Assembly (NCBI RefSeq): GCF_029626225.1
Contig: NZ_JARUBP010000001.1
Coordinates: 2,170,001 to 2,234,000 of the forward strand
Source of the DNA: Asanoa sp. WMMD1127
GTDB taxonomy: Bacteria > Actinomycetota > Actinomycetes > Mycobacteriales > Micromonosporaceae
Length of the DNA stretch: 64,000 bases
Direction: 5' to 3'
Shown: piece after piece, positions 1-64,000 of the stretch
Numbering within the stretch: position 1 is the stretch's first letter
Layout of the letters: each line of letters begins with the position of its first letter
Program-made: the position numbers and the translations under genes
The notes under the pieces: generated by a model
What the model was told of the DNA's origin: nothing
The model's database searches: none
The model's input: only the letters and a program-made list of their open reading frames with translations

Positions 1-668
1 TAGCCGCCCTTGGCGATCACATAGGCGCACTGGAAGTAGTCGCCGCGGTCGATGCAGAGCATGAGCCCGCCGGCGCCGACCCGCATGTCGAGCCCGGCCG
101 GCTCGTCGGGCCGGCGGGAGATGCGAAACCGCAGCACATCCATCGGCGCCCCGAACTCACGGGAGGCCAGGCCGAGCCGTTCCCGGACAACGGATGTGCG
201 CCCGTCGCAGCCAACGGTGAGCCGGGCCCGTACCTCGCGGCCGTCCTTGGTCCTGACGCCGGCCACCCTGCCGTCGCCGTCGCGCAGCAGGTCGACGACC
301 TCGGTCGAGCGCAGCAGGGTGAAGTTCGGCAGCTTGGCCGCCTCGTCGGCGAGGAGGTCGAGGAAATCCCACTGCGGCAGGAACAGGATGTACGGATGCC
401 GCCCGGGCAACCGGCTGAAGTCGGCGACCCGCACGGTCCCGTCGTCGAACGTGGCCCGCAGCGCGTCCACCTTGCGCCCGGGCCGCTCCGCGATGGCGGC
501 GCCCAGACCGATCTCGTCGAGCAGCGTCAGCGTCGACGGGTGGACGGTGTCACCGCGGAAGTCGCGCAGAAAGTCGGCATGCTTCTCGAGCACGACAACC
601 TCGACACCCTGCCGCGCGAGCAACAACCCCAGCACAACCCCGGCCGGCCCACCACCGGCAACACACAC
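1..668 (-). CDS. FAD-dependent monooxygenase (3' end cut by window edge)
   Basis: The N-terminal part of a UbiH/PheA-TfdB-type flavoprotein hydroxylase that would use FAD and NAD(P)H to oxygenate an unknown, probably aromatic, substrate. The start shows the dinucleotide-binding motif VAGGGPAGVVLG followed by an acidic strand end (VVVLEKH). Further on there is the family's DG motif (VGCDGRTSVVRERLG). The C-terminal third is outside the window. The GTG at 668 is the first usable start after an in-frame stop. A GGAGG lies about 15 bases upstream, a rather long spacing. The family assignment is good; the substrate cannot be told. Confidence 0.8.
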   Translation of the reverse strand, partial: MCVAGGGPAGVVLGLLLARQGVEVVVLEKHADFLRDFRGDTVHPSTLTLLDEIGLGAAIAERPGRKVDALRATFDDGTVRVADFSRLPGRHPYILFLPQWDFLDLLADEAAKLPNFTLLRSTEVVDLLRDGDGRVAGVRTKDGREVRARLTVGCDGRTSVVRERLGLASREFGAPMDVLRFRISRRPDEPAGLDMRVGAGGLMLCIDRGDYFQCAYVIAKGG

Positions 669-813
669 CGTTGTCTCGACGACGTCCTCCTAGATCAGAC
701 GTCACCACGCTATGACCACGAACCGCGCAACGCATCCGCTGGGCGGCCGGGGCGTGCGCGAGGGCTGCGGGATACGAGGACCTACGGCCGAGCCGATGGC
801 TCGCCGGAGCGCG

Positions 814-1005
814 CTAGCGGCGCACTTCTCCCTCGCGGACCCCGTCGAGGAACTCGCTCCACGCTGAGCGAGAGAACGCCATGACCGGCCCTTCACGGTC
901 TTTCGAGTCACGCACGAGCACCCGACCGTCGAGCGCGGCGACCTCCACGCATGCGCCGGTCGAGCACCTACTAAGCCATTTGACCCGACTCTGATCTTTG
1001 GACAT
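814..1005 (-). CDS. DUF397 domain protein (second copy)
   Basis: A 63-residue single-domain DUF397 protein. The family pattern is plain: W-x-x-S near residue 10, CSTGACVEVA, VLVRDSKDREGP, then F-S-x-x-x-W-x-x-F. The ATG at 1005 follows GGGAG at good spacing. It lies 198 bp downstream of another DUF397 gene and of an XRE-DUF5753 regulator on the same strand. DUF397 proteins of actinomycetes usually pair with such regulators (the whiJ-like and Scr1/Scr2-type pairs of Streptomyces). A partner or toxin-like role is inferred from that context, not seen in the sequence. Confidence 0.85.
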   Translation of the reverse strand: MSKDQSRVKWLSRCSTGACVEVAALDGRVLVRDSKDREGPVMAFSRSAWSEFLDGVREGEVRR

Positions 1006-1145
1006 GAGTCACGCTCCCTAGTAGTGACCTACGCACAGCGTAAGCAACGACTGGAACGCAGGGAACGTGAGTGAACGCAGTGAGTGCTGGCAATGTCGGG
1101 GATTGCGGCGAAATGCGATTTTTGTGGTAATTGGAACGACCTGGA

Positions 1146-1197
1146 TTGTGAGCCGCGTTCGGCGCTGTACCGAGTACGCGAAGTTCACGGCTCACAA
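1146..1197 (-). terminator. Branched hairpin downstream of the XRE-DUF397 pair
   Basis: Perfect 10-bp arms, TTGTGAGCCG (1146-1155) and CGGCTCACAA (1188-1197), enclose 32 bases that contain a small inner TCGG/CCGA stem. It begins 7 bases after the DUF397 stop codon at 1204. No T-run follows, so a terminator is likely but not certain. It also separates the first and second DUF397 genes. Confidence 0.5.
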
Positions 1198-1203
1198 CCG
1201 CCA

Positions 1204-1404
1204 CTAGTTTGCGTGGAATCGGCCAGCCTTGATGTCAATCATGAAGTCGGTCCAGACACCCTTGGGGAAGGCTAACGGCGTGCCTTCGGGCGACTTGGAG
1301 TCCCGCATGAGCACATTCTCCACCGCATCGGCGACTTCGACGCAGGCGCCGGACGCGCATCGGCTGCTCTTGCGCCATGAGATGGCCGCACTCGACTCGT
1401 TCAA
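1204..1404 (-). CDS. DUF397 domain protein (first copy)
   Basis: A 66-residue DUF397 protein. It shows WRKSSRCASGACVEVAD, then VLMRDSKSPEGTPLAF and a conserved W-T-D-F near the end. The predicted start is TTG at 1404, with GAAAGG about 9 bases upstream; no ATG or GTG serves better. It begins 31 bp after the XRE-DUF5753 gene, so the two are probably cotranscribed. It is a diverged paralogue of the DUF397 protein at 814-1005. The role as partner of the XRE regulator is inferred from the family. Confidence 0.85.
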   Translation of the reverse strand: MNESSAAISWRKSSRCASGACVEVADAVENVLMRDSKSPEGTPLAFPKGVWTDFMIDIKAGRFHAN

Positions 1405-1435
1405 CGTTCTATGCCTTTCGTTCGCTATAGGTTGG

Positions 1436-2308
1436 TCAGGCCAACGCGGTGGCGTGGTCCTTGATTAGCCCCGCCGAGGTTGTCTCGTCGTGCGCACTGC
1501 TCCACAAGCGGTCGAAGATTCCCCGATGCCGCTTGATTTTCTCCTTGTCCTCGACGATCTCGTCGAGAATGTCACTTTCCCTGTAGAGCAGCGCGTCATC
1601 GTCCTCGTTTCCGAGACTGATGAGCTCAAAGGTCCCCAGCATGGGAATCGTCGCCTGCTCGACGAAGGGAATGATTTTGACGGCGATTCGCCCTTCGCCG
1701 ACGAGGTTCAGCAGATGCTCGAGCTGGTCTCGCAACACATCGGCGCCGCCGACCTGGCGGGAAAGCACGGACTCGTCGAGCAGCACGTAGACGGCGGTTG
1801 ACCGGTCCGCCGTGAGGAACTTCTGCCGGCGCATCTCGCGAACGCGCAACCGCGCCTCTATCGCATCTTCGCTGAGCTCCCCGGCGAAGGTGTGCAGCAC
1901 CGCCTGGGTATAGGCGGGCGTCTGAAGGCGGCCCGGCACGACCATGGGATAGAAATAGCGAATCTCGGTGGCCTCGACCTCGAGTTGCACCAGCTGCACC
2001 ATGTTGGCGGTGAGGAGGTCGCGGACGGCCGGCTCCTCCCACCATTGGCGACGCTGCTTCGACAACTTCGCGGAAGTGACCAGCGCTTCGACCTGGCTCC
2101 TATCCTTGATGCCAAGGAAGCTGAGAAGGGGCCTGAGGTCGTTCTGCGAGATGGTGACTTCGCCGTTCTCGATGCGCATCACTTTGGACAGTGACCACTC
2201 CATGGCTTCGGCCACGTCACCCTGGGTAATGCCTTTGGCTTCGCGAGCCCGCCGGACTGCCAGACGCACGCGGCGGCGTGCGCCGGCTGGCGAGTCGCTC
2301 GAGGCCAT
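1436..2308 (-). CDS. XRE-family regulator with DUF5753 domain
   Basis: A 290-residue DNA-binding protein. The N-terminal helix-turn-helix (about residues 12-70) reads VRRAREAKGITQGDVAEAM followed by SKVMRIENGEV. The rest is the DUF5753 domain, including the family's PGRLQTPAYTQAV segment and a late VLSRQVGG. The ATG at 2308 has AGGAG 8 bases upstream; longer in-frame starts lack a ribosome site. It heads a cluster with two DUF397 genes, the arrangement of the whiJ/abaA-like and Scr1/Scr2 loci of Streptomyces, which affect development and secondary metabolism. It probably controls its own promoter; see the element at 2479-2507. Confidence 0.9.
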   Translation of the reverse strand: MASSDSPAGARRRVRLAVRRAREAKGITQGDVAEAMEWSLSKVMRIENGEVTISQNDLRPLLSFLGIKDRSQVEALVTSAKLSKQRRQWWEEPAVRDLLTANMVQLVQLEVEATEIRYFYPMVVPGRLQTPAYTQAVLHTFAGELSEDAIEARLRVREMRRQKFLTADRSTAVYVLLDESVLSRQVGGADVLRDQLEHLLNLVGEGRIAVKIIPFVEQATIPMLGTFELISLGNEDDDALLYRESDILDEIVEDKEKIKRHRGIFDRLWSSAHDETTSAGLIKDHATALA

Positions 2309-2478
2309 CAGTGGCGCTCCTGTCCAGCTAAGAGCGCGCGTCGGCTTACGGCGGGAAGCCGTGTCGCTGTCTGCGCCAACTCGGGCAGTGAGGTCGCTTG
2401 CCAGCGTAAGTTGCGCGGATGTCGCCTGTCTGCCGGACGCGCGGGTCAGGCACATTATGCATCGCGAGGTACCTCACC

Positions 2479-2507
2479 GCTATCCCGCTACCAGCTATAT
2501 CGCAGAT
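2479..2507 (-). promoter_or_regulatory. Upstream element shared with the Nudix gene
   Basis: Read on the minus strand, this 29-base stretch begins ATCTGCGATATAGC and matches 24 of 29 positions of the stretch at 3080-3108. It lies about 170 bp upstream of the XRE start, beyond a possible -10 hexamer (CATAAT on the minus strand, near 2455). An operator shared by both promoters is the simplest reading. Confidence 0.5.
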
Positions 2508-2519
2508 CGGCACATGAGA

Positions 2520-2549
2520 CGCCGAGGGTGGGCCGGTCCACCCTCGGCG
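2520..2549 (-). terminator. Hairpin after the DUF6232 gene
   Basis: CGCCGAGGGTGG-type arms: GCCGAGGGTG (2521-2530) pairs exactly with CACCCTCGGC (2539-2548), extended by one pair outside and one inside. It starts 14 bases past the DUF6232 stop. There is no clear T-run on the minus strand, as is common for actinobacterial terminators. Confidence 0.65.
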
Positions 2550-2563
2550 CCGTTTGGGGCAGC

Positions 2564-3013
2564 TCAGCGTTCGAGCTCGCGTAGCCACGTTTTGGTCAGG
2601 CTCTGGCGGTGGTGCTCTTCGACCGCTCGCACGAGGGCCCGCCGGACCTGGCCGAAGCGCGTCGCGTGGGTGGTGCTGTAGAGGCAGATGTCCGTCGCGC
2701 CGTGGACGGCCCGCAGTTGGTAGGTGCGTGGGGCCACCCGTAGGCAGGCGCCGGTTGCCAGGACGGGCACGGCCACCGCCAGCAGCATGGCGGTGTGGAC
2801 CAGCACTGAGTCGTGCAGTGGCCAGGCGACGGTGCCGGCCACGACGGTGCCGATGGCGAAGCGGCCGGTCACCACGCCGGCGGGGTGTCGGTCGCCGCGG
2901 ACGACGTAGGGGTCGGCCAAGTCCTTGATGGGGAAGTGGACCGGGCAAGAGCCCAGGACGGTGAACGCCTTGTCGGTGATCCACACGTCCGGACCGGGAT
3001 AGTAGGTGGGCAT
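2564..3013 (-). CDS. DUF6232 family membrane protein
   Basis: A 149-residue protein resembling the DUF6232 family. An N-terminal segment (DVWITDKAFTV, then FPIKDLADPYVVRGDR) precedes two adjacent hydrophobic segments at about residues 45-90, followed by a basic, helical C-terminus. The ATG at 3013 has a strong GGGAGGAGG site 4 bases away. It stands alone on its strand between the XRE cluster and a divergent Nudix gene. The function of the family is unknown to me. The family name is a recognition call from the pattern, so moderately sure. Confidence 0.65.
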   Translation of the reverse strand: MPTYYPGPDVWITDKAFTVLGSCPVHFPIKDLADPYVVRGDRHPAGVVTGRFAIGTVVAGTVAWPLHDSVLVHTAMLLAVAVPVLATGACLRVAPRTYQLRAVHGATDICLYSTTHATRFGQVRRALVRAVEEHHRQSLTKTWLRELER

Positions 3014-3079
3014 CTGACCTCCTCCCGGGTTGTAGCTACGTCTATTGCACCTGGGAACCCCGCTCTCCGCTAGATGCCA

Positions 3080-3108
3080 ATCTGCGATATAGCAGATAGC
3101 GCCATACC
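3080..3108 (+). promoter_or_regulatory. Palindromic element between DUF6232 and Nudix genes
   Basis: Contains the 18-bp inverted repeat ATCTGC-GATATA-GCAGAT at 3080-3097, with a further half-site-like ATCTGTGAT at 3110-3118. The 29-base stretch matches the element at 2479-2507 at 24 positions, and each copy points toward its gene (Nudix here, XRE there). It is about 65 bp upstream of the Nudix start and 67 bp upstream of the DUF6232 start, so it could control both. Confidence 0.55.
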
Positions 3109-3172
3109 CATCTGTGATCTCCCGGGGTGATAGCTGGCTCTAGCTGCGCAAACCTCGGTCTAAGGTGCCTGA

Positions 3173-3643
3173 GTGCCAACTCCGCGCTTCATAACCGACA
3201 TCCGCCACCAGATCGGACACGCCCCGCTCTGGCTGCCGGGCGTCAGCGCCGTCGTCCGCAACGACCGCGGCGAGATCCTGCTCGGCCGCCGCGCCGACAC
3301 CGGCCGCTGGTCACTCATCTCCGGCATCCCCGAGCCGGGTGAGGAGCCGGCCGCCGCGATCGTGCGGGAGGTCGAGGAAGAAACGGGCGTACGCGTCGCG
3401 CCCGAGCGGATCACCTCGGTGACCGTCTCGCCGGAGGTCACCTATCCCAACGGCGACCGATGCCAGTACCTCAACATCACCTTCGCCTGCCGGGCCCTGA
3501 CCGCGGACGCGACCGTCAACGACGACGAGTCGCTCGACGTCGGCTGGTTCCCCGCAGACGACCACCCACCGCTCGACGAGATCGCCACCCTGCGGCTCGC
3601 ACGCGCGCTGGCGGACGAGACCGCCGCCTGGTTCGCGATCTAG
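3173..3643 (+). CDS. Nudix hydrolase
   Basis: A 156-residue hydrolase for nucleoside diphosphate-linked substrates. The complete Nudix box starts at GIPEPGEEP and ends REVEEETGV (about residues 52-74); the metal-binding REVEEE residues are all present. The GTG at 3173 is preceded by TAAGGT with 6 bases between, which fits a -10 box of a leaderless transcript; no good ribosome site is present. Its stop codon shares the bases CTAG with the stop of the convergent phosphoribosyltransferase gene. The substrate cannot be inferred. Confidence 0.9.
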   Translation: MPTPRFITDIRHQIGHAPLWLPGVSAVVRNDRGEILLGRRADTGRWSLISGIPEPGEEPAAAIVREVEEETGVRVAPERITSVTVSPEVTYPNGDRCQYLNITFACRALTADATVNDDESLDVGWFPADDHPPLDEIATLRLARALADETAAWFAI

Positions 3644-4209
3644 CCGAGGTCGGCCGCCGTCAACAGCGACCGGAGGCGAAGCGAGCGCGCCAACGACGGC
3701 GGCGCCGCGTCGACGATCGCCGCGCACCCGACGGCGGTCGCACCCCGCGCCGCCACCACCTCGTAGAGCGCCCGCACCTGCGCCCCGGTCGCCACCCAGT
3801 CGTCGACCACCAGCACCCGGTCCGACGGCCGGATCTGCCGCTCCCGCACCCCCAGCCGCAGCTCCCGCCCGCGATAGTCCGGCGGCGTACGCGCCCACGT
3901 CACCCGGTCGACCAACCGCCGATCGCCGCCGTCCTTGACGGCCGGCGCGAAACCGACGCCCAGCGCCACCGCGACCAGCGGCCCGACCAGGAACCCGGTG
4001 ACCTCCGGCGATACCACGAGCGTCGGCGAGGAATCGGCGTACAGCGCCGCCAGCGCCGGCCCAACCGACGCCAGCAACGCCGGCGAATGCCACCAACCGG
4101 ACACATCGGAGACCAGGTGATCCGAGAACGCTCCCGGGTCGAACCAGTGGAACGCCTCGGCGAGGGCGGCGCGCAACGACTCGTCCCGCAGTGGTGGAGA
4201 GGTGGCCAC
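3640..4209 (-). CDS. Phosphoribosyltransferase family protein
   Basis: About 189 residues of the type I phosphoribosyltransferase fold. The PRPP-binding loop reads VLVVDDWVATGAQ, with the two acidic residues and the T-G pair of the family. An earlier conserved segment, SPEVTGFLVGPLVAVALGVG, is the expected beta-strand and loop. This may be a nucleobase salvage or adenine-phosphoribosyltransferase-like enzyme; the substrate hood gives no clear call. The GTG at 4209 has AGGA 7 bases upstream. GTG at 4224 and TTG at 4236 are alternatives. Confidence 0.8.
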   Translation of the reverse strand: MATSPPLRDESLRAALAEAFHWFDPGAFSDHLVSDVSGWWHSPALLASVGPALAALYADSSPTLVVSPEVTGFLVGPLVAVALGVGFAPAVKDGGDRRLVDRVTWARTPPDYRGRELRLGVRERQIRPSDRVLVVDDWVATGAQVRALYEVVAARGATAVGCAAIVDAAPPSLARSLRLRSLLTAADLG

Positions 4210-4305
4210 AAGACCATCCTGCACACCGGCACCCAAGGACCACCGCGGGGTCAGTCGATCGGTTGAACGTTTCGGTCCATATTCGGGCGAAAGCCAATGA
4301 TCACG

Positions 4306-4336
4306 TTGACATCAGACGTACCACTCTGCGTACGGT
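4306..4336 (+). promoter_or_regulatory. Probable sigma-70-type promoter of the RlpA-like gene
   Basis: TTGACA at 4306-4311 is an exact -35 consensus. TACGGT at 4331-4336 fits a -10 with a 19-base spacer, slightly long. It is 38 bp upstream of the GTG start at 4375. Confidence 0.45.
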
Positions 4337-4374
4337 CCGTGGCGGTTCACCCCCGGCGGAAGGAGCCCGAGATC

Positions 4375-5028
4375 GTGGCGGGTAGGCATACCAGGCAGCG
4401 GGCCACAGCGTCGCTGTTCGGACCGCTGGCGACCGCGGTGGTCGTCCTGGCATTGCTGGTCAGTGGCGCTTTCGGCGCGCTCAAGCTGACCGAGGAGAAG
4501 GCCGCGCAGACGGTCGGCACCATGGATGTTCCACAATCGACCGACCCGGCACCCCCTGCGGACGAGCCGTCACCCAGCGTGACAAGCGCCGCGCCGACGC
4601 CTACGACGAGCCCCAAGCCCAAGCCGAGCAAGACCCCCGAGCACGCCTCCCGCGGCAGCGTCCGCGCCCCGGCCAGCAAGAAGCCCACGCCGGCGAAGAC
4701 GTCGAGCAAGCCAACGGAAAACAGCGACAGCGGCGACGTGGTCGGCAGCGGCAGCTGCGGCGCCTCCTACTACGACGAGGGCCAGCTCACCGCCAACGGC
4801 GAGACCTTCGACCCCGAGGCGCTCACCGCCGCGCACAAGACCCTGGCCTTCAACACGCGCGTACGGGTGACCAACCCGAGCAACGGCAAGTCCGTGGTGG
4901 TCCGCATCAACGACCGCGGCCCGTTCGTCGACGGGCGGTGCATCGACCTGTCCCGCGCCGCGTTCCGCGCCATCGCCAACCTCAGCCAGGGTGAGTTGAC
5001 CGTCAAGTACGAAGTGCTGGGCAACTGA
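4375..5028 (+). CDS. RlpA-like double-psi beta-barrel protein, membrane anchored
   Basis: A 217-residue envelope protein. A short basic start is followed by one membrane segment (LATAVVVLALLVSGAFGAL, about residues 18-38), then a Pro/Ser/Thr/Lys linker, then a C-terminal RlpA barrel in the last 94 residues. The Glu of TANGETFD, the His of AHKTLAF and the Asp of RINDRGP have the same spacing as the catalytic residues of Pseudomonas RlpA, which cleaves naked glycan strands. A peptidoglycan-acting role outside the membrane is therefore likely. GTG at 4375 has GGAAGGAG 9 bases upstream; an ATG at 4297 lacks one. Confidence 0.85.
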   Translation: MAGRHTRQRATASLFGPLATAVVVLALLVSGAFGALKLTEEKAAQTVGTMDVPQSTDPAPPADEPSPSVTSAAPTPTTSPKPKPSKTPEHASRGSVRAPASKKPTPAKTSSKPTENSDSGDVVGSGSCGASYYDEGQLTANGETFDPEALTAAHKTLAFNTRVRVTNPSNGKSVVVRINDRGPFVDGRCIDLSRAAFRAIANLSQGELTVKYEVLGN

Positions 5029-5069
5029 CGGAGGCACCCGACAGGACTGACCGAGACGGTCAGAACCGG

Positions 5070-6236
5070 ATGTCCGAGGGGCCAACTTCGTTCAGTACGG
5101 CACGTGGATCAGGCATGCTGTTCGGCGTACCCATGCAGTTCTCCCCGCCGGGCCGCCGCCCGCTCAGCCCTGGATCCCGCGCCGGTCTCGGCGCGGCCGT
5201 CGTGCTGCTCGCGATCGTGTCGGCCGTGGAGATCGCCGACGGCAGTGGCGCCAACTACGTCGGCCTGGTCGCCGCGGCCCCGTTCCTGGCGGCCGCGTTC
5301 GCCTCGTGGCGGATGGTGCTGGTCGTCGGCGTGCTGGCCACGGTGGTCGGGATCGGGTTCGCCATCGCCGCCCGCGGCGTCACCCTGGCGACGGGCGTCA
5401 ACGTCGTCGGCGTCGCGCTGGCCACGGCGATCGCGGCGGTGGTCGCGGTGATCCGCGAGCGGCAGGCGACGCGGATCGCCGAACTGTCCAAACTGGCCCA
5501 GGTCGCCCAGCAGGCGGTGCTCCGCCCGATCGAGCCGCAGATGGGCTCCCTCTCCGTCGCCGGCCGCTACATCTCGGCCACGGCGACCGCCGAGATCGGC
5601 GGCGACCTCTACGAGTGCCTGGATACGCCGTACGGCGTCCGCATCATCATCGGCGACGTGCGCGGCAAGGGCCTCGACGCCGTCCGCACCGCGAGCATCG
5701 TGCTCGGCTCCTACCGGCACGTGGCCTACGAGCGGGCGGACCTGCGGGCGATCGTCGCCGACCTGGACCGGGCGGTGGCGCGCAGCGTGGGCGACGAGGA
5801 CTTCGTCACCGCGGCCATGGTGGAGGAACGCGGCGGGACGCTGACGATCGTCAACTGTGGGCACCCGGCGCCGCTGCTGCTGCGCCGGGGCGAGGTCATT
5901 CCCCTCGAGCCGCCGGCGCCGGCGCCGCCGCTGGGTTTCATGCCGGTCGTCCGCCCCCGGGTCGAGCGCCTCGAGCCGGGCGACCGGCTGCTGCTGTTCA
6001 CCGACGGGCTGGGCGAGGCGCGCCGGGAGGGCGAGTTCTTCCCGATCGCCGACCGCGCGTGGCGGCTGCTCGGCCACGGCACGGTCGGCGACGGTCTGGC
6101 GTCACTGGAGACGGCGCTGGTCGAGTGGGTGCACGGGCGGCTCGACGACGACATCGCCGTCGTCCTGCTCGAGTACGCCGGTCAACGCCCGGTCACCACC
6201 GTCAGCGTCCCCAGTTGGGAAGTCGGCAGCGAGTAA
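5070..6236 (+). CDS. SpoIIE-type PP2C phosphatase with membrane domain
   Basis: A 388-residue serine/threonine phosphatase. The N-terminal half has about four membrane segments (residues 35-135) and a short helix (RERQATRIAELSKLAQVAQ). The catalytic domain begins near residue 150: EIGGDLYE and IIGDVRGKG carry metal-binding aspartates, followed by LLLFTDGLGEAR and DDDIAVVLLEY. Such proteins often dephosphorylate anti-anti-sigma factors in actinobacteria; that target is inferred. It follows the RlpA-like gene by 41 bp and may share its promoter. ATG at 5070 is chosen by position; 5115 is possible. Confidence 0.88.
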   Translation: MSEGPTSFSTARGSGMLFGVPMQFSPPGRRPLSPGSRAGLGAAVVLLAIVSAVEIADGSGANYVGLVAAAPFLAAAFASWRMVLVVGVLATVVGIGFAIAARGVTLATGVNVVGVALATAIAAVVAVIRERQATRIAELSKLAQVAQQAVLRPIEPQMGSLSVAGRYISATATAEIGGDLYECLDTPYGVRIIIGDVRGKGLDAVRTASIVLGSYRHVAYERADLRAIVADLDRAVARSVGDEDFVTAAMVEERGGTLTIVNCGHPAPLLLRRGEVIPLEPPAPAPPLGFMPVVRPRVERLEPGDRLLLFTDGLGEARREGEFFPIADRAWRLLGHGTVGDGLASLETALVEWVHGRLDDDIAVVLLEYAGQRPVTTVSVPSWEVGSE

Positions 6237-6239
6237 CGT

Positions 6240-6377
6240 TCAGGGCTGCTTCGCGGCCGCCAGTCGTGGCACCTGGACCGCGGCGATGGCCCGGGCGGTG
6301 GTCTCGGGCGCGCGGTGCCGACCGACGTAGCCGGCGCGCGGGTTGAGCAGCAGGGCAGCGAGATGGGCGAGAGTCAT
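6240..6377 (-). CDS. Small protein of 45 residues, unknown
   Basis: A short gene supported mainly by a near-perfect ribosome site: AGGAGG 6 bases before the ATG at 6377. The product begins MTLAHLAALLLNPRAGYVG and has a hydrophobic N-terminal stretch and a basic, Ala-rich tail. It lies convergent to the phosphatase gene, with 3 bp between stop codons. Function unknown. Being too short for statistics, it could be spurious, but the ribosome site is better than most in the window. Confidence 0.6.
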   Translation of the reverse strand: MTLAHLAALLLNPRAGYVGRHRAPETTARAIAAVQVPRLAAAKQP

Positions 6378-6584
6378 CGGGGACCTCCTGCGTCGTGCGC
6401 CCTCGGGCGCGGGTAACCACCAAACGACCCCGCGCTGCGTACGGTGACGCAACTGTCGGCGCGCCGACTTGACTCCACCCAATATCGACCCCCATAAGCC
6501 GATAAAGCGCTTCAAAAGGGACGCCACGATGTGATTACTGTGGCACCGGTCACCAAGGACGCCCCTTTGTGAGTCCTACTCGCA

Positions 6585-6614
6585 GGTAATAACCTGGGTT
6601 ACTGACGGGTAACC
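6585..6614. promoter_or_regulatory. Operator-like inverted repeats before the acyl-CoA dehydrogenase
   Basis: GGTTAC-TGACGG-GTAACC at 6597-6614 is a perfect 6-bp-arm inverted repeat, with a second short one, GGTAATAACC, directly before it (6585-6594). The ATG is 31 bp further on. The same arms and spacing recur at 62906-62923 and 62970-62987. The geometry is typical of TetR-family sites. Confidence 0.6.
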
Positions 6615-6644
6615 AACGCCGCTGGGATCGGGGAACCGACGCAC

Positions 6645-8486
6645 ATGACGCACTACAAGAGCAACCTGCGCGACATCGAGTTCAACCTCTTCGAGGTCTT
6701 CGGCGCCGGTCAGGTCCTCGGTCAGGCGCCGTTCGCCGACATCGACGCCGACACGGCCCGCAACTTCCTGGTCGAGCTCGACCGGTTCGCCCGCGAAGAC
6801 CTGGCGGCCAGCTACACCGACAGCGACCGCAACCCGCCGGTGTTCGACCCGGCCACCCACAGCGCGCCGCTGCCCGAGGCCTTCCGCCGCTCGTACCACC
6901 GCTTCATGGACGCCGAGTTCTGGCGCCTAGACCTGCCGACGGAGCTCGGCGGCACCTCCGCGCCGCGCGCCCTGTGGTGGTCGCTGGCCGAGCTGATCCT
7001 GGGCTCCAACGCGCCGATCTGGATGTACGCGTCCGGCCCGTCGTTCGCGACCACGCTGCACCGCGAGGGCACCGACCGGCAGAAGAAGTGGGCCGAGCTG
7101 TTCATCGAAAAGGGCTGGGCGTCGACCATGGTGCTCACCGAGCCCGACGCCGGCTCCGACGTGGGCGCCGGCCGCACCCGGGCCGTCCCGCAGCCCGACG
7201 GCTCGTGGCACATCGAGGGCGTCAAGCGGTTCATCACCTCCGGCGAGCACGACCTGAGCGAGAACATCGTCCACTACGTGCTGGCCCGCCCGGTCGGCGT
7301 CGAGGGCGTCGGCGGTCCGGGCACCAAGGGCCTGTCGCTGTTCGTCGTGCCGAAGTTCCACTTCGACGAGGAGACCGGTGAGCTCGGCGAGCGCAACGGC
7401 GTGTTCGCCACCAACGTCGAGCACAAGATGGGCATCAAGGTCTCCAACACCTGCGAGCTGACCTTCGGCGAGCACGGCGTCCCGGCCAAGGGCTGGCTGA
7501 TGGGCGACGTCCACGAGGGCATCCGGCAGATGTTCCTGATCATCGAGTACGCCCGGATGATGGTCGGCACCAAGGCCATCGCGACGTTGTCGACGGGCTA
7601 CCTCAACGCGCTGGACTACGCCAAGGAGCGCGTGCAGGGCGCCGACCTCCTGCGCCAGGCCGACAAGGCCGCGCCGCGGGTCACCATCGCGCACCACCCG
7701 GACGTACGCCGGTCGCTGATGCTGCAGAAGTCGTACGCCGAGGGCATGCGCGCTCTGGTGGTCTACACCGCGAGCTGGCAGGACAAGATCAAGCTGGCCG
7801 CGCACGCCGGCGACGCCGAGGCGGAGAAGCTGGCCAAGCGGGTCAACGACTTCCTGCTGCCGATCGTCAAGGGTCTCGGCTCGGAGCGGGCCTACGAGCT
7901 GCTCGGCTCGGAGTCCCTGCAGACCTTCGGCGGTTCGGGCTTCCTGCAGGACTACCCGCTGGAGCAGTACGTCCGCGACGCGAAGATCGACACCCTCTAC
8001 GAGGGCACGACCGCGATCCAGAGCCTCGACCTGGTGTTCCGCAAGATCGTCAAGGACCAGGGCGGCGCGCTGATGGCCGTGGCCGGCGAGATCCAGCAGT
8101 TCATCGAGTCCGAGGGCGGCAACGGCCAGCTCAAGGAGGAGCGGCTCGCGCTGGGCAAGGCGCTGGTCGAGGCCCAGACCATGCTGGGCGTGATGACCGG
8201 CTGGCTCGGCGAGGCGGCCACCGACCCGCGGGCGATCTACAAGATCGGCCTGTCGAGCCGGCGGTTCCTGCTCGCGGTCGGCGATCTGATCGTCGGCTGG
8301 CTCCTCCAGCGGCAGGCGGACGTGGCGCTGCGCAAGCTGGCCGAGGGCCCGGATGCCTTCTACACGGGCAAGGTCGCCGCCGCCCGGTTCTTCGCCCGCG
8401 AGGTGCTGCCCCGCCTCGGCGCCGACCGCCGCATCATCGAGAACACCACGCTCGACCTGATGGACCTCCCGGAGGAATCCTTCTAG
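6645..8486 (+). CDS. Acyl-CoA dehydrogenase, long form
   Basis: A 613-residue FAD flavoenzyme for the first step of fatty acid beta-oxidation. The N-terminal extension (residues 1-60), then the central flavin-binding segment with [10 protein letters not shown] and the ITSGEHD loop, then the helical C-domain with the catalytic glutamate in YEGTTAIQ. After that comes an extra C-terminal domain of about 140 residues, as in the long FadE class. It stands alone, 22 bp before a thioredoxin-NHL gene. Chain-length preference cannot be told. The operator-like repeat upstream suggests control by a lipid-responsive repressor. Confidence 0.93.
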
Positions 8487-8508
8487 CCGGCGCTGGCACG
8501 ATTGACGG

Positions 8509-10332
8509 GTGACTCCACGCGTACGGGCGCCCCAGCTGAAGGGCCGCGGTTGGCTCAACACCGGCGGCCGGGGACTGTCGATCGGCGATCTGCGCGGCAA
8601 GATCGTGCTGCTCGACTTCTGGACCTTCTGCTGCATCAACTGCCTGCACGTGCTCGACGAGCTGCGTCCGCTCGAGGAGAAGTACGGCGACGTGCTCGTC
8701 GTGATCGGGGTGCACTCGCCGAAGTTCGAGCACGAGCGTGACGCGGAGGCGTTGCGGGCCGCGGTGGAGCGCTACGAGGTGCACCACCCGGTGCTGGACG
8801 ACCCGGAGCTGGTCACCTGGGACCAGTACGCGGCCAAGGCCTGGCCCACGCTGACCGTCGTCGACCCCGAGGGTTACGTCGTGGCGACGATGGCCGGCGA
8901 GGGCCACGCCGAGGGGCTCGGCCGGCTGGTCGACGAGCTGGTCGCCACCCACGAGGCCAAGGGCACGCTGCACCGCGGCGACGGCCCTTACGTCGCGCCG
9001 GAGGCGGCGCACACGACGTTGCGCTTCCCGGGCAAGGCCGTCGTGCTGCCCGACGGCCACCTGCTGGTCTCGGACTCGTCCCGGCACTCGCTGGTGGAGC
9101 TCGAGGCCGACGGCGAGACCGTCGTGCGGCGGATCGGCACGGGCACCCGCGGGCGCGCCGACGGCGGCCCGGACAAGGCCGAGTTCGCCGAGCCGCAGGG
9201 CCTCTGCCTGCTGCCGCCGGAGCTCGCCTCCACCGTCGGCTACGACGTCGTCGTCGCCGACACCGTCAACCACCTGCTCCGCGGCCTCACGCTGGCCACC
9301 GGCGAGGTCGTCACCCTCGCCGGCAGCGGGCGGCAGTGGCGGTCGACCGTCGACGACCACGCGCACGACGCGCTGGCCAGCGACCTCTCCTCTCCTTGGG
9401 ACGTCGCCTGGTACGACGACCAGGTCGTCATCGCGATGGCCGGCATCCACCAGCTCTGGTGGTACGACCCGATCAAGCGCACCACCGGCGTCTACGCCGG
9501 CACCACGGTCGAGGCGCTGCGCGACGGCCCGCTGCCCGACGTCTGGATGGCCCAGCCCTCCGGCCTGTCCACCTCGGCCGACGGCCGCCGGCTGTGGGTG
9601 GCCGACAGCGAGACCAGCGCCCTGCGCTACGTCGAGGACGGCGCGCTGCACACCGCGGTCGGGCAGGGCCTGTTCGACTTCGGCCACATGGACGGGCCGG
9701 CCGACCAGGCGCTGCTGCAGCACCCGCTCGGCGTCTGCGCGCTGGCCGACGGGTCGGTGCTGGTCGCCGACACCTACAACGGCGCGGTGCGCCGCTTCGA
9801 CCCGGTCGCCGACGAGGTCTCGACGCTGGCCGACGGGCTGGCCGAGCCCAGCGACATCGTCGTCACCCCGGCCGGCGACCTGATCGTCGTCGAGTCGGCC
9901 GGGCACCGGTTGACGGCGCTCGCGGCCCGCGGTGCGACCGCGCCGGGCACCCGGCACCGCACCGAACGCCCGCCGACCGTGGTGGCCGCGGGCGAGGTCA
10001 CCCTCGACGTCATCTTCACGCCGGCGCCGGGCCAGAAGCTCGACGAGTCGTTCGGTCCGTCGACCCGGCTCACCGTTTCGGCGTCGCCGCCCGAACTGCT
10101 GCTCGAGGGCGACGGGGCGACCACCGACCTGAGCCGTCGCCTGGTCATCGCCGAGGGCGTCGACGGTGGCGTCCTCCAGGTGGTCGCCCAGGCCGCCACC
10201 TGCGACGCGGAGGCCGAGCACGCGGCCTGCCACCTGACCCGACAGGACTGGGGCGTCCCGATCAAGGTCAGCGCCGACGGTACGCAGCGTCTGGCGCTCG
10301 TCCTCCGCGGCCTCGACGAGACTCAGGCCTGA
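8509..10332 (+). CDS. Thioredoxin-like domain fused to NHL repeats
   Basis: A 607-residue protein, NHLRC2-like in layout. The N-terminal thioredoxin fold (residues 1-145) has the active site FCCINCLHV, i.e. CINC preceded by a further cysteine, and the cis-proline region AWPTLTVVD. An NHL beta-propeller follows from about residue 170 to 490, with repeated L-x-V-S/A-D-S/T segments such as LWVADSETSALR and VLVADTYNGAVRRF. A last beta-rich domain ends the protein. No signal peptide is visible, so it is probably cytosolic. Start GTG at 8509. Function of the bacterial family is not settled. Confidence 0.88.
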   Translation: MTPRVRAPQLKGRGWLNTGGRGLSIGDLRGKIVLLDFWTFCCINCLHVLDELRPLEEKYGDVLVVIGVHSPKFEHERDAEALRAAVERYEVHHPVLDDPELVTWDQYAAKAWPTLTVVDPEGYVVATMAGEGHAEGLGRLVDELVATHEAKGTLHRGDGPYVAPEAAHTTLRFPGKAVVLPDGHLLVSDSSRHSLVELEADGETVVRRIGTGTRGRADGGPDKAEFAEPQGLCLLPPELASTVGYDVVVADTVNHLLRGLTLATGEVVTLAGSGRQWRSTVDDHAHDALASDLSSPWDVAWYDDQVVIAMAGIHQLWWYDPIKRTTGVYAGTTVEALRDGPLPDVWMAQPSGLSTSADGRRLWVADSETSALRYVEDGALHTAVGQGLFDFGHMDGPADQALLQHPLGVCALADGSVLVADTYNGAVRRFDPVADEVSTLADGLAEPSDIVVTPAGDLIVVESAGHRLTALAARGATAPGTRHRTERPPTVVAAGEVTLDVIFTPAPGQKLDESFGPSTRLTVSASPPELLLEGDGATTDLSRRLVIAEGVDGGVLQVVAQAATCDAEAEHAACHLTRQDWGVPIKVSADGTQRLALVLRGLDETQA

Positions 10333-11081
10333 CCCGCGAACGGCGCCAGCGGGATGCCGGCGCCGGTGAGGGCGTCGCGGATCCGGCGGGCCAGGTCGGC
10401 CGCACCGCGCGTGTCGCTGTGCAGGCAGATCGACGCCACGCGCAGCGGGATCACCGAGCCGTCGACCGCGGTCACGGTGCCTTCGCGGGCCAGCCGCAGG
10501 GCCCGGTGCACGACCGCGTCCGGGTCGTCGACCACCGCGCCGGGTTGGCTGCGGGAGACCAGCCGGCCGTCCGGCTCGTACGCCCGGTCGGCGAAGCCCT
10601 CGGCGATCACGCTGAGGCCGGCGCCCACGGCGATCTCGGCCAGCGTGGAACCAGGCCCGCACAGCAGCGGCAGCGAACGGTCGTAGTCGCGGATCGCCGC
10701 GACCACCGCCGCCGCCTGGGCCTCGTCGACCGCGGCCACGTTGTAGAGCGCGCCGTGCGGCTTGACGTACCGGACCGCCTTGCCGGCCACCCGGCAGAAC
10801 GCGTCGAGGGCGCCGATCTGATAGATCACGTCGTCGCGCAGCTCGTCGAACGCGTAGTCGATCCGTCGCCGCCCGAACCCGACCAGGTCCCGGTAGCTCA
10901 CCTGGGCCCCCACGGCGACTCCCCGGGCCGCGGCCGTCGCGCAGACCCGCCGCATCGTCGCCGGATCGCCGCCGTGGAAGCCGCACGCGACGTTGGCCGA
11001 CGTGATCACGTCGAGCAGGGCGTCGTCGTCACCGAGCTTCCAGACGCCGAAGCCCTCGGCCATGTCAGCGTTCAGGTCCAT
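10323..11081 (-). CDS. pxpA: 5-oxoprolinase subunit A (LamB/YcsF family)
   Basis: A 252-residue subunit of the PxpABC 5-oxoprolinase, which opens 5-oxoproline (a damage product of glutamine/glutamate) to glutamate using ATP. The family signature is complete: MDLNADMAEGFG, then SANVACGFHGGDP, YVKPHGALYN and EGFADRAYEPDG. The ATG at 11081 lies inside the end of pxpC (17-base overlap), so translation is coupled. Its last 10 bases overlap the end of the convergent thioredoxin-NHL gene. The order here is pxpB-pxpC-pxpA. Confidence 0.95.
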   Translation of the reverse strand: MDLNADMAEGFGVWKLGDDDALLDVITSANVACGFHGGDPATMRRVCATAAARGVAVGAQVSYRDLVGFGRRRIDYAFDELRDDVIYQIGALDAFCRVAGKAVRYVKPHGALYNVAAVDEAQAAAVVAAIRDYDRSLPLLCGPGSTLAEIAVGAGLSVIAEGFADRAYEPDGRLVSRSQPGAVVDDPDAVVHRALRLAREGTVTAVDGSVIPLRVASICLHSDTRGAADLARRIRDALTGAGIPLAPFAGQA

Positions 11082-11904
11082 GAAATCTGACGGTACTGCC
11101 CGGGCGGGCCTGAGCCAGGGCGGTTACGTCGGTGACCACCGCGATCACCGGATATCCGCCGGTGGTCGGGTGGTCGGCCAGGAACACCAGCGGCTGACCG
11201 TCGGCCGGCACCTGCACCGCACCGAGCACGACGCCCTCGCTGGGCAACTCGCCGGCGTCCGCGCGGGCCAGCGCCGCGCCGGCCAGCCGGGCGCCGACGC
11301 GGTTGCTCTGCGGACTCACGGCGTACGCCGTGGTCAGCAGCGTCTCGACCGCCTCGGCGGTGAACCAGTCGTGCCGGGGCCCGAGCACCACCGGCAGCAC
11401 GATCTCCGCGGGGGCCGGCGGAGTTGCCTTCAGGCGAGCGACGGCCCCGACCGGCGACCCCACGCGGAGCAGGTCGCCGTCGCGGAGGCGGGGAGGGCCG
11501 AGGCCGGAGAGCGTGTCGGTCGAGCGGCTGCCGAGCACCGGTGGCACGTCGAGCCCGCCGGCGACCGCGACGTAGGAGCGCACTCCGGCCGTCGCCCGCC
11601 CGACGTCGACCAGGGCGCCCGCCGGCACCTCGACCGCCTCGTCCGGGCCGACCTCGGCGCCGTCGACGCGGACCCGCGCGGTCGCGCCGGTCACGGCGAT
11701 CGTCCCGTCCGCGACCAGCCGGAACGCGCAGCCGGTCAGCGTCGTCTCCAGGCCGGCCGCACCGGGCGGGTTGCCGACCAGCGCATTGGCCCGGCGCAGC
11801 GCCGGCCCGTCCAGGGCCCCGGACCGCGGGACGCCGAGATGCGCGTACCCGGGGCGACCGAGGTCCTGCACCGTCGTGAGCGCACCGGCGCGGACCACCC
11901 TCAT
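11065..11904 (-). CDS. pxpC: 5-oxoprolinase subunit C (biotin-dependent carboxyltransferase/KipA family)
   Basis: A 279-residue subunit of 5-oxoprolinase. Begins MRVVRAGALTTVQDLGRPGY, the standard opening of the KipA/PxpC family, followed by GVPRSGALDGPALRRAN and, near the C-terminus, PSEGVVLGAVQVP and LADHPTTGGYP. Its ATG overlaps the stop of pxpB as ATGA, which implies translational coupling. PxpB and PxpC form the ATP-using part that activates 5-oxoproline for PxpA. Confidence 0.95.
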   Translation of the reverse strand: MRVVRAGALTTVQDLGRPGYAHLGVPRSGALDGPALRRANALVGNPPGAAGLETTLTGCAFRLVADGTIAVTGATARVRVDGAEVGPDEAVEVPAGALVDVGRATAGVRSYVAVAGGLDVPPVLGSRSTDTLSGLGPPRLRDGDLLRVGSPVGAVARLKATPPAPAEIVLPVVLGPRHDWFTAEAVETLLTTAYAVSPQSNRVGARLAGAALARADAGELPSEGVVLGAVQVPADGQPLVFLADHPTTGGYPVIAVVTDVTALAQARPGSTVRFHGPER

Positions 11905-12506
11905 GCCCGCACCAGCCGGACCCGCGTGCCGGGCGTGAGCAGGGCGGGCGGCTCTCGGTCGACGTCGAACAGGGTGACCTCGGTGCGGCCGACCAGCTGC
12001 CATCCGCCCGGGGACGCGGTGGGATAGATGCCGGCGTAGGGGCCGGCCAGGCCGACCGAGCCGGCCGGCACCGACGTGCGGGGCGAGGCGAGCCGGGGCA
12101 CCGACAGCGACGGCGGCAGCCCGGTCAGATAGCCGAAGCCCGGAGCGAAGCCGCAGAACGCGACGCGGAACTCGGTGGCGGCCAGACGCGAGATCACCGT
12201 GGGTACGGGCAGCGACCACAGCGCGCCGACGGCCTCGAGGTCCGGTCCGTCGTACACCACAGGTATGGAAAGGAGATCGCCCGACGATTCCGCCGCTGCC
12301 GGCGGCGGCGCCCAACTGGTGACCAGCGAGGCCGCCCGCGGGTCGATGCCGTCGAGCAGCACCGTGCGCGCCCCCGGGACGATTTCGGTCACCGCCAACT
12401 CGCCCGCGGCCCGGCGCCGCCACAGCTCCGCCCGCCAGGACTCGACCTCGTCCGGTGGGCACTCGATCAGGAGTCCGGTCGCGCCGACCCGATGGATGCG
12501 CAGCAC
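11901..12506 (-). CDS. pxpB: 5-oxoprolinase subunit B (allophanate hydrolase subunit 1/KipI family)
   Basis: About 201 residues of the PxpB/KipI family. The family core FCGFAPGFGYLTGLPP, followed by RTSVPAGSVGLAG and PGGWQLVGRT, is complete. I place the start at GTG 12506 because the family opens with a short strand like LRIHRVG; GTG at 12542 gives 12 more residues without a better ribosome site. It is the first gene of the pxpBCA operon and is divergent from the hemolysin III gene, with about 95 bp between. Confidence 0.92.
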   Translation of the reverse strand: MLRIHRVGATGLLIECPPDEVESWRAELWRRRAAGELAVTEIVPGARTVLLDGIDPRAASLVTSWAPPPAAAESSGDLLSIPVVYDGPDLEAVGALWSLPVPTVISRLAATEFRVAFCGFAPGFGYLTGLPPSLSVPRLASPRTSVPAGSVGLAGPYAGIYPTASPGGWQLVGRTEVTLFDVDREPPALLTPGTRVRLVRA

Positions 12507-12601
12507 CGTTCCATTGTCGACGCGGCGCGTGGCAACCTTCACACCGGTGAAGCCGCGCGGACTTACAGACTCCTGTCAGCCCAGGTCGGTAGCCTGATCC
12601 G

Positions 12602-13282
12602 GTGACGACGTCCACCCGATCCCGGATGCGGCCCGTCGACCTCGGCAAGCCGCGCATGCGTGGCTGGTTGCACGCTTACGCGTCCTTTGTCGCGGTCGTG
12701 GCCGGGGTCGTGCTCTGCGCTATCGCGGCGACCCGCCCGGGCTGGTCCCCGTTGGTCAGCTGCGTCGTCTACAGCATCACCGTGTGTGCGCTGTTCGGCA
12801 CCAGCGCGTTATATCACCGCCGCGTCTGGTCGGAGCGCGGCTACCAGGTCATGCGCCGGCTCGACCACTCGATGATCTTCATCTTCATCGCGGGCACCTA
12901 CACGCCGTTCTGCGTGCTGCTGCTGCCGACCCGCACAGCGACGATCATCCTGGGCATCGTCTGGGCCGGTGCCGTGGGCGGGGTGATGCTCAAGCTTTTA
13001 AGACCGCACGGTTCGCGGTGGCTGTCGGCGCCCCTCTACCTCGCGCTCGGCTGGGTCGCCCTGGCCGTCCTGCCCGACATCGCCCGCAACGGCGGGCTGG
13101 CCTGCCTGTTGCTGCTGCTCGCGGGCGGCGTGGCCTACACGGTCGGCGCGATCTTCTATGCGATGCGGCGCCCCAATCCCTGGCCGACCGTCTTCGGCCA
13201 CCACGAGTTCTTCCACGCCTGCACGCTGATCGCGGCCATCTGCCACCACGTCGCGATCTACCTGGCCCTGTTCGCCACATAG
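12602..13282 (+). CDS. Hemolysin III / PAQR-type membrane protein
   Basis: A 226-residue integral membrane protein with seven predicted membrane segments. Family motifs are present: TSALYHR, LDHSMIFIFIAGTYTPF and, at the end, HHEFFHACTLIAAICHH. The Ser-His, Asp and His residues are the metal site of the PAQR/alkaline ceramidase-like superfamily, so a hydrolase activity in the membrane is possible; the name hemolysin is historical. Start GTG at 12602, probably leaderless or with a weak site. A strong bidirectional terminator follows directly. Confidence 0.9.
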   Translation: MTTSTRSRMRPVDLGKPRMRGWLHAYASFVAVVAGVVLCAIAATRPGWSPLVSCVVYSITVCALFGTSALYHRRVWSERGYQVMRRLDHSMIFIFIAGTYTPFCVLLLPTRTATIILGIVWAGAVGGVMLKLLRPHGSRWLSAPLYLALGWVALAVLPDIARNGGLACLLLLLAGGVAYTVGAIFYAMRRPNPWPTVFGHHEFFHACTLIAAICHHVAIYLALFAT

Positions 13283-13313
13283 TTGTGGCCCCCCGCCAGG
13301 TGGGGGGCCACAA
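13283..13313. terminator. Bidirectional hairpin terminator
   Basis: Perfect 12-bp stem TTGTGGCCCCCC / GGGGGGCCACAA with a 7-base loop, placed between two convergent genes. The A/T ends of the arms give a short U-run in both directions. Confidence 0.85.
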
Positions 13314-13325
13314 GACTATTGAGCG

Positions 13326-13625
13326 TCAGTACGCGCGATCGTCGCGCCGCACCTCGTGGTACTCCTCGACCCGGCCCTGGGCGGGCGGGGGCGGCGGAGC
13401 CGCGGGGCTGTAGGGCGGGGCGGGGGGAGTGGCGCGGGTGTCCCGCACGACGGTGGTCCGCCGGCGGCTCTGCCAGAACCACGTGGTCAGGAGCAAACCG
13501 ACGAGGCCGGCCAGCATGAGCACCACGCCAACCACGTCGAGGTCGAGCCAGCCCACGTTGACGTCCAGCGCGAACGTGAAGATCGCCCCGACGGCGATGA
13601 GGAAGATGCTGCCACCAATGCCCAC
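13326..13625 (-). CDS. DUF6458 family membrane protein
   Basis: A 99-residue protein with two membrane segments: GIGGSIFLIAVGAIFTFAL (2-20) and VVGVVLMLAGLVGLLLTTW (31-49), linked by an aromatic/acidic turn (DVNVGWLDLD). A cytosolic or external tail is proline-rich and charged. This is the pattern of the small actinobacterial DUF6458 family; the function is unknown. GTG at 13625 has AAGGAGG 8 bases upstream. It is convergent to the hemolysin III gene and divergent from the SixA-like gene. Confidence 0.8.
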   Translation of the reverse strand: MGIGGSIFLIAVGAIFTFALDVNVGWLDLDVVGVVLMLAGLVGLLLTTWFWQSRRRTTVVRDTRATPPAPPYSPAAPPPPPAQGRVEEYHEVRRDDRAY

Positions 13626-13715
13626 TGTGGTCGCCTCCTTCGTGATGCGTAGAGCGGGCGGGCACAGTCCGTCTTACCCATGTGCGCCGGAGCCCAATCA
13701 GGCAAGCTGTCAGGC

Positions 13716-14222
13716 ATGACGGAGCGGAGGATCCTGCTGGTCCGGCACGCCAAGGCCGACCGGCCCGAGGGCGTCGCCGACGTGGACCGCCCGCTCACCC
13801 CGCGCGGGCACGCCGACGCGGGTGCGGTCGGCGCCTGGCTGGCGCACCGTGGCTACCGGCCCGAGCTGGTGATCTGCTCGCCGGCGAAGCGCACCCGGCA
13901 GACCTGGCACGGCATCGCGCTCGGGTTGGCCGACGCGGCCGGCGCCGAGGCGCCGTCACCGGAGGTCGACTACCGTCCCGAGGTCTACGACGGCGAGGCC
14001 CCGGAGTTCCTCGAGCTGCTCCAGGGCGTCGACGACGCGGTCGGCACCGTCATGGTCATCGGGCACAACCCGTCGGTGTCGGTCGTGTCCGAGCTGCTCG
14101 ACCCCGAGAACGGCGCCGACCTGCGTACGAGCGGGATCGCCGCCCACGGCTTCGAGGGCGCGTGGGACCAGGCCGGCCCGGGTCGCGCGCCGCTGATCGA
14201 GACGCACACCGCCCGCGGTTAG
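13716..14222 (+). CDS. SixA-like phosphohistidine phosphatase
   Basis: A 168-residue histidine phosphatase of the short SixA type. The catalytic LVRHAKAD motif opens the protein, followed by RPLTPRGHADA, CSPAKRTRQTW and the second catalytic histidine in VIGHNPSVS. SixA-like enzymes remove phosphate from phosphohistidine or small phosphate esters; the target here is unknown. ATG at 13716 is preferred because the RHG motif then lies at residue 10. The stop codon overlaps that of the convergent proline-rich gene by three bases. Confidence 0.88.
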   Translation: MTERRILLVRHAKADRPEGVADVDRPLTPRGHADAGAVGAWLAHRGYRPELVICSPAKRTRQTWHGIALGLADAAGAEAPSPEVDYRPEVYDGEAPEFLELLQGVDDAVGTVMVIGHNPSVSVVSELLDPENGADLRTSGIAAHGFEGAWDQAGPGRAPLIETHTARG

Positions 14223-14857
14223 GGGGTGCCCGGCGGCCGCCACTGGGGTCGCAGCACGGCCGGCGGGCGGTCCCAGAGCTTGCGGATGACCGGCGGGCGG
14301 GGCGCTCGGAGCCGCGGCGGCCGGACCGGCGGCGGGGCGAGCCGCGGGACCTGTGGCCTGCGTACCCGTGGGCGATGGGGGATTTCGACATCGCGGACGA
14401 TCCGCTGCGGCCGCACCCGTGGCCGGGTCGGCCGATGCTTCGGCGCGGGGCATTTCGGCCGGTGGGCGCGCTCGGCGGCGCGGGCGGGCGGCCCGGCGGC
14501 GGCGCGCGCCGGCCGGGGGACCCGCTGCCGCACCGGCTCGCGCGCGGGCGCGGCGGCACCGGTCGGCGCCGGTGCGGTGGCCAGCGGCACGGGCGGCTCG
14601 ACCACTCCCGGCCGGATCGGGATGACCACGACCGGCCCGGGCGACGGCGGCGGGATGAACGGCGTGGTCCCACCGAACTCGTCGCCGGCCACCGCGTCAC
14701 CGACGGACCCGGCGCCGGGACCGATCGCGGCCAGGATGGGCAGCGACGACGTCACCGCCAGGGCCAGCACGATCAGGGCATAGCGGCGGCCCGGGCCGCT
14801 CAGGCCGGCGGTGCGATGTCGGCCGCCCGGCGGCGGCCAGGGGGCGTGGTCGGGCAC
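14219..14857 (-). CDS. Membrane protein with basic proline-rich tail, unknown
   Basis: A 212-residue protein I do not recognise. A short cytosolic start (MPDHAPWPPPGG) leads to one membrane segment (YALIVLALAVTSSLPILAAI, about 26-45). The rest is low-complexity Pro/Arg/Ala, strongly basic, with repeated R-P-x units, probably outside the membrane. GTG at 14857 has GAGGAG 8 bases upstream, which is the main evidence for a real gene. A basic external tail could bind wall polymers or nucleic acid; this is speculation. Confidence 0.6.
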   Translation of the reverse strand: MPDHAPWPPPGGRHRTAGLSGPGRRYALIVLALAVTSSLPILAAIGPGAGSVGDAVAGDEFGGTTPFIPPPSPGPVVVIPIRPGVVEPPVPLATAPAPTGAAAPAREPVRQRVPRPARAAAGPPARAAERAHRPKCPAPKHRPTRPRVRPQRIVRDVEIPHRPRVRRPQVPRLAPPPVRPPRLRAPRPPVIRKLWDRPPAVLRPQWRPPGTP

Positions 14858-15270
14858 GACCGAAACTCCTCGTCTGCAGACAAGACGCGGCGAAGAACCG
14901 GGGTAAAGAGTCCTATTCGGTCATCGCGTCCGGCCACCAGGGTTGCGCAGTTACGCTCGGTTTGCCAGTCATCTACAGCGTGTCTATGTGCCAACTTCAA
15001 CAAAGCGTTTACCAGGCAGGGTCGATCATGGAGAGTGTCAACCAGCCTGTGGGACCGCCCCCGGCAATGCGAGGATGGAGACGACGGCAACGTGGCCGTG
15101 GCCTCAAGCACATCCCTGCGGCGGGCACGGAACGCGATGTCGGCTCCCAACCGCGCGGCGGCCCCACCGGGTCAGGCGCGGTGAGGTAGGGCCGGTCGGC
15201 GAAGCCGGCGGGCGACGAAGCTGCGCGGTCGGGACACCCCCGGCACCGCACCACAGACAGGGAGACACGG
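14858..15270. other. 413-bp intergenic region before the 2-oxo acid dehydrogenase operon
   Basis: No convincing gene. It holds the promoter of the minus-strand proline-rich gene and that of the dehydrogenase operon. It has a lower-GC patch at about 14880-15030, which is where promoters would be expected. I see no clear riboswitch or tRNA. The last bases give GGGAG 6 bases before the E1alpha ATG. Confidence 0.5.
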
Positions 15271-16395
15271 ATGGCCAAGGGAGGCTCGCCCCCCGACGGG
15301 GAGCTTGTCCAGTTGCTCACCCCAGAGGGTGAGCGGATCGAGTCGGTGACCGGATCCGACGGCACGGTCTACCGGGCCGACTTCACCGATGAGGAATACC
15401 GCGGGCTCTACCGCGATCTGGTGATCGTCCGGAAGCTGGACGCCGAGGCCACCGCGCTCCAGCGCCAGGGTGAGCTGGGCATCTGGGCCAGCCTGCTCGG
15501 CCAGGAAGCCGCCCAGGTCGGCTCCGGCCGCGCCCTGCGCGCCCAGGACATGGCGTTCCCGACCTACCGCGAGCACGGCGTCCTCTACTGCCGCGGTATC
15601 GACCCGATCATGCCACTTGGCCTGTTCCGCGGTGTCGACCAGGGCGGTTGGGATCCCAACGAGTTCAAGTTCAACATGTACACGATCGTCATCGGGGCGC
15701 AGACCCTGCACGCGACCGGGTACGCCATGGGCGTGACCATGGACGGCAAGACCGGCACCGACGACGGTGAGGCGGTCATCGCCTACTTCGGCGACGGCGC
15801 GACCAGCCAGGGTGACGTCAACGAGGCGTTCATCTGGGCCGGCGTGTTCAACGCCCCGCTGGTGTTCTTCTGCCAGAACAACCAGTACGCGATCTCCGAA
15901 CCGCTCGAGCGGCAGACCCGCATCCCTCTCTACCGTCGCGCCGCCGGTTTCGGCTTCCCCGGCATCCGCGTCGACGGCAACGACGTGCTCGCGTCGTACG
16001 CGGTCACCCGCGCCGCGCTCGACCACGCCCGGCTCGGCCAGGGCCCCACCCTGATCGAGGCCTACACCTACCGGATGGGCGCGCACACCACCAACGACGA
16101 CCCGACCCGCTACCGCATCGCCAGCGAGGTCGAGGCCTGGCAGGCCAAGGACCCGATCAAGCGGCTGCGCGCCTTCCTCGAGAAGTCGCAGGTCGCCGAC
16201 GCGGCGTTCTTCGCCGAGGTCGACGAGCAGGCCAAGCGGGAGTCCCTGCACCTGCGCGAGCGGGTGCTCGAAATGCCCGACCCGTCCCCGATGACGTTGT
16301 TCGACAACGTCTACCCCAACGGCTCACCCCTGGTCGACCAGGAGCGCGAGCGGTTCGGGCAGTACCTTGCCTCGTTCGAGGGGAGCGCGCACTGA
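15271..16395 (+). CDS. bkdA: 2-oxo acid dehydrogenase E1 component, alpha subunit
   Basis: A 374-residue thiamine diphosphate-binding subunit. The ThDP motif GDGATSQGDVNEA ends in FCQNNQYAIS (about residues 173-212), and the RYGMGAHTT-like phosphorylation loop is present as YRMGAHTTNDDPTRYR. It is the heterodimeric E1 type. Since actinobacteria normally use homodimeric AceE for pyruvate, this set is more likely for branched-chain 2-oxo acids from Val/Leu/Ile, which feed branched fatty acid primers. ATG at 15271 follows GGGAG. First gene of a three-gene operon; the stop TGA overlaps the next ATG. Confidence 0.92.
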   Translation: MAKGGSPPDGELVQLLTPEGERIESVTGSDGTVYRADFTDEEYRGLYRDLVIVRKLDAEATALQRQGELGIWASLLGQEAAQVGSGRALRAQDMAFPTYREHGVLYCRGIDPIMPLGLFRGVDQGGWDPNEFKFNMYTIVIGAQTLHATGYAMGVTMDGKTGTDDGEAVIAYFGDGATSQGDVNEAFIWAGVFNAPLVFFCQNNQYAISEPLERQTRIPLYRRAAGFGFPGIRVDGNDVLASYAVTRAALDHARLGQGPTLIEAYTYRMGAHTTNDDPTRYRIASEVEAWQAKDPIKRLRAFLEKSQVADAAFFAEVDEQAKRESLHLRERVLEMPDPSPMTLFDNVYPNGSPLVDQERERFGQYLASFEGSAH

Positions 16396-17381
16396 TGGCC
16401 GAGAAGCTCACGATTGGTAAGGCGCTCACCCACGGCATGCGGCGCGCCCTGGAGAACGACCCCAAGGTCGTCATCATGGGCGAGGACGTCGGCAAGCTGG
16501 GCGGCGTCTTCCGGATCACCGACGGCCTGCAGAAGGACTTCGGCGAGGACCGGGTGATCGACACGCCGCTGGCCGAGTCCGGCATCATCGGCACCGCCGT
16601 CGGCCTCGCGATCCGTGGCTACCGCCCGGTCTGCGAGATCCAGTTCGACGGCTTCGTCTATCCCGCGTACGACCAGATCGTCTCGCAGGTCGCGAAGATG
16701 CACTTCCGGTCGCAGGGCAAAGTGCGGCTGCCGATCGTCATCCGGATCCCGTTCGGTGGCGGCATCGGCGCGGTCGAGCACCACTCCGAGTCGCCGGAGG
16801 CCTATTTCGCGCACACCGCGGGCCTCAAGGTGGTCGCCTGCTCGTCGCCGGAAGACGCGTACTACATGATCCAGCAGGCGATCGCGTCCGACGACCCGAT
16901 CGTCTTCCTGGAGCCGAAGCGGCGCTACTGGGAGAAGGGCGAGGTCGACCTCGACCGCGATCTGTCGTCCGCCTACCCGCTGCACGCCTCGCGCACGGTG
17001 CGCTCCGGCACGGACGTGACCGTGCTCGCGTACGGGCCGATGGTGCGCACCGCGCTCGACGCGGCCGCGGCGGCGCAGGAGGACGGGCGGTCGATCGAGG
17101 TGATCGACCTGCGCTCGCTCTCGCCGCTCGACATGGGCCCGGTCTTCGAGTCGGTCCGGCGCACCGGCCGGTGCGTGGTCGTGCACGAGGCGCCGAGCAA
17201 CGTCGGCATGGGCGCGGAGCTCGCGGCCCGGGTCACCGAGGAGTGCTTCTACTCCCTGGAGGCCCCGGTGCTGCGGGTGACCGGCTTCAACACGCCGTAC
17301 CCCGCGGCTAGGGTCGAAGAGGAATACCTGCCCGACCTTGACCGCGTGCTCGACGCCGTCGACCGCTCCTTCGGCTGGTGA
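16395..17381 (+). CDS. bkdB: 2-oxo acid dehydrogenase E1 component, beta subunit
   Basis: A 328-residue transketolase-like subunit that completes the E1 active site. Conserved features: IMGEDVGKLGGVFRIT, DTPLAESGIIG, the RIPFGGGIGAVEHHSES loop, and the C-terminal VVVHEAPSNVGMGAEL. Its ATG overlaps the E1alpha stop (TGATG), so the two are coupled. E1alpha and E1beta together decarboxylate the 2-oxo acid and reductively acylate the lipoyl group of E2. Confidence 0.92.
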   Translation: MAEKLTIGKALTHGMRRALENDPKVVIMGEDVGKLGGVFRITDGLQKDFGEDRVIDTPLAESGIIGTAVGLAIRGYRPVCEIQFDGFVYPAYDQIVSQVAKMHFRSQGKVRLPIVIRIPFGGGIGAVEHHSESPEAYFAHTAGLKVVACSSPEDAYYMIQQAIASDDPIVFLEPKRRYWEKGEVDLDRDLSSAYPLHASRTVRSGTDVTVLAYGPMVRTALDAAAAAQEDGRSIEVIDLRSLSPLDMGPVFESVRRTGRCVVVHEAPSNVGMGAELAARVTEECFYSLEAPVLRVTGFNTPYPAARVEEEYLPDLDRVLDAVDRSFGW

Positions 17382-18844
17382 CCGCGATGTCCCGCATGAA
17401 AACGTTCAACCTGCCCGACCTCGGTGAGGGGTTGGTCGAGGGCGAGATCATCAAGTGGCTCGTCGGAGTCGGCGACGAGATCGAGCTCAACCAGCCGATC
17501 GTCGAGGTCGAGACGGCCAAGGCGGCGGTCGAGATCCCGGCGAAGTGGGCCGGCAAGGTCGTCGAGATCCACCACCCCGAGAGCACGACCGTCGAGGTGG
17601 GCAGCCCGATCATCACGATCGACACCGACCCGGCCGCGGGCGCCGCCCCGGAGCCGTCGGCGGCCTCGCTGGCCGCGGTCGACGTGGCGCCGGCCGAGGG
17701 TTCCGTCGAGCCGGGGCTGATCGGCAGCCCGGCGCCCAAGGCCGACGCGGTGCTGGTCGGTTACGGGCCCAAGGCGCCGTCGGTGAAGCGGCGGCCGCGC
17801 AAGACCGATGGCGTTGCGGCAGCGGCTCCGGCCGCGCCCGCTCCGGCCGCACGGGCTCAGGCCGCGCCGGCTCGGGTGGCGCCCGCCGCTACGGCCCCCG
17901 CGGCTCCGGTTGTGCCGGCGCCGGCCGCGCCCGTCGAGGCACCGGCACCCGCCCCCGGCGCCGGACGCACCGATCAGGTGGCGCTGGCGAAGCCCCCCGT
18001 CCGCAAGCTGGCCAAGGACCTGGGCGTCGATCTCGGCGCGCTGGTCGGCTCGGGTCCGCTGGGCTCGATCACGCGTGACGACGTGCTGGCCGCGCAGAAC
18101 GGCAGCACCGCTCCGGCCGCGCCGGCGGTGACGCTGCCGGCCGGCGAGCGGGAGCAGCGCATCCCGGTCAAGGGCGTGCGCAAGTTGACCGCGGAGAACA
18201 TGGTGGCGTCGGCGTTCACCGCGCCGCACGTCACGGTGTTCCTCACCGTCGACATGACCCGCACGATGCAGGCGATCGAGCGGCTGCGGGCGCTGCCCGA
18301 CTGGCGCGAGGCGCGGATCTCCCCGCTGCTCCTCGTGGCCAAGGCGGTGCTGCTGGCCGCGAAGCGGCACCCGATGGTCAACTCGACGTGGGCCGGCGAC
18401 GAGATCGTCGTCAAGGACTACGTCAACCTGGGCATCGCGGCGGCGACCGAGCGCGGGCTGATCGTGCCCAACATCAAGGACGCGGGGCGGCTGTCGCTGC
18501 GCGAGCTGGCGGATGCGATGACCGCGCTGGTGCAGACGGCCAAGACGGGCAAGACACCGCCGGCCGACATGTCCGGCGGCACGCTCACCATCACCAACGT
18601 CGGCGTGTTCGGCGTCGACGCGGGTACGCCGATCCTGCCGCCCGGTGAGTCGGCCATCCTCGCGTTCGGAGCGGTGCGCGATACGCCGTGGGTGCACGAG
18701 GGCGAGATCCAGATCCGCAAGGTCACGCAGCTCGCTTTGTCGTTCGACCACCGCATCATCGACGGTGAGCTCGGCGCCAAGTTCCTGCGCGACGTGGGCG
18801 CGTTCCTCAGCGATCCCGAGGCGACGCTGCTTGCTTGGACCTGA
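17378..18844 (+). CDS. bkdC: Dihydrolipoamide acyltransferase E2
   Basis: A 488-residue E2. One lipoyl domain (residues 8-83) with the lipoylated lysine in VETAKAAVE (about K48). Then a long Ala/Pro linker, the E1/E3-binding domain (PPVRKLAKDLGVDLGALVGSG), and the catalytic domain with the active-site SFDHRIIDGELG (about residues 456-467). GTG at 17378 overlaps the E1beta stop; ATG at 17387 or 17396 would trim the first residues. No E3 (lipoamide dehydrogenase) gene is in the operon or window, so it must come from elsewhere. Confidence 0.93.
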   Translation: MTAMSRMKTFNLPDLGEGLVEGEIIKWLVGVGDEIELNQPIVEVETAKAAVEIPAKWAGKVVEIHHPESTTVEVGSPIITIDTDPAAGAAPEPSAASLAAVDVAPAEGSVEPGLIGSPAPKADAVLVGYGPKAPSVKRRPRKTDGVAAAAPAAPAPAARAQAAPARVAPAATAPAAPVVPAPAAPVEAPAPAPGAGRTDQVALAKPPVRKLAKDLGVDLGALVGSGPLGSITRDDVLAAQNGSTAPAAPAVTLPAGEREQRIPVKGVRKLTAENMVASAFTAPHVTVFLTVDMTRTMQAIERLRALPDWREARISPLLLVAKAVLLAAKRHPMVNSTWAGDEIVVKDYVNLGIAAATERGLIVPNIKDAGRLSLRELADAMTALVQTAKTGKTPPADMSGGTLTITNVGVFGVDAGTPILPPGESAILAFGAVRDTPWVHEGEIQIRKVTQLALSFDHRIIDGELGAKFLRDVGAFLSDPEATLLAWT

Positions 18845-18859
18845 TTCGCGGCATTTGTC

Positions 18860-18893
18860 GGAGCCGGCGTGGTCTGCGGACCACGCCGGCTCC
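18860..18893 (+). terminator. Strong terminator of the dehydrogenase operon
   Basis: Perfect 15-bp stem, GGAGCCGGCGTGGTC (18860-18874) and its complement (18879-18893), with a TGCG loop, followed by TTCGTTTCTTC. It begins 16 bases after the E2 stop. Confidence 0.93.
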
Positions 18894-18958
18894 TTCGTTT
18901 CTTCTTCCGTCTATCTAGTCGATGACCTTCGTTTGTTCGGCGCGTGGCGCGGCTCACC

Positions 18959-19028
18959 TAATAATCAATGGCAAAGGACGGGTGGATGCGCTTCAATGGA
19001 CAGTGACACCGGTTGGGGGCGACCGGTG
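18959..19028 (+). promoter_or_regulatory. Possible promoter and leader hairpin of the 46-residue gene
   Basis: TAATAAT at 18959-18965 is an AT-rich -10 candidate in GC-rich surroundings; no good -35 at normal spacing. The leader then holds CACCGGT (19007-19013) and ACCGGTG (19022-19028), a 7-bp stem ending about 9 bases before the ribosome site. It could influence translation. Confidence 0.4.
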
Positions 19029-19048
19029 CAGACCAGGGGAGCATCGCA

Positions 19049-19189
19049 ATGAGCACCATGATGGACCGTTACCGCACGCACCGTAACCGGATGCGCCACA
19101 TGCGCGCCCTCGAGCGCGCGCTGAGCGAGACCAACTCGCCGGCCGTCCGCGCCGAGATCATCGCGATCTCGCAGCGCACGCAGCGATAA
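19049..19189 (+). CDS. Small conserved-looking basic protein, 46 residues
   Basis: Begins MSTMMDRYRTHRNRMRHMRA and continues through ALERALSETNSPAVRAEIIA to a short basic end. It is a highly charged, Arg- and Met-rich helical protein without membrane segment. GGGGAG lies 7 bases before the ATG and a clear terminator follows, so it forms a complete small transcription unit. I recall similar very short proteins in other actinomycetes, but cannot check. Function unknown; a nucleic acid or protein-binding adaptor is a guess. Confidence 0.75.
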   Translation: MSTMMDRYRTHRNRMRHMRALERALSETNSPAVRAEIIAISQRTQR

Positions 19190-19207
19190 CTACGCCGCGT
19201 CAACCGC

Positions 19208-19239
19208 AGGCCCGTCCGGCTCGTCCGGGCGGGCCTTTC
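19208..19239 (+). terminator. Terminator of the 46-residue gene
   Basis: AGGCCCGTCCGG (19208-19219) pairs with CCGGGCGGGCCT (19225-19236) with one G-U pair and a 5-base loop, then TTT. It begins 19 bases after the stop codon. Confidence 0.85.
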
Positions 19240-19384
19240 GTACCGGGACGGTTACCGAATCCGCCGTAGCGGTGCTGGTCACAGCACCGGGATTCCTACC
19301 TGTGGCACCGCCCGGTACGGTTGGTCCGGCTGCCCGCCGTCGGCTCGACGGCCGGGTCGCTGTTCCGCGATGGAGGAGGCGCAG

Positions 19385-22300
19385 ATGACGTCCGAGGGTT
19401 CGCAGCACCCCGGCTACGAGCCGGACGAGGCTGCCCCGGACGCTGACGGTCCCCGGTTCGGCGAGGGTGACGCCCGACGTCGTGCGGCCGAGGCGTGGGC
19501 CCCGCCGGGTTACGACCGGCCACAGCGGACCGACCAGTGGAACCCCCCGGCCCCCCCGGCGTGGGGCTCCGCGCGCCCCGGCGACGGCTACGGCGACCAG
19601 GGCCCGGTCAACGGCCGCGACCCGGGTGCGCACGATGCTCCGCCGGCGCCCTATACGCCCGCTCCCGCGCCGATCCCGCAGGCGCCCGAGCCGACGCCAC
19701 TCCCACCGCAGCAGACCCGCGTCCCGGGCGCGTCGTTCGGCGCGTTCCCGCCCGGCGAGCCGCCGTCCGACGGCTTCGGCGCCATCGACTACCACGGCAA
19801 GGCCGACTACCCGCCGAGCGTTCCGCAGCCGCGCACGTCGAGCGACAGCTCCGCGAGCGGCCGCGTGCAGATCCCGCAGCCGATCGACCCCGGCAACAAC
19901 GAGCCGTCGTCCGGTGCTGGACCCAACGGTTTCCCCGGCCCGAGCGGCTGGAGCCCGCCGCCGCGCGACGACGGCCCCGGTTTCCCCGGCTTCGCGTCCG
20001 GCGGCGTTCCGCCGCAGGGCAGTGCGCCGACGAGTGGTGGACCGGCCAGCGGTGGTCCGGCCAGTGGTGGTCCGGCCAGCGGCTCGGCGTCGGTCGGCTC
20101 CGCGCGGGTCGGCGGCGCCGCCTCCGTGCCGATGGGCGCGGTCCGGGTCGACCCGGGCCAGTTCGCCGCGGCGGAACAGCCCGGCGGCGCACCCAACCGG
20201 TTCGGCGACGAGTCCGACGAGCGCTCCGGCCACGTGCCCAGCCAGGGCGGGCCGACGTCCGGTCCGCCGAGCGGCACTCCGTCGGCCGCCGGGCGCGGGG
20301 TCAGCGCCAGCGCTTCCGTGCCAACCGCGAGCCGTGTGCAGCCGGCCAACGACCAGCCGTTGCCGCCGACCGCGGGCGCGCCGCCCAAGCCGCGCGTCTA
20401 CGGCCGGGCGGTGAGCGCCCCGGCCGAGACGCCGGAGGCGCCGTCGTTCGGCGGTGGTCCCGCCGGATTCGGCGACCAGTCGGGCGACGAGGGCTTCGGC
20501 CGGCCGGTCTCACCGGCCGGCGGCAACCGGTTCGGCGCCGCTCCAGATGGTGGCAGCTTCCCCGGCTTCGGCGAACCGCCGAGCCGCGAGGGCTTCGGCG
20601 GCCCGCAGGGCTTCCCAGGTGCACCGGCGCGGGGCGGTGCTCAGCCGGGCTTCCCGGGTGGTGCCGGGCGCAACGACGAGAGCGGCTTCGCGGGCCCGCA
20701 AGGCTTCCCGGGCCGCGGCGACGACGGTTTCGGCGGGGCGCAAGGCTTCCCGGGCTCGCCGGCCCGTGGTCAGCGTGGCGATGAGGGCGGCTTCGGCGGC
20801 CCGCAGGGCTTCCCGGGCCGTGACGACAGCGGTCCGCAGGGCTTTGCCGGTGGGCCAGGTCGTGGTGGCGAGGGTGGTCCGCAGGGCCTTGCCGGCGGGC
20901 CTGGTCGTGGCGGCGATGGTGGTCCGGGCTTCCCGGGCCGTGACGACAGCGGTCCGCAGGGCTTTGCCGGCGGGCCGGGTCGTGGCGGCGAGGGCGGTCC
21001 GCAGGGCTTCCCGGGCCGTGACGACAACGGTCCGCAGGGCTTTGCCGGTGGGCCCGGTCGCGGTGGTGAGGGCGGCCCCCAGGGCTTTGCCGGCGGGCCG
21101 GGTCGTGGCGGCGAGGGTGGACCTCAGAGCTTCCCGAATTCGCCGGACGGTGGTCCCCGCTTCCCGGGTGCGCCGGGACGCGGCGAGGAGGGCTTCGCGG
21201 GTCAGGCGGGCTTCCCGGGCCGGGGCGACGAGGGCGGCTTCGGTGGCCCCCAGGGCTTCCCGGGCGGCCGCGAAGGCGACGGCGGCTTCGCCGGTCGCGG
21301 CGAGGACGGCGGGCCGCAGGGCGCGCCGGGTCGCGGTGGCTTCGGCAGCCGTGCCGACGAAGGTGGCCCTCAGGGTTTCCCGGGTCGCGACGGCGACGGT
21401 GATTTCGGTGGCCGTGGCGACGAGAGTGGTCCGCAGGGTTTCCCGGGCGCGCCGGGCCGTGGTGGAGACGGTGGGCCGCGGGGCTTCGCGGGCGGGCCGG
21501 GTCGCGGCGATGGCCCCGGCCGGGACGACCAGGGCGGCTTCGGCGGCGGCCAGCCAGGCCTAGCCGGCCGCGGTGGCGAAGGCTTCGGCACAGCCGGTCG
21601 CGGTGGCGAAGGCTTCGGCACAGCCGGTCGCGGTGGCGACGAGGGCTTCGGCGGCTTCCCCGGCCGCGACGACAACGGCCGCCCGCAGGGCTTCCCGGGC
21701 GCCCCGGACCGGGGCGACGACGGTGGTTTCGGTGGGCCGCAGGGCTTCCCCGGGCGCGGTGACAACAACGGTCAACCGAGCTTCCCGGGCCCGGGTCAGT
21801 TCGGCCCCGGTCAGCCGGGCATGCCCGGCCGCGGTGGCGACGAAGGCTTCGCGAACCAGCCGGGCTTCCCGGGCCGCGATGACGATGCCCGTCCGCAGAG
21901 CGGACCGCCGGGCTTCCCCAGTGCGCCGGGCCGCGGCGACGACCGTGGCTTCGGTGGCCAGCCGGGCTTCCCGGGTGGACCGGGCCGCGGTGGCGACGAC
22001 GGCGGCTTCGGCGGCCAACCGGGCTTCACCGGCCGCGGCGACGACAGCGGCTTCGGCGGACCGCAGCGCTTCCCTGGACGCGACGACAACGGTCAGCCCG
22101 GCTTCCCGGGCGGCGGCCAGTTCGGGCCCGGCGACCCGCAGGGCCCGCCGACGGCGTTCGGGCCGCCGATCGAGGTGCCGCCTCCGCCGCCTGGGCCGCC
22201 GGGTAGCTACCGGTCGAGCGCCCGGGTGGCGCCGCCGGACGCGGGGCCGGAGGGGTCCCAGGGCATCCGGCCGCCGGGTGGGTTTGCCGGCAGCGCCGGC

Positions 22301-22882
22301 GTGCCGCCGGCGCCCGGCCAGGGTGGGCCGCAGGGGCGGATCAGCGGTCCGCTGAACTCCGGCCGTCCGCTGGGTGGGCCCAACGCCAACCGGCCCGGCA
22401 ACCCCGGTGGCCCGCCGACCGCGACGTGGACCGCTGCGCCCGGAGAAAGCGACCAGGACCGCTTCGACGCGTTCCGGCCGGACGACGCCGCGCCCGCGGG
22501 TGCGCCGGCCACCGACGACAAGCCGGATCCGCCGGCCAAGGAGCGCAACGGTCGCGTACTCGCGATGGTGCTCGCGGCCGCGGTCCTGCTGCTGGTGATT
22601 CCGCTGGCGATCGTCTACCTGTTCACGCGCGGCGGCGGCGAGGCCTTCAACCCGGCAGTGGGCGAGTGCGTTCAGCAGTCCGGCGAAACGGCCGTCAAGG
22701 CCGACTGCAACGAGCCCAACGCGTTCCAGGTCGTCTCGCGGGTCGACGACGCGGCCAAGTGCCCCGACAAGGGCCAACCGGTCGTCGAGGTGTCCGGCGG
22801 GCGGTCCGACAACGTGCTGTGCCTGAAGGCCGCCGCGCCGGCGGCCGGGGGCGGCAGCCCTTCGGCGCCGCCGACGAACTGA
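19385..22882 (+). CDS. Large glycine-rich collagen-like protein with one membrane segment
   Basis: A 1165-residue protein. Residues 1-370 are Pro/Gly/Ser-rich and disordered. Residues 380-930 are imperfect collagen-like repeats (G-F-P-G-R-D-D, G-P-Q-G-F-A-G-G-P-G-R-G units). A single membrane segment follows at about 1057-1082 (VLAMVLAAAVLLLVIPLAIVY). The last 80 residues form a small domain with four cysteines (GECV, ADCN, AKCP, VLCL), like the LppU-type domain of actinobacterial membrane proteins. By that analogy the repeat region is cytosolic and the cysteine domain external. GGAGGAGG is 5 bases before the ATG; a strong terminator follows. Confidence 0.85.
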   Translation: MTSEGSQHPGYEPDEAAPDADGPRFGEGDARRRAAEAWAPPGYDRPQRTDQWNPPAPPAWGSARPGDGYGDQGPVNGRDPGAHDAPPAPYTPAPAPIPQAPEPTPLPPQQTRVPGASFGAFPPGEPPSDGFGAIDYHGKADYPPSVPQPRTSSDSSASGRVQIPQPIDPGNNEPSSGAGPNGFPGPSGWSPPPRDDGPGFPGFASGGVPPQGSAPTSGGPASGGPASGGPASGSASVGSARVGGAASVPMGAVRVDPGQFAAAEQPGGAPNRFGDESDERSGHVPSQGGPTSGPPSGTPSAAGRGVSASASVPTASRVQPANDQPLPPTAGAPPKPRVYGRAVSAPAETPEAPSFGGGPAGFGDQSGDEGFGRPVSPAGGNRFGAAPDGGSFPGFGEPPSREGFGGPQGFPGAPARGGAQPGFPGGAGRNDESGFAGPQGFPGRGDDGFGGAQGFPGSPARGQRGDEGGFGGPQGFPGRDDSGPQGFAGGPGRGGEGGPQGLAGGPGRGGDGGPGFPGRDDSGPQGFAGGPGRGGEGGPQGFPGRDDNGPQGFAGGPGRGGEGGPQGFAGGPGRGGEGGPQSFPNSPDGGPRFPGAPGRGEEGFAGQAGFPGRGDEGGFGGPQGFPGGREGDGGFAGRGEDGGPQGAPGRGGFGSRADEGGPQGFPGRDGDGDFGGRGDESGPQGFPGAPGRGGDGGPRGFAGGPGRGDGPGRDDQGGFGGGQPGLAGRGGEGFGTAGRGGEGFGTAGRGGDEGFGGFPGRDDNGRPQGFPGAPDRGDDGGFGGPQGFPGRGDNNGQPSFPGPGQFGPGQPGMPGRGGDEGFANQPGFPGRDDDARPQSGPPGFPSAPGRGDDRGFGGQPGFPGGPGRGGDDGGFGGQPGFTGRGDDSGFGGPQRFPGRDDNGQPGFPGGGQFGPGDPQGPPTAFGPPIEVPPPPPGPPGSYRSSARVAPPDAGPEGSQGIRPPGGFAGSAGVPPAPGQGGPQGRISGPLNSGRPLGGPNANRPGNPGGPPTATWTAAPGESDQDRFDAFRPDDAAPAGAPATDDKPDPPAKERNGRVLAMVLAAAVLLLVIPLAIVYLFTRGGGEAFNPAVGECVQQSGETAVKADCNEPNAFQVVSRVDDAAKCPDKGQPVVEVSGGRSDNVLCLKAAAPAAGGGSPSAPPTN
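20821..21630 (+). repeat. Tandem DNA repeats inside the collagen-like gene
   Basis: The segments at 20821-20880 and 20941-21000 are nearly identical and lie exactly 120 bp apart. At 21571-21600 and 21601-21630 a 30-bp unit is duplicated without any change, followed by a third partial copy. This points to recent slippage or unequal exchange within the coding sequence. Confidence 0.85.
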
Positions 22883-22891
22883 CGGGACCGG

Positions 22892-22917
22892 CCCGGGCGC
22901 CACGAAAGGCGCCCGGG
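22892..22917. terminator. Hairpin between convergent genes
   Basis: Perfect 10-bp stem CCCGGGCGCC / GGCGCCCGGG with loop ACGAAA, 10 bases after the collagen-like gene and 11 bases before the stop of the convergent gene. It can serve both. Confidence 0.85.
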
Positions 22918-22927
22918 TCGGGTCAGG

Positions 22928-24145
22928 TCACTCGCCCAGCCGGTCGCGGTTCTCGGCCAGCCACGCGTCAAGGGCCGCCGGGTCGTTGAGGTCGACGCCC
23001 TCGGCGATGAGCTGCGCGACCGCGGCCGTCGCCGGGCTGCGCCGCTCGCCGGTGGTGTAGAGCCGCACGAACTCCGGGACCGTGTCCTCCACGGCCTGGT
23101 CGGTGGCGGCCACCGCTTCGGCGGGCAGGCCACGGACCCGCGACGCGTACGCCGCCCACGCCCGGACCACCCGCGGCAGCAGCGCGGCGTCGTCCATGTC
23201 GAGCACCGCGCGCCGGTGCACCCAGTCGAGCAGGAACAGCTCGACCACGATCGGGCTCCACCGCATCGGGTCGGCGTCGGGCAGGCTCGCGGCGTGGTCG
23301 AGCACCAGGCCCAGGCAGAAGTGCAGCGAGCCGAGGTCGGCCTCAGGCACACGGTCGAGCTCGAACCGGGCCGCCTCCGGCGCGGACAGGAAGGTCCGGA
23401 TCAGCGCCGACCGCTCCTCGTCGCCGAGCGGTTCGGGTAGGTCCGGCACGGGGCTCAACGCCGGCGCGGGCAGCAGCGCCAGCCGGGCACCGACCAGCGC
23501 GCGGTCGGTGGCCAGAGAACCCTCGCCGGGCAGGTCGCCCAGCTCGTCGGTGATCCGCAGGTGCCGGGCCACCTCGTTGCGCAGTGTCCGCGGGTCCTCC
23601 TCGCGGAACCAGGTCAGCCCGTCGGCGGCGCACATCCGCCGCACCTGGCCGAGGATCCGCTCGGCCGGCCCGCCGACGAACACGTCCTTGGTGATGCCGA
23701 TGTTGTGGTCGACCAACGCGACCACGGCATGCTCGGGCCCGCCCTCGGCGTCGTCCTCGTAGGCGAACGTCGCCAGGTAGGAGGTCTGGTCCCCGTAGAC
23801 GTCGCCGTAGGCATAGGTGCCCGTCGGCCGGACCCGCCCGAGCTGGCCCGACCACGATGGCGCCTGCGCGCCCGGCTTGACCGTCGCCGCACCGGGCGCG
23901 TCAGGGACGAGGGAGGCGAAAACGGACCGGATGGTGGTGGCCGCCGCGGCCCGGCGGCGGGAGGTGGCGGTCAGGAAACCTTCGACGAAGGTACGCACGG
24001 CGCCCGCACGGTCTTCCTCGGCGACCGCGTAGACGCTGCCGAGCAGCGCGGTGCCGAGCATCTCGGCGTCCAGCGCGCAGTCGAGCTTGTCGACGTCACG
24101 CGCGGCCTTGAGCACGGCCTCATATGGGGTCTGTGGCGTCGCCAT
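22928..24145 (-). CDS. Conserved hypothetical protein, 405 residues
   Basis: I do not recognise a named domain. The protein is acidic, soluble and mostly helical, with no signal peptide or membrane segment. Notable stretches are GTYAYGDVYGDQTSYLATFAYED (described by its position, about residues 108-130), the beta-rich AVVALVDHNIGITKD, and an all-helical C-terminal half. ATG at 24145 starts it. It lies 53 bp downstream of the two dynamin-like GTPase genes on the same strand, so may be part of that operon. Gene reality is well supported by length and codon use. Confidence 0.75.
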   Translation of the reverse strand: MATPQTPYEAVLKAARDVDKLDCALDAEMLGTALLGSVYAVAEEDRAGAVRTFVEGFLTATSRRRAAAATTIRSVFASLVPDAPGAATVKPGAQAPSWSGQLGRVRPTGTYAYGDVYGDQTSYLATFAYEDDAEGGPEHAVVALVDHNIGITKDVFVGGPAERILGQVRRMCAADGLTWFREEDPRTLRNEVARHLRITDELGDLPGEGSLATDRALVGARLALLPAPALSPVPDLPEPLGDEERSALIRTFLSAPEAARFELDRVPEADLGSLHFCLGLVLDHAASLPDADPMRWSPIVVELFLLDWVHRRAVLDMDDAALLPRVVRAWAAYASRVRGLPAEAVAATDQAVEDTVPEFVRLYTTGERRSPATAAVAQLIAEGVDLNDPAALDAWLAENRDRLGE

Positions 24146-24198
24146 GGAACGACCCTACGCTGCGGGAGCGGGAAGGGCACGATGCCCGAAACCGGGCT

Positions 24199-25899
24199 TT
24201 ATCGGGGCGGCCCCGCGGCGGCGTACGCGTCGCGGGCGGTGGCGTAGTCGCGCAGCACCAGGCGGACCGGGTCGATGACGTGCTCGCGGCCGACCTCGGC
24301 GACCGACTCCCGCATGCGCGCCTCGGCCCGGCGCCGGGCGCGTCGGGCACCCCATCGGATGAACGGCTTCACCAGCAGGGCCAGCAGGAGGCCGGCGGCC
24401 AGCCCGCCCAACAGGCCGAGGGTCGGCATGGGCACCTCGCCCACCATCGGGTAGTCGAACCGGGGCAGCCCCAGCGCGCGGACGATGTAGCCCGCCACCA
24501 GCCAGCCGAGCCCGGCCACGGCGACCAGGGTGAACAGCCACTGCAGCAGCCCGACCAGCCGCCACCACGCGCGCTTGCGCTCGACGCCCAGCTCGGTGCC
24601 GGCGACCGCCTTGTCGAGCGCGTCGGGCACGTCGCCGAGCCGGGACTTGGTGGCGTCGCCGACCGCGACCCGCCATTCCTCGGGCAGATCGCCGGCGGTG
24701 TTGTCGGTGACGTCGCGCAGCGCGATGCCGAGCGCGGCCCGCTGGGCGGCAGTGGGGTCGGGGAGCGAGGTCGCGGCGGGGGTCGGCGTGGCGCCGTCGG
24801 CCGGGGCGAGCTCGGTGCCGACGACCGCCGGCGTCTGCAGGTGCAGCCGGCGCAGCGGGTCGGGCCGCAGCTTGCGCCAGCCCTTGACCAGCGGCCAGCC
24901 GGTCGCCGAGCCGGCCCGGTGCCGGTAGGCCCGCTCGGTCGCGTCGGCCACGGCCGGCACGCCCGCGACGCCGGCCAGCGCGTCGGCGAGGCCGCGGGCG
25001 GTGGCCCGGTCGACGTCGTCGGGCGCCGGCTGACCGACCAGGTCGTCGAGCCCGACCAGGGCGGTGTCGACGTCGCTGTTGAGCCGGCGCAGGGCCGCCT
25101 GCCGCTCGGCGACCGTGCGCTCCAGCGTGCGGCGCAGCTCCACCATGGCCGCGTCCTGGACGGCCGCGGTGGCCAGCACCGGCACGCCGGGAAGCCCGTC
25201 CTCGTCGAGCAGCCGGCGCAGGTCGCTCAGCACCTTGGGGAGGTCGGCGCTGGACAGCCGGTCGGCCTGGTTGAGCACGACCACGGTTACGTCCTTGTGC
25301 CGGTGGAACTCCCGCAGGTAGGCGTCGTGCACCACGCGGTCGGCGTATTTCTGCGGGTCGACGACCCAGACGATCAGGTCGACGAGCCCGAGCAGCCGGT
25401 CGACCTCGACCCGGTGCGAGGCCTCGACGGAGTCGAAGTCGGGCAGGTCGAGCAGGACCAGCCCGCGCAGCGCGGCCTCGTCGTCACCGTCGAGCGCGCT
25501 CTCGCGGGCGAACCGGTTGCGCGGCAGCACGCCGACCCAGTCGAGCAGCCGGCCGGCGTCGTCGGCCGCGCCCCAGACGCAGGCGAACGCCTGCCCGGTG
25601 GTCGGGCGGCGCACGCCGACGGGCGAGAGGCGCATGTGCGCGAGCGCGTTGAACAGGCTGGACTTGCCGCTGCCGGTGGCGCCGGCCAACGCGACCAGCG
25701 TGTGGTCGCGGGACAGGGCGAGCCGACCGGTGGCCCGCTCGACCAGCGTGTGCGCGGGCACCAGGCGTTCGGAGGGCAGGTGGCCGTCGGCGGCGTCGAG
25801 GAAGCCGCGCACCGACTCGAGGCGGCCGAGCAACGCGTCGGGGTCGACGCGGCGGTTGCCGCGCAGGGCCTCTCGGACCCGGCCGACGAACTGGGTCAC
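24199..25899 (-). CDS. Dynamin-like/YfjP-type GTPase with two membrane segments
   Basis: A 566-residue P-loop GTPase. G1 is GATGSGKSS (residues 73-81), a G2 threonine lies in RRPTTGQAF, G3 is DLPDFDS and G4 is NQAD. A long helical middle follows. Two hydrophobic segments (LLQWLFTLVAVAGLGWLVAGY and LGLLGGLAAGLLLALLVKPF) sit near the C-terminus with a basic helix behind. The layout matches bacterial dynamin-like membrane proteins. Its GTG overlaps the stop of the preceding GTPase gene (GTGA), so both are made together and may act as a pair, as DynA and DynB do at Streptomyces septa. That functional link is inferred. Confidence 0.87.
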   Translation of the reverse strand: MTQFVGRVREALRGNRRVDPDALLGRLESVRGFLDAADGHLPSERLVPAHTLVERATGRLALSRDHTLVALAGATGSGKSSLFNALAHMRLSPVGVRRPTTGQAFACVWGAADDAGRLLDWVGVLPRNRFARESALDGDDEAALRGLVLLDLPDFDSVEASHRVEVDRLLGLVDLIVWVVDPQKYADRVVHDAYLREFHRHKDVTVVVLNQADRLSSADLPKVLSDLRRLLDEDGLPGVPVLATAAVQDAAMVELRRTLERTVAERQAALRRLNSDVDTALVGLDDLVGQPAPDDVDRATARGLADALAGVAGVPAVADATERAYRHRAGSATGWPLVKGWRKLRPDPLRRLHLQTPAVVGTELAPADGATPTPAATSLPDPTAAQRAALGIALRDVTDNTAGDLPEEWRVAVGDATKSRLGDVPDALDKAVAGTELGVERKRAWWRLVGLLQWLFTLVAVAGLGWLVAGYIVRALGLPRFDYPMVGEVPMPTLGLLGGLAAGLLLALLVKPFIRWGARRARRRAEARMRESVAEVGREHVIDPVRLVLRDYATARDAYAAAGPPR

Positions 25900-27665
25900 C
25901 GCCGGTCACCTGACTCCCGGTCGGGGAGCGCCAGCCGGACGCCGCCGGTGAGCGCCGCCGCGGACCGGGCCCGCTCGACCTCGTCCGCCGCGGCGCGCAG
26001 TTCACCGCCGGGGTCGGCGTCGACGCCGACCGCCTCGATCCGGTCGAAGTAGCGCGCGGCCTCGTCGGCGAGCAGCACGTCGACCCGGTCCAGCAGGTCC
26101 TGCCGGGCCTTCGCGGCGAGCCGCCGGATCGCCTGGTCACCGAAGATCGCTTCGAGCACCTTCTGCGCGGCCAGGGTCGTGCCGGCAGCGGTGCCGATCT
26201 CCAGGCCGGTCGGGATGAACGCCGTCGAGGCGAACACCGCGATCATCACGGCGAGGCCGGTCGCGTTGACCGCGTAGGCCGCCGTGCGGGCCACGAACCG
26301 CTTGTCGCTGCCCTCCTGGCGGACCAGCTCGAGCACGCCGCGCTGCCAGTCGCGGACGAGCCGGTCGGCCCGCTCGGTCAGGTCGGGCGTGGGCCGGGCG
26401 AGCGAGGGCTCGAGCAGCGCGGCCCCGGCCGGATGGGCCTGCCACCCGGTGTACGCGTTCTCGGCCGCGTCGGCCGCCACGCCCCGCAGCAGCGTGGTCA
26501 GCTGCGACTCGATCGCCGACTTGAGCTGGTTGCCGGGCTGCGGCCGGCCGGTGACGGCGGCCGTGATGCGGTCGCGCAGCCGCCCGATCCGCGCTTCGAG
26601 ACCCCGGAAGAACTCGCCGGTGCCGACGAACTCGTGCCAGCGCGAGAGCACCTCGCCGCGGAGCAGCCGGCCGTCCTTGAGACTGCGCTCGACGGTCTCG
26701 GCGCTGCCGCGATAGGCGCTGCGGACCCGATCGCGCAGGGCCCGGGCCGCCGCGGCCTGCTCGTCGGCCGCGGCCGCCAGCCCGTCGGCGGCCGGCCGCA
26801 GCGCGGCGACCGCGCCGTCGAGCGTCTGCCGGACCACCGCGGCGCGGGCGTTGGCATCACTGGCGAGCCGCTCGAACCAGGCCCGCAGCTCGGCGGTGTC
26901 GCGGTGTGGCAGCAGGCCCTGGCCGTCGACCTCGGTCTCCGGCAGCACGAACAGCGGCGCCTCGGCGAGGTCGTTGGCCTCGAGCATCTCGGCCAGGTGG
27001 GCGGTCACCTCGTCGCCGGCCTCGGCGGGCACCCGATCGAGCACGAGCGCGATCACGGTGCCGCGCAGCTGGGCGGTGCGCAGCAGCTCCCACGGCACGG
27101 CATCGGCATAGCGGGCAGCCGTGGTGACGAACAGCCACAGGTCGGCGGCCGCGAGCAGCTGGGCGGCCAACTGCCGGTTCTGGTCGACGACCGAGTCGAT
27201 GTCGGGCGCGTCGAGAAAGGCCAGCCCGGGCGTGAGCGCCGGCGCCGCGACCAGCTGCAGGGTGTGCGGGTCGTCGCTGGGCCGGGTGGTGCGGGTCAGG
27301 CCGGGCAGCAGGTCGCCCTGGCGGAACCACTGGCTGTCGGCGGGGTTGCAGACCAGGACGGGGGCCCGGGTGGTCGGGCGGAGGACGCCCGGCGCGCTCA
27401 CTCTGGCCTGGACGAGGCTGTTGACCAGCGTGGACTTGCCCGCGCCGGTGGAGCCGCCGACGACGACCAGCAGGGGCGCGTCGAGCCGGGACAACCGGGG
27501 CAGCAGGTAGTCGTCGAGCTGGGCCACCAGGGCGGCGCCGACCTTGCGGGCCTCGGCGGCCGAGGTGAGGGACAGGGGGTAGTCGGCGGCCTCGATCGCC
27601 GCCCGTAGTCGGCCCAGCGCGCTCGGCAGCCCCTCGGGGACCACCGGCGCCACCTGCGTCGTCAC
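25896..27665 (-). CDS. Dynamin-like GTPase, partner of the next gene
   Basis: A 589-residue GTPase. G1 is GGSTGAGKST (residues 70-79), a G2 threonine lies in RPTTRAPVL and the G3 region is LDAPDIDSV. The G4 position reads LDRVPAE instead of N-K/Q-x-D, so guanine specificity may be weakened. A helical stalk follows, then hydrophobic stretches (YAVNATGLAVMIAVFAS and the following Thr/Ala-rich segment) near residue 490. GTG at 27665. It is first in the pair; the downstream gene overlaps by 4 bases. The strand opposite starts dnaK about 150 bp away. Confidence 0.85.
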   Translation of the reverse strand: MTTQVAPVVPEGLPSALGRLRAAIEAADYPLSLTSAAEARKVGAALVAQLDDYLLPRLSRLDAPLLVVVGGSTGAGKSTLVNSLVQARVSAPGVLRPTTRAPVLVCNPADSQWFRQGDLLPGLTRTTRPSDDPHTLQLVAAPALTPGLAFLDAPDIDSVVDQNRQLAAQLLAAADLWLFVTTAARYADAVPWELLRTAQLRGTVIALVLDRVPAEAGDEVTAHLAEMLEANDLAEAPLFVLPETEVDGQGLLPHRDTAELRAWFERLASDANARAAVVRQTLDGAVAALRPAADGLAAAADEQAAAARALRDRVRSAYRGSAETVERSLKDGRLLRGEVLSRWHEFVGTGEFFRGLEARIGRLRDRITAAVTGRPQPGNQLKSAIESQLTTLLRGVAADAAENAYTGWQAHPAGAALLEPSLARPTPDLTERADRLVRDWQRGVLELVRQEGSDKRFVARTAAYAVNATGLAVMIAVFASTAFIPTGLEIGTAAGTTLAAQKVLEAIFGDQAIRRLAAKARQDLLDRVDVLLADEAARYFDRIEAVGVDADPGGELRAAADEVERARSAAALTGGVRLALPDRESGDRR

Positions 27666-27745
27666 GGGTAAAGCGTGCCCGATCTATTCCGCCTGGACAA
27701 CAGGAACGCGGCCGAAGGAGTTGCGCGTACCACACTCAACCCGAT

Positions 27746-27797
27746 TTGACGGCTGGTGTGATCGTGGCATCATTGAGCCCGGTCCACTCAACTTGAG
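27746..27797 (+). promoter_or_regulatory. dnaK promoter region with HAIR operator
   Basis: TTGACG at 27746-27751 is a -35 candidate. TTGAG-N9-CTCAA at 27773-27791 matches the core of the HspR-associated inverted repeat (CTTGAGT-N7-ACTCAAG). CTCAA-C-TTGAG (27787-27797) overlaps it, making a nested second palindrome. HspR, encoded by the fourth gene of this operon, is the expected repressor. Confidence 0.82.
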
Positions 27798-27811
27798 ATA
27801 AGGAAGTAGCC

Positions 27812-29719
<1,908 letters not shown>

Positions 29720-29753
29720 CCCGAGGGCACCGGACGTCAGTGAGGATGTCGGC

Positions 29754-30503
29754 ATGACGGAAAAGCCACGAGCCGCCGACCCGGCCGACGCCGGGTCGGC
29801 GCCGGGTGGCGACGAGCGCGACCAGGCCGACGGCAAGGTAGCGGAGCGGATCGTCATCCGGGACAAGCGACGGATCGACGCGACAGGCAAGGTCAGGAAC
29901 GAGAAGGACGAGCCCGCGGAGCCCGCGGCGGACGAGGGCGCCGAGGTGCCCGGTCCCGCCGCGCCGGCCGAGCAGCAGCCCGTCGACACACCGGCCCCGG
30001 CGGCTGACGCCGGCGACGACGAGCAACCGGCTGAGGCGCCGGCGGAGCCCGAGGCCGCCGGCGGCCTGGGCGCCGAGCTCGAGTCGCTGCGGTCCGACCT
30101 GGAGGAGCGCACGCGCGACCTCCAGCGGGTGTCGGCGGAATACGCCAACTACCGCAAGCGGGTCGACCGCGACCGGGGGCTGGCGGCGGAGCAGACCACC
30201 GGGCTGGTGATCAGCGCGCTGCTGCCGGTGCTCGACGACCTCGACCGGGCGCGGGAACACGGCGACCTGGTCGGGCCGTTCGGAAGTGTGGCGGAACAGC
30301 TCGTCACGGCCCTGGGCAAGTTCGGGCTGACCGCGTTCGGTGAGAAGGGCGACCCGTTCGACCCGACCCGCCACGACGCGGTGGCCCACCTGACCTCGGG
30401 CGAGGTCACGGAGCCGACGTGCATCGACGTGATGCGCCGCGGCTACCAGCTCGGTGATCGTCTGCTGCGACCAGCCCTGGTCGCGGTGGCCGACCCCGAG
30501 TGA
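29754..30503 (+). CDS. grpE: Nucleotide exchange factor GrpE
   Basis: A 249-residue protein. The first 100 residues are acidic and Pro/Ala-rich, longer than in E. coli and typical of actinobacteria. A coiled coil (LESLRSDLEERTRDLQRVSAEY, in residues about 105-128) leads to YANYRKRVDRDR and the beta-rich head with FDPTRHDAVAHL and the end VMRRGYQLGDRLLRPALVAV. It releases ADP from DnaK. ATG at 29754, 34 bp after dnaK. Confidence 0.96.
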   Translation: MTEKPRAADPADAGSAPGGDERDQADGKVAERIVIRDKRRIDATGKVRNEKDEPAEPAADEGAEVPGPAAPAEQQPVDTPAPAADAGDDEQPAEAPAEPEAAGGLGAELESLRSDLEERTRDLQRVSAEYANYRKRVDRDRGLAAEQTTGLVISALLPVLDDLDRAREHGDLVGPFGSVAEQLVTALGKFGLTAFGEKGDPFDPTRHDAVAHLTSGEVTEPTCIDVMRRGYQLGDRLLRPALVAVADPE

Positions 30504-30542
30504 CCCGAAACGCACGGGCTTCTCGGATGGGAGGTGGATGAC

Positions 30543-31739
30543 ATGGGCTCCAAGGACTGGCTGGAGAAGGACTTCTACGCCGTGCTGGGCGTTCCGAAGT
30601 CCGCCTCCCCCGAGGAGATCAAGCGCAGCTACCGCAAACTCGCGCGGGAGCTGCATCCCGACCACAACCCGGGCAACACCGAGGCCGAGGACCGCTTCAA
30701 GGCGGTCTCCGAGGCGTACGACGTGTTGTCCGACGCCGGTCGCCGCAAGGAGTACGACGAGATGCGCTCGCTCTTCGGCGCGGGCGCGTTCCGGCGGGGC
30801 GCCCGCACCGGGGGCGGCCCCGGCCCGGGCGGCTTCGACCCCTCGGACCTCTCGGATCTCTTCGGCGGCTTCGGTGGCGGCGGTGGCGGCCCGACCACGG
30901 GCACCGGCCGCGACGGCCGGTTCGGTGGCGCGGGCTTCTCCGACCTGTTCGGCTCGATCTTCTCGGGCGGCGGGCGGAGCCAGCCGCGCGGCCCGGCCCG
31001 CGGTCGCGACGTCGAGGCCGAGGTCACGCTCGACTTCGGCGACGCGGTGCGGGGCGTGACCCTGCCGCTGACGTTGCGGGCGCCGGGCGTCTGCGACACC
31101 TGCCACGGCAGCGGCGCCAAGCCGGGCACCCAGCCGCGCACCTGCCCGCAGTGTCAGGGCTCCGGGCTGATCACCCGCAACCAGGGGTCGTTCAGCTTCT
31201 CGGAGCCGTGCCGCGAGTGCCAGGGCGTCGGCACCATCGTCGAGGAGAAGTGCCCGGAGTGCCGCGGCACCGGCGGCGTCACCAAGGCCCGCACGCTCAA
31301 CGTGCGGTTCCCGGCCGGCGTCTCCGACGGGCAGCGCATCCGGCTGGCCGGCCGGGGCGAGCCCGGTGACCGCGGCGGTCCCCCCGGTGACCTCTACGTG
31401 CTGGTCCGGGTCCGCGCCGACAACATGTTCGGCCGGTCAGGCAACGACCTGACGATCACCGCTCCGATCACGTACCCCGAAGCGGTGTTCGGCACCGACC
31501 TGCGGGTGCCCACGCTGGACGGCTACGTCACGCTGCGGGTGCCGCCGGGCACGCCGAGCGGCCGGGTCCTGCGGGCCCGGGGCAAGGGCGTGGCCAAGCG
31601 CGACGGCCAGACCGGCGACCTCCTCGTCACGATCGAGGTGGCCGTGCCGACGGCGCTGACCGACGAAGCCCGCGAGGCGCTGGAGAAGTTCGCCGTCCTC
31701 TCGCCGGACGCGGGTCGCGACACGTTGTGGCGGAGGTGA
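30543..31739 (+). CDS. dnaJ: Chaperone DnaJ (Hsp40)
   Basis: A 398-residue type I J-protein. The J domain holds the HPD motif (ELHPDHNPG, about residue 37). A Gly/Phe-rich region (about 80-150) follows, then four zinc-binding repeats: [24 protein letters not shown] and CPECRGTG. The substrate-binding C-domain ends the protein. The ATG at 30543 has GGGAGG 8 bases upstream; the ATG at 30534 is too close to it. It stimulates DnaK ATPase. hspR follows after 7 bp. Confidence 0.97.
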
Positions 31740-31746
31740 TCGTGCG

Positions 31747-32211
31747 ATGCAGCCCTTCGAGGAAGAGGAAATCTCGATCACGGTCGAGGCGTCGTCCGAC
31801 GACAAGATCCTGATCATCTCGGTGGCGGCGCGGATGGCCGGGATGCATCCGCAGACGCTGCGGCAGTACGACCGGCTCGGGCTGGTGCAGCCCGGTCGGG
31901 CGGCCGGCGGCGGGCGCCGCTACAGCGCCCGCGACGTCGCGCTGCTCCGCGAGGTGCAGCGGCTCAGCCAGGACGAGGGCATCAACCTGGAGGGGATCCG
32001 GCGGATCATCTCCCTCGAGCAGACGGTGGGTGACCTGCGCGAGCAGATCGCCGAGCTGGAGGCGGCGCTCGGCGCGGCCTATCAGCGCATCGCGGAGCTC
32101 GAGACGGTCGGCCGCGGCTATCCCCGGGCCGACCTGGTGCCGACCGGGCGTTCGTCGACCGCGCTGGTGGTATGGCGACCACGCCGGCCGGCCGACCCGC
32201 CGACGCGATAA
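31747..32211 (+). CDS. hspR: Heat-shock repressor HspR (MerR family)
   Basis: A 154-residue MerR-type regulator. The winged helix shows ISVAARMAGMHPQTLRQYDR, then GRRYSARDVALLREVQRL. A coiled coil (LREQIAELEAALGAAYQRIAEL) follows for dimerisation, then a basic tail. It binds HAIR operators and represses dnaK-grpE-dnaJ-hspR and clpB; both operators are in this window (27773-27791 and 36743-36761). GGAGG lies 10 bases before the ATG, overlapping the dnaJ stop region. Confidence 0.96.
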   Translation: MQPFEEEEISITVEASSDDKILIISVAARMAGMHPQTLRQYDRLGLVQPGRAAGGGRRYSARDVALLREVQRLSQDEGINLEGIRRIISLEQTVGDLREQIAELEAALGAAYQRIAELETVGRGYPRADLVPTGRSSTALVVWRPRRPADPPTR

Positions 32212-32258
32212 GCGCCCGCGAAAGTCGACGAAGGACTAACCTCACCATATCGGACAAA

Positions 32259-32291
32259 GAAGGCCGGGATCCACGGGGGGTCCCGGCCTTC
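32259..32291 (+). terminator. Terminator after hspR
   Basis: GAAGGCCGGGA (32259-32269) and TCCCGGCCTTC (32281-32291) form a perfect 11-bp stem with an 11-base loop. No T-run follows. It separates the heat-shock operon from the hydrolase gene 20 bp on. Confidence 0.8.
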
Positions 32292-32311
32292 CGCGCCCGG
32301 GGAGTTGGTGA

Positions 32312-33169
32312 GTGGACATTCAACATCGCCGGCTCGCGGCGAACGACGCCGTGCACCACTACGCGGTCGTGGGCGATGGCCCGCCGCTCGTCCTGTTGCA
32401 CGGTTTCCCGCAGACGTGGCGGGCCTGGCTGCGCGTCGCGGAGCGGCTGGCCGGCGAGTTCCGGATCGTCATGCCGGACCTGCGCGGCCTCGGTGGTTCG
32501 CCCGGCCCGGCCAGCGGCTACGACAAGCACAGCCTGGCGGCCGACGTGCGGGCCATCGCGCGCGCGGAGTTCGGCGTCACGCCGGCCGTCGTCTGCGGCC
32601 ACGACCTCGGCGCGTACGTCGCCTTCGCGTACGGGCTGAGTCATCGCGACATGACCGCCGCGCTGCTGCTGGTCGAGGCGGCGCCGCCCGGCACCTCGCA
32701 GCTCGACCACCAGATGACCAACCCGCGCAGCTGGCACCTGGCGTTCCATGCCGACGCCGACGTCGCGCACCTGCTGATCGGCGGGCGGGAGCGGGCGTAC
32801 ATCGACTTCTTCATCCGGTCCCGGATCTACGACGCCGGGGCGATCAGCGCGACCGAGGTCGATCGTTACGCGGAGGCGTACGCGGCGCCCGGCGCCCTGC
32901 GGGCCGCCCTGGAGATGTATCGCTCGCTCGCCCTGGACCGGCAGCTCAACCTGGCCGCGCTGGCCGAGGACGGCCGGCTGCCGATGCCGGTGACCGCGGT
33001 CGGCGCGGGGCCGGGCGCGACGCCGTCGGTGCTGCGGGAGATGGTCGCGGAGATCGCCACCGACGGCCGGGCCGAGGTGGTGGCCGACACAGGCTTCTGG
33101 ATCCCCGAAGAGCAACCGGCCGCGCTGGCCGACGTCATCCGAACCGCCGCTCGCCGCGCTCCGCGTTGA
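32312..33169 (+). CDS. Epoxide hydrolase-like alpha/beta hydrolase lacking the catalytic His
   Basis: A 285-residue alpha/beta hydrolase of the epoxide hydrolase type. The oxyanion motif HGFPQTW and the nucleophile elbow CGHDLGAY (Asp at about residue 98) are normal. At the end, where these enzymes have G-H-W-x-P-E-E, this protein has GFWIPEEQP: the catalytic histidine is replaced by Phe (about F262; codon TTC). Without it the ester intermediate would not be hydrolysed, so it is either inactive or has another role. GTG at 32312 has GGAG 7 bases upstream. Confidence 0.88.
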   Translation: MDIQHRRLAANDAVHHYAVVGDGPPLVLLHGFPQTWRAWLRVAERLAGEFRIVMPDLRGLGGSPGPASGYDKHSLAADVRAIARAEFGVTPAVVCGHDLGAYVAFAYGLSHRDMTAALLLVEAAPPGTSQLDHQMTNPRSWHLAFHADADVAHLLIGGRERAYIDFFIRSRIYDAGAISATEVDRYAEAYAAPGALRAALEMYRSLALDRQLNLAALAEDGRLPMPVTAVGAGPGATPSVLREMVAEIATDGRAEVVADTGFWIPEEQPAALADVIRTAARRAPR

Positions 33170-33172
33170 TCG

Positions 33173-33194
33173 ACGTTAGGAACGGGCCGTTCCT
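33173..33194. repeat. Hairpin repeat AGGAACGG-N-CCGTTCCT, copy 1
   Basis: ACGTT followed by the 8-bp inverted repeat AGGAACGG G CCGTTCCT, just after the hydrolase stop and before the stop of the convergent gene at 33198. The same palindrome is found at 43552-43568. Position suggests a bidirectional terminator belonging to a dispersed family. Confidence 0.7.
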
Positions 33195-33197
33195 TTC

Positions 33198-33629
33198 TCA
33201 GGACAGGCGGCGGCCCGAGCGGACCAGGCCGCCCTCACACCAGTCGCGGTAGTCGAACAGCTCCGGCTTGGCCAGCAGCACCCGGCTGTTGTGGGCCCAG
33301 GTGCGCATCTGGTCGTCGCCCAGCGTCTCGGCCTGCTGCACCAGCTTGCGCAGTCGGCGCTTGGGGTGGGCGCGGAACTTCGTGCGGATGCCGTCGGCCG
33401 CGTAGATGTAGAGGCAGTGCAGGGCGAACCGGCGCGCCGGGCACGAGCGGTCCATCGCGAGCTCGAACAGCGTGGTGACCAGGTGGTCGCCGGAGACGAG
33501 CAGATCCCAGTCGGGCGGCATCGACTGCAGCGCCACGGCGTCGGGATGGTAGGCCCAGGCCCGCAACTCCGCCGGCGTCGGATCGACCGGATTGGCGAAA
33601 CCGCTGAACGACGTCGACTGCACGCTCAC
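33198..33629 (-). CDS. Hypothetical protein of about 143 residues
   Basis: Not recognised. A soluble, mixed helical protein with many Trp/His/Cys residues in its core (AWAYHPDAVAL, MPPDWDLLVSGDHLVTTLFEL, FALHCLYIYAADG) and a basic middle (FRAHPKRRLRKLVQQAE). GTG at 33629 has GAGG 5 bases upstream; ATG at 33653 would add 8 residues without a clear ribosome site. It lies downstream of the antiporter genes on the same strand but 129 bp or more away, so it is probably a separate unit. Confidence 0.7.
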   Translation of the reverse strand: MSVQSTSFSGFANPVDPTPAELRAWAYHPDAVALQSMPPDWDLLVSGDHLVTTLFELAMDRSCPARRFALHCLYIYAADGIRTKFRAHPKRRLRKLVQQAETLGDDQMRTWAHNSRVLLAKPELFDYRDWCEGGLVRSGRRLS

Positions 33630-33782
33630 GGACACCTCGCTCCGCATGGTCATGCGTCGATCTCGCCCAATGGTCGATCTTCCGCTGCCAGACCCCTCTG
33701 CGGCGCGACATTAACGGTTGCCGAGGACCGGCGGAAGGGGTCAAAGGTTAAGACCCGGGCACGATCGGCTGAGCGCGCTCAG

Positions 33783-35057
33783 TTACTTGGCAGTAGCGTC
33801 CGGTGTGTGTGGAGTTAACGTTCCTTCAGGGTCCGGCTGCGCCGGCACGGTGGGCAGATCGCCGGTCGCGAGCGCGGGGGCGGCGGCCGTCCGCCGCCGG
33901 ATGAGCGCCTTGAACCACTCGAAGTCCGGCACCCGGGCGATGACCGGGCCGACCACGACAGTGATCAACACGTACGCGGTCGCGAGCGCGCCGAGCTCCG
34001 GGACGATGCCGGGCGTGGCGACGGCCAGACCGGCGATGACGATCGAGAACTCGCCGCGCGGGGTCAGCGCGAAACCGGCCCGCCAGCGGCCGCGCACCGC
34101 GATGCCGGCGCGCCGCGCGGCCACGTACCCGGTGAGGGTCTTCGTCGCGATCGTGACCACCGCCAGCCCGATCGCGGGCAGCAGCACCGGCGGGATGTCG
34201 GCCGGGTCCGTCGTCAGCCCGAAGAACACGAAGAACACGGCGGCGAAGATGTCGCGCAGCGGCGAGAGCAGGCGGGTGGCGTGGTGCGCGACGGGCCCGG
34301 AGACCGCGATGCCGACCAGGAACGCGCCGACCGCGGCGGACACCTTGAGCTGCGCGGCCAGGCCGGCGACCAGCAGGGTCAAGCCGAAAACGCCGAGCAG
34401 CAGCGCTTCCGGGTCGCGCGCGGAGATGGCGTTGGAGATCCAGCCGCCGAACCGGATCGCCACGACGAGCACGATCGACACCGTGCCGACGGCGATGACC
34501 AGCGCGACACCGCCGCCCAGCAGCCCGGTGCCGGCCAGCAGCGCGGTCAGCAACGGCAGGTAGAGCGCCATCGCCAGGTCTTCCATGACGAGGACGGAGA
34601 GCACCACGGGCGTCTCCCGGTTGCCCAGCCGGCCGAGGTCGGCCAGCACCTTGGCGACCACGCCCGAGGAGGTCACCCAGGTGACGCCGGCGAGCACCAC
34701 CGCGGCGACCCAGCCCCAGCCGAGCAGCAGGGCGAACGCCGCGCCGGGCAGCGCGTTGAGCACCGCGTCGAGCAGTCCGACCGGCGCGGCCGCGCGAAGG
34801 TTGCCGACGAGCTCGTCGGCCGAATATTCCAGGCCGAGCAGCACGAGCAGGAGGATCACGCCGATCTCGGCGCCGACGGAGAAGAACTCCTCGCTGGCGT
34901 TGAGCGGCAGGAGCCCACCGTGGCCGAAGGCCAGGCCGGCGAGCAGGTAGAGCGGGATGGGCGAGATGCCGAACCGGCGGCTGAGCCGCCCGAGCAGGCC
35001 GAGGAGGAACATCAGCGCCCCGACCTCGATCAGGAGGACCGTCGTGCTCTCGTGCAT
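33783..35057 (-). CDS. CPA2-family K+(Na+)/H+ antiporter, KhtU-like
   Basis: A 424-residue integral membrane protein with about 12 segments. The Asp in VLSVLVMEDLAMALYLP is the conserved ion-binding acidic residue of the CPA2 family, and an SSG sits in the unwound-helix region (TWVTSSGVV). The cytosolic tail is short, lacking the regulatory RCK domains of KefB/C. A separate TrkA-C protein is encoded just upstream (7-bp gap), as in the KhtT-KhtU potassium/proton antiporter of Bacillus. It probably exports K+ at high pH or K+ load. Confidence 0.88.
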   Translation of the reverse strand: MHESTTVLLIEVGALMFLLGLLGRLSRRFGISPIPLYLLAGLAFGHGGLLPLNASEEFFSVGAEIGVILLLVLLGLEYSADELVGNLRAAAPVGLLDAVLNALPGAAFALLLGWGWVAAVVLAGVTWVTSSGVVAKVLADLGRLGNRETPVVLSVLVMEDLAMALYLPLLTALLAGTGLLGGGVALVIAVGTVSIVLVVAIRFGGWISNAISARDPEALLLGVFGLTLLVAGLAAQLKVSAAVGAFLVGIAVSGPVAHHATRLLSPLRDIFAAVFFVFFGLTTDPADIPPVLLPAIGLAVVTIATKTLTGYVAARRAGIAVRGRWRAGFALTPRGEFSIVIAGLAVATPGIVPELGALATAYVLITVVVGPVIARVPDFEWFKALIRRRTAAAPALATGDLPTVPAQPDPEGTLTPHTPDATAK

Positions 35058-35064
35058 CGCCGGC

Positions 35065-35565
35065 TCAGCCGTCCGGATCGTTGTCGGCGAGGATGCGGGT
35101 CAACGCGTCGAGGCCCTTGCGGGTGCCCACCGCGACCACGACGTCACCGCTCTCGAACCGGAAGTCCGGGCCGGGCGACGGGATCACCCGGGCGGCGCGC
35201 AGCACCGCGACGATGGAGGCGCTGGTGCGCGTGCGGGCACGGGTGTCGCCCAACGGCCGCCCGACGAACGGCGAGCTGGCCGGCAGCGCGATCTGCTCGG
35301 TGAGCAGGCCGGCGGCCTGGTCGCGCAGCCCGGCGAGCTGGCCCAGCATGAGCGACGCGCCGAGCAGGTCGGCAAGCGCCTCCGCCTCGTCGTCGGTCAG
35401 CGGGATCGCGGCCAGGCGCGCGTCCGGGTCGTCGCGGTCGTAGACGATCAATGCCCGGCGACCGTCGCGATGCGACACCACGCCGAGCCGCTGGCCGGAC
35501 TCCGAGACGAAGTCGTGCCGGACCCCGATCCCGGGTAACGATGTCTGTTCCACCCGTACTCGCAC
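35065..35565 (-). CDS. TrkA-C domain regulator of the antiporter, KhtT-like
   Basis: A 166-residue soluble protein. An N-terminal beta-rich domain (GIGVRHDFVSESGQRLGVV, then ALIVYDRDDPDA) leads to a helical linker and a C-terminal RCK_C/TrkA-C domain (residues about 85-160), ending FRFESGDVVVAVGTRKGLDAL. This is the KhtT layout; RCK_C domains bind small ligands, and c-di-AMP binds KhtT in Bacillus. Whether that holds here is not visible. GTG at 35565. The antiporter gene follows after 7 bp. Confidence 0.87.
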   Translation of the reverse strand: MRVRVEQTSLPGIGVRHDFVSESGQRLGVVSHRDGRRALIVYDRDDPDARLAAIPLTDDEAEALADLLGASLMLGQLAGLRDQAAGLLTEQIALPASSPFVGRPLGDTRARTRTSASIVAVLRAARVIPSPGPDFRFESGDVVVAVGTRKGLDALTRILADNDPDG

Positions 35566-35636
35566 GGTGGCAACCTATCCAAGGATCGGGAACCGTGCCC
35601 ATCTCCCGTGACTCGATCGCACGCGGGGAGGTGTCC

Positions 35637-36722
35637 ATGCGTGGACGGAAGCTGGCGGCGGTGGCCGGCGTGGTCTGGCTGCTGGCGGGCTGTGCGATCG
35701 GCGACATCCGGCGGCCGCCGCCTCGCCCGCCCACGCCGGCGCCCGCCACGACGCACGCGGGGTTCGAGACGCGCGCCGGCCAGATCCCCGCGCCGCCCAG
35801 CTTCCACCTGCAACAGGTCGAGTTCGTCGACCAGGCCCTCGGGTACGCGCTCTTCGCGCGCTGCGGTTCAGGCAGTGCGGCGCCCGGCCCGGCCGAGACC
35901 TGCTCGGCCGCGATCGTGCGGACCGACGACGGCGGCCGGACCTGGCACCAGGCCTACAACCCGTCGCCGGCGGCCAAGGGCTTCCAACTGGAGGCCGACC
36001 GGCAACGGCTCGTGCTGTACGCCGATCCCGCCGGCTACTACGTGTCGCGCGACCTCGGCGTCACCTACGAGTTCGTGGGTGACGACGTGGGCGCCGTCCG
36101 GGGGTTCCACGGCGACTACCAGGTGCTGCTGGACGGCAATCGGTCCCAGGTCGTGCGCGTGGATGCCGACGGCAAGCCGACGCCGACCCGGGCGCAGCCC
36201 GACGTGCCCAGCCTCCGCGCCGTCGGGTCCGCGCTGCACTGGCTGTTCGCGGCCGGGGTGGACGGCAACGGCCGGCCCGTCACGGCGGTCTCCAACGACC
36301 AGGGCGCGACGTGGCGTCAGGTGCCGGTCGGCGGCTCGAGTGGCCGGATCGGTGGGCTTGCGATAACCGTCGACCGCGACGGCACGTACGCCTGGTTGAT
36401 CGGGCAGACCGATCTGATCTCCTGGCCGGACCTGTGGTTCTTCGACGGGCAGGGGTGGCGCTCGATGGGTGCGACCGCCCACCCCGACCGGTTCACCTCG
36501 GCGGTCCCGCTGCAGGACGCCAGCCTCGCGGTCACCACACCGGAGCGCCCCGGCCTGGTCGCCGGCGGCGCCTTCCAGTGGGTCGACTGGCCGATCGGCG
36601 GCTGCCACCTGCGGATGCTGGCCGACGGGACGCTGTTCTGCGCGGCCGGCGCGGTCAACTGGCTCGGCGTCGGCCGTCCGGGAGACTGGAAGTGGATCAG
36701 GGTGCTCGTCGGCAACGAGTGA
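35637..36722 (+). CDS. Lipoprotein with beta-propeller-like (BNR/sialidase-type) repeats
   Basis: A 361-residue secreted lipoprotein. The signal reads MRGRKLAAVAGVVWLLAGCA with the lipobox LAGC, so Cys19 should be acylated. After a Pro/Thr linker there are repeats with the D-x-G-x-T-W pattern: TDDGGRTWHQ, then SRDLGVTYEF and SNDQGATWRQ, as in sialidase/photosystem-assembly-type propellers. It is a binding or scaffold protein at the outer face of the membrane; the ligand is unknown. ATG at 35637 has GGGGAGG 5 bases upstream. Confidence 0.85.
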   Translation: MRGRKLAAVAGVVWLLAGCAIGDIRRPPPRPPTPAPATTHAGFETRAGQIPAPPSFHLQQVEFVDQALGYALFARCGSGSAAPGPAETCSAAIVRTDDGGRTWHQAYNPSPAAKGFQLEADRQRLVLYADPAGYYVSRDLGVTYEFVGDDVGAVRGFHGDYQVLLDGNRSQVVRVDADGKPTPTRAQPDVPSLRAVGSALHWLFAAGVDGNGRPVTAVSNDQGATWRQVPVGGSSGRIGGLAITVDRDGTYAWLIGQTDLISWPDLWFFDGQGWRSMGATAHPDRFTSAVPLQDASLAVTTPERPGLVAGGAFQWVDWPIGGCHLRMLADGTLFCAAGAVNWLGVGRPGDWKWIRVLVGNE

Positions 36723-36742
36723 CGCAGATCACAGGCATGAGG

Positions 36743-36761
36743 TTGAGCGGAATAGACTCAA
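36743..36761 (+). promoter_or_regulatory. HAIR operator of clpB
   Basis: TTGAG-N9-CTCAA, the core of the HspR-associated inverted repeat, 46 bp before the clpB ATG. The geometry is identical to the dnaK site at 27773-27791, which supports joint control by HspR. Confidence 0.85.
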
Positions 36762-36807
36762 CTCTGGTTTCGTCGTTCCTAGTGGACGCCAGCAACCAGG
36801 GGAGCCC

Positions 36808-39405
36808 ATGAACACCGAACGTCTGACGACCAAGAGTCGTGAGGTCATCACCGGCGCCGCCGCCACCGCCACGCAGCGCGGCAACGCCACGGTCGAGCCG
36901 TGGCACCTGCTGCTCTCGCTGCTCGACACCGGTGGCTCGACGGCGGCCGGTCTGTTGCGTGCCGTCGGCGCCAACGCCGCCGACATCCGGCGCGCCGCCG
37001 CCCGCGCGATCGAGAGCCTGCCCACCGCGCAGGGCCCGAGCGTCGCCGAGCCCAGCCTGTCCCGCGAGTTCGTCAACGCCATCGGCGCGGCCGAGCAGAT
37101 CGCCCGCCCGCTCGGCGACGAGTTCGTCTCCACCGAGCACCTCCTCGCCGGCCTCGCCCGGGTCGGCGGCGCGGTCGCCGAGCTGCTCAAGCAGCAGGGC
37201 GCGACCGAGGCCAACCTGGTCGCCGCCTTCCCGACCATCCGGGGTGGCGACCGCCGGGTCACCAACGCCGATCCGGAGCAGACCTATCAGGCGCTGGAGA
37301 AGTACGGCGTCGATCTCACCGCGCGGGCCCGGGACGGCAAGACCGACCCGGTGATCGGCCGCGACTCGGAGATCCGCCGGGTGATGCAGGTGCTGTCCCG
37401 CAAGACCAAGAACAACCCGGTGCTGATCGGCGAGCCGGGCGTGGGCAAGACCGCGATCGTCGAGGGCCTGGCCCAGCGGATCGTGGCCGGCGACGTGCCC
37501 GAGTCGCTGCGCGACAAGAAGCTGGTCGCGCTCGACCTGGCCGCGATGGTGGCCGGCGCGACCTACCGCGGCCAGTTCGAGGAGCGGCTCAAGTCCGTAC
37601 TCGAGGAGATCAAGAACTCCGACGGCCAGGTCATCACGTTCCTCGACGAGCTGCACACCGTCGTCGGCGCCGGCCGCGGCGAGGGCTCGATGGACGCCGG
37701 CAACATGCTCAAGCCGATGCTGGCCCGGGGCGAGCTGCGGATGGTCGGCGCGACCACGCTCGACGAATATCGCGAGCACATCGAGAAGGACCCGGCGCTG
37801 GAGCGCCGGTTCCAGCCGGTGGTGGTCGGGGAGCCGTCGGTCGAGGACACGATCGGCATCCTGCGTGGCCTCAAGGAGCGCTACGAGGTGCACCACGGCG
37901 TGCGGATCACCGACGCCGCGTTGGTCGCCGCAGCCGCGCTCTCGGACCGCTACATCACCGACCGGTTCCTCCCCGACAAGGCGATCGACCTGGTCGACGA
38001 GGCCGGCTCCCGGCTGCGCATGGAGATCGACTCGCGGCCCGTCGAGGTCGACGAGGTCGAGCGGGCCGTGCGCCGGCTCGAGATCGAGGAGATGGCGCTG
38101 GAGAAGGAGCCCGACGTGGCCTCCGCCGAGCGTCTCGAGCGGCTGCGCAAGGAGCTGGCCGACAAGCGCGAGCAGCTGACCGCGCTCTCCGAGCGGTGGC
38201 GGCTGGAGAAGGAGCACATCACCAAGATCTCCACCGCCAAGGAGGAGCTCGAGCGCCTGCGCGGCGAGGAGAGCCTGGCCGAGCGCGACGGCGACTTCGC
38301 CCGCGCGTCGGAGCTGCGCTACGGCCGCATCCCGGAGCTCGAGGGCGAGCTCACCGCGGCCGAGGCCGAGCTGGTCTCGCTGCAGGCCAGTGGGGCCATG
38401 CTGAAGGAAGAGGTCAGCGCCGACGACATCGCGACCGTCGTGGCGTCGTGGACGGGCATCCCGGCCGGGCGGCTGCTCGAGGGCGAGACGGCCAAGCTGC
38501 TGCGGATGGAGGAGTCGCTGTCGTCCCGCGTCGTCGGCCAGCCCGAGGCGGTCGGCGCCGTGGCCGACGCGGTCCGCCGCGCCCGGGCCGGCATCGCCGA
38601 CCCCGACCGGCCGACCGGCAGCTTCCTGTTCCTCGGCCCGACCGGTGTCGGCAAGACCGAGCTCGCCAAGGCGCTCGCCGGTTTCCTGTTCGACGACGAG
38701 CGCGCGATGGTGCGCATCGACATGAGTGAGTACGGCGAGAAGCACAGCGTCGCCCGGCTCGTCGGCGCGCCGCCCGGCTACGTCGGCTACGAGGAGGGCG
38801 GGCAGCTGACCGAGGCGGTGCGCCGCCGGCCGTACTCGGTGATCCTGCTCGACGAGGTCGAGAAGGCCCACCCGGACGTCTTCGACGTGCTGCTCCAGGT
38901 GCTCGACGACGGCCGGCTGACCGACGGCCAGGGTCGCACCGTCGACTTCCGCAACGCGATCCTGATCCTCACGTCCAACCTGGGCTCGTCGCTGATCGCC
39001 GACCCGACGCTGAGTGAGGAGCAGCGGCGCGAGGCGGTGCTGGCGGTCGTCCGGGCGCACTTCAAGCCGGAGTTCCTCAACCGGCTCGACGACATCGTGG
39101 TGTTCTCGGCGCTGTCCGGGCCACAGCTGCGGGCGATCGTCGACATCCAGCTCGACCTGCTGCGCAAGCGGCTGGCCGAGCGGCGGCTGACCCTCGACGT
39201 CACCGAGGCCGCCCGGACGTGGCTGGCCGAGCACGGCTACGACCCGATCTACGGCGCCCGACCGCTGCGGCGGCTGGTGCAGTCGGCGATCGGCGACAGC
39301 CTGGCCAAGGCGTTGCTGGCCGGCGAGATCCGCGACGGCGACACCGTCTCGGTCGACCTGGCCGACAGCAAGGACGGCTTGACCGTCATGGCGTTGGTCA
39401 ACTGA
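36808..39405 (+). CDS. clpB: Disaggregase ClpB
   Basis: An 865-residue Hsp100. Clp N-domain repeats lie in residues 1-145. The first AAA+ module has GEPGVGKT (about 208-215) and [10 protein letters not shown] coiled-coil M domain (about 405-525, rich in E-R-L-x-x-L-R) links DnaK cooperation. The second AAA+ module has [10 protein letters not shown] (about 609) and [13 protein letters not shown]. With DnaK/DnaJ/GrpE it rescues aggregated proteins. ATG at 36808 follows GGGGAG closely. A HAIR operator upstream puts it under HspR. Confidence 0.98.
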
Positions 39406-39438
39406 GCGCTGGGAAGTCCCGGGGCGACAGACTGGCGC

Positions 39439-39450
39439 GGTACCGGTACC
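39439..39450. promoter_or_regulatory. 12-bp perfect palindrome before the membrane protein pair
   Basis: GGTACCGGTACC, a perfect palindrome and also a 6-bp tandem repeat (GGTACC twice), 41 bp before the GTG at 39491. It might be an operator; nothing else supports it. Confidence 0.3.
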
Positions 39451-39490
39451 TTGATCTTCACTCATTGTGATGTATCGAGGAAGGAGTGCC

Positions 39491-40198
39491 GTGTCGGAGA
39501 TCGCCCCCGGTCCGGACCGTGCCCGACCGCCGGGCACAGTCCGGATTTCCAGCTACCTCCTCTACGCCGTCGCGGTCATCGAGGTCATCAGCCTGATCGT
39601 GACGCTGTCCACGCTCAGCACGCTGCGCCAGGCCCTGAACGACGCGTACGTCGGCACGGAGCTCGAAGGCAGCGCGGACACCGCCGCGGTCGCGGTCGCG
39701 ATCGGCGGCGCCGTCATCGCGCTGGGCATCGGCATCGGCCTCGTCGTGCTCGGGTTCCTGAACCTGCGCGGCAAGAACGCGTCCCGGATCGTCACCTGGG
39801 TGCTGGGTGGCCTGTTCGTGCTCTGCTGCGGGCTCGGCTCGCTGGCGGGCCTGGCCGGCGGCGCCATGAACCTCGACAGCTCCGGTGACGTGCCCGACGT
39901 CCAGGGGAAGGTCGAGGCCGCGATGCCGGGCTGGTACAACCCGGTCAACACCGTGCTCGGCGTCGTCCCGATCCTGTTGGTGCTGACCGCGCTGATCCTG
40001 CTGGCGCTGCCCGCCTCCAACGAGTGGTTCAAGCCGCGCGCGGCCAACTGGGAGCCGCCGAGCCCTGGCTACCCGGTGATGCCGGGTTCCAGCTACCCCA
40101 CCCCGCCGTACCCCCAGCAGGGTGGCGAACCGCCGCTGCCGCCCGCGCCCCCGGCGCAGGGCAGCGAGCCACCGGAGACGCCGGCGCCGCCGCGCTGA
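39491..40198 (+). CDS. Four-segment membrane protein with proline-rich tail, copy 1
   Basis: A 235-residue protein. After a short RPPGTVR motif come four membrane segments (about residues 22-42, 66-90, 98-122 and 150-175), with a 25-residue external or internal loop between the first two. The cytosolic tail (about 50 residues) is Pro/Gly/Tyr-rich, ending in E-P-P-E-T-P-A-P-P-R. GTG at 39491 has GGAAGGAG 4 bases upstream. The next gene encodes a paralogue. Function unknown; proline tails often bind partner proteins in the divisome or secretion machinery. Confidence 0.8.
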   Translation: MSEIAPGPDRARPPGTVRISSYLLYAVAVIEVISLIVTLSTLSTLRQALNDAYVGTELEGSADTAAVAVAIGGAVIALGIGIGLVVLGFLNLRGKNASRIVTWVLGGLFVLCCGLGSLAGLAGGAMNLDSSGDVPDVQGKVEAAMPGWYNPVNTVLGVVPILLVLTALILLALPASNEWFKPRAANWEPPSPGYPVMPGSSYPTPPYPQQGGEPPLPPAPPAQGSEPPETPAPPR

Positions 40199-40265
40199 CC
40201 CGACAGGCAGCATGACCGGGGCCTTCCGAGTAGGTTCCTCCACAACGGATCTACCGGAGGGCCCC

Positions 40266-40943
40266 GTGTCGTACCCAGCGCAACTGCCGCCACCGCCGGT
40301 CGCGACCCCGCGCCGGCCGCCCGGCACCGTCCGTGGCGCGGCCGGCGTCCTGATCGCGATGGCCGTCGGCGGCCTGGTCTACGGCGGCCTCGGGCTCGCG
40401 CTGATGCCCGGCATCGTCGACCGCTTCCGCGCCGCGGCCGCCGTCGCGGGCGTGCCGGCCGACGACATCGACGGCGGCAGCCAACTGTTGCGTGGCGTGC
40501 CGATCGCGGCGGCCTTCGTCAGCGTCGTCGCGGCCGTGCTGCTGGTCGCGCTCGCGGTCGGCATCGTGCGCGGCCACGCCGCGGTGCGGATCGCGGCCTG
40601 GGTGGTCTGCGGTCTCGGTCTGGTCGGCGGCTGCCTCGCGGCGCTGTTCGGGGTCGGGCAGCGCGTCGGCTCGTTCTCCGACGACCTCGTGCTGAGCGCC
40701 ATCGAACAGGCCCATCCGACCTGGTGGCCGTGGACCAGCGCGATCCTTTCGGTGCTGCAGATGGTGGGCTACCTTCTGGTGGCGTTGCTGCTGGCCGCGC
40801 CGTCGGCCCGAGCCTGGTTCCAGCGCACGCCGTCGCTGCCCCCGAGCCACACCGGCGCGCCGCCCCCGCCACCCCCGCCCCCGGTCGACCCGACGGACTG
40901 GCAACGCCCCGAGCCGCCGGCGACCACTCCCGCCGCCATGTGA
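40266..40943 (+). CDS. Four-segment membrane protein with proline-rich tail, copy 2
   Basis: A 225-residue paralogue of the preceding protein: the same RRPPGTVR start, four membrane segments, a W-V-x-x-G-L motif in the third segment, LLAAPSARAWF at the end of the fourth (compare LALPASNEWF in copy 1) and a tail with eight consecutive prolines. GTG at 40266 has GGAGG 5 bases upstream. The 67-bp gap could allow joint transcription. Function unknown. Confidence 0.8.
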   Translation: MSYPAQLPPPPVATPRRPPGTVRGAAGVLIAMAVGGLVYGGLGLALMPGIVDRFRAAAAVAGVPADDIDGGSQLLRGVPIAAAFVSVVAAVLLVALAVGIVRGHAAVRIAAWVVCGLGLVGGCLAALFGVGQRVGSFSDDLVLSAIEQAHPTWWPWTSAILSVLQMVGYLLVALLLAAPSARAWFQRTPSLPPSHTGAPPPPPPPPVDPTDWQRPEPPATTPAAM

Positions 40944-40951
40944 GGTCCCCC

Positions 40952-41719
40952 GTGCCCACCGCACTCGTCACCGGCGCCAGCTCAGGCATCGGCGCCGCGT
41001 TCGCCCGCCGGCTCGCCGCCGATGGTTACCGGCTGGTGCTCGTGTCCCGCGACGCCGACCGCCTGACCGCCCTCGCCGCGGACGTCGGCGGCCCCGCCGA
41101 GGTGCTGCCCGCCGACCTGGCCACCGAGGCCGGCGTGGCCGTGGTCGCCGAACGGCTGGCGGGTGAGGTCGACCTGTTGGTCAACAACGCCGGCTCCACT
41201 CTCAACCGGTCGTTCCTCAAGACCGCCGCCACCGACGAAACGGCGTTGTTGCGCCTCAACATCGAGGCCGTCATGCGGCTCACCCATGCCGCTTTGCCGG
41301 CCATGACCAGCCGCGGCAGTGGCGCTGTGATCAACGTCTCGTCCGTATCCGCATTCGCGCCCGTCATGCCCGGCTCGACTTATCCGGCGAGCAAGGCGTG
41401 GGTCACCCATTTCAGTGAGTCGATCGGTCAGGCCGTCGGCCGGCACGGGGTCCGCGTGATGGCGCTGTGCCCCGGCTACACGCGCACTGAGTTCCACGAC
41501 CGGGCGGGCATCGACATGTCGAAAACCCCTTCCTGGTTGTGGTTGCAGGCCGACGAGGTGGTCGCGCACGCGTTGCGCGATCTGGCCCGCGGCCGGCTGG
41601 TCAGCGTCCCGAACTGGAAATACCGCGTGGCCGTCTTCGGCATGCGGCACGCGCCGCGCGCCGTCTTCACCCGCGTCGCCAACGACACCCGCGGGCGGCT
41701 CGGTCGCGACACCCTGTGA
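40952..41719 (+). CDS. Short-chain dehydrogenase/reductase
   Basis: A 255-residue classical SDR. The cofactor motif TGASSGIG lies at residues 6-13, NNAG in the fourth strand, the catalytic serine in INVSSVS, and the Tyr-Lys pair in STYPASKAW (Y144, K148). The arginine after the second strand (VSRDADRL) favours NADPH. The substrate is unknown. GTG at 40952 has GAGG 6 bases upstream, 8 bp after the membrane protein gene. Confidence 0.92.
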   Translation: MPTALVTGASSGIGAAFARRLAADGYRLVLVSRDADRLTALAADVGGPAEVLPADLATEAGVAVVAERLAGEVDLLVNNAGSTLNRSFLKTAATDETALLRLNIEAVMRLTHAALPAMTSRGSGAVINVSSVSAFAPVMPGSTYPASKAWVTHFSESIGQAVGRHGVRVMALCPGYTRTEFHDRAGIDMSKTPSWLWLQADEVVAHALRDLARGRLVSVPNWKYRVAVFGMRHAPRAVFTRVANDTRGRLGRDTL

Positions 41720-41754
41720 CGACGCGCACCGGCGTCCGTGATCTGACAGGGTTC

Positions 41755-41780
41755 GCTATCGGGCGAAATTTCCCGATCGC
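41755..41780. promoter_or_regulatory. Inverted repeat before pyrE
   Basis: GCTATCGGG and CCCGATCGC form 9-bp arms with one mismatch around CGAAATTT, 36 bp after the SDR stop and 50 bp before pyrE. It may be the SDR terminator or a control site for pyrE. Confidence 0.45.
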
Positions 41781-41830
41781 TGGTGGGGCGCCCAGCAGCT
41801 TCACAGGATCGACCAGTACGCTTCTCCCCC

Positions 41831-42370
41831 ATGGGGGACCACGACGACCTGCGTAAATTCATCACTGAACTGGCTGTGGTGCACGGCCGGGTGGTGCTTT
41901 CCTCGGGACGTGAAGCCGACTGGTATGTCGACCTTCGTCGCGTGGCCCTTCACTATGCGTCCGCACCGTTGGTCGGACGCGTCATGCTCGACCTGACTTC
42001 CGACTGGGACTTCGACGCGGTGGGTGGCCTCACCCTCGGTGCCGATCCGGTGGCGACCGCCATGCTCCACGCGGCGGCGTCAACCGGTCGGCCGCTCGAC
42101 GCGTTCGTGGTCCGCAAAACGGCCAAGGCGCACGGTCTCCAACGCCGGATCGAGGGTCCTGATGTCGCCGGACGGCGGGTGCTGGTCGTGGAAGACGCCT
42201 CCACGACCGGGGGAAGCCCGCTGACCGCCGTCGAGGCGCTCCGGGAAGCCGGGGCTGAGGTGGTTGGCGTAGCGGTTATCGTCGATCGGGGCGCGGCTGA
42301 CGCCATTCGGGCGGCCGGCCTCCCCTACAAGGCGGCCTACTCGATGGCTGACCTCGGCCTAGTGGCGTAA
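41831..42370 (+). CDS. pyrE: Orotate phosphoribosyltransferase
   Basis: A 179-residue enzyme that joins orotate to PRPP to make OMP in pyrimidine synthesis. The PRPP loop VLVVEDASTTGGS is complete. FVVRKTAKAHG is the catalytic flexible-loop region of OPRTases and GGLTLGADPVA the substrate segment. ATG at 41831 gives the normal family start (MGDHDDLRKFITEL); an upstream GTG-type start would add a non-conserved extension. The ribosome site is poor, and a leaderless or short-leader mRNA is possible. Confidence 0.94.
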   Translation: MGDHDDLRKFITELAVVHGRVVLSSGREADWYVDLRRVALHYASAPLVGRVMLDLTSDWDFDAVGGLTLGADPVATAMLHAAASTGRPLDAFVVRKTAKAHGLQRRIEGPDVAGRRVLVVEDASTTGGSPLTAVEALREAGAEVVGVAVIVDRGAADAIRAAGLPYKAAYSMADLGLVA

Positions 42371-42387
42371 AAGTTTGCCGATTCGGA

Positions 42388-42403
42388 CCTGCTCATATGC
42401 AGG
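42388..42403. promoter_or_regulatory. Inverted repeat before the ArsR gene
   Basis: CCTGC-TCATAT-GCAGG, 5-bp arms with a 6-base AT-rich centre, 25 bp before the ATG at 42428. Position and shape fit autoregulation by the ArsR-family protein. Confidence 0.45.
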
Positions 42404-42427
42404 CGGGTCGATGCTGTAAGTGGAAGG

Positions 42428-42808
42428 ATGGAAAACGTGGGAACTGCGTTGGCTGAAATGACCATGCCTCAGATCTCGCCGCTAGCCGGCGAGCCAATCG
42501 AACGCGCCGACGCCGAGCGCCTCGCCGGGGTGCTCAAGGCGCTCGCTGACCCGGCCCGACTGCGGCTCTTGAGCCTCATCCAGTCGGCACCGGAAGGCGA
42601 GGCCTGCGTCTGCGACCTGACCGCACCACTCGGCTTGTCCCAGCCGACCGTGAGCCACCACCTCCGGATCCTGACCGAGGCGGGGCTGCTCGAGCGGGAG
42701 AAGCGCGGCGTGTGGGCCTACTACCGGCTCGTGCCGTCGGCCATCGCGACGATCGCCGATCTGCTCACCCCGCCGCGCAAGCGGGCCACCAAGAAGGCCC
42801 CGCGCTGA
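42428..42808 (+). CDS. ArsR/SmtB-family metal-responsive regulator
   Basis: A 126-residue winged-helix repressor. ALADPARLRLLSLIQ leads to EGEACVCDLTAPLGLSQ, where the C-V-C in the alpha-3 helix matches the E-L-C-V-C-D-L metalloid site of ArsR. The recognition helix is QPTVSHHLRILTEAGLL. It should leave its operator when thiol-binding metal(loid)s are present. There is no arsenate reductase or efflux gene nearby, so its target is unclear. ATG at 42428. The aldolase gene follows after 4 bp. Confidence 0.9.
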   Translation: MENVGTALAEMTMPQISPLAGEPIERADAERLAGVLKALADPARLRLLSLIQSAPEGEACVCDLTAPLGLSQPTVSHHLRILTEAGLLEREKRGVWAYYRLVPSAIATIADLLTPPRKRATKKAPR

Positions 42809-42812
42809 CTCG

Positions 42813-43481
42813 GTGACGACAACCGGCCCGGCGTCGCCGTTGAGACTCGACGCCGGGTCCGATGACGAGCGTGACCTGCGCGACCAGCTCGCGGAGGTGG
42901 GTGCCGCGGTTGTCCGCGCCGGCCTGGTGGTCGGCTCCGGTGGCAACCTGTCGGCCCGGCTGCCCGGCGGCGACACCTGCTGGGTGACCGGCGCCGGCAC
43001 CTGGCTCGACCAGCTGCACCGCTCGTCGTTCGCGCGCGTCCGGATCGCCGACGGAGCTCCGTCGGCGTCGACTCCTGCGCCGAGTTCCGAGGTCGCGCTG
43101 CACCTCGCCACCTATCGGGCCCGCCCGGACGTGACCGCGATCGTCCACCTGCACCCGCAGACGGCGCTGCTGCTCGACGCCCTCGGCGAGCGGATCCGCC
43201 TGCTCACCACCGACCACGCGTTCTACGTGCGTCGGGTCGCCACCGTGCCGTTCTTCCCGCCGGGCACGCGTGAACTCGCCGAAGCCGCCGCCTCCGCGGC
43301 CGCCGACGGCACCAACTGCCTCGTGCTGAGCCGCCACGGCTGCTCGGTGCTGGCCAACAGCGTCGAGCTGGCCCACAAGCGGGCCCACAACCTCGAGGAA
43401 GCGGCGCAGCTCACCTATCGCGCCCTGGCCCTCGGCCGGGCCGCGGAGCTGACCGACCAACCACCACCCGCCGGCGCCTGA
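42813..43481 (+). CDS. Class II aldolase/adducin family protein
   Basis: A 222-residue protein of the L-fuculose-phosphate aldolase/adducin fold. VVGSGGNLSAR is the phosphate-binding opening, the zinc-binding His pair appears in IVHLHPQTAL, and another metal His in LSRHGCSVLA. GTG at 42813 starts it 4 bp after the ArsR stop, so they are cotranscribed. Possible reactions are aldol cleavage of a sugar phosphate or methylthioribulose-phosphate dehydration; no neighbour decides. Confidence 0.85.
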   Translation: MTTTGPASPLRLDAGSDDERDLRDQLAEVGAAVVRAGLVVGSGGNLSARLPGGDTCWVTGAGTWLDQLHRSSFARVRIADGAPSASTPAPSSEVALHLATYRARPDVTAIVHLHPQTALLLDALGERIRLLTTDHAFYVRRVATVPFFPPGTRELAEAAASAAADGTNCLVLSRHGCSVLANSVELAHKRAHNLEEAAQLTYRALALGRAAELTDQPPPAGA

Positions 43482-43522
43482 CCTCGCCCCACCCCGGCCC
43501 GCCCGCTGCGCGAGCAAGCAAG

Positions 43523-43572
43523 CAACGGTCCGTTACCAACGCTTTCCGCAGAGGAACGGACCGTTCCTAACG
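43523..43572. repeat. Two tandem hairpin repeats, copies 2 and 3
   Basis: AGGAACGG A CCGTTCCT followed by AACG lies at 43552-43572. A diverged copy with AACGG T CCGTT lies at 43524-43534; over 20 bases the two agree at 16. The first is the same palindrome as at 33178-33194. They sit between convergent genes (aldolase and DedA), a terminator position. Apart from them the 205-bp gap holds no gene I can support. Confidence 0.7.
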
Positions 43573-43686
43573 TCGGCGGCGCCGACGCCTGGTCGTGTGT
43601 CGCGGGCCTGGCAGCGAAGCGGAGCGAGCGGTCCCCGGCGGGAGCGACGGTCGCGCCCCCGGCGGACCCGGGCCGATGATCTGCTG

Positions 43687-44478
43687 TTACTCCGCGCGGT
43701 GGCTGCCGCGGTGGCCGCGGTGGTCCTCGTTGAGGTCACCGATGGCGTCGGCGATGCCGGCCACGGGCGAGACGCCGATGACCGCCATCTCCTTGGCGCG
43801 CTTGCGGGCCTTCCGGTCGCGGATCACCTCGATGATGATCGGCAGCACCGAGAGCAGGATGATCAGGGCGACGAACGGCAGGATGTAGCGGTCGATGTGG
43901 GTGCCGATGGCCTCGTAGATCCGGTCGGCGAGCAGGTAGCCGACCAGCAGGATGCCGTCGGTCCAGAGGATGGCGCCGACCACGTTCCAGATGAAGAACT
44001 GCTTGGCGGGCATGCCGAGCACGCCGGCCACCGGGTTGAGGAACGTGCGGACGATCGGGATGAAGCGCGCCAGCACGACGGCCTTGGCGGGGCCGAACTT
44101 CTGGAAGTAGTGCTCGGCCTTCTCCACATATTCGCGCTTGAACAGGCGGGAGTCGGGCTTGTCGAACATCCGGGTGCCGTAGCGCGCGCCCAGGAAGTGC
44201 CCGAGTTGGGCGCCGACGATCGCGCAGATGGGCGCGCCGATCAGCAGGCCGGCCAGCGACAGCTTGGTGCCGTCGCCGAAGATGGCGTCGGCGACCGGGG
44301 TGGCGGCCACGCCGGCCAGGAACAGCAGCGAGTCACCGGGGAAGAAGAAGCCGACCAGCAGGCCCGTCTCGGCGAAGAGGATCGCCCAGACCCCGTAGAG
44401 GCCAAACGTGTGGACCAGGTCTTTCGGGTCCAACGGGTTGAAGGCGAGGTTCTCGGCTAGGGCGCGGGTCGTCTCCAC
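43687..44478 (-). CDS. DedA/SNARE-associated family membrane protein
   Basis: About 263 residues. The DedA signature is present: FAETGLLVGFFFPGDSLLFLAG (within residues 35-60), the GRRYGTRMF-like GARYGTRMF, FGPAKAVVLARFIPIVRTF and the N-P-V-A-G segment. Four to six membrane segments are predicted. The family contains undecaprenyl-phosphate and phospholipid flippases, so a role in wall-lipid recycling is likely. Tail strongly basic/His-rich. Start GTG 44478 chosen; TTG 44505 is possible. Confidence 0.9.
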   Translation of the reverse strand: METTRALAENLAFNPLDPKDLVHTFGLYGVWAILFAETGLLVGFFFPGDSLLFLAGVAATPVADAIFGDGTKLSLAGLLIGAPICAIVGAQLGHFLGARYGTRMFDKPDSRLFKREYVEKAEHYFQKFGPAKAVVLARFIPIVRTFLNPVAGVLGMPAKQFFIWNVVGAILWTDGILLVGYLLADRIYEAIGTHIDRYILPFVALIILLSVLPIIIEVIRDRKARKRAKEMAVIGVSPVAGIADAIGDLNEDHRGHRGSHRAE

Positions 44479-44541
44479 GGGAGCAAAGGCTACCGGGCTG
44501 CGCAAGCCCGGGCCGGCAGGGCGGCCGAACGCGCCGCCCGG

Positions 44542-45165
44542 TCAGTCGGCGGCCCGCCCGCGCCGGCGCCCGGCCACCACCGCGCCGACCAGTCCCGCGA
44601 GCACGAGCAGGCCGCCCGCGCCGAGAGCGAGACCGGCGGTGGGCGGGCCGTGGTCCTCGGCGCCCCCGCCACCGCCACCAGCAGCGGCGGCGACCACCTG
44701 GATCGGCGCGGTGTCGTTGCCCGCGTTGGCGTCGATGGTGTCGTCGTCGCAGTCGCACGGCAGGTTGATCCGCACCGCCCCGGCATCGGTCGGCGGAGCG
44801 TCGATGCGCAGCGTGAAGGCGAACGTGATCGTCTGCCCGGCCGTGACCAGCGAGCCCGGCGAGCAGCGGTACTTCGCCGGGCCCGCGGCGCGGCAGTCGG
44901 CGGGCGCGGCGACCGCGGTCGTTCCCGCCGGCAGGAGCACCTCGACGACCGAGACCTGCCGGGTGTCGGCGCGCCGGTCCACCGCGGCGGGCCCGTCGTT
45001 GCGGAAGCCGAGCTTGATCTCGGCCTGGTCGCCGACGGCGCCGGTGATCCGGGCGCCCTGCGCGACGAAGTCGAAGTCGACCGGCGCCGCGGCCGCGACC
45101 AGCGCGCCGGCGACGCCGAGCCCGGCGAGCGCGGCCAGCGCGCGCCAGGCAGGGGTGGTTCGCAT
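44542..45165 (-). CDS. Secreted cell-surface protein with C-terminal membrane anchor
   Basis: A 207-residue protein. The signal peptide (MRTTPAWRALAALAGLGVAG and following Ala run) leads to a beta-rich domain (GDQAEIKLGFRNDGPAAVD, VLLPAGTTAVA, ITFAFTLRID) of DUF11-like character. A Gly spacer precedes a final hydrophobic segment and an RRRGR end. Where an LPXTG would stand, the sequence is GPPTAG, so sortase anchoring is doubtful. ATG at 45165 has GGGAGA upstream. The domain resembles the C-terminal part of the next protein, so the two are probably related by duplication. Confidence 0.78.
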   Translation of the reverse strand: MRTTPAWRALAALAGLGVAGALVAAAAPVDFDFVAQGARITGAVGDQAEIKLGFRNDGPAAVDRRADTRQVSVVEVLLPAGTTAVAAPADCRAAGPAKYRCSPGSLVTAGQTITFAFTLRIDAPPTDAGAVRINLPCDCDDDTIDANAGNDTAPIQVVAAAAGGGGGGAEDHGPPTAGLALGAGGLLVLAGLVGAVVAGRRRGRAAD

Positions 45166-45194
45166 GATGGTGGTTCTCCCCGTGTGAGTGGAGC

Positions 45195-46688
45195 TCAGCC
45201 GGCGCGGGTGCGCGCCAGCACCACGGCGGTCAGACCGCCGAGGATCAGCAGTGCGCCCAGCCCGAGCAGCGCGCTCGCCGGCGCGCCCGTGATGGGCAGC
45301 CGACCGCCCGCGACGGGTGGGGCGGTGTCGGTGCCGGTGGCCGGGTCGTTGACGGTGATCGCGGCCCGGTCGTTGCCCGCGCCGCCGGTGCCGGCGCCGG
45401 TCAGCCGGATCGCGCCGTCGGCCGGCCGCGCGCGGTCGATGCGCAGCTCGAAGCTGAACTCCAGGCTGGTGTCGGGATAGAGCAACGCGCCGGGCTTGCA
45501 GTGGTATGCCGCCGCGCCCGGCACCCCGGCGGCGACGGGATCGCCCGGCGGAGCGCACTCCGGCGGCACCGCGGTCGCCGTGGTGCCCGGCGGGATCGTC
45601 ACCTCGACCGTGGCGACGTCGCCGCCCGGCTGCTCCGCCGCGGCCGGACCGAGGTTGCGCACGCCCACCGTCACCGGCCGCCGCTCGCCGACCGCGCCCC
45701 GCACCGCCGCGCCGAGGGCGGCCAGGTCGATCCCGTTGTGGCCGGCCACCGTCACCGACAGGCCGGTGCGGTTGTTGTGCGGCACCGTGTCGGCCTGGTC
45801 GGCCAGCAACTCGAGCTCGCCGGTCAGCGTGAGCTCGCCCTCGGTGCCCGGCTCACCACCCGAGTAGCCGTGGCCTGCGAGGAACGACTCGTAGTCGGCG
45901 GCCTCGGCCGCGGTGAACCAGGTCGCCTCGAGACCCTTGGTGCCAGGTGCGGCCGTGTCGGCGCCGAGCAGGAACGGCAGCACGGCGGTGTAGGCCGCGC
46001 CGGGCGTGAACGTGCCGTCGAACCAGCAGTTGCGGATGTGGTCGAGCACGTAGAGGCAGTTGGTGAACTTCCGGGTGGCGCGGAACGCGTAGGTCTCCGT
46101 GAAGTAGACGCTCGGCCGCTCGACCGCCACCGTGCCGGCCACGTCGACCTTGAGCGGCAGGGTGAACGACTCGCCCGGCCGGCGGGTCAGCGCGGTCGAC
46201 GGGCCCGCCACCAGGTCGACGCCGGCGCCGACCCGCACCCACGAGCCGGCGGAGACGAACGGCAGGCCGGCCGCCTCGACACCCAGCTGCAGCGGACCCT
46301 CGCCGAGCGCGGCCCCGTCGACGGCGCGCACCAGCACGTCGAACTGGCCCACCAGCGGTGCGCTGCCGAGCCGGACCTGGTCGCGGTGGCAGGCCAGGAC
46401 GGTCTTGTCCACAAGGGAGCAGTCGGCGCCCGCCGGGGCCACCACCTCGACCAGGTCCGCCACCGCGCCGAAGTCGTAGGTGACCACCACGTCGTCGAGG
46501 ACCACGGGCTGCGCCGAGATCAGCGTCGCGCTGGCGACCATGCCCGGATGTCCGTCGGCCAGGGTGATGTCGCGCATGCTCAGCGACACGATCTCGGGCG
46601 CCGCGATGGCCGGCGCCGTGGTGAGGGCGAGCGCCGCACCCGCAGCGCCGCCAACGGCGACGAGCCGGCGGATCAGCCTGCGCAGCAT
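45195..46688 (-). CDS. LPXTG-anchored surface protein
   Basis: A 497-residue wall protein. A signal peptide (MLRRLIRRLVAVGGAAGAAL, ending in APAIAA) is followed by several beta-sandwich domains with V-E-V-x-x-P-x-G motifs (LVEVVAPAGADC, VEVTIPPGTTATAV). The C-terminus has the sortase signal LPITG, a hydrophobic segment and ARTRAG. A sortase should cut between T and G and link it to peptidoglycan; no sortase gene is in the window. ATG at 46688 has GGGGAGG 7 bases upstream. The neighbouring gene, 29 bp on, encodes a smaller relative. Confidence 0.85.
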   Translation of the reverse strand: MLRRLIRRLVAVGGAAGAALALTTAPAIAAPEIVSLSMRDITLADGHPGMVASATLISAQPVVLDDVVVTYDFGAVADLVEVVAPAGADCSLVDKTVLACHRDQVRLGSAPLVGQFDVLVRAVDGAALGEGPLQLGVEAAGLPFVSAGSWVRVGAGVDLVAGPSTALTRRPGESFTLPLKVDVAGTVAVERPSVYFTETYAFRATRKFTNCLYVLDHIRNCWFDGTFTPGAAYTAVLPFLLGADTAAPGTKGLEATWFTAAEAADYESFLAGHGYSGGEPGTEGELTLTGELELLADQADTVPHNNRTGLSVTVAGHNGIDLAALGAAVRGAVGERRPVTVGVRNLGPAAAEQPGGDVATVEVTIPPGTTATAVPPECAPPGDPVAAGVPGAAAYHCKPGALLYPDTSLEFSFELRIDRARPADGAIRLTGAGTGGAGNDRAAITVNDPATGTDTAPPVAGGRLPITGAPASALLGLGALLILGGLTAVVLARTRAG

Positions 46689-46848
46689 CCAGCGTCCTCC
46701 CCAGGGATCGAGGCGGAGCCTAGTCACGGGAGATCACGAGCGCGATACCACTGTCGCCTACTCTGGCCGTTCGGTTGAATATCGGTGATCTTCGCAGCGC
46801 TTCGCGCCCTCGCACGCGTCGTCCTGGCAGAGCCACCCGGAGGTACGC

Positions 46849-47346
46849 GTGACGCCGCTGACGTACGAGGAGTTCGCCGATGTCCAACTCGGCGGGCTGC
46901 TCCGGTACGCCGTCATGCTCAGCGGTGACCCGCACCTCGCGCAGGACCTGGTGCAGGAGACGATGATCCGGGTCCAGCTCAACTGGCGGAAGGTCGTGCG
47001 GGCCGAGGCGCCGGAGCGCTACGTCCGCCGCATGATCACCAACCAGTACCTCGACTGGCGGCGCGGCTCGTGGCTCCGGCGCGTGCTGCTCCGGGCCGAA
47101 CCCGACGAGTCGGCCACGGTCGTGCCGGTCGACCACGCCCAGGTCACCGCCGACCGGGACCAGATCTGGTCCTGGCTGGCCCGGTTGCCCAAGGCGCAAC
47201 GCGCGGCGCTGGTGCTGCGTTACTACGAGGACCTGCCCGATGCCGAGATCGCCGAGATCCTCGGCTGCGCGGTCGGCACGGTGCGTTCGTCGATCTCGCG
47301 GGCGCTCGCGACGCTGCGGGCGGAGATGGTGGAGACAAGCCCATGA
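46849..47346 (+). CDS. SigE-family ECF RNA polymerase sigma factor
   Basis: A 165-residue sigma factor. Region 2: LRYAVMLSGDPHLAQDLVQET then RRMITNQYLDWRR. Region 4: LPKAQRAALVLRYYEDLPDAEIAEILG and VGTVRSSISRALATL. It is of the SigE-family type (no extra domain). GTG at 46849 follows GGAGG at 5 bases. Its stop overlaps the ATG of the LCP-domain gene (ATGA), so the two products are stoichiometrically coupled, as sigma and anti-sigma often are. Divergent from the LPXTG gene, which might be a target. Confidence 0.9.
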   Translation: MTPLTYEEFADVQLGGLLRYAVMLSGDPHLAQDLVQETMIRVQLNWRKVVRAEAPERYVRRMITNQYLDWRRGSWLRRVLLRAEPDESATVVPVDHAQVTADRDQIWSWLARLPKAQRAALVLRYYEDLPDAEIAEILGCAVGTVRSSISRALATLRAEMVETSP

Positions 47347-48389
47347 TCGAAGAGCGACTACGGGAGACGTTCGACCGGCACGAGCCGCTGGTGCCGCCGT
47401 CGGCGCCGCTGCGGGCGGCCATCGACGGCGCGGTGCGGCGCCGCCGCCGGCGGCACCGGATCGGCCAGCGGCTGGCCGCCGCCGCGCTCGCCCTGGTCGC
47501 CATCGGGTCCGTCCCGCTGGCGCTGCGTGACAAGGTCGAGCCGCCGTCGATCGCCGAGCAGCTGTTGCCGGGCAGCGCGGCCGTGGTCGACCGGCCGCTG
47601 ACCGTCGCCGTGCTCGGGGTCGACGACGACGGCGGGCGCAGCTACCGGGCCGACACCGTGCTGCTGGTGCACGTGCCCGCCGCCAGCCACACCGCCTACC
47701 TGCTCTCGCTGCCGGGCGACCTGCTGGTGGAGATACCGGGCAAGGGGCGGGCCCGGCTCGGCGAGGCCTTCTACTTCGGCAGCCAGCGGCGGGGCGACGG
47801 GCCGGATCTCGGCGCCGGCGCGGCGTTGACGGCCGGCACGATCACGGCGACCACCGGCCTGCCGATCGACGCGACCGTGAGCGTGCGCTACTCGGGGCTG
47901 CGGGCGGTGACGGACGCCCTCGGTGGCGTGGAGATCTGCACGGACCGGGTGGTGACCTCGCGTCACAGCGGGCGGGTCTATCCGGCCGGCTGCCAGCGGC
48001 TCGACGGGCGGGCGATGCTCGACCTGCTGCGCCAGCGCTACGGCCTGCCGCACGGCGCCTACGACCGGGACGCCAACGGTCGGGCGTTCGTCCGGGGGCT
48101 GCTCGGGGCGGATGCCCGGGACCCCGTGCGGTTGGCCCGCGTGGTGCAGGCCGCCGCCGGCGGGATCGACGTGGCGGGCAGCGGCGTCAGCACCCCGGAG
48201 CTGCTGCGCGTGGCCACCGGGATCGAGACGGTCAGCTCGATCGACATCGGGTCGACGTTCCGGGGCACCACCATCGACCGGGTCTCCTACCAGCGGCTCG
48301 ATCCCGCGCTCAGCGCGCCGGTGTTCGCCGCGATCAAGGAGAACCGGCTCGCCGCCTGGGTCACGGCCAACCCCCGGCAGGTGCGCTAG
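47343..48389 (+). CDS. LCP (LytR-CpsA-Psr) domain protein with anti-sigma-like N-terminus
   Basis: A 348-residue membrane protein. Residues 1-40 are cytosolic and resemble the N-termini of membrane proteins next to SigE-family sigma genes (RLRETFDRHEPLVP, then PLRAAIDGAVRRRRRR). One membrane segment (LAAAALALVAIGSVPLAL) follows, then an external LCP domain with RADTVLLVHV, LSLPGDLLVEIPG and GLRAVTDALGGVEIC. The arginine cluster of active LCP enzymes appears only partly (YDRDANGRAFVRGLL). LCP enzymes move polymers from lipid carriers to peptidoglycan. It may combine envelope sensing with sigma binding; this is inference. Confidence 0.85.
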   Translation: MIEERLRETFDRHEPLVPPSAPLRAAIDGAVRRRRRRHRIGQRLAAAALALVAIGSVPLALRDKVEPPSIAEQLLPGSAAVVDRPLTVAVLGVDDDGGRSYRADTVLLVHVPAASHTAYLLSLPGDLLVEIPGKGRARLGEAFYFGSQRRGDGPDLGAGAALTAGTITATTGLPIDATVSVRYSGLRAVTDALGGVEICTDRVVTSRHSGRVYPAGCQRLDGRAMLDLLRQRYGLPHGAYDRDANGRAFVRGLLGADARDPVRLARVVQAAAGGIDVAGSGVSTPELLRVATGIETVSSIDIGSTFRGTTIDRVSYQRLDPALSAPVFAAIKENRLAAWVTANPRQVR

Positions 48390-48592
48390 CGATAGAAGTC
48401 GTCGTCGGGCCCGACGCCCCGGGCCTGTTCGACGGCGTCTCCCTCGGAGACCTCCGGGCCGTCGGGGCCGAGGCGAACGGGCTCGTCGCCCGGGTCGTCG
48501 CGGTCGGAACCGGCCGGGGTGGCCTGCTCCGTCGCGTCGGCCTCGTTGGCTTCCGGGTCACGCTCGTCGAGTGTGCGGTCGGGCTCGGTCAT
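48386..48592 (-). CDS. Small acidic disordered protein, 68 residues
   Basis: Begins MTEPDRTLDERDPEANEADA and is dominated by Asp, Glu, Pro and Gly, ending in GPDDDFYR. There is no membrane segment or fold-like pattern. GGAAGGAGG sits 8 bases before the ATG at 48592, giving good support. The stop codon shares CTAG with the stop of the LCP gene. Function unknown. Confidence 0.7.
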   Translation of the reverse strand: MTEPDRTLDERDPEANEADATEQATPAGSDRDDPGDEPVRLGPDGPEVSEGDAVEQARGVGPDDDFYR

Positions 48593-48692
48593 CGGCGCCG
48601 CCTCCTTCCCTGTTCACCGTACGGCGGGTCCGCGCCGCCGGCTCGGCAAACCTGGGGCACCTCGACGTGCGGCCCGGTGCCACGATGGGGCC

Positions 48693-49079
48693 ATGGGAAT
48701 GCTGATCCGGGTGATCATCAACGCGATCGCCCTGTGGATCACGACGCTGGTCGTGCCCGGCATCGACGTGGGCGGCGACACCGCCGGCCACACCGCGCTG
48801 ACCATCCTCGTCGTGGCGGTGATCTTCGGGGTCCTCAACGCGATCCTGAAGCCGATCATCAAGGTCGTCGGGTGTGTCTTCTACATCCTGACGCTGGGCC
48901 TGATCGCCCTCGTCGTCAACGCGCTGCTCTTCCTGCTCACCGACTGGATCGGCCACCAGTTCGACCTGCCGTTCGACATCGACGGGTTCTGGCCCGCGTT
49001 CTGGGGCGCGATCGTCATGGCCGTGGTGAGCTGGGTGCTGAGCCTCGTCGTGCCGGAGCCCCGCGGCGACGCCGACTGA
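48693..49079 (+). CDS. Phage holin family (four-segment) membrane protein
   Basis: A 128-residue protein with four membrane segments: residues 4-22, 36-57, 61-86 and 105-121. The pattern I-x-N-A-I-A-L-W, GVLNAILKPIIKVVGCVFYILTLGL and N-A-L-L-F-L-L-T-D matches the widespread four-segment family annotated as phage holin-like. No phage genes are near, so a chromosomal membrane role is more likely. ATG at 48693 (probably leaderless or weak site). Confidence 0.88.
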   Translation: MGMLIRVIINAIALWITTLVVPGIDVGGDTAGHTALTILVVAVIFGVLNAILKPIIKVVGCVFYILTLGLIALVVNALLFLLTDWIGHQFDLPFDIDGFWPAFWGAIVMAVVSWVLSLVVPEPRGDAD

Positions 49080-49175
49080 CCTGCCTGTCAGGGCGTTCCG
49101 CGGTTGCGGGATACTTCCCTGTGGAGGACAGCGCGGTCCGGCATCCGTGACCGGATAAGACAAGGAGCGGCAGAC

Positions 49176-50201
<1,026 letters not shown>

Positions 50202-50210
50202 CCCGTTCGG

Positions 50211-50243
50211 AGCCCGGTCCCTCCAGGGGCCGGGCTTCGTTTT
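50211..50243 (+). terminator. Intrinsic terminator of fba
   Basis: AGCCCGG (50211-50217) pairs with CCGGGCT (50230-50236), with CCC/GGG inside, followed by TCGTTTT. It begins 10 bases after the stop. Confidence 0.92.
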
Positions 50244-50277
50244 GTGGTCTCCTGACCGATTTCGGTACGATCGACCG

Positions 50278-50805
50278 ATGTCTGTGGCATTGGCGCTCGA
50301 GGGCTACGCGCCGCAGTGGCACCACAAGGCCCGCACCCTGGCCGCCGTTCACCGCGCCCGGTGCAGCCGGCTGATCGGCCGCGCGCTGGCCGGGGCGTGG
50401 GTGCTGTGGGACGAGGACCGGCAGTCCTGGTTCGCGGAGGGCCCGGTGATCCTCGGCTTCGGCGACACTAACGTCGAGATCACCCACCGCAAGTTCGACG
50501 AGTGCGGCATCACCTGGGACCAGGTCGACATGTCGACACCGTTGGACTGGCCCGGTCTGCGGCTCGACTGGCGGGCCGGCGCGCATCCGGCCCTGGCCGC
50601 GGTGACCGGACGCCGGCTCCGCGAGGTCAATGTGATCGAGCGGATCATGCCGAACCGGTGGCGCCCCCGGCTGCTCGACGCGATCGAGTTCCGCTTCGAG
50701 GGCGCCCGGCTCGCCGTCTACAACGCGATGGACGAGAACGGCCTCTCCACCCGCCCGGAGGTCACCTGGCCGATCGGGTTCTGGCGGCGGGTGCCGATCG
50801 CTTGA
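50278..50805 (+). CDS. Conserved hypothetical protein, 175 residues
   Basis: I do not recognise a named family. It is a compact alpha/beta protein rich in Trp (GAWVLWDEDRQSWFAEGP, GITWDQVDMSTPLDWPGL, RIMPNRWRPRLLDAIEF). No membrane segment or signal is seen. The ATG at 50278 lies 8 bases after TACGAT (50264-50269), a -10-like hexamer, so the mRNA may be leaderless. It is 16 bp before the SEC-C gene and probably transcribed with it. Confidence 0.72.
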   Translation: MSVALALEGYAPQWHHKARTLAAVHRARCSRLIGRALAGAWVLWDEDRQSWFAEGPVILGFGDTNVEITHRKFDECGITWDQVDMSTPLDWPGLRLDWRAGAHPALAAVTGRRLREVNVIERIMPNRWRPRLLDAIEFRFEGARLAVYNAMDENGLSTRPEVTWPIGFWRRVPIA

Positions 50806-50821
50806 GCGATACGGTGCACGC

Positions 50822-51820
50822 GTGACGACAAGCGCTTCGCTGACTCTCGAGGAACTCGCCGACATCGCCGAGGAGGCCAGCGCCCACGGCGACCTCAAGG
50901 CGGCCGCCGCCGAGCTGGTCGCCGCCGTCGACGACGCACGCCTGGCCGACAGCCGCGACGTGCCGGCCGCGCTGGGCATCGCGGCCGAGCTGCTCGACAA
51001 CGCCGACGACCAGGCCGGCAGCCTCGTGCTGACCGAGCGCGCGATCGAGGTGCACCGCGCGATGGGCTCGGCCGCCGAGCTGCCGCGAATCTTCCGCGCC
51101 AGGCTGCTGTTCGGGCTCGGCCGGTCCGAGGAGGCCATGGCCGAGCTGACCGCCCTGCGGCCGCGTCTGCTGCACGACGCCGAGGTGCCGGCGGAGATGA
51201 CGGAATCGCTCCTGGCCGGTGGACACGGAAAGACCGCCCTCGACTGGTTGACCGAGGCGGCGCGCGAGGCGCGCGACGCGTTCATGCGCACGACTTCGTT
51301 CGACGACGACGGTGAGCAGGCGACCGCCGTGCTCTTCGCCCTGTTGACGGAGCGCCACCACCTTCGCCACGACCTCGATCTGCCGCACGACTCGCTCGAC
51401 GAGATGGCCGAAGAGCTGGAAGAAGAAGCGGAACGCGTCGAGCGGGCACGACTCGCGGAGGCGCTCGCCACGCCAGTGCTCTTCTTCCCTCGCGAAGAGT
51501 TCGTCGGGCTCGGCGAAAGCGTTCCCGGCATGGCGGCCTCCTGGGACGCGCACCGTGGCGACGTGGAGCGCCTCCTGGTGGCGCGCTCCGACGCAGGGCT
51601 CGGCATCGGCTGCGAGGTGGTCCCGGGCTCGGCCACCGAGCTGACCTCGCGGGTCGACCGCGCCGACGGCGGCGACCTCGACGACACCCTGGCCGACTAC
51701 GCCAGGGACCTCGACGAACGTGGACTGGCTCGGTCCTGGCCGCCGGCCCGCAACGACGCCTGCTGGTGTGGCTCGGGCGCGAAATACAAGAAGTGCTGCC
51801 TGCCGAGATCGCGCGCTTGA
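50822..51820 (+). CDS. SEC-C motif protein with helical repeats
   Basis: A 332-residue protein. The N-terminal 170 residues are helical, TPR-like (LTLEELADIAEEASAHGDL, IAAELLDNADDQAGSL). A middle acidic helix (LDEMAEELEEEAERVERARL) precedes a globular part. The C-terminus has the SEC-C zinc motif RNDACWCGSGAKYKKCC. SEC-C domains bind zinc and occur in SecA and in adaptor proteins. Start GTG at 50822. The convergent LOG-family gene ends 3 bases after its stop. Confidence 0.82.
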   Translation: MTTSASLTLEELADIAEEASAHGDLKAAAAELVAAVDDARLADSRDVPAALGIAAELLDNADDQAGSLVLTERAIEVHRAMGSAAELPRIFRARLLFGLGRSEEAMAELTALRPRLLHDAEVPAEMTESLLAGGHGKTALDWLTEAAREARDAFMRTTSFDDDGEQATAVLFALLTERHHLRHDLDLPHDSLDEMAEELEEEAERVERARLAEALATPVLFFPREEFVGLGESVPGMAASWDAHRGDVERLLVARSDAGLGIGCEVVPGSATELTSRVDRADGGDLDDTLADYARDLDERGLARSWPPARNDACWCGSGAKYKKCCLPRSRA

Positions 51821-51823
51821 GCC

Positions 51824-53008
51824 TCAGGCCGGCTTCGTCAGCACCTTGACGGCCTCCTGCACGTCGTCGGTGACGTGGATCGTGTCGGAGAGGTCGCCGA
51901 AGCGCGACAGGGCCATCAGCGGGCGGAGCAGCGACTCGATCGGCAGCGTCCGGGTCCAGTAGGCGCTGTCCAGGAACACGTAGGCGCCGCTGGCCCCGTC
52001 GGTGCCGTAGAAGGTCTTGGTCGCCGCCTGGAAGACCTCCTGCACCGTGCCGGCCCGGCCGGGGGCGAACACGATGCCGCCGCGGGCCAGCCGCAGGATC
52101 ATGTCCTCCCGGATCGCGTTGGAGAAGTACTTCGCGATCCGGCCCGCGAACAGGTTGGCCGGCTCGTGCCCGTAGAGCCAGGTGGGGATGGCCAGGCCAC
52201 CCTGGCGCGGCCAGTCGTCGCCGGTGGGTGCGAACCGCTCCCGGACCCGCAGCGCCGCCGCGGTGAACGGGTCGTGGTCGAGGAAGTCGGGCGCCGTCGC
52301 CAGCTCGTCGATCGCGCTGGTCAGGTCGTCGGCCGAGCGCGTGGAGAGGAACGAGCCGAGGTTGGCCGCCTCCATCACGCCGGGGCCGCCGCCGGTGACG
52401 ACGAGCTGGCCGGCCCGGGTCAGCTCCCAACCCAGGGTCGCGGCGAGGCGGTACGCGGCCGAGCCGCGCGGCACCGCATGGCCGCCCATCACGCCGACCA
52501 CCGTGTCGGCGCCGTGCTCGGCGATCCACGCGCGGGTCACATCGGCCAGGCCATTGTCGATCGCGTGGTCGTGGAGCCGCTGGGCGAGCGCTTCGCGCAC
52601 CTCCGGCGTCCCGCCACCGGTCGCCCGGAAGTGCTCGTAGACCACCGTGTCGTACATGCCCGCGAAGCCGCCCGACGCGAAGCCGGCCGACAGGTCGGTC
52701 GGGGTGTAGAGGCGCGACGGGTGCGTCGGATAGGGCAGCGCGGGGAAGCCCGGTATGACGTGCGCACCGCGCAGGACCAGCGCGGCCTCGACCTCCGGGG
52801 TCTCGAACTGGCAGCCGATGAACAGCGCGCCGGTCAGGTGGACGTCGGCGAGCTGCGGGATCGGGTCGCGGTCGAGGCGCAGGCCCTGCACGGTCAGGCC
52901 GGCGAGACTGCCGCGGCGCAGGTGGTGGTCGAGCTCCTCCCGCGACTCGATCTCGTCGGGGGTCGAGTCGGGCAGGGCGACGATGTCGGCGGGGGGTGGG
53001 GTGGGCAC
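51824..53008 (-). CDS. LOG-family (Rossmann-fold nucleotide-binding) protein, long form
   Basis: A 394-residue protein. The N-terminal 130 residues are extra to the LOG family. The Rossmann core shows VVGVMGGHAVPRGS, VVTGGGPGVMEAANLG and GGIVFAPGRAGTVQEVFQA, where the usual P-G-G-x-G-T-x-x-E motif has Arg for the second Gly. Classic LOG enzymes release free cytokinin bases from nucleotides; longer relatives are uncharacterised. GTG at 53008 lies 7 bases after TACGTT, so the transcript may be leaderless. Confidence 0.85.
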   Translation of the reverse strand: MPTPPPADIVALPDSTPDEIESREELDHHLRRGSLAGLTVQGLRLDRDPIPQLADVHLTGALFIGCQFETPEVEAALVLRGAHVIPGFPALPYPTHPSRLYTPTDLSAGFASGGFAGMYDTVVYEHFRATGGGTPEVREALAQRLHDHAIDNGLADVTRAWIAEHGADTVVGVMGGHAVPRGSAAYRLAATLGWELTRAGQLVVTGGGPGVMEAANLGSFLSTRSADDLTSAIDELATAPDFLDHDPFTAAALRVRERFAPTGDDWPRQGGLAIPTWLYGHEPANLFAGRIAKYFSNAIREDMILRLARGGIVFAPGRAGTVQEVFQAATKTFYGTDGASGAYVFLDSAYWTRTLPIESLLRPLMALSRFGDLSDTIHVTDDVQEAVKVLTKPA

Positions 53009-53183
53009 GTCCCACAACGTACGCGAGGGCCCGGCGGCCGCCGAGCCCTCGCACCGGGTCCTGGGGAGGCTCCGGACTTCTATTTGTAGTCCTGGGCGCT
53101 CGTCCACACTTCGGCCGCACGCGTGACGAAAGCCTCAGCCGTTCAGTCAACGTCGCCCGCCGGTGGCGCGGTTGAATGTGCAG

Positions 53184-53606
53184 ATGCAGAACCTGATGCC
53201 CGAGCCGCCGGCCACCTTCCTCCCGGTTGACGAGGCCGCCGCGGCCGCGCTGGAGGCGGCCGCGAAGGACGGCAGCGAGGCCGCCTACGAGCAGGCCGCG
53301 GCCGCGCATCCGACCTCGAGCGCGGCCTGGGCGGCGCTGGCCCAGCGGGCGTTCGACCAGGGACACGCGGTCACGGCGTACGCGTACGCCCGCACCGGCT
53401 ACCACCGCGGTCTCGACCAGCTGCGCCGCAACGGCTGGAAGGGGCACGGCCCGGTGCCCTGGTCGCACGAGGGCAACCGGGGCTTCCTGCACAGCCTCTA
53501 CGTGCTGTCGAGGGCGGCCGACGAGATCGGCGAGTCCGACGAGGCGGCGCGGTGCGCCCAGTTCGTCCGCGACTGCGACCCGGCCGCCGCGGACGCGCTG
53601 AGCTAG
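53184..53606 (+). CDS. DUF3151 family protein
   Basis: A 140-residue protein. Begins MQNLMPEPPATFLP, the standard DUF3151 opening. The core has HPTSSAAWAALAQRAF and YAYARTGYHRGLDQLRRNGWKG, then HSLYVLSRAADEIGE. These are two helix pairs like TPR units. It is a conserved, uncharacterised actinobacterial protein usually found in this part of the chromosome. ATG at 53184 is preferred to GTG 53163 by family start. Its stop shares CTAG with the convergent ParA-like gene. Confidence 0.9.
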   Translation: MQNLMPEPPATFLPVDEAAAAALEAAAKDGSEAAYEQAAAAHPTSSAAWAALAQRAFDQGHAVTAYAYARTGYHRGLDQLRRNGWKGHGPVPWSHEGNRGFLHSLYVLSRAADEIGESDEAARCAQFVRDCDPAAADALS

Positions 53607-55708
53607 AGCCCTTCCGCCACCGCCGCGGCGATCTTCAGCCAGGCGTCGCGGCTTTCCTTGCTGACACCGGCGTACCGGATGGGTTCGCCGGTGTCGATCA
53701 ACCGCTCGTAGGGCGCGAGCAGCACCGCCCGGGTGCGTGCCGCGAAGTGGCTCTCGATCGGCGGCAGGTCGATCTCGCGCCGGGACGGCGGCATCGAGAC
53801 CACGGTGACCGCCTGCCGGACCAGCCGGTGCCGGCCCGTCTGCTCCAGGTGGTCGAGCATGCGGGCGGCGGTCTCCGCGGAGTCGTTACGCGCTGACATC
53901 GTCACCACGAGCTGGTCCGTCGCGTCGATCGCGGCCTGCCAGTTCTGCGCGCGTACGTTGTTGCCGGTGTCCACGAAGATCAACTTGTAGAAGCGGCTGA
54001 CCACGTCCCGGATGTGCGCGAACGCGGCCGCGGTCAGCATCTCGCCCGCCGTGGCCGACTCGTCGGACGCGAGCACGTCGAACATGCCCTCGCCCTGCGC
54101 CCGCACGTACTGCGAGAGGTCGCCGACCCGCCCGTGCGCCCCACGGAACTGGGCCAGGTCGCGCATCAGGTCGCGCACCGTGCGGTTGTGGAAGTCCTGC
54201 TGGGCGCGCATGCCGAGGGTGCCCTGGGTCTCGTTGTTGTCCCAGGCCAGCACGTAGCCGCCGCGCTTCTGCCCGAACGTCATCGCCAGCAGCAGGATCG
54301 CCACCGTCTTGCCGGCGCCGCCCTTGGGGTTGACCACGGTGACCTGCCGCAGCCCACCGAAGTTGCGGCGGATGGTCTCGATGTCCTGGCGGCGCTCGCG
54401 CTCGTGCGCGCCGGGCGGCAGCTTGACCAGCCCGCTGCGGTTGAGCACGGCCCGCATGCCGGTCGTGGCGACCGGGTCCGCCGGGCGCAGCGCCCGGCGG
54501 CGGGCGAAGTCGTCGGCGGTCGGCACGGCGCCGTCCGGCGTCCACTCGGTGCGCGGGTTGGCGGTGGCGGGCGCCGTCGACGGCGCCGGCATCCGGTAGA
54601 CACCCTGCTGCGGCACCTCGACCACGCCCGGCGCGATCTCCTGCGGTTGCTGCTGGTGGACCGCGGAGATGTCCGGGGGGAGCGGGTGCTCGTGCGGCTC
54701 GTCGGCCGCCGGCGGCCCGGCGTCCGCCGGGCGGACCGGGGCCTGGCCGGCCGGCGGCGGTGGCGGGGCGTCCGGCGGGCGGACCGGGGCCTGGCCGGCG
54801 GGCGGTGGCGGCGCGGCCGGTTGGTCCGCCGTGCGGACCTGGGCCTGGCCGGCGGCGGGAGGTGCCGGCGGCCGCTGCGGCGGTTGCGCCCACGGCGTGC
54901 CGGCGACCTGGCCGTCACCGTTGCGCTGCATCGGCACGGCCGCCGTCTGCTGCGCCGGGCCGCGCTGCTCGGGCGGCGTGGCGGACTCTTGCTGTGCGGC
55001 TGGAACCGGCCCGCCGGCGGGGACCGACGCGGAGCCGGTAGCCGTCGACGCCGGTCCGGGGACTGGTGCTGGTGCCGGCGACATGGGCCGCCCGGGTGCG
55101 GTCGGTTGCTCGGCCTGCGGCGCCGCAGGTTGAGCGTGCGGTGCTGTGGGCTGGCCGTGGCCCTGGCCCGGGTGCGGCGCTGTCGGTTGGCCCTGCGGCC
55201 CGGTATGCGAGCCGGCCGGCTGACCTTGCCCTGGCCCCGCCTGCGGTGCGGTCGGTTGGGCGATCGGTCGTCCGTGGGCCGCGACCGTGGGCGGCGCCAC
55301 GGGCTGGCCGGGCGCGGGTGACGGCTGGCGGTTGGCCGGCGGGGGATAGGCGGGCCCGGGCTGTGGCGGGGCCGGCGGCCGATAGATGGGTGCGGCCGGT
55401 CCGCCGTGGGCCGGCGGGGCCGGCCGGCTCGTGGCCGGGGGCGGCGGGAAGCCGGCGGCCGGCGGTGACACGGGCGTGGCCATGCCGGGCCGGTTGATCG
55501 GCGGCGGCGCGGGCGGGGCCGGCACTCGGATCGGCGGGGGCGGCGGCGGCACCGGCGGCCCGCCGTGCACCGGGGCGCCGGGCTCGGCTGACGCCTGGTC
55601 GGCGGACCCGGGAGCGGGCTCCTCCGGCGGCCACGGCTGCTCGGCGCCCTCCCAGTGCGCCGCGCCGTTGCCGCTGGGCCGGTAGACCCGGTCCGAATCG
55701 TCAACCAC
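53603..55708 (-). CDS. MinD/ParA-type ATPase with long proline/glutamine-rich N-terminus (EspI-like)
   Basis: A 701-residue protein. About 370 residues at the N-terminus are almost only Pro, Ala, Gly, Gln and Thr, with repeats such as G-Q-A-P-V-R-P. The C-terminal ATPase has the deviant Walker A VNPKGGAGKTVA (about residue 460), AWDNNETQGTLG, and LIFVDTGNN. This is the layout of EspI, an ATPase of mycobacterial ESX-1 type VII secretion, though no ESX gene is in the window. GTG at 55708 has GGAGG 8 bases upstream; GTG 55723 is inside that site. Confidence 0.85.
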   Translation of the reverse strand: MVDDSDRVYRPSGNGAAHWEGAEQPWPPEEPAPGSADQASAEPGAPVHGGPPVPPPPPPIRVPAPPAPPPINRPGMATPVSPPAAGFPPPPATSRPAPPAHGGPAAPIYRPPAPPQPGPAYPPPANRQPSPAPGQPVAPPTVAAHGRPIAQPTAPQAGPGQGQPAGSHTGPQGQPTAPHPGQGHGQPTAPHAQPAAPQAEQPTAPGRPMSPAPAPVPGPASTATGSASVPAGGPVPAAQQESATPPEQRGPAQQTAAVPMQRNGDGQVAGTPWAQPPQRPPAPPAAGQAQVRTADQPAAPPPPAGQAPVRPPDAPPPPPAGQAPVRPADAGPPAADEPHEHPLPPDISAVHQQQPQEIAPGVVEVPQQGVYRMPAPSTAPATANPRTEWTPDGAVPTADDFARRRALRPADPVATTGMRAVLNRSGLVKLPPGAHERERRQDIETIRRNFGGLRQVTVVNPKGGAGKTVAILLLAMTFGQKRGGYVLAWDNNETQGTLGMRAQQDFHNRTVRDLMRDLAQFRGAHGRVGDLSQYVRAQGEGMFDVLASDESATAGEMLTAAAFAHIRDVVSRFYKLIFVDTGNNVRAQNWQAAIDATDQLVVTMSARNDSAETAARMLDHLEQTGRHRLVRQAVTVVSMPPSRREIDLPPIESHFAARTRAVLLAPYERLIDTGEPIRYAGVSKESRDAWLKIAAAVAEGL

Positions 55709-55785
55709 TCCGGTCACCTCCACGAACTGTGGTCACAGCGTCCCAAGCGTAAGGCGAGTGTGCGCGGGCGGTCGCCCGCGGGACA

Positions 55786-56721
55786 TCAGCCGGTGTGAAC
55801 GGCCCAGGCGCCGGGCTCGATCCACCACGATCGTTTGCGGGTGAGGGTGCCGGCGACACCGTCGTCGACGTACGGCACCTGCTCGTCCCTGGGCAGCACC
55901 GCCACCGCACGGCCGCGGGCCCGGCGCACCTCGACGCGTACCGTCGACCGGCCCAGCAGCGACCGCTTCACCACCGGCACCGCCACCGCGACCTCGATCT
56001 GCCCGGACGCCGGGTCGGCGCCGGTCAACAGCGGCAGCCCGTCCAGCGACGCGTAGCCGGCCGCGTTGCCGACCGCGCAGGCCAGCACCCCTTCGTCGCC
56101 GTCGGTCAGCACCGCGTCGTCGACCTCGACCCGGCCGCGCCAGGTGAGCAGCTGACCTTCGGTCTGGCCGCCGATCAGGGCGCCGTCGAGGGTGACCGAG
56201 CCGGCGTCGGTGCGCAGCAGGTCGAGCCGCCGCACCTGGCTGCCGAGCGCCGCCGTTGCGACCGCCTCCGGGGTGCGCGGCAGCCCGAGCTGCGCGACGA
56301 GGTCCTGGGACGCGGGGCCCATCGGGAGGACGGCCAGTGCCGGCAGGTCGGGCACGGTCCGGTTGGTGGGGAGGTCCGCGGGGCGGCGGCTGGGCGGTGG
56401 CGCGTACCGCCGGACCAGCCGGCGCACCACGTGCCGCAACTGGCTGTCCGTCGCGATGGCCACCACGAGCCTCGTCTTGGTGTCGCCGTCGGGCCAGGTC
56501 AGGCCGTCGTCGCGGGCCGGGCCGTCGAACCGGGCCAGGACCGCGTCGATGTCCTGGTCGGAGTGGGCGGTGACCGTGTCGACCCGGGCGCCGGCCGCGC
56601 CGAGGGCGTCGAGGCAGGCCCGCACCGGCGCCCGCAGGGTCTCCGTGGTCGCGCAACCGGAGTCACCACAGCAGGCCTCGCCGGCCCCTTCGGCCAGGGT
56701 CAGCAGCACCACGTCGTACAC
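55786..56721 (-). CDS. Conserved protein, possibly diacylglycerol kinase-like
   Basis: A 311-residue protein. The N-terminus has an unusual cysteine cluster (GEACCGDSGCATTE, about residues 13-26). The middle has RLVRRYAPPPSRRPADLP, then VPDLPALAVLPMGP. The C-terminal half is beta-rich (VEVDDAVLTDGDEGVLACAVGN, VRVEVRRARGRAVAVLP) and reminiscent of the second domain of diacylglycerol kinases, but I see no G-G-D-G-T motif. It should be treated as unknown. GTG at 56721 has GAGGAG 7 bases upstream. Divergent from purA with 117 bp between. Confidence 0.7.
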   Translation of the reverse strand: MYDVVLLTLAEGAGEACCGDSGCATTETLRAPVRACLDALGAAGARVDTVTAHSDQDIDAVLARFDGPARDDGLTWPDGDTKTRLVVAIATDSQLRHVVRRLVRRYAPPPSRRPADLPTNRTVPDLPALAVLPMGPASQDLVAQLGLPRTPEAVATAALGSQVRRLDLLRTDAGSVTLDGALIGGQTEGQLLTWRGRVEVDDAVLTDGDEGVLACAVGNAAGYASLDGLPLLTGADPASGQIEVAVAVPVVKRSLLGRSTVRVEVRRARGRAVAVLPRDEQVPYVDDGVAGTLTRKRSWWIEPGAWAVHTG

Positions 56722-56769
56722 GGTCGGTCTCCTCGCGCCCCAATCAAGTGTTGGGTCGTTTGTTGTTAG

Positions 56770-58137
<1,368 letters not shown>

Positions 58138-58148
58138 GATCGGACATC

Positions 58149-59393
58149 GTGCGCGTTCTTCTCATTGGTAGCGGTGGGCGTGAGCACGCCCTCGCCCTCG
58201 GTCTCGCGGCCTCGCCCGGTGTCACGCTGATCGCGGCGCCGGGCAACCCGGGCATCGCCCAGCTCGCCCAGGTGCAGCCGGTCGACCCGATGAACCCCGA
58301 CGCGGTCGCCGCGCTGGCCGTCGAGGTCGCGGCCGACCTGGTCGTCGTCGGCCCCGAGGCGCCGCTCGTCGCCGGTGTCGCCGACGCCGTGCGGGCCAAG
58401 GGCATCCCGTGCTTCGGTCCGACCGCGGCGGCCGCCGAGCTCGAGGGCTCCAAGACCTTCGCCAAGGAGGTCATGCACGCGGCCGGTGTGCCGACCGCCG
58501 GCTCGGTGTCCACCTCGGACCCTGGCGAGGTCGCCGCGGCGCTCGACCGGTTCGGCACGCCCTACGTGGTGAAGAACGACGGGCTGGCGGCGGGCAAGGG
58601 CGTCCTGGTCACCGACGACCGGGAAGCCGCGCTGGCGCACGCCGCCGATTGCGGCCGGGTGGTGATCGAGGAGTACCTCGAAGGCCCCGAGGTGTCGCTG
58701 TTCGTCGTCACCGACGGCGAGACCGCCGTGCCGCTGGTGCCGGCGCAGGACTTCAAGCGGATCGGCGAGGGCGACACCGGGCTCAACACCGGCGGGATGG
58801 GCGCGTACGCCCCGCTGCCGTGGGCGCCGGAGTCCCTGGTGCCCGACGTGCTCGACCAGGTGGTTCACCCGACGCTGGCCGAGATGCGGCGGCGGGGGCG
58901 GCCGTTCGCCGGGCTGCTCTACGTCGGGCTGGCGCTGACCCGTCGCGGGCCGCGGGTGATCGAGTTCAACGCGCGGTTCGGCGACCCCGAGACGCAGGTC
59001 GTGCTCGCGCTGCTGGAGACGCCGCTGGCCGGGCTGCTGCGGGCGGCGGCGACGGGCACGCTGGCGGCCGAGCCGCCGTTGCGCTGGCGGGCGGGCGCCG
59101 CGGTGACGGTGGTCATCGCGTCGGCCGGTTACCCGGAGTCGTCGCGGTCCGGCGACTTGATCACCGGGGCCGACGGCGCGGGATTCATCCACGCGGGCAC
59201 GGCCCGGGGGGCCGACGGTGCGCTCGTGACGGCCGGCGGCCGGGTGCTGAGCGCGACGGCCACGGGGGCCGACCTGGCCGCGGCTCGCGACGCCGCGTAC
59301 GCCCTGGTCGATCGGGTCTCGATGGCCGGCGCGGTGGTGCGGCGCGACATCGCGCTGGCCGCGGTCGAGGGCCGGATCGAGGTTCCCGACTAG
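58149..59393 (+). CDS. purD: Phosphoribosylamine-glycine ligase (GAR synthetase)
   Basis: A 414-residue ATP-grasp enzyme for the second step of purine synthesis. [14 protein letters not shown] opens it, [13 protein letters not shown] is the ATP-grasp loop, [14 protein letters not shown] the family signature, and [12 protein letters not shown] the metal-binding motif. Start GTG at 58149, with no strong ribosome site, coupled to purA by an 11-bp gap. Residues are complete; no frameshift. Confidence 0.97.
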
Positions 59394-59474
59394 GGGGTGT
59401 CGTCGGGAACGCGACGGTGACGCGGCACGAAAGCGGGATTCGCCCGGCTCGATCGGTTCCTAACGTGGTCTCCC

Positions 59475-60071
59475 ATGAGGACCTTCCGGACCCCGCTTCT
59501 CGTGGTTGCCGCCGCCGCGGCAGCGCTGTTGTCGGCCTGTGGCGACGGCAACGGCGCCAACCTGGGGTCGGGCACACCGTCGCCCGGCGCTTCCTATGAG
59601 ATCGGCGACGACACGCTCACCGACGCCGACGTGCGCCCGAGCCCTTCGGCGACGCCGTCGGCGACCGGTGACTCGGGCAACTCCGGTGGCGACAACAACG
59701 GCGGCGGCGAGCAGCGGCAGGATCCGTGGATCCAGTACTTCAAGGTCAAGCAGACCCCGAAGTGCCCGTCCGGCGACTGGCCCAACGGGCGCGAGGTCGT
59801 CGTCGAGTGGAAGGTGACCGGCACCGACAAGGTCACGCTCTCCGTCGACGGGCCGGGCGTCTACGGCACCTACGGCGCGGCGGGCTCGCAGGAGCTGTCG
59901 TTCCCGTGCGGTGACTGGGGCCCGGGCGAGACCGCGAAGCACACCTACCAGCTGGCCACGGTCGGTGGTGGCCCCGTGGCGAAGAAGACCATCACGGCGA
60001 CGGCTACGGTCAGCGGGGGTCCCACCAGCCCGCCGTCCTCGGGACCCGAGGCGGCGCCCGACGCACCCTGA
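59475..60071 (+). CDS. Secreted lipoprotein, unknown
   Basis: A 198-residue protein. The signal peptide ends in the lipobox LLSAC (Cys22 acylated). A Gly/Ser/Asn-rich linker (about residues 55-75) is followed by a single beta-sandwich-like domain (WIQYFKVKQTPKCPSGDW, VVEWKVTGTDKVTLSVDGPG, two cysteines) and a Pro/Ser tail. Such Ig-like domains with W-K-V-T-G-T-D are common in actinobacterial lipoproteins with no assigned role. ATG at 59475 follows TAACGT by 7 bases, possibly leaderless. Confidence 0.82.
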   Translation: MRTFRTPLLVVAAAAAALLSACGDGNGANLGSGTPSPGASYEIGDDTLTDADVRPSPSATPSATGDSGNSGGDNNGGGEQRQDPWIQYFKVKQTPKCPSGDWPNGREVVVEWKVTGTDKVTLSVDGPGVYGTYGAAGSQELSFPCGDWGPGETAKHTYQLATVGGGPVAKKTITATATVSGGPTSPPSSGPEAAPDAP

Positions 60072-60081
60072 GGTCGCCCGC

Positions 60082-60936
60082 ATGCCGGAAGGTCACACGA
60101 TTCATCGGTTGGCGGCCCGGCATCGCTCGCTCTTCGCCGGCCAGCGGGTCGCGCTGAGCAGTCCACAGGGGCGCTTCGCGGAGGGCGCGGCGCTCCTGTC
60201 CGGGACGGTGTTGGCGTCGGCCGAGGCCTGTGGGAAGCATCTGCTGCACCACTACGCGTCGGGTTTGACGGTGCACGTGCATCTCGGGCTCTACGGGCAG
60301 GTGACCGACGGCGTGGGGGCGCCGCCACCGCCGGTCGGGCAGATCCGGATGCGGATGGTGGGCGGCGGGCATTGGCTCGACCTGCGCGGCCCGACGGACT
60401 GCTCGGTGCTCTCGCCGCCGGAGGTTCGTGCCTTGCGGGCCCGGCTCGGCGCGGACCCGCTGCGTCCGGACGCCGATCCGTCGGCCGCGATCGCCCGGAT
60501 CTCGCGCAGCAACGCCCCGATCGCGGCGCTGCTGCTCGACCAGTCGATCTTCGCCGGCGTCGGCCTGGTGTACGCGAGTGAGGCGCTCTTCCGGGCGGCG
60601 ATCGGCCCGACCCGGCCGGGGCGGTCGCTCTCGGCCGAGCAGATCGGAGCACTCTGGACCGACCTGCGCGGGTTGATGGCCGAGGGCGTGACGCGGGGCC
60701 GGATCGACACGGTGCACAGCGCGCACCTGCCGGAGGCGATGGGCCGCGCGCCCCGCGTCGACCGGCACGGCGGCGAGGTCTACGTCTACCGGCGGACCGG
60801 CCAACCGTGCCTGATCTGCGGCACCCCGGTCGCCCGGGCCGGGTTGGCCGGGCGGAACTCCTATTGGTGCCCGACGTGTCAGGCGTCGGGGTCGCGCAGG
60901 CCGACGCAGTCCAGGGCCCAGAAGGGCTCGGCGTAG
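60082..60936 (+). CDS. Nei/Fpg-type DNA glycosylase/AP lyase
   Basis: A 284-residue base-excision repair enzyme. MPEGHTIHR gives the catalytic Pro2 and Glu3. The beta-elimination lysine is in CGKHLLHH. The helix-two-turn-helix region reads DQSIFAGVGLVYASEALF, and the zinc finger is CLICGTPVARAGLAG ending in SYWCPTC. MPEGHT favours the Nei2-like group, which removes oxidised pyrimidines, over Fpg. Its last 58 bases, after the zinc finger, overlap the convergent GNAT gene. Confidence 0.93.
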   Translation: MPEGHTIHRLAARHRSLFAGQRVALSSPQGRFAEGAALLSGTVLASAEACGKHLLHHYASGLTVHVHLGLYGQVTDGVGAPPPPVGQIRMRMVGGGHWLDLRGPTDCSVLSPPEVRALRARLGADPLRPDADPSAAIARISRSNAPIAALLLDQSIFAGVGLVYASEALFRAAIGPTRPGRSLSAEQIGALWTDLRGLMAEGVTRGRIDTVHSAHLPEAMGRAPRVDRHGGEVYVYRRTGQPCLICGTPVARAGLAGRNSYWCPTCQASGSRRPTQSRAQKGSA

Positions 60937-61427
60937 ACGAGGGTGCCGGTCATCCAGGGTTCGTAGGCGCTGAGCGTGACCACCTGGAACGCGGCGTCGG
61001 GGATGCGCAGGCTGGGCTTGCGCAAGCCGAGCGGTTCGCCCGGGTGGAAGCCGCGCTCGCGGTAGTAGGCGGGGTCGCCCTCCAGGAACAGCAGCGGAGC
61101 GCCGGCCTTGTCGGCCTCTTCGATCGCGCGGGCGACCAGCAGCGTCCCGATGCCGCGCCGCTGGTGTGGCGGGAGGACGCCGAGCGGGGAGAGCACCAGC
61201 ACGTCGACCAGCTTCCGGGGCGCGTCGAGCCAGGAGGCGGTGAGCATGACATGGCCGACGACCTCGCCGTCGACCTCCGCCACCCAGCCGCGCGCCGGGT
61301 AGGCCGCCGGGTGCTGTCGTAGCGCGGTGACGAGCCGTGGAACCAGCTCGTCTCCGAAGGCGGCGGCGTGGATGCGGTGCACGGCCGCGGCGTCGTCGGC
61401 GGTCTCTTCCCGGATGGAGAGGGTCAA
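60879..61427 (-). CDS. GNAT-family N-acetyltransferase
   Basis: A 182-residue acetyltransferase. The acetyl-CoA loop is PPHQRRGIGTLLVARAIEEA, preceded by VVGHVMLTASWLD and VDVLVLSPLGVLP, and followed by the F-L-E-G-D-P-x-Y-Y-x-R-x-G-F motif of the YhbS-like subgroup. Start TTG at 61427 with AGGA 6 bases upstream; no ATG or GTG is near, so this start is likely. The C-terminal 19 codons overlap the end of the glycosylase gene on the other strand. Confidence 0.88.
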   Translation of the reverse strand: MTLSIREETADDAAAVHRIHAAAFGDELVPRLVTALRQHPAAYPARGWVAEVDGEVVGHVMLTASWLDAPRKLVDVLVLSPLGVLPPHQRRGIGTLLVARAIEEADKAGAPLLFLEGDPAYYRERGFHPGEPLGLRKPSLRIPDAAFQVVTLSAYEPWMTGTLVYAEPFWALDCVGLRDPDA

Positions 61428-61531
61428 GGTGGGTCCTGTCTGGTCGGGGGCGGGGCGGCACTCAGTGTGCCGAAGACCGCGGTCGGACGCCTCGACTTTT
61501 TCCTGGCGGGCAGGCCGTTGCCGGCCTTCTG

Positions 61532-62737
61532 CTAGCCGCGCGGTTTGCGGAGCAGGTCGCTGGTCGCGCTCAGCAGGAGCGCGAGCGCGGCGGCGCCCAA
61601 TGCGCTCCACATGACGCCGGTGAGGCTGTGCGGCGCGATGAACTCCGCCACCACGACCAGGGCGGCGATCGCGATCCAGACCGGCGCCGACGCCCATCTG
61701 GTCGCGGTGGCGACGCGGTCGTTGACCAGCACGAAGACGACGGCATAGAGGGCGCCGGTCGCCGCGAAGATCGGAGCGTAGCGGCCCAGGTGGGTGTAGT
61801 CCGCGCCGCCGGCCAGGGCGAACGCGAACCCGCCGGCCACCGCGGACGCCGCCACGAGGACGGCGCCGCATTTCGCCACTAGTAGGAGCGCCTTGCGCAG
61901 GGCGCGGCGACTGCCCTGCGCCAGCCGGGGCAGGGCGAGCACGGTGACCACCTGCGGGGCCCACAGAGCGCCCTTGGTGAGGACGGTGCCGACGGAGTAC
62001 GCCCCGGACGCGTCGGGCGTGAGCAGGTGCCGGGCGAGCAGGAGATCGGCGTACGAGGCGACCAGCATCGCCAGCGTCGCCGAGAACGCGGTAAGCACCT
62101 CGCGCGCCCGGATCGGATCGGCGACGTGCGGCTTTCGGCTGCGGCTGAGCACCCACAGCGCCGGCGGCACCAGCCAGGCCACGATCGCACCGGTGACCAG
62201 CGACGCGGTCAGGCCGGCGCCGGCGACCAGGCCGGCGATGAGACCGGCGTAGCGACCGACCGCGAGCACCGCCATGCCGGCCGCGAGCCGGAGGAAGCGC
62301 TGGTCGCCCTGCAGCTCGCCGAGCCAGCGGCCGGCCAGCACGGTGGGCACGGTGGCCAGCGCCGCCAGCAGCGTGTAAATGGCCGGCAGGTCGAAGAGCG
62401 GCACGAGTACGGGCGCCAGGATCAGCAGCGCGCCCCCGCCGACGACCGTGGTCGCGAGGCTGATCCCGGCCGTTCGGCCGGCCCCGTTGCGGGCCCGGTG
62501 CACCGCGATCGCGATCTGCAGGCCGAGGCCCGGCACCGAGGCGATCGCGGTCAGGCCGAGCACGGTGGCCAGCGCGCTCAGGTCGGCGCTGCTGAGCTGG
62601 CGGGCGCCGATGACCGGCACGAGGTAGCCGAGCGCGTTGGTCAGCGCGCCGGCGATGGCGACCGCCGCGCCGGCGGTGGCGATCCGCCGGCTGCGCGCTG
62701 AGGACTTGGTGGCCGGTTGGCGGGTCAGGGCAGACAT
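61532..62737 (-). CDS. Polysaccharide flippase-like membrane protein (MOP superfamily)
   Basis: A 401-residue protein with about 12 membrane segments, resembling Wzx/MurJ-type exporters: VIGARQLSSADLSALATVL near the start, GRWLGELQGDQRFLRLA after segment four, and SYADLLLARHLL with ASGAYSVGTVL in the middle. It should move a lipid-linked glycan across the membrane. No glycosyltransferase is adjacent in the window. ATG at 62737; ribosome site weak. Confidence 0.83.
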   Translation of the reverse strand: MSALTRQPATKSSARSRRIATAGAAVAIAGALTNALGYLVPVIGARQLSSADLSALATVLGLTAIASVPGLGLQIAIAVHRARNGAGRTAGISLATTVVGGGALLILAPVLVPLFDLPAIYTLLAALATVPTVLAGRWLGELQGDQRFLRLAAGMAVLAVGRYAGLIAGLVAGAGLTASLVTGAIVAWLVPPALWVLSRSRKPHVADPIRAREVLTAFSATLAMLVASYADLLLARHLLTPDASGAYSVGTVLTKGALWAPQVVTVLALPRLAQGSRRALRKALLLVAKCGAVLVAASAVAGGFAFALAGGADYTHLGRYAPIFAATGALYAVVFVLVNDRVATATRWASAPVWIAIAALVVVAEFIAPHSLTGVMWSALGAAALALLLSATSDLLRKPRG

Positions 62738-62905
62738 GACGTCGTGCAGCCTAAGGCCCCCGGGTGGGCGTACCGCGTCGTTATCAAATCGTGACACGTC
62801 AATGTGTGTGTTACGGAGAGTCCTGTCGATGGAGTTGTTTGTCGTTTTTGCTCGGCTTTGCCGGCCGGTTGCTGCTCGCGGCGGGTGTTGGAAGCGCGGC
62901 GCGCT

Positions 62906-62987
62906 GGTTACCGCACGGTAACCGGCATCTTGTGACCTCGGTCGCACGGGAGCACCATCGGTCCGTTCCGGTTACCAGCGAGTAACA
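62906..62987. promoter_or_regulatory. Two operator-like inverted repeats before the DUF6230 gene
   Basis: GGTTAC-CGCACG-GTAACC (62906-62923) and GGTTAC-CAGCGA-GTAACA (62970-62987), centres 64 bp apart, the second 15 bp before the GTG. Arms and 6-base spacing equal the site at 6597-6614. Two sites suggest cooperative repression or control of both divergent promoters. The rest of the 265-bp gap holds no gene I can support. Confidence 0.65.
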
Positions 62988-63002
62988 CGCCGAGGAGGAA
63001 CC

Positions 63003-63632
63003 GTGTCGGAACCCCATCACATCGTGCGGGGCAGGACCCGCTGGCGGCGGTTCGCCGCACTCACCCTGCCGGCCGTCGCGGCCGCCGGGTTCATCGTCTT
63101 CGGCATGGCCAACGGCGCCATCGCCGCGTCGTTCGCCGTCTCCGGCCAGACCTTCAAGGTCTCGGCGGATCGGCTGGTGGGCAACGGCTTCGTCCAGTAC
63201 GGCAGCGTCGCCAGGGACGCCGAGGGCAACGACCACCCGGTGGCGGTGTCGGGCATCAACCGCGCGACGCTGACCAACCTGTGCCAGTCGGTGAAGGTGC
63301 CCGGCATGCCGGTCGTGCTGACCATCAACGCCGGCGGCAACGGCAAGCCCGCGACCGCCGTCAACATGCTCATCGACATGACCGAGCTGCGCGGCGACGC
63401 CACGTTCACCAACATCGAGATCGGCCGCGACGCCGGCACGTTGAACAAGGCCAACTCGAAGGGCCAGCCGGGTTCGTTCGGACAGCAGGCCGACAAGGTC
63501 GTCATCAACAACCTGAAGCAGGTCGCCTGGTCGACCTCGGCTGGCACGTTCACGCTCAACGGCCTGCGCATGAAGGTCAACGTTGGCGCCGACGCCAAGG
63601 AATGTTTCGAGGATGAGCAGCAGCAGCCGTAG
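63003..63632 (+). CDS. DUF6230 family secreted/membrane protein
   Basis: A 209-residue protein. Basic N-terminus (RGRTRWRRF), one hydrophobic segment (ALTLPAVAAAGFIVFGMANG) and then ASFAVSGQTFKVSADRLVGNGF, the typical DUF6230 start, with a beta-rich external domain containing two cysteines (LCQS, KECFE). GTG at 63003 has GAGGAGG 4-5 bases upstream. It overlaps the DUF6114 gene by 20 bases. Both families are known only by sequence; they almost always occur together in actinobacteria, to my knowledge. Confidence 0.88.
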   Translation: MSEPHHIVRGRTRWRRFAALTLPAVAAAGFIVFGMANGAIAASFAVSGQTFKVSADRLVGNGFVQYGSVARDAEGNDHPVAVSGINRATLTNLCQSVKVPGMPVVLTINAGGNGKPATAVNMLIDMTELRGDATFTNIEIGRDAGTLNKANSKGQPGSFGQQADKVVINNLKQVAWSTSAGTFTLNGLRMKVNVGADAKECFEDEQQQP

Positions 63633-64000
63633 CGCCACCCAGGTCCGGCCCGGTTTCGCGGGCCGGACCTGGCAAGGCTTCCGTCGCTGGCGGCGCACCC
63701 GCCCCTTCTGGGGCGGACTGTTCCTGATCGCCGGCGGCGTGGAGATCTTCCTGACCACGCAGATGAGCCTCAACGGCCTGAGCTTCCAACTCGGCCCGAC
63801 GGGCTTCCTGTCGTGGCTGATCCCCGCGATCCTGGTCACCTGCGGCGCCCTGGCCTGGGCGAGCCCCCACCAACGCATGTTCTACGCGATCGTCGGCGCG
63901 GTCTCGGCCGTGTTCTCGCTGATCGGCGTCAACCTGGGCGGCTTCTTTCTCGGCCTGCTCCTCGGCATCGTCGGCGCCGGCCTGGTCTTCGCCTGGACGC
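63613..64000 (+). CDS. DUF6114 family membrane protein (3' end cut by window edge)
   Basis: The first 129 residues. After a basic start (FRRWRRTRPFWGGLFLIAGGVEI) there are membrane segments at about residues 33-50, 63-80, 89-108 and 112-127, matching DUF6114. The start ATG at 63613 lies inside the end of the DUF6230 gene, so it is translationally coupled. The remaining part, often a charged, disordered tail, is outside the window. Function unknown. Confidence 0.87.
   Translation, partial: MSSSSRSATQVRPGFAGRTWQGFRRWRRTRPFWGGLFLIAGGVEIFLTTQMSLNGLSFQLGPTGFLSWLIPAILVTCGALAWASPHQRMFYAIVGAVSAVFSLIGVNLGGFFLGLLLGIVGAGLVFAWT

What the first reader, a model, noticed from the sequence alone, without database searches (positions are those of the whole stretch)
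6597..6614. Same inverted repeat controls an acyl-CoA dehydrogenase and a DUF6230-DUF6114 pair 56 kb away
GGTTAC-N6-GTAACC occurs at 6597-6614, 31 bp before the acyl-CoA dehydrogenase, and at 62906-62923, with a one-base variant at 62970-62987, before the DUF6230 gene. By eye I found no other full copy in the window. All three copies are intergenic and close upstream of a start codon. The geometry fits a TetR-type lipid-responsive repressor, so the uncharacterised DUF6230/DUF6114 proteins may belong to fatty-acid or membrane-lipid metabolism.
Basis: partly seen in the sequence, partly recalled or inferred. Interest (0 to 1): 0.72.

Follow-up and report, generated by a model that had tools for sequence, protein, structure and literature searches.

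The report
Shared fatty-acid switch includes DUF6230 genes
The repeated DNA word is very probably the landing site of fat-sensing regulator proteins that control fat breakdown in soil actinobacteria, and the uncharacterised DUF6230/DUF6114 gene pair appears to belong to the same switch, which gives these unknown proteins a first testable role.

Summary
GGTTAC-N6-GTAACC lies at 6597-6614 (acyl-CoA dehydrogenase, FadE) and 62906-62923, with a one-base variant at 62970-62987 (DUF6230); a weaker copy at 6574-6591 was missed. Genome-wide, 13 of 17 places within one mismatch of GTTACYN4RGTAAC are intergenic. In 61 family genomes GTTACYN4RGTARC gives 598 strand hits against 78 for the reversed pattern.

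The site recurs before FadE orthologues in 22 of 30 class-level loci (reversed 0) and before DUF6230 in 42 of 47 non-Streptomyces loci. Streptomyces DUF6230 genes carry degenerate or more distant copies. Other neighbours include thiolases, acyl-CoA dehydrogenases, ETF and an EtfD-like oxidoreductase.

Best reader: the orthologue of FdmR (Rv0238), a long-chain acyl-CoA-responsive TetR repressor of mycobacterial fatty-acid degradation, whose own promoter carries copies. But 19 of 61 family genomes lack FdmR and keep the sites. FasR, whose crystallised DNA has the same TAC-N6-GTA core, is the likely second reader.

The kind of regulon is known in mycobacteria; new are its reach and the placing of DUF6230-DUF6114 in it. 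Binding, ligand response and protein function are untested.

The parts
6574..6591 (.). weaker second operator copy before FadE (TCCTACTCGCAGGTAATA)
   Evidence: weight-matrix score 12.1; 23 bp from the main copy; tandem copies at similar spacing before FadE orthologues
6597..6614 (.). operator before FadE (GGTTACTGACGGGTAACC)
   Evidence: FadE orthologues 22 of 30 within 1 mismatch, reversed 0 of 30
6645..8486 (+). acyl-CoA dehydrogenase, 613 aa; FadE5-like (name recalled)
   Evidence: Pfam PF02770, PF00441, PF12806; 48 of 60 class genomes have a match at E<=1e-150
62906..62923 (.). distal operator before DUF6230 (GGTTACCGCACGGTAACC)
62970..62987 (.). proximal operator before DUF6230 (GGTTACCAGCGAGTAACA)
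   Evidence: weight-matrix score 24.6
63003..63632 (+). DUF6230 protein, 209 aa, with an N-terminal hydrophobic segment (by eye) and two invariant cysteines (C94, C201)
   Evidence: PF19741 E=1.4e-56; invariant columns in 39 aligned sequences
63613..64000 (+). DUF6114 protein; in-frame ATG at 63613 (start chosen by eye) overlaps the end of DUF6230 by 20 bases; runs beyond the window to about 600 aa, with an extra C-terminal domain
   Evidence: PF19609 E=9.9e-35 for the part in the window, 4.3e-33 for the longer protein; sequence

Best explanation
The repeat is the operator (core TAC-Y-N4-R-GTA, consensus GTTACYNNNNRGTARC) of acyl-CoA-sensing TetR regulators that control fatty-acid beta-oxidation in actinobacteria. 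In this genome (genus Asanoa by inference) the main reader is most likely the FdmR (Rv0238) orthologue at G000:C1:1830246-1830893, outside the window, with the FasR (Rv3208) orthologue as a probable second reader. Proposed mechanism (inferred): with little long-chain acyl-CoA the TetR dimer sits on the palindromes, which in this genome lie 15-79 bases before the start codons, and blocks transcription; rising acyl-CoA releases it and induces FadE, thiolases, other beta-oxidation genes and the DUF6230-DUF6114 pair together. Shown by sequence: the sites, their conservation, the genes beside them, and orthology and synteny of the TetR. Inferred: binding, repression, ligand, co-transcription. DUF6230 (membrane-anchored or exported) and DUF6114 (membrane protein), both judged by eye, would act at the envelope when fatty acids are being used; that role is a guess.
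For: Genome: 40 versus 15 reversed; 13 of 17 intergenic. Neighbours: FadE, an EtfD-like CCG/Fer4 protein, an acyl-CoA dehydrogenase, two thiolases, an SDR; at two mismatches a divergent thiolase/SDR pair (FadA2/FabG4-like, names recalled) and the TetR/SCP2-acyl-CoA dehydrogenase divergent region. Family: 598 versus 78 strand hits in 61 genomes, 56 of 61 genomes above their own control. FadE class-wide 22 of 30, reversed 0 of 30, including perfect sites in two f2 genomes (L247, L251). DUF6230: 24 of 30, reversed 0; 42 of 47 non-Streptomyces loci, reversed 0 of 80 and a downstream control stretch 0 of 80; site columns 1.88 bits against 0.26 and 0.40 in the flanks, 42 loci; the gene upstream is on the same strand in 23 of 42 loci with a site, so it cannot be a divergent target there. 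Regulator: of 100 TetR-domain matches listed, only this one has a listed site in its promoter; promoters of its family orthologues have GTTACN6GTAAC within 1 mismatch in 24 of 30 and at 2 mismatches in the other 6, reversed 0; SCP2 and an acyl-CoA dehydrogenase lie beside it in 30 of 30 family loci, an HtdX-like gene in 3 of 3 f4 loci and 2 of 4 f2 loci. Passages: 'FdmR (Rv0238)', long-chain acyl-CoA-responsive repressor of fatty-acid degradation (PMC12403877); key regulator of fadE5 (PMC9262360). FasR: an orthologue in this genome (L390, 89% to L266); its crystal oligo holds TACCCGTACGTA and AACTCGCCAGTA.
Against: 19 of 61 family genomes have no FdmR match at E<=1e-25 yet keep the operators (mean 8.3 hits against 1.1 reversed; with FdmR 10.5 against 1.4; difference in hits p 0.09), so FdmR cannot be the only reader. 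In this genome the TetR's own promoter site has two mismatches and a matrix score of only 8.2. No binding, expression or ligand data. The published FdmR motif could not be read. Of the 13 intergenic places several adjoin genes with no clear lipid role (EAL/GGDEF protein, ricin lectin, a 120-aa ORF), and in six FdmR-less genomes only 24 of 53 places stand before beta-oxidation genes by my reading. Streptomyces: 0 of 33 within 1 mismatch; copies degenerate or roughly 350-380 bp from the start codon. DUF6230 of f81, f78, f2, f72, f59, f5: 0 of 8 above the 95% null; f63 4 of 16 above the 99% null. The matrix was trained on FadE and DUF6230 sites.
Confidence: 0.8

Rival explanations
1. FasR, not FdmR, is the main reader of these operators in Micromonosporaceae; FdmR controls only its own neighbourhood.
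For: FasR-like TetRs form one clade of 16 rows from 16 of the 19 FdmR-less genomes; of the other three, the loci of G031 and G036 were left out of the tree because my translation was out of frame, and the G054 rows fall elsewhere. One member tested, L266, matches the FasR structures 6o6p and 6o6n at E about 1e-52. This genome has an orthologue (L390). TetRs on the FasR side of the tree in distant actinobacteria have perfect sites in their own promoters (L096, L099, L100), and L100's best structure match is FasR, 2.9e-28. The FasR-DNA oligo carries the same core.
Against: None of the 16 FasR-clade promoters in the family has a site within 1 mismatch of GTTACN6GTAAC (two have one at 2 mismatches), whereas FdmR promoters do in 24 of 30. 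FasR is an activator of fas-acpS in M. tuberculosis (passage), a different role. In mycobacteria fadE5 is a reported FdmR target (passage).
Confidence: 0.25
2. The sites before DUF6230 serve another gene or another regulator that happens to share the motif, and DUF6230 has nothing to do with fatty acids.
For: In the window a gene that looks like a flippase by eye starts divergently at 62737, 168 bases from the distal site. In some Streptomyces a MerR-like gene lies directly upstream of DUF6230.
Against: DUF6230 is the constant neighbour; the upstream genes vary and are co-oriented in 23 of 42 loci with a site. The same consensus stands before FadE and thiolases in the same family.
Confidence: 0.08
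3. Chance recurrence of a short palindrome.
For: The window match at 33782-33797 and some genome hits do look like chance.
Against: 598 versus 78 across 61 genomes; reversed controls 0 of 30, 0 of 30 and 0 of 80.
Confidence: 0.01

Closest known systems
FdmR (Rv0238) regulon of mycobacteria, Dong et al. 2021 PNAS (paper not held; known here from passages in PMC12403877 and PMC9262360, and from recall)
   Same: Orthologous TetR by tree and synteny; a fadE5-type target with perfect operators in two f2 genomes (L247, L251; f2 is probably Mycobacteriaceae, inferred); fatty-acid degradation genes.
   Different: Here the reach extends to Micromonosporaceae and Streptomyces; DUF6230-DUF6114 is a predicted target; the TetR is divergent to SCP2 and an acyl-CoA dehydrogenase; some genera keep the operators without FdmR.
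FasR (Rv3208) and its fas-acpS operator (PMC7382501, passages seen)
   Same: TAC-N6-GTA core; long-chain acyl-CoA-sensing TetR; an orthologue in this genome.
   Different: FasR activates fas-acpS in M. tuberculosis; here the sites stand before degradation genes.
TetR regulators FadR, PsrA, KstR (recalled)
   Same: Lipid-responsive TetR logic.
   Different: Different operators (recalled, not tested).

Membership tests
FdmR regulon | Orthologous FdmR/Rv0238 TetR present | tested here: met
   P0001 groups with the f2 and f4 rows at 100/99; HtdX-like synteny in 3 of 3 f4 and 2 of 4 f2 loci; Rv0238 = FdmR from PMC12403877. The gene order around Rv0238 is recalled, and no named mycobacterial genome was compared.
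FdmR regulon | fadE5-type gene carries the operator | tested here: met
   Window 6597-6614; 22 of 30 class loci
FdmR regulon | Operator identical with the published FdmR motif | not tested
   Paper not held
FdmR regulon | FdmR present wherever the operators are | tested here: not met
   19 of 61 family genomes lack it and most keep sites
FdmR regulon | Repression relieved by long-chain acyl-CoA | not testable with these tools
   Needs binding and expression assays
FasR operator | Match to the crystallised FasR DNA | tested here: met
   Exact TACN6GTA plus a second within 1 mismatch in the 25-mer; 0.00025 of 20,000 base shuffles do as well. The two are each one mismatch from TACYN4RGTA. The 12-mer AACTCGCCAGTA is exact in 5 of 33 and within 1 mismatch in 13 of 33 Streptomyces DUF6230 upstream regions.
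FasR operator | fas-acpS (FAS-I) target | not tested
   No search for FAS-I was made
TetR-type operator in general | Palindrome in the promoters of targets and of the regulator itself | tested here: met
   in this genome the regulator's copies are imperfect (two mismatches)

The most novel reading that the evidence does not exclude
DUF6230-DUF6114 is an envelope system for handling fatty acids or lipids, switched by two acyl-CoA-sensing TetR paralogues (FdmR and FasR) that share or compete for one operator across actinobacteria, so that FdmR can be lost while the regulon persists.
Probability: 0.4. Interest if true: 0.72.

Novelty: new member of a known kind. Interest (0 to 1): 0.56.

Why it matters
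It gives two families of unknown function a first testable context (induction by long-chain acyl-CoA), extends a mycobacterial fatty-acid regulon to Micromonosporaceae and Streptomyces, and raises the question of how FasR and FdmR share one operator. In the paper library, 'DUF6230' occurs in one paper, as a line in a promoter table, and 'DUF6114' in none; strings of the motif gave no paper.

Tried and rejected
Literal motif strings in the papers gave nothing. Rv0158 was considered and dropped: its reported motif is YGGCGGBGMCGGCGG (passage of PMC10501769). The TetR motif logos of PMC4482099 are figures, not held (passages). PDB profile search with DUF6230: two hits at E about 0.26, no lead. 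Profile comparison of DUF6230 with the DUF6114 C-terminal domain: probability 0.2%, no relation. Sigma-70 scans of both promoters: 0 found. A paper search with the old name 'cholesterol esterase' gave no lead in its listing, nor did. Among the 30 TetR loci nearest to FdmR in FdmR-less genomes, one (L261, not in the FasR clade) has a site within 1 mismatch of GTTACN6GTAAC; in three of the 30 (L270, L271, L281) the frame or start was misplaced, so their promoters were not properly tested. The idea that the DUF6230 site serves a divergent gene was set aside because the neighbours change. Mistakes of mine: the FdmR reference was out of frame; it was repeated in frame (no FdmR hit among the genes); the other references of those calls stand.

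Full report
Observation. All three are intergenic, 30, 79 and 15 bases from the start codons. The proteins are an acyl-CoA dehydrogenase with a PF12806 C-terminal domain, DUF6230 and DUF6114. A weaker fourth copy at 6574-6591 lies 23 bp before the FadE site.

Genome. The window is G000:C1:2170001-2234000 of a 7.97-Mb genome. A same-genus genome, G017, has a contig of 77,210 bases with DUF6230 at the coordinates of Asanoa siamensis NZ_BONE01000042.1, so the genus is Asanoa by inference. GTTACN6GTAAC with up to 1 mismatch occurs at 40 places against 15 for the reversed pattern. The 17 places within 1 mismatch of GTTACYN4RGTAAC were all read: 13 intergenic, 4 in predicted genes, of which 3 overlap 3' ends. 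With 18.5% predicted non-coding sequence in the own-genome stretches read, p is about 3e-7; those stretches were chosen around sites. Neighbours of the 13 by Pfam: FadE; DUF6230 (two places); a CCG/Fer4 oxidoreductase resembling EtfD (name recalled); an acyl-CoA dehydrogenase (divergent to a UDP-glucose dehydrogenase); two thiolases; an SDR; a GMC oxidoreductase; and, without clear lipid role, a ricin-lectin protein, an EAL/GGDEF protein, a 120-aa ORF behind EccB and an epoxide-hydrolase-like gene whose 3' end faces the site. With two mismatches come a divergent thiolase/SDR pair (FadA2/FabG4-like) and the TetR/SCP2-acyl-CoA dehydrogenase divergent region.

Conservation. In 61 family genomes the exact pattern GTTACYN4RGTARC gives 598 strand hits (a full palindrome counts on both strands) against 78 reversed; 56 genomes exceed their own control, 3 tie. 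FadE: 48 of 60 class genomes have a match; 30 loci of 51 matches were examined and 22 carry a site within 1 mismatch, reversed 0; 13 of 21 spacings between neighbouring sites are 24 or 25 bp. DUF6230: 35 of 61 family genomes have it, 46 genes; 30 loci, one a genome, were examined and 24 have a site, reversed 0. Of 80 loci kept from 363 in genome contigs, 33 are Streptomyces and 47 are not (45 titled with genera that I recall as Micromonosporaceae, 2 MAGs titled only Actinobacteria bacterium); 42 of the 47 and 0 of the 33 have a site within 1 mismatch, reversed 0 of 80, a downstream stretch 0 of 80. These draws overlap in species. The site columns are conserved (1.88 bits) and the flanks are not (0.26 and 0.40; 42 loci).

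Streptomyces and beyond. With a weight matrix from 99 FadE and non-Streptomyces DUF6230 sites, 32 of 33 Streptomyces DUF6230 upstream regions exceed the 95% level of dinucleotide shuffles; the commonest form is TTCAACTCGCCRGTAACA, which in several lies directly after a TTGCCA/TACATT promoter-like sequence (the promoter reading is by eye). In a class draw 55 of 246 genomes have DUF6230; 49 of the 52 outside the family were examined (base shuffles as null): 21 of 22 of family f4 (Streptomycetaceae by inference) exceed the 99% level, 19 of them with a perfect GTTACN6GTAAC roughly 350-380 bp before the start codon (start placed by eye in two loci). In f63, 10 of 16 pass 95% and 4 pass 99%; f65 2 of 2 and f54 1 of 1 pass 99%; f81, f78, f2, f72, f59 and f5 together 0 of 8 pass 95%. 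So DUF6230 appears to be in the regulon in some families and not in others.

Regulator. Among 100 TetR_N matches listed for this genome (150 of 293 candidates were scored), only one, P0001 at 1830246-1830893, has a listed site in its promoter (the list of two-mismatch places was printed only in part). That site, GTTACTGCGGAGTAGG, has two mismatches and a low matrix score, 8.2. Promoters of its family orthologues show GTTACN6GTAAC within 1 mismatch in 24 of 30 (30 of the 43 matches) and at 2 mismatches in the other 6, reversed 0. It stands beside SCP2 and an acyl-CoA dehydrogenase in 30 of 30 family loci, beside an HtdX-like gene in 3 of 3 f4 and 2 of 4 f2 loci, and in 4 of 4 f2 loci beside an LpqI-like gene (reference taken from one of them; names recalled). 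It groups with the f2 and f4 proteins at 100/99. That is the neighbourhood of Rv0238 as I recall it, and PMC12403877 equates Rv0238 with FdmR, a long-chain acyl-CoA-responsive repressor of fatty-acid degradation (passage). The FdmR paper itself is not held.

The difficulty. 19 of 61 family genomes have no match to P0001 at E<=1e-25 (best 4e-21 to 4e-16) and yet keep sites: mean 8.3 hits against 1.1 reversed, and 10.5 against 1.4 where FdmR is present, a difference with p 0.09. In six of these genomes 53 places were listed; 51 were read and the other two lie before DUF6230 genes by coordinates. By my reading 24 of the 53 stand before beta-oxidation genes: FadE in 5 of 6 genomes, the L042-type thiolase in 6 of 6, EtfB in 5 of 6 (one Pfam-tested), EtfD-like in 2, an acyl-CoA dehydrogenase in 4, an enoyl-CoA hydratase in 2 (one Pfam-tested). 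Others stand before GDSL or secretory lipases and alpha/beta hydrolases, and many before genes with no evident lipid role. So another reader exists. In 16 of the 19 genomes a near relative of FdmR is a FasR-like TetR; one, L266, matches the FasR structures 6o6p and 6o6n at E about 1e-52 (PMC7382501 deposits 6O6N, 6O6O and 6O6P). This genome has one too (L390, 89%, found among the 40 TetR stretches fetched of the 100 listed). The DNA crystallised with M. tuberculosis FasR holds TACCCGTACGTA and AACTCGCCAGTA: TACN6GTA exactly once and once with one mismatch, as 0.00025 of shuffles do. Distant TetRs on the FasR side of the tree carry perfect sites in their own promoters (L096, L099, L100), though the FasR promoters of this family do not. 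I therefore read the operator as shared by FdmR and FasR. FdmR presence goes with DUF6230 presence (31 of 35 against 11 of 26 genomes, Fisher p 0.0002), not corrected for kinship or genome size.

DUF6230 and DUF6114. The genes overlap by 20 bases if DUF6114 starts at the ATG 63613. DUF6230 has an N-terminal hydrophobic segment (by eye) and two invariant cysteines in 39 aligned sequences. DUF6114 looks like a small multi-span protein (by eye); in the Micromonosporaceae read it carries a linker and a conserved C-terminal domain of about 170 aa (12 aligned) that the shorter Streptomyces proteins lack, and some Streptomyces have a third gene with a secreted look instead (L172, L181; no Pfam match for L172). 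No fold could be assigned.

Verdict. A real, conserved operator of a known kind of regulon, with a well supported new member pair. The interest lies in the handle on two unknown families and in the two-reader question.

Noticed in passing
window 33781-33798: AGTTACTTGGCAGTAGCG, a one-mismatch match to the 16-bp consensus overlapping the 3' end of a minus-strand gene (33783-35057); probably chance.
   Followed up: partly
L285-L309 (f4 genomes), about 490-530 bases before the DUF6230 Pfam match in 19 of 22: Perfect CGTTACTAGCGAGTAACG-type palindromes roughly 350-380 bp before the DUF6230 start codon, behind a gene that looks like a thioredoxin-domain protein; the distance is unusual for a repressor.
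   Followed up: partly
L172, L180, L181, L184, L191, L293: A MerR-like regulator gene (by eye) directly upstream of DUF6230 in several Streptomyces.
   Followed up: no
L357, L365: In two FdmR-less genomes of one genus the operator lies between a TetR-like gene and a secreted-looking S15-family hydrolase; a possible local regulator of the same specificity.
   Followed up: no
L338, L342, L343, L369, L383: Sites before alpha/beta hydrolase, GDSL and secretory-lipase genes in FdmR-less genomes: lipid acquisition may be part of the regulon.
   Followed up: partly
L048:6904-7410: Conserved C-terminal domain of the long Micromonosporaceae DUF6114 protein, without a significant Pfam match.
   Followed up: partly
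L041:3054-3069: Two-mismatch site before a cytochrome bd oxidase subunit I gene, with a divergent response regulator.
   Followed up: no
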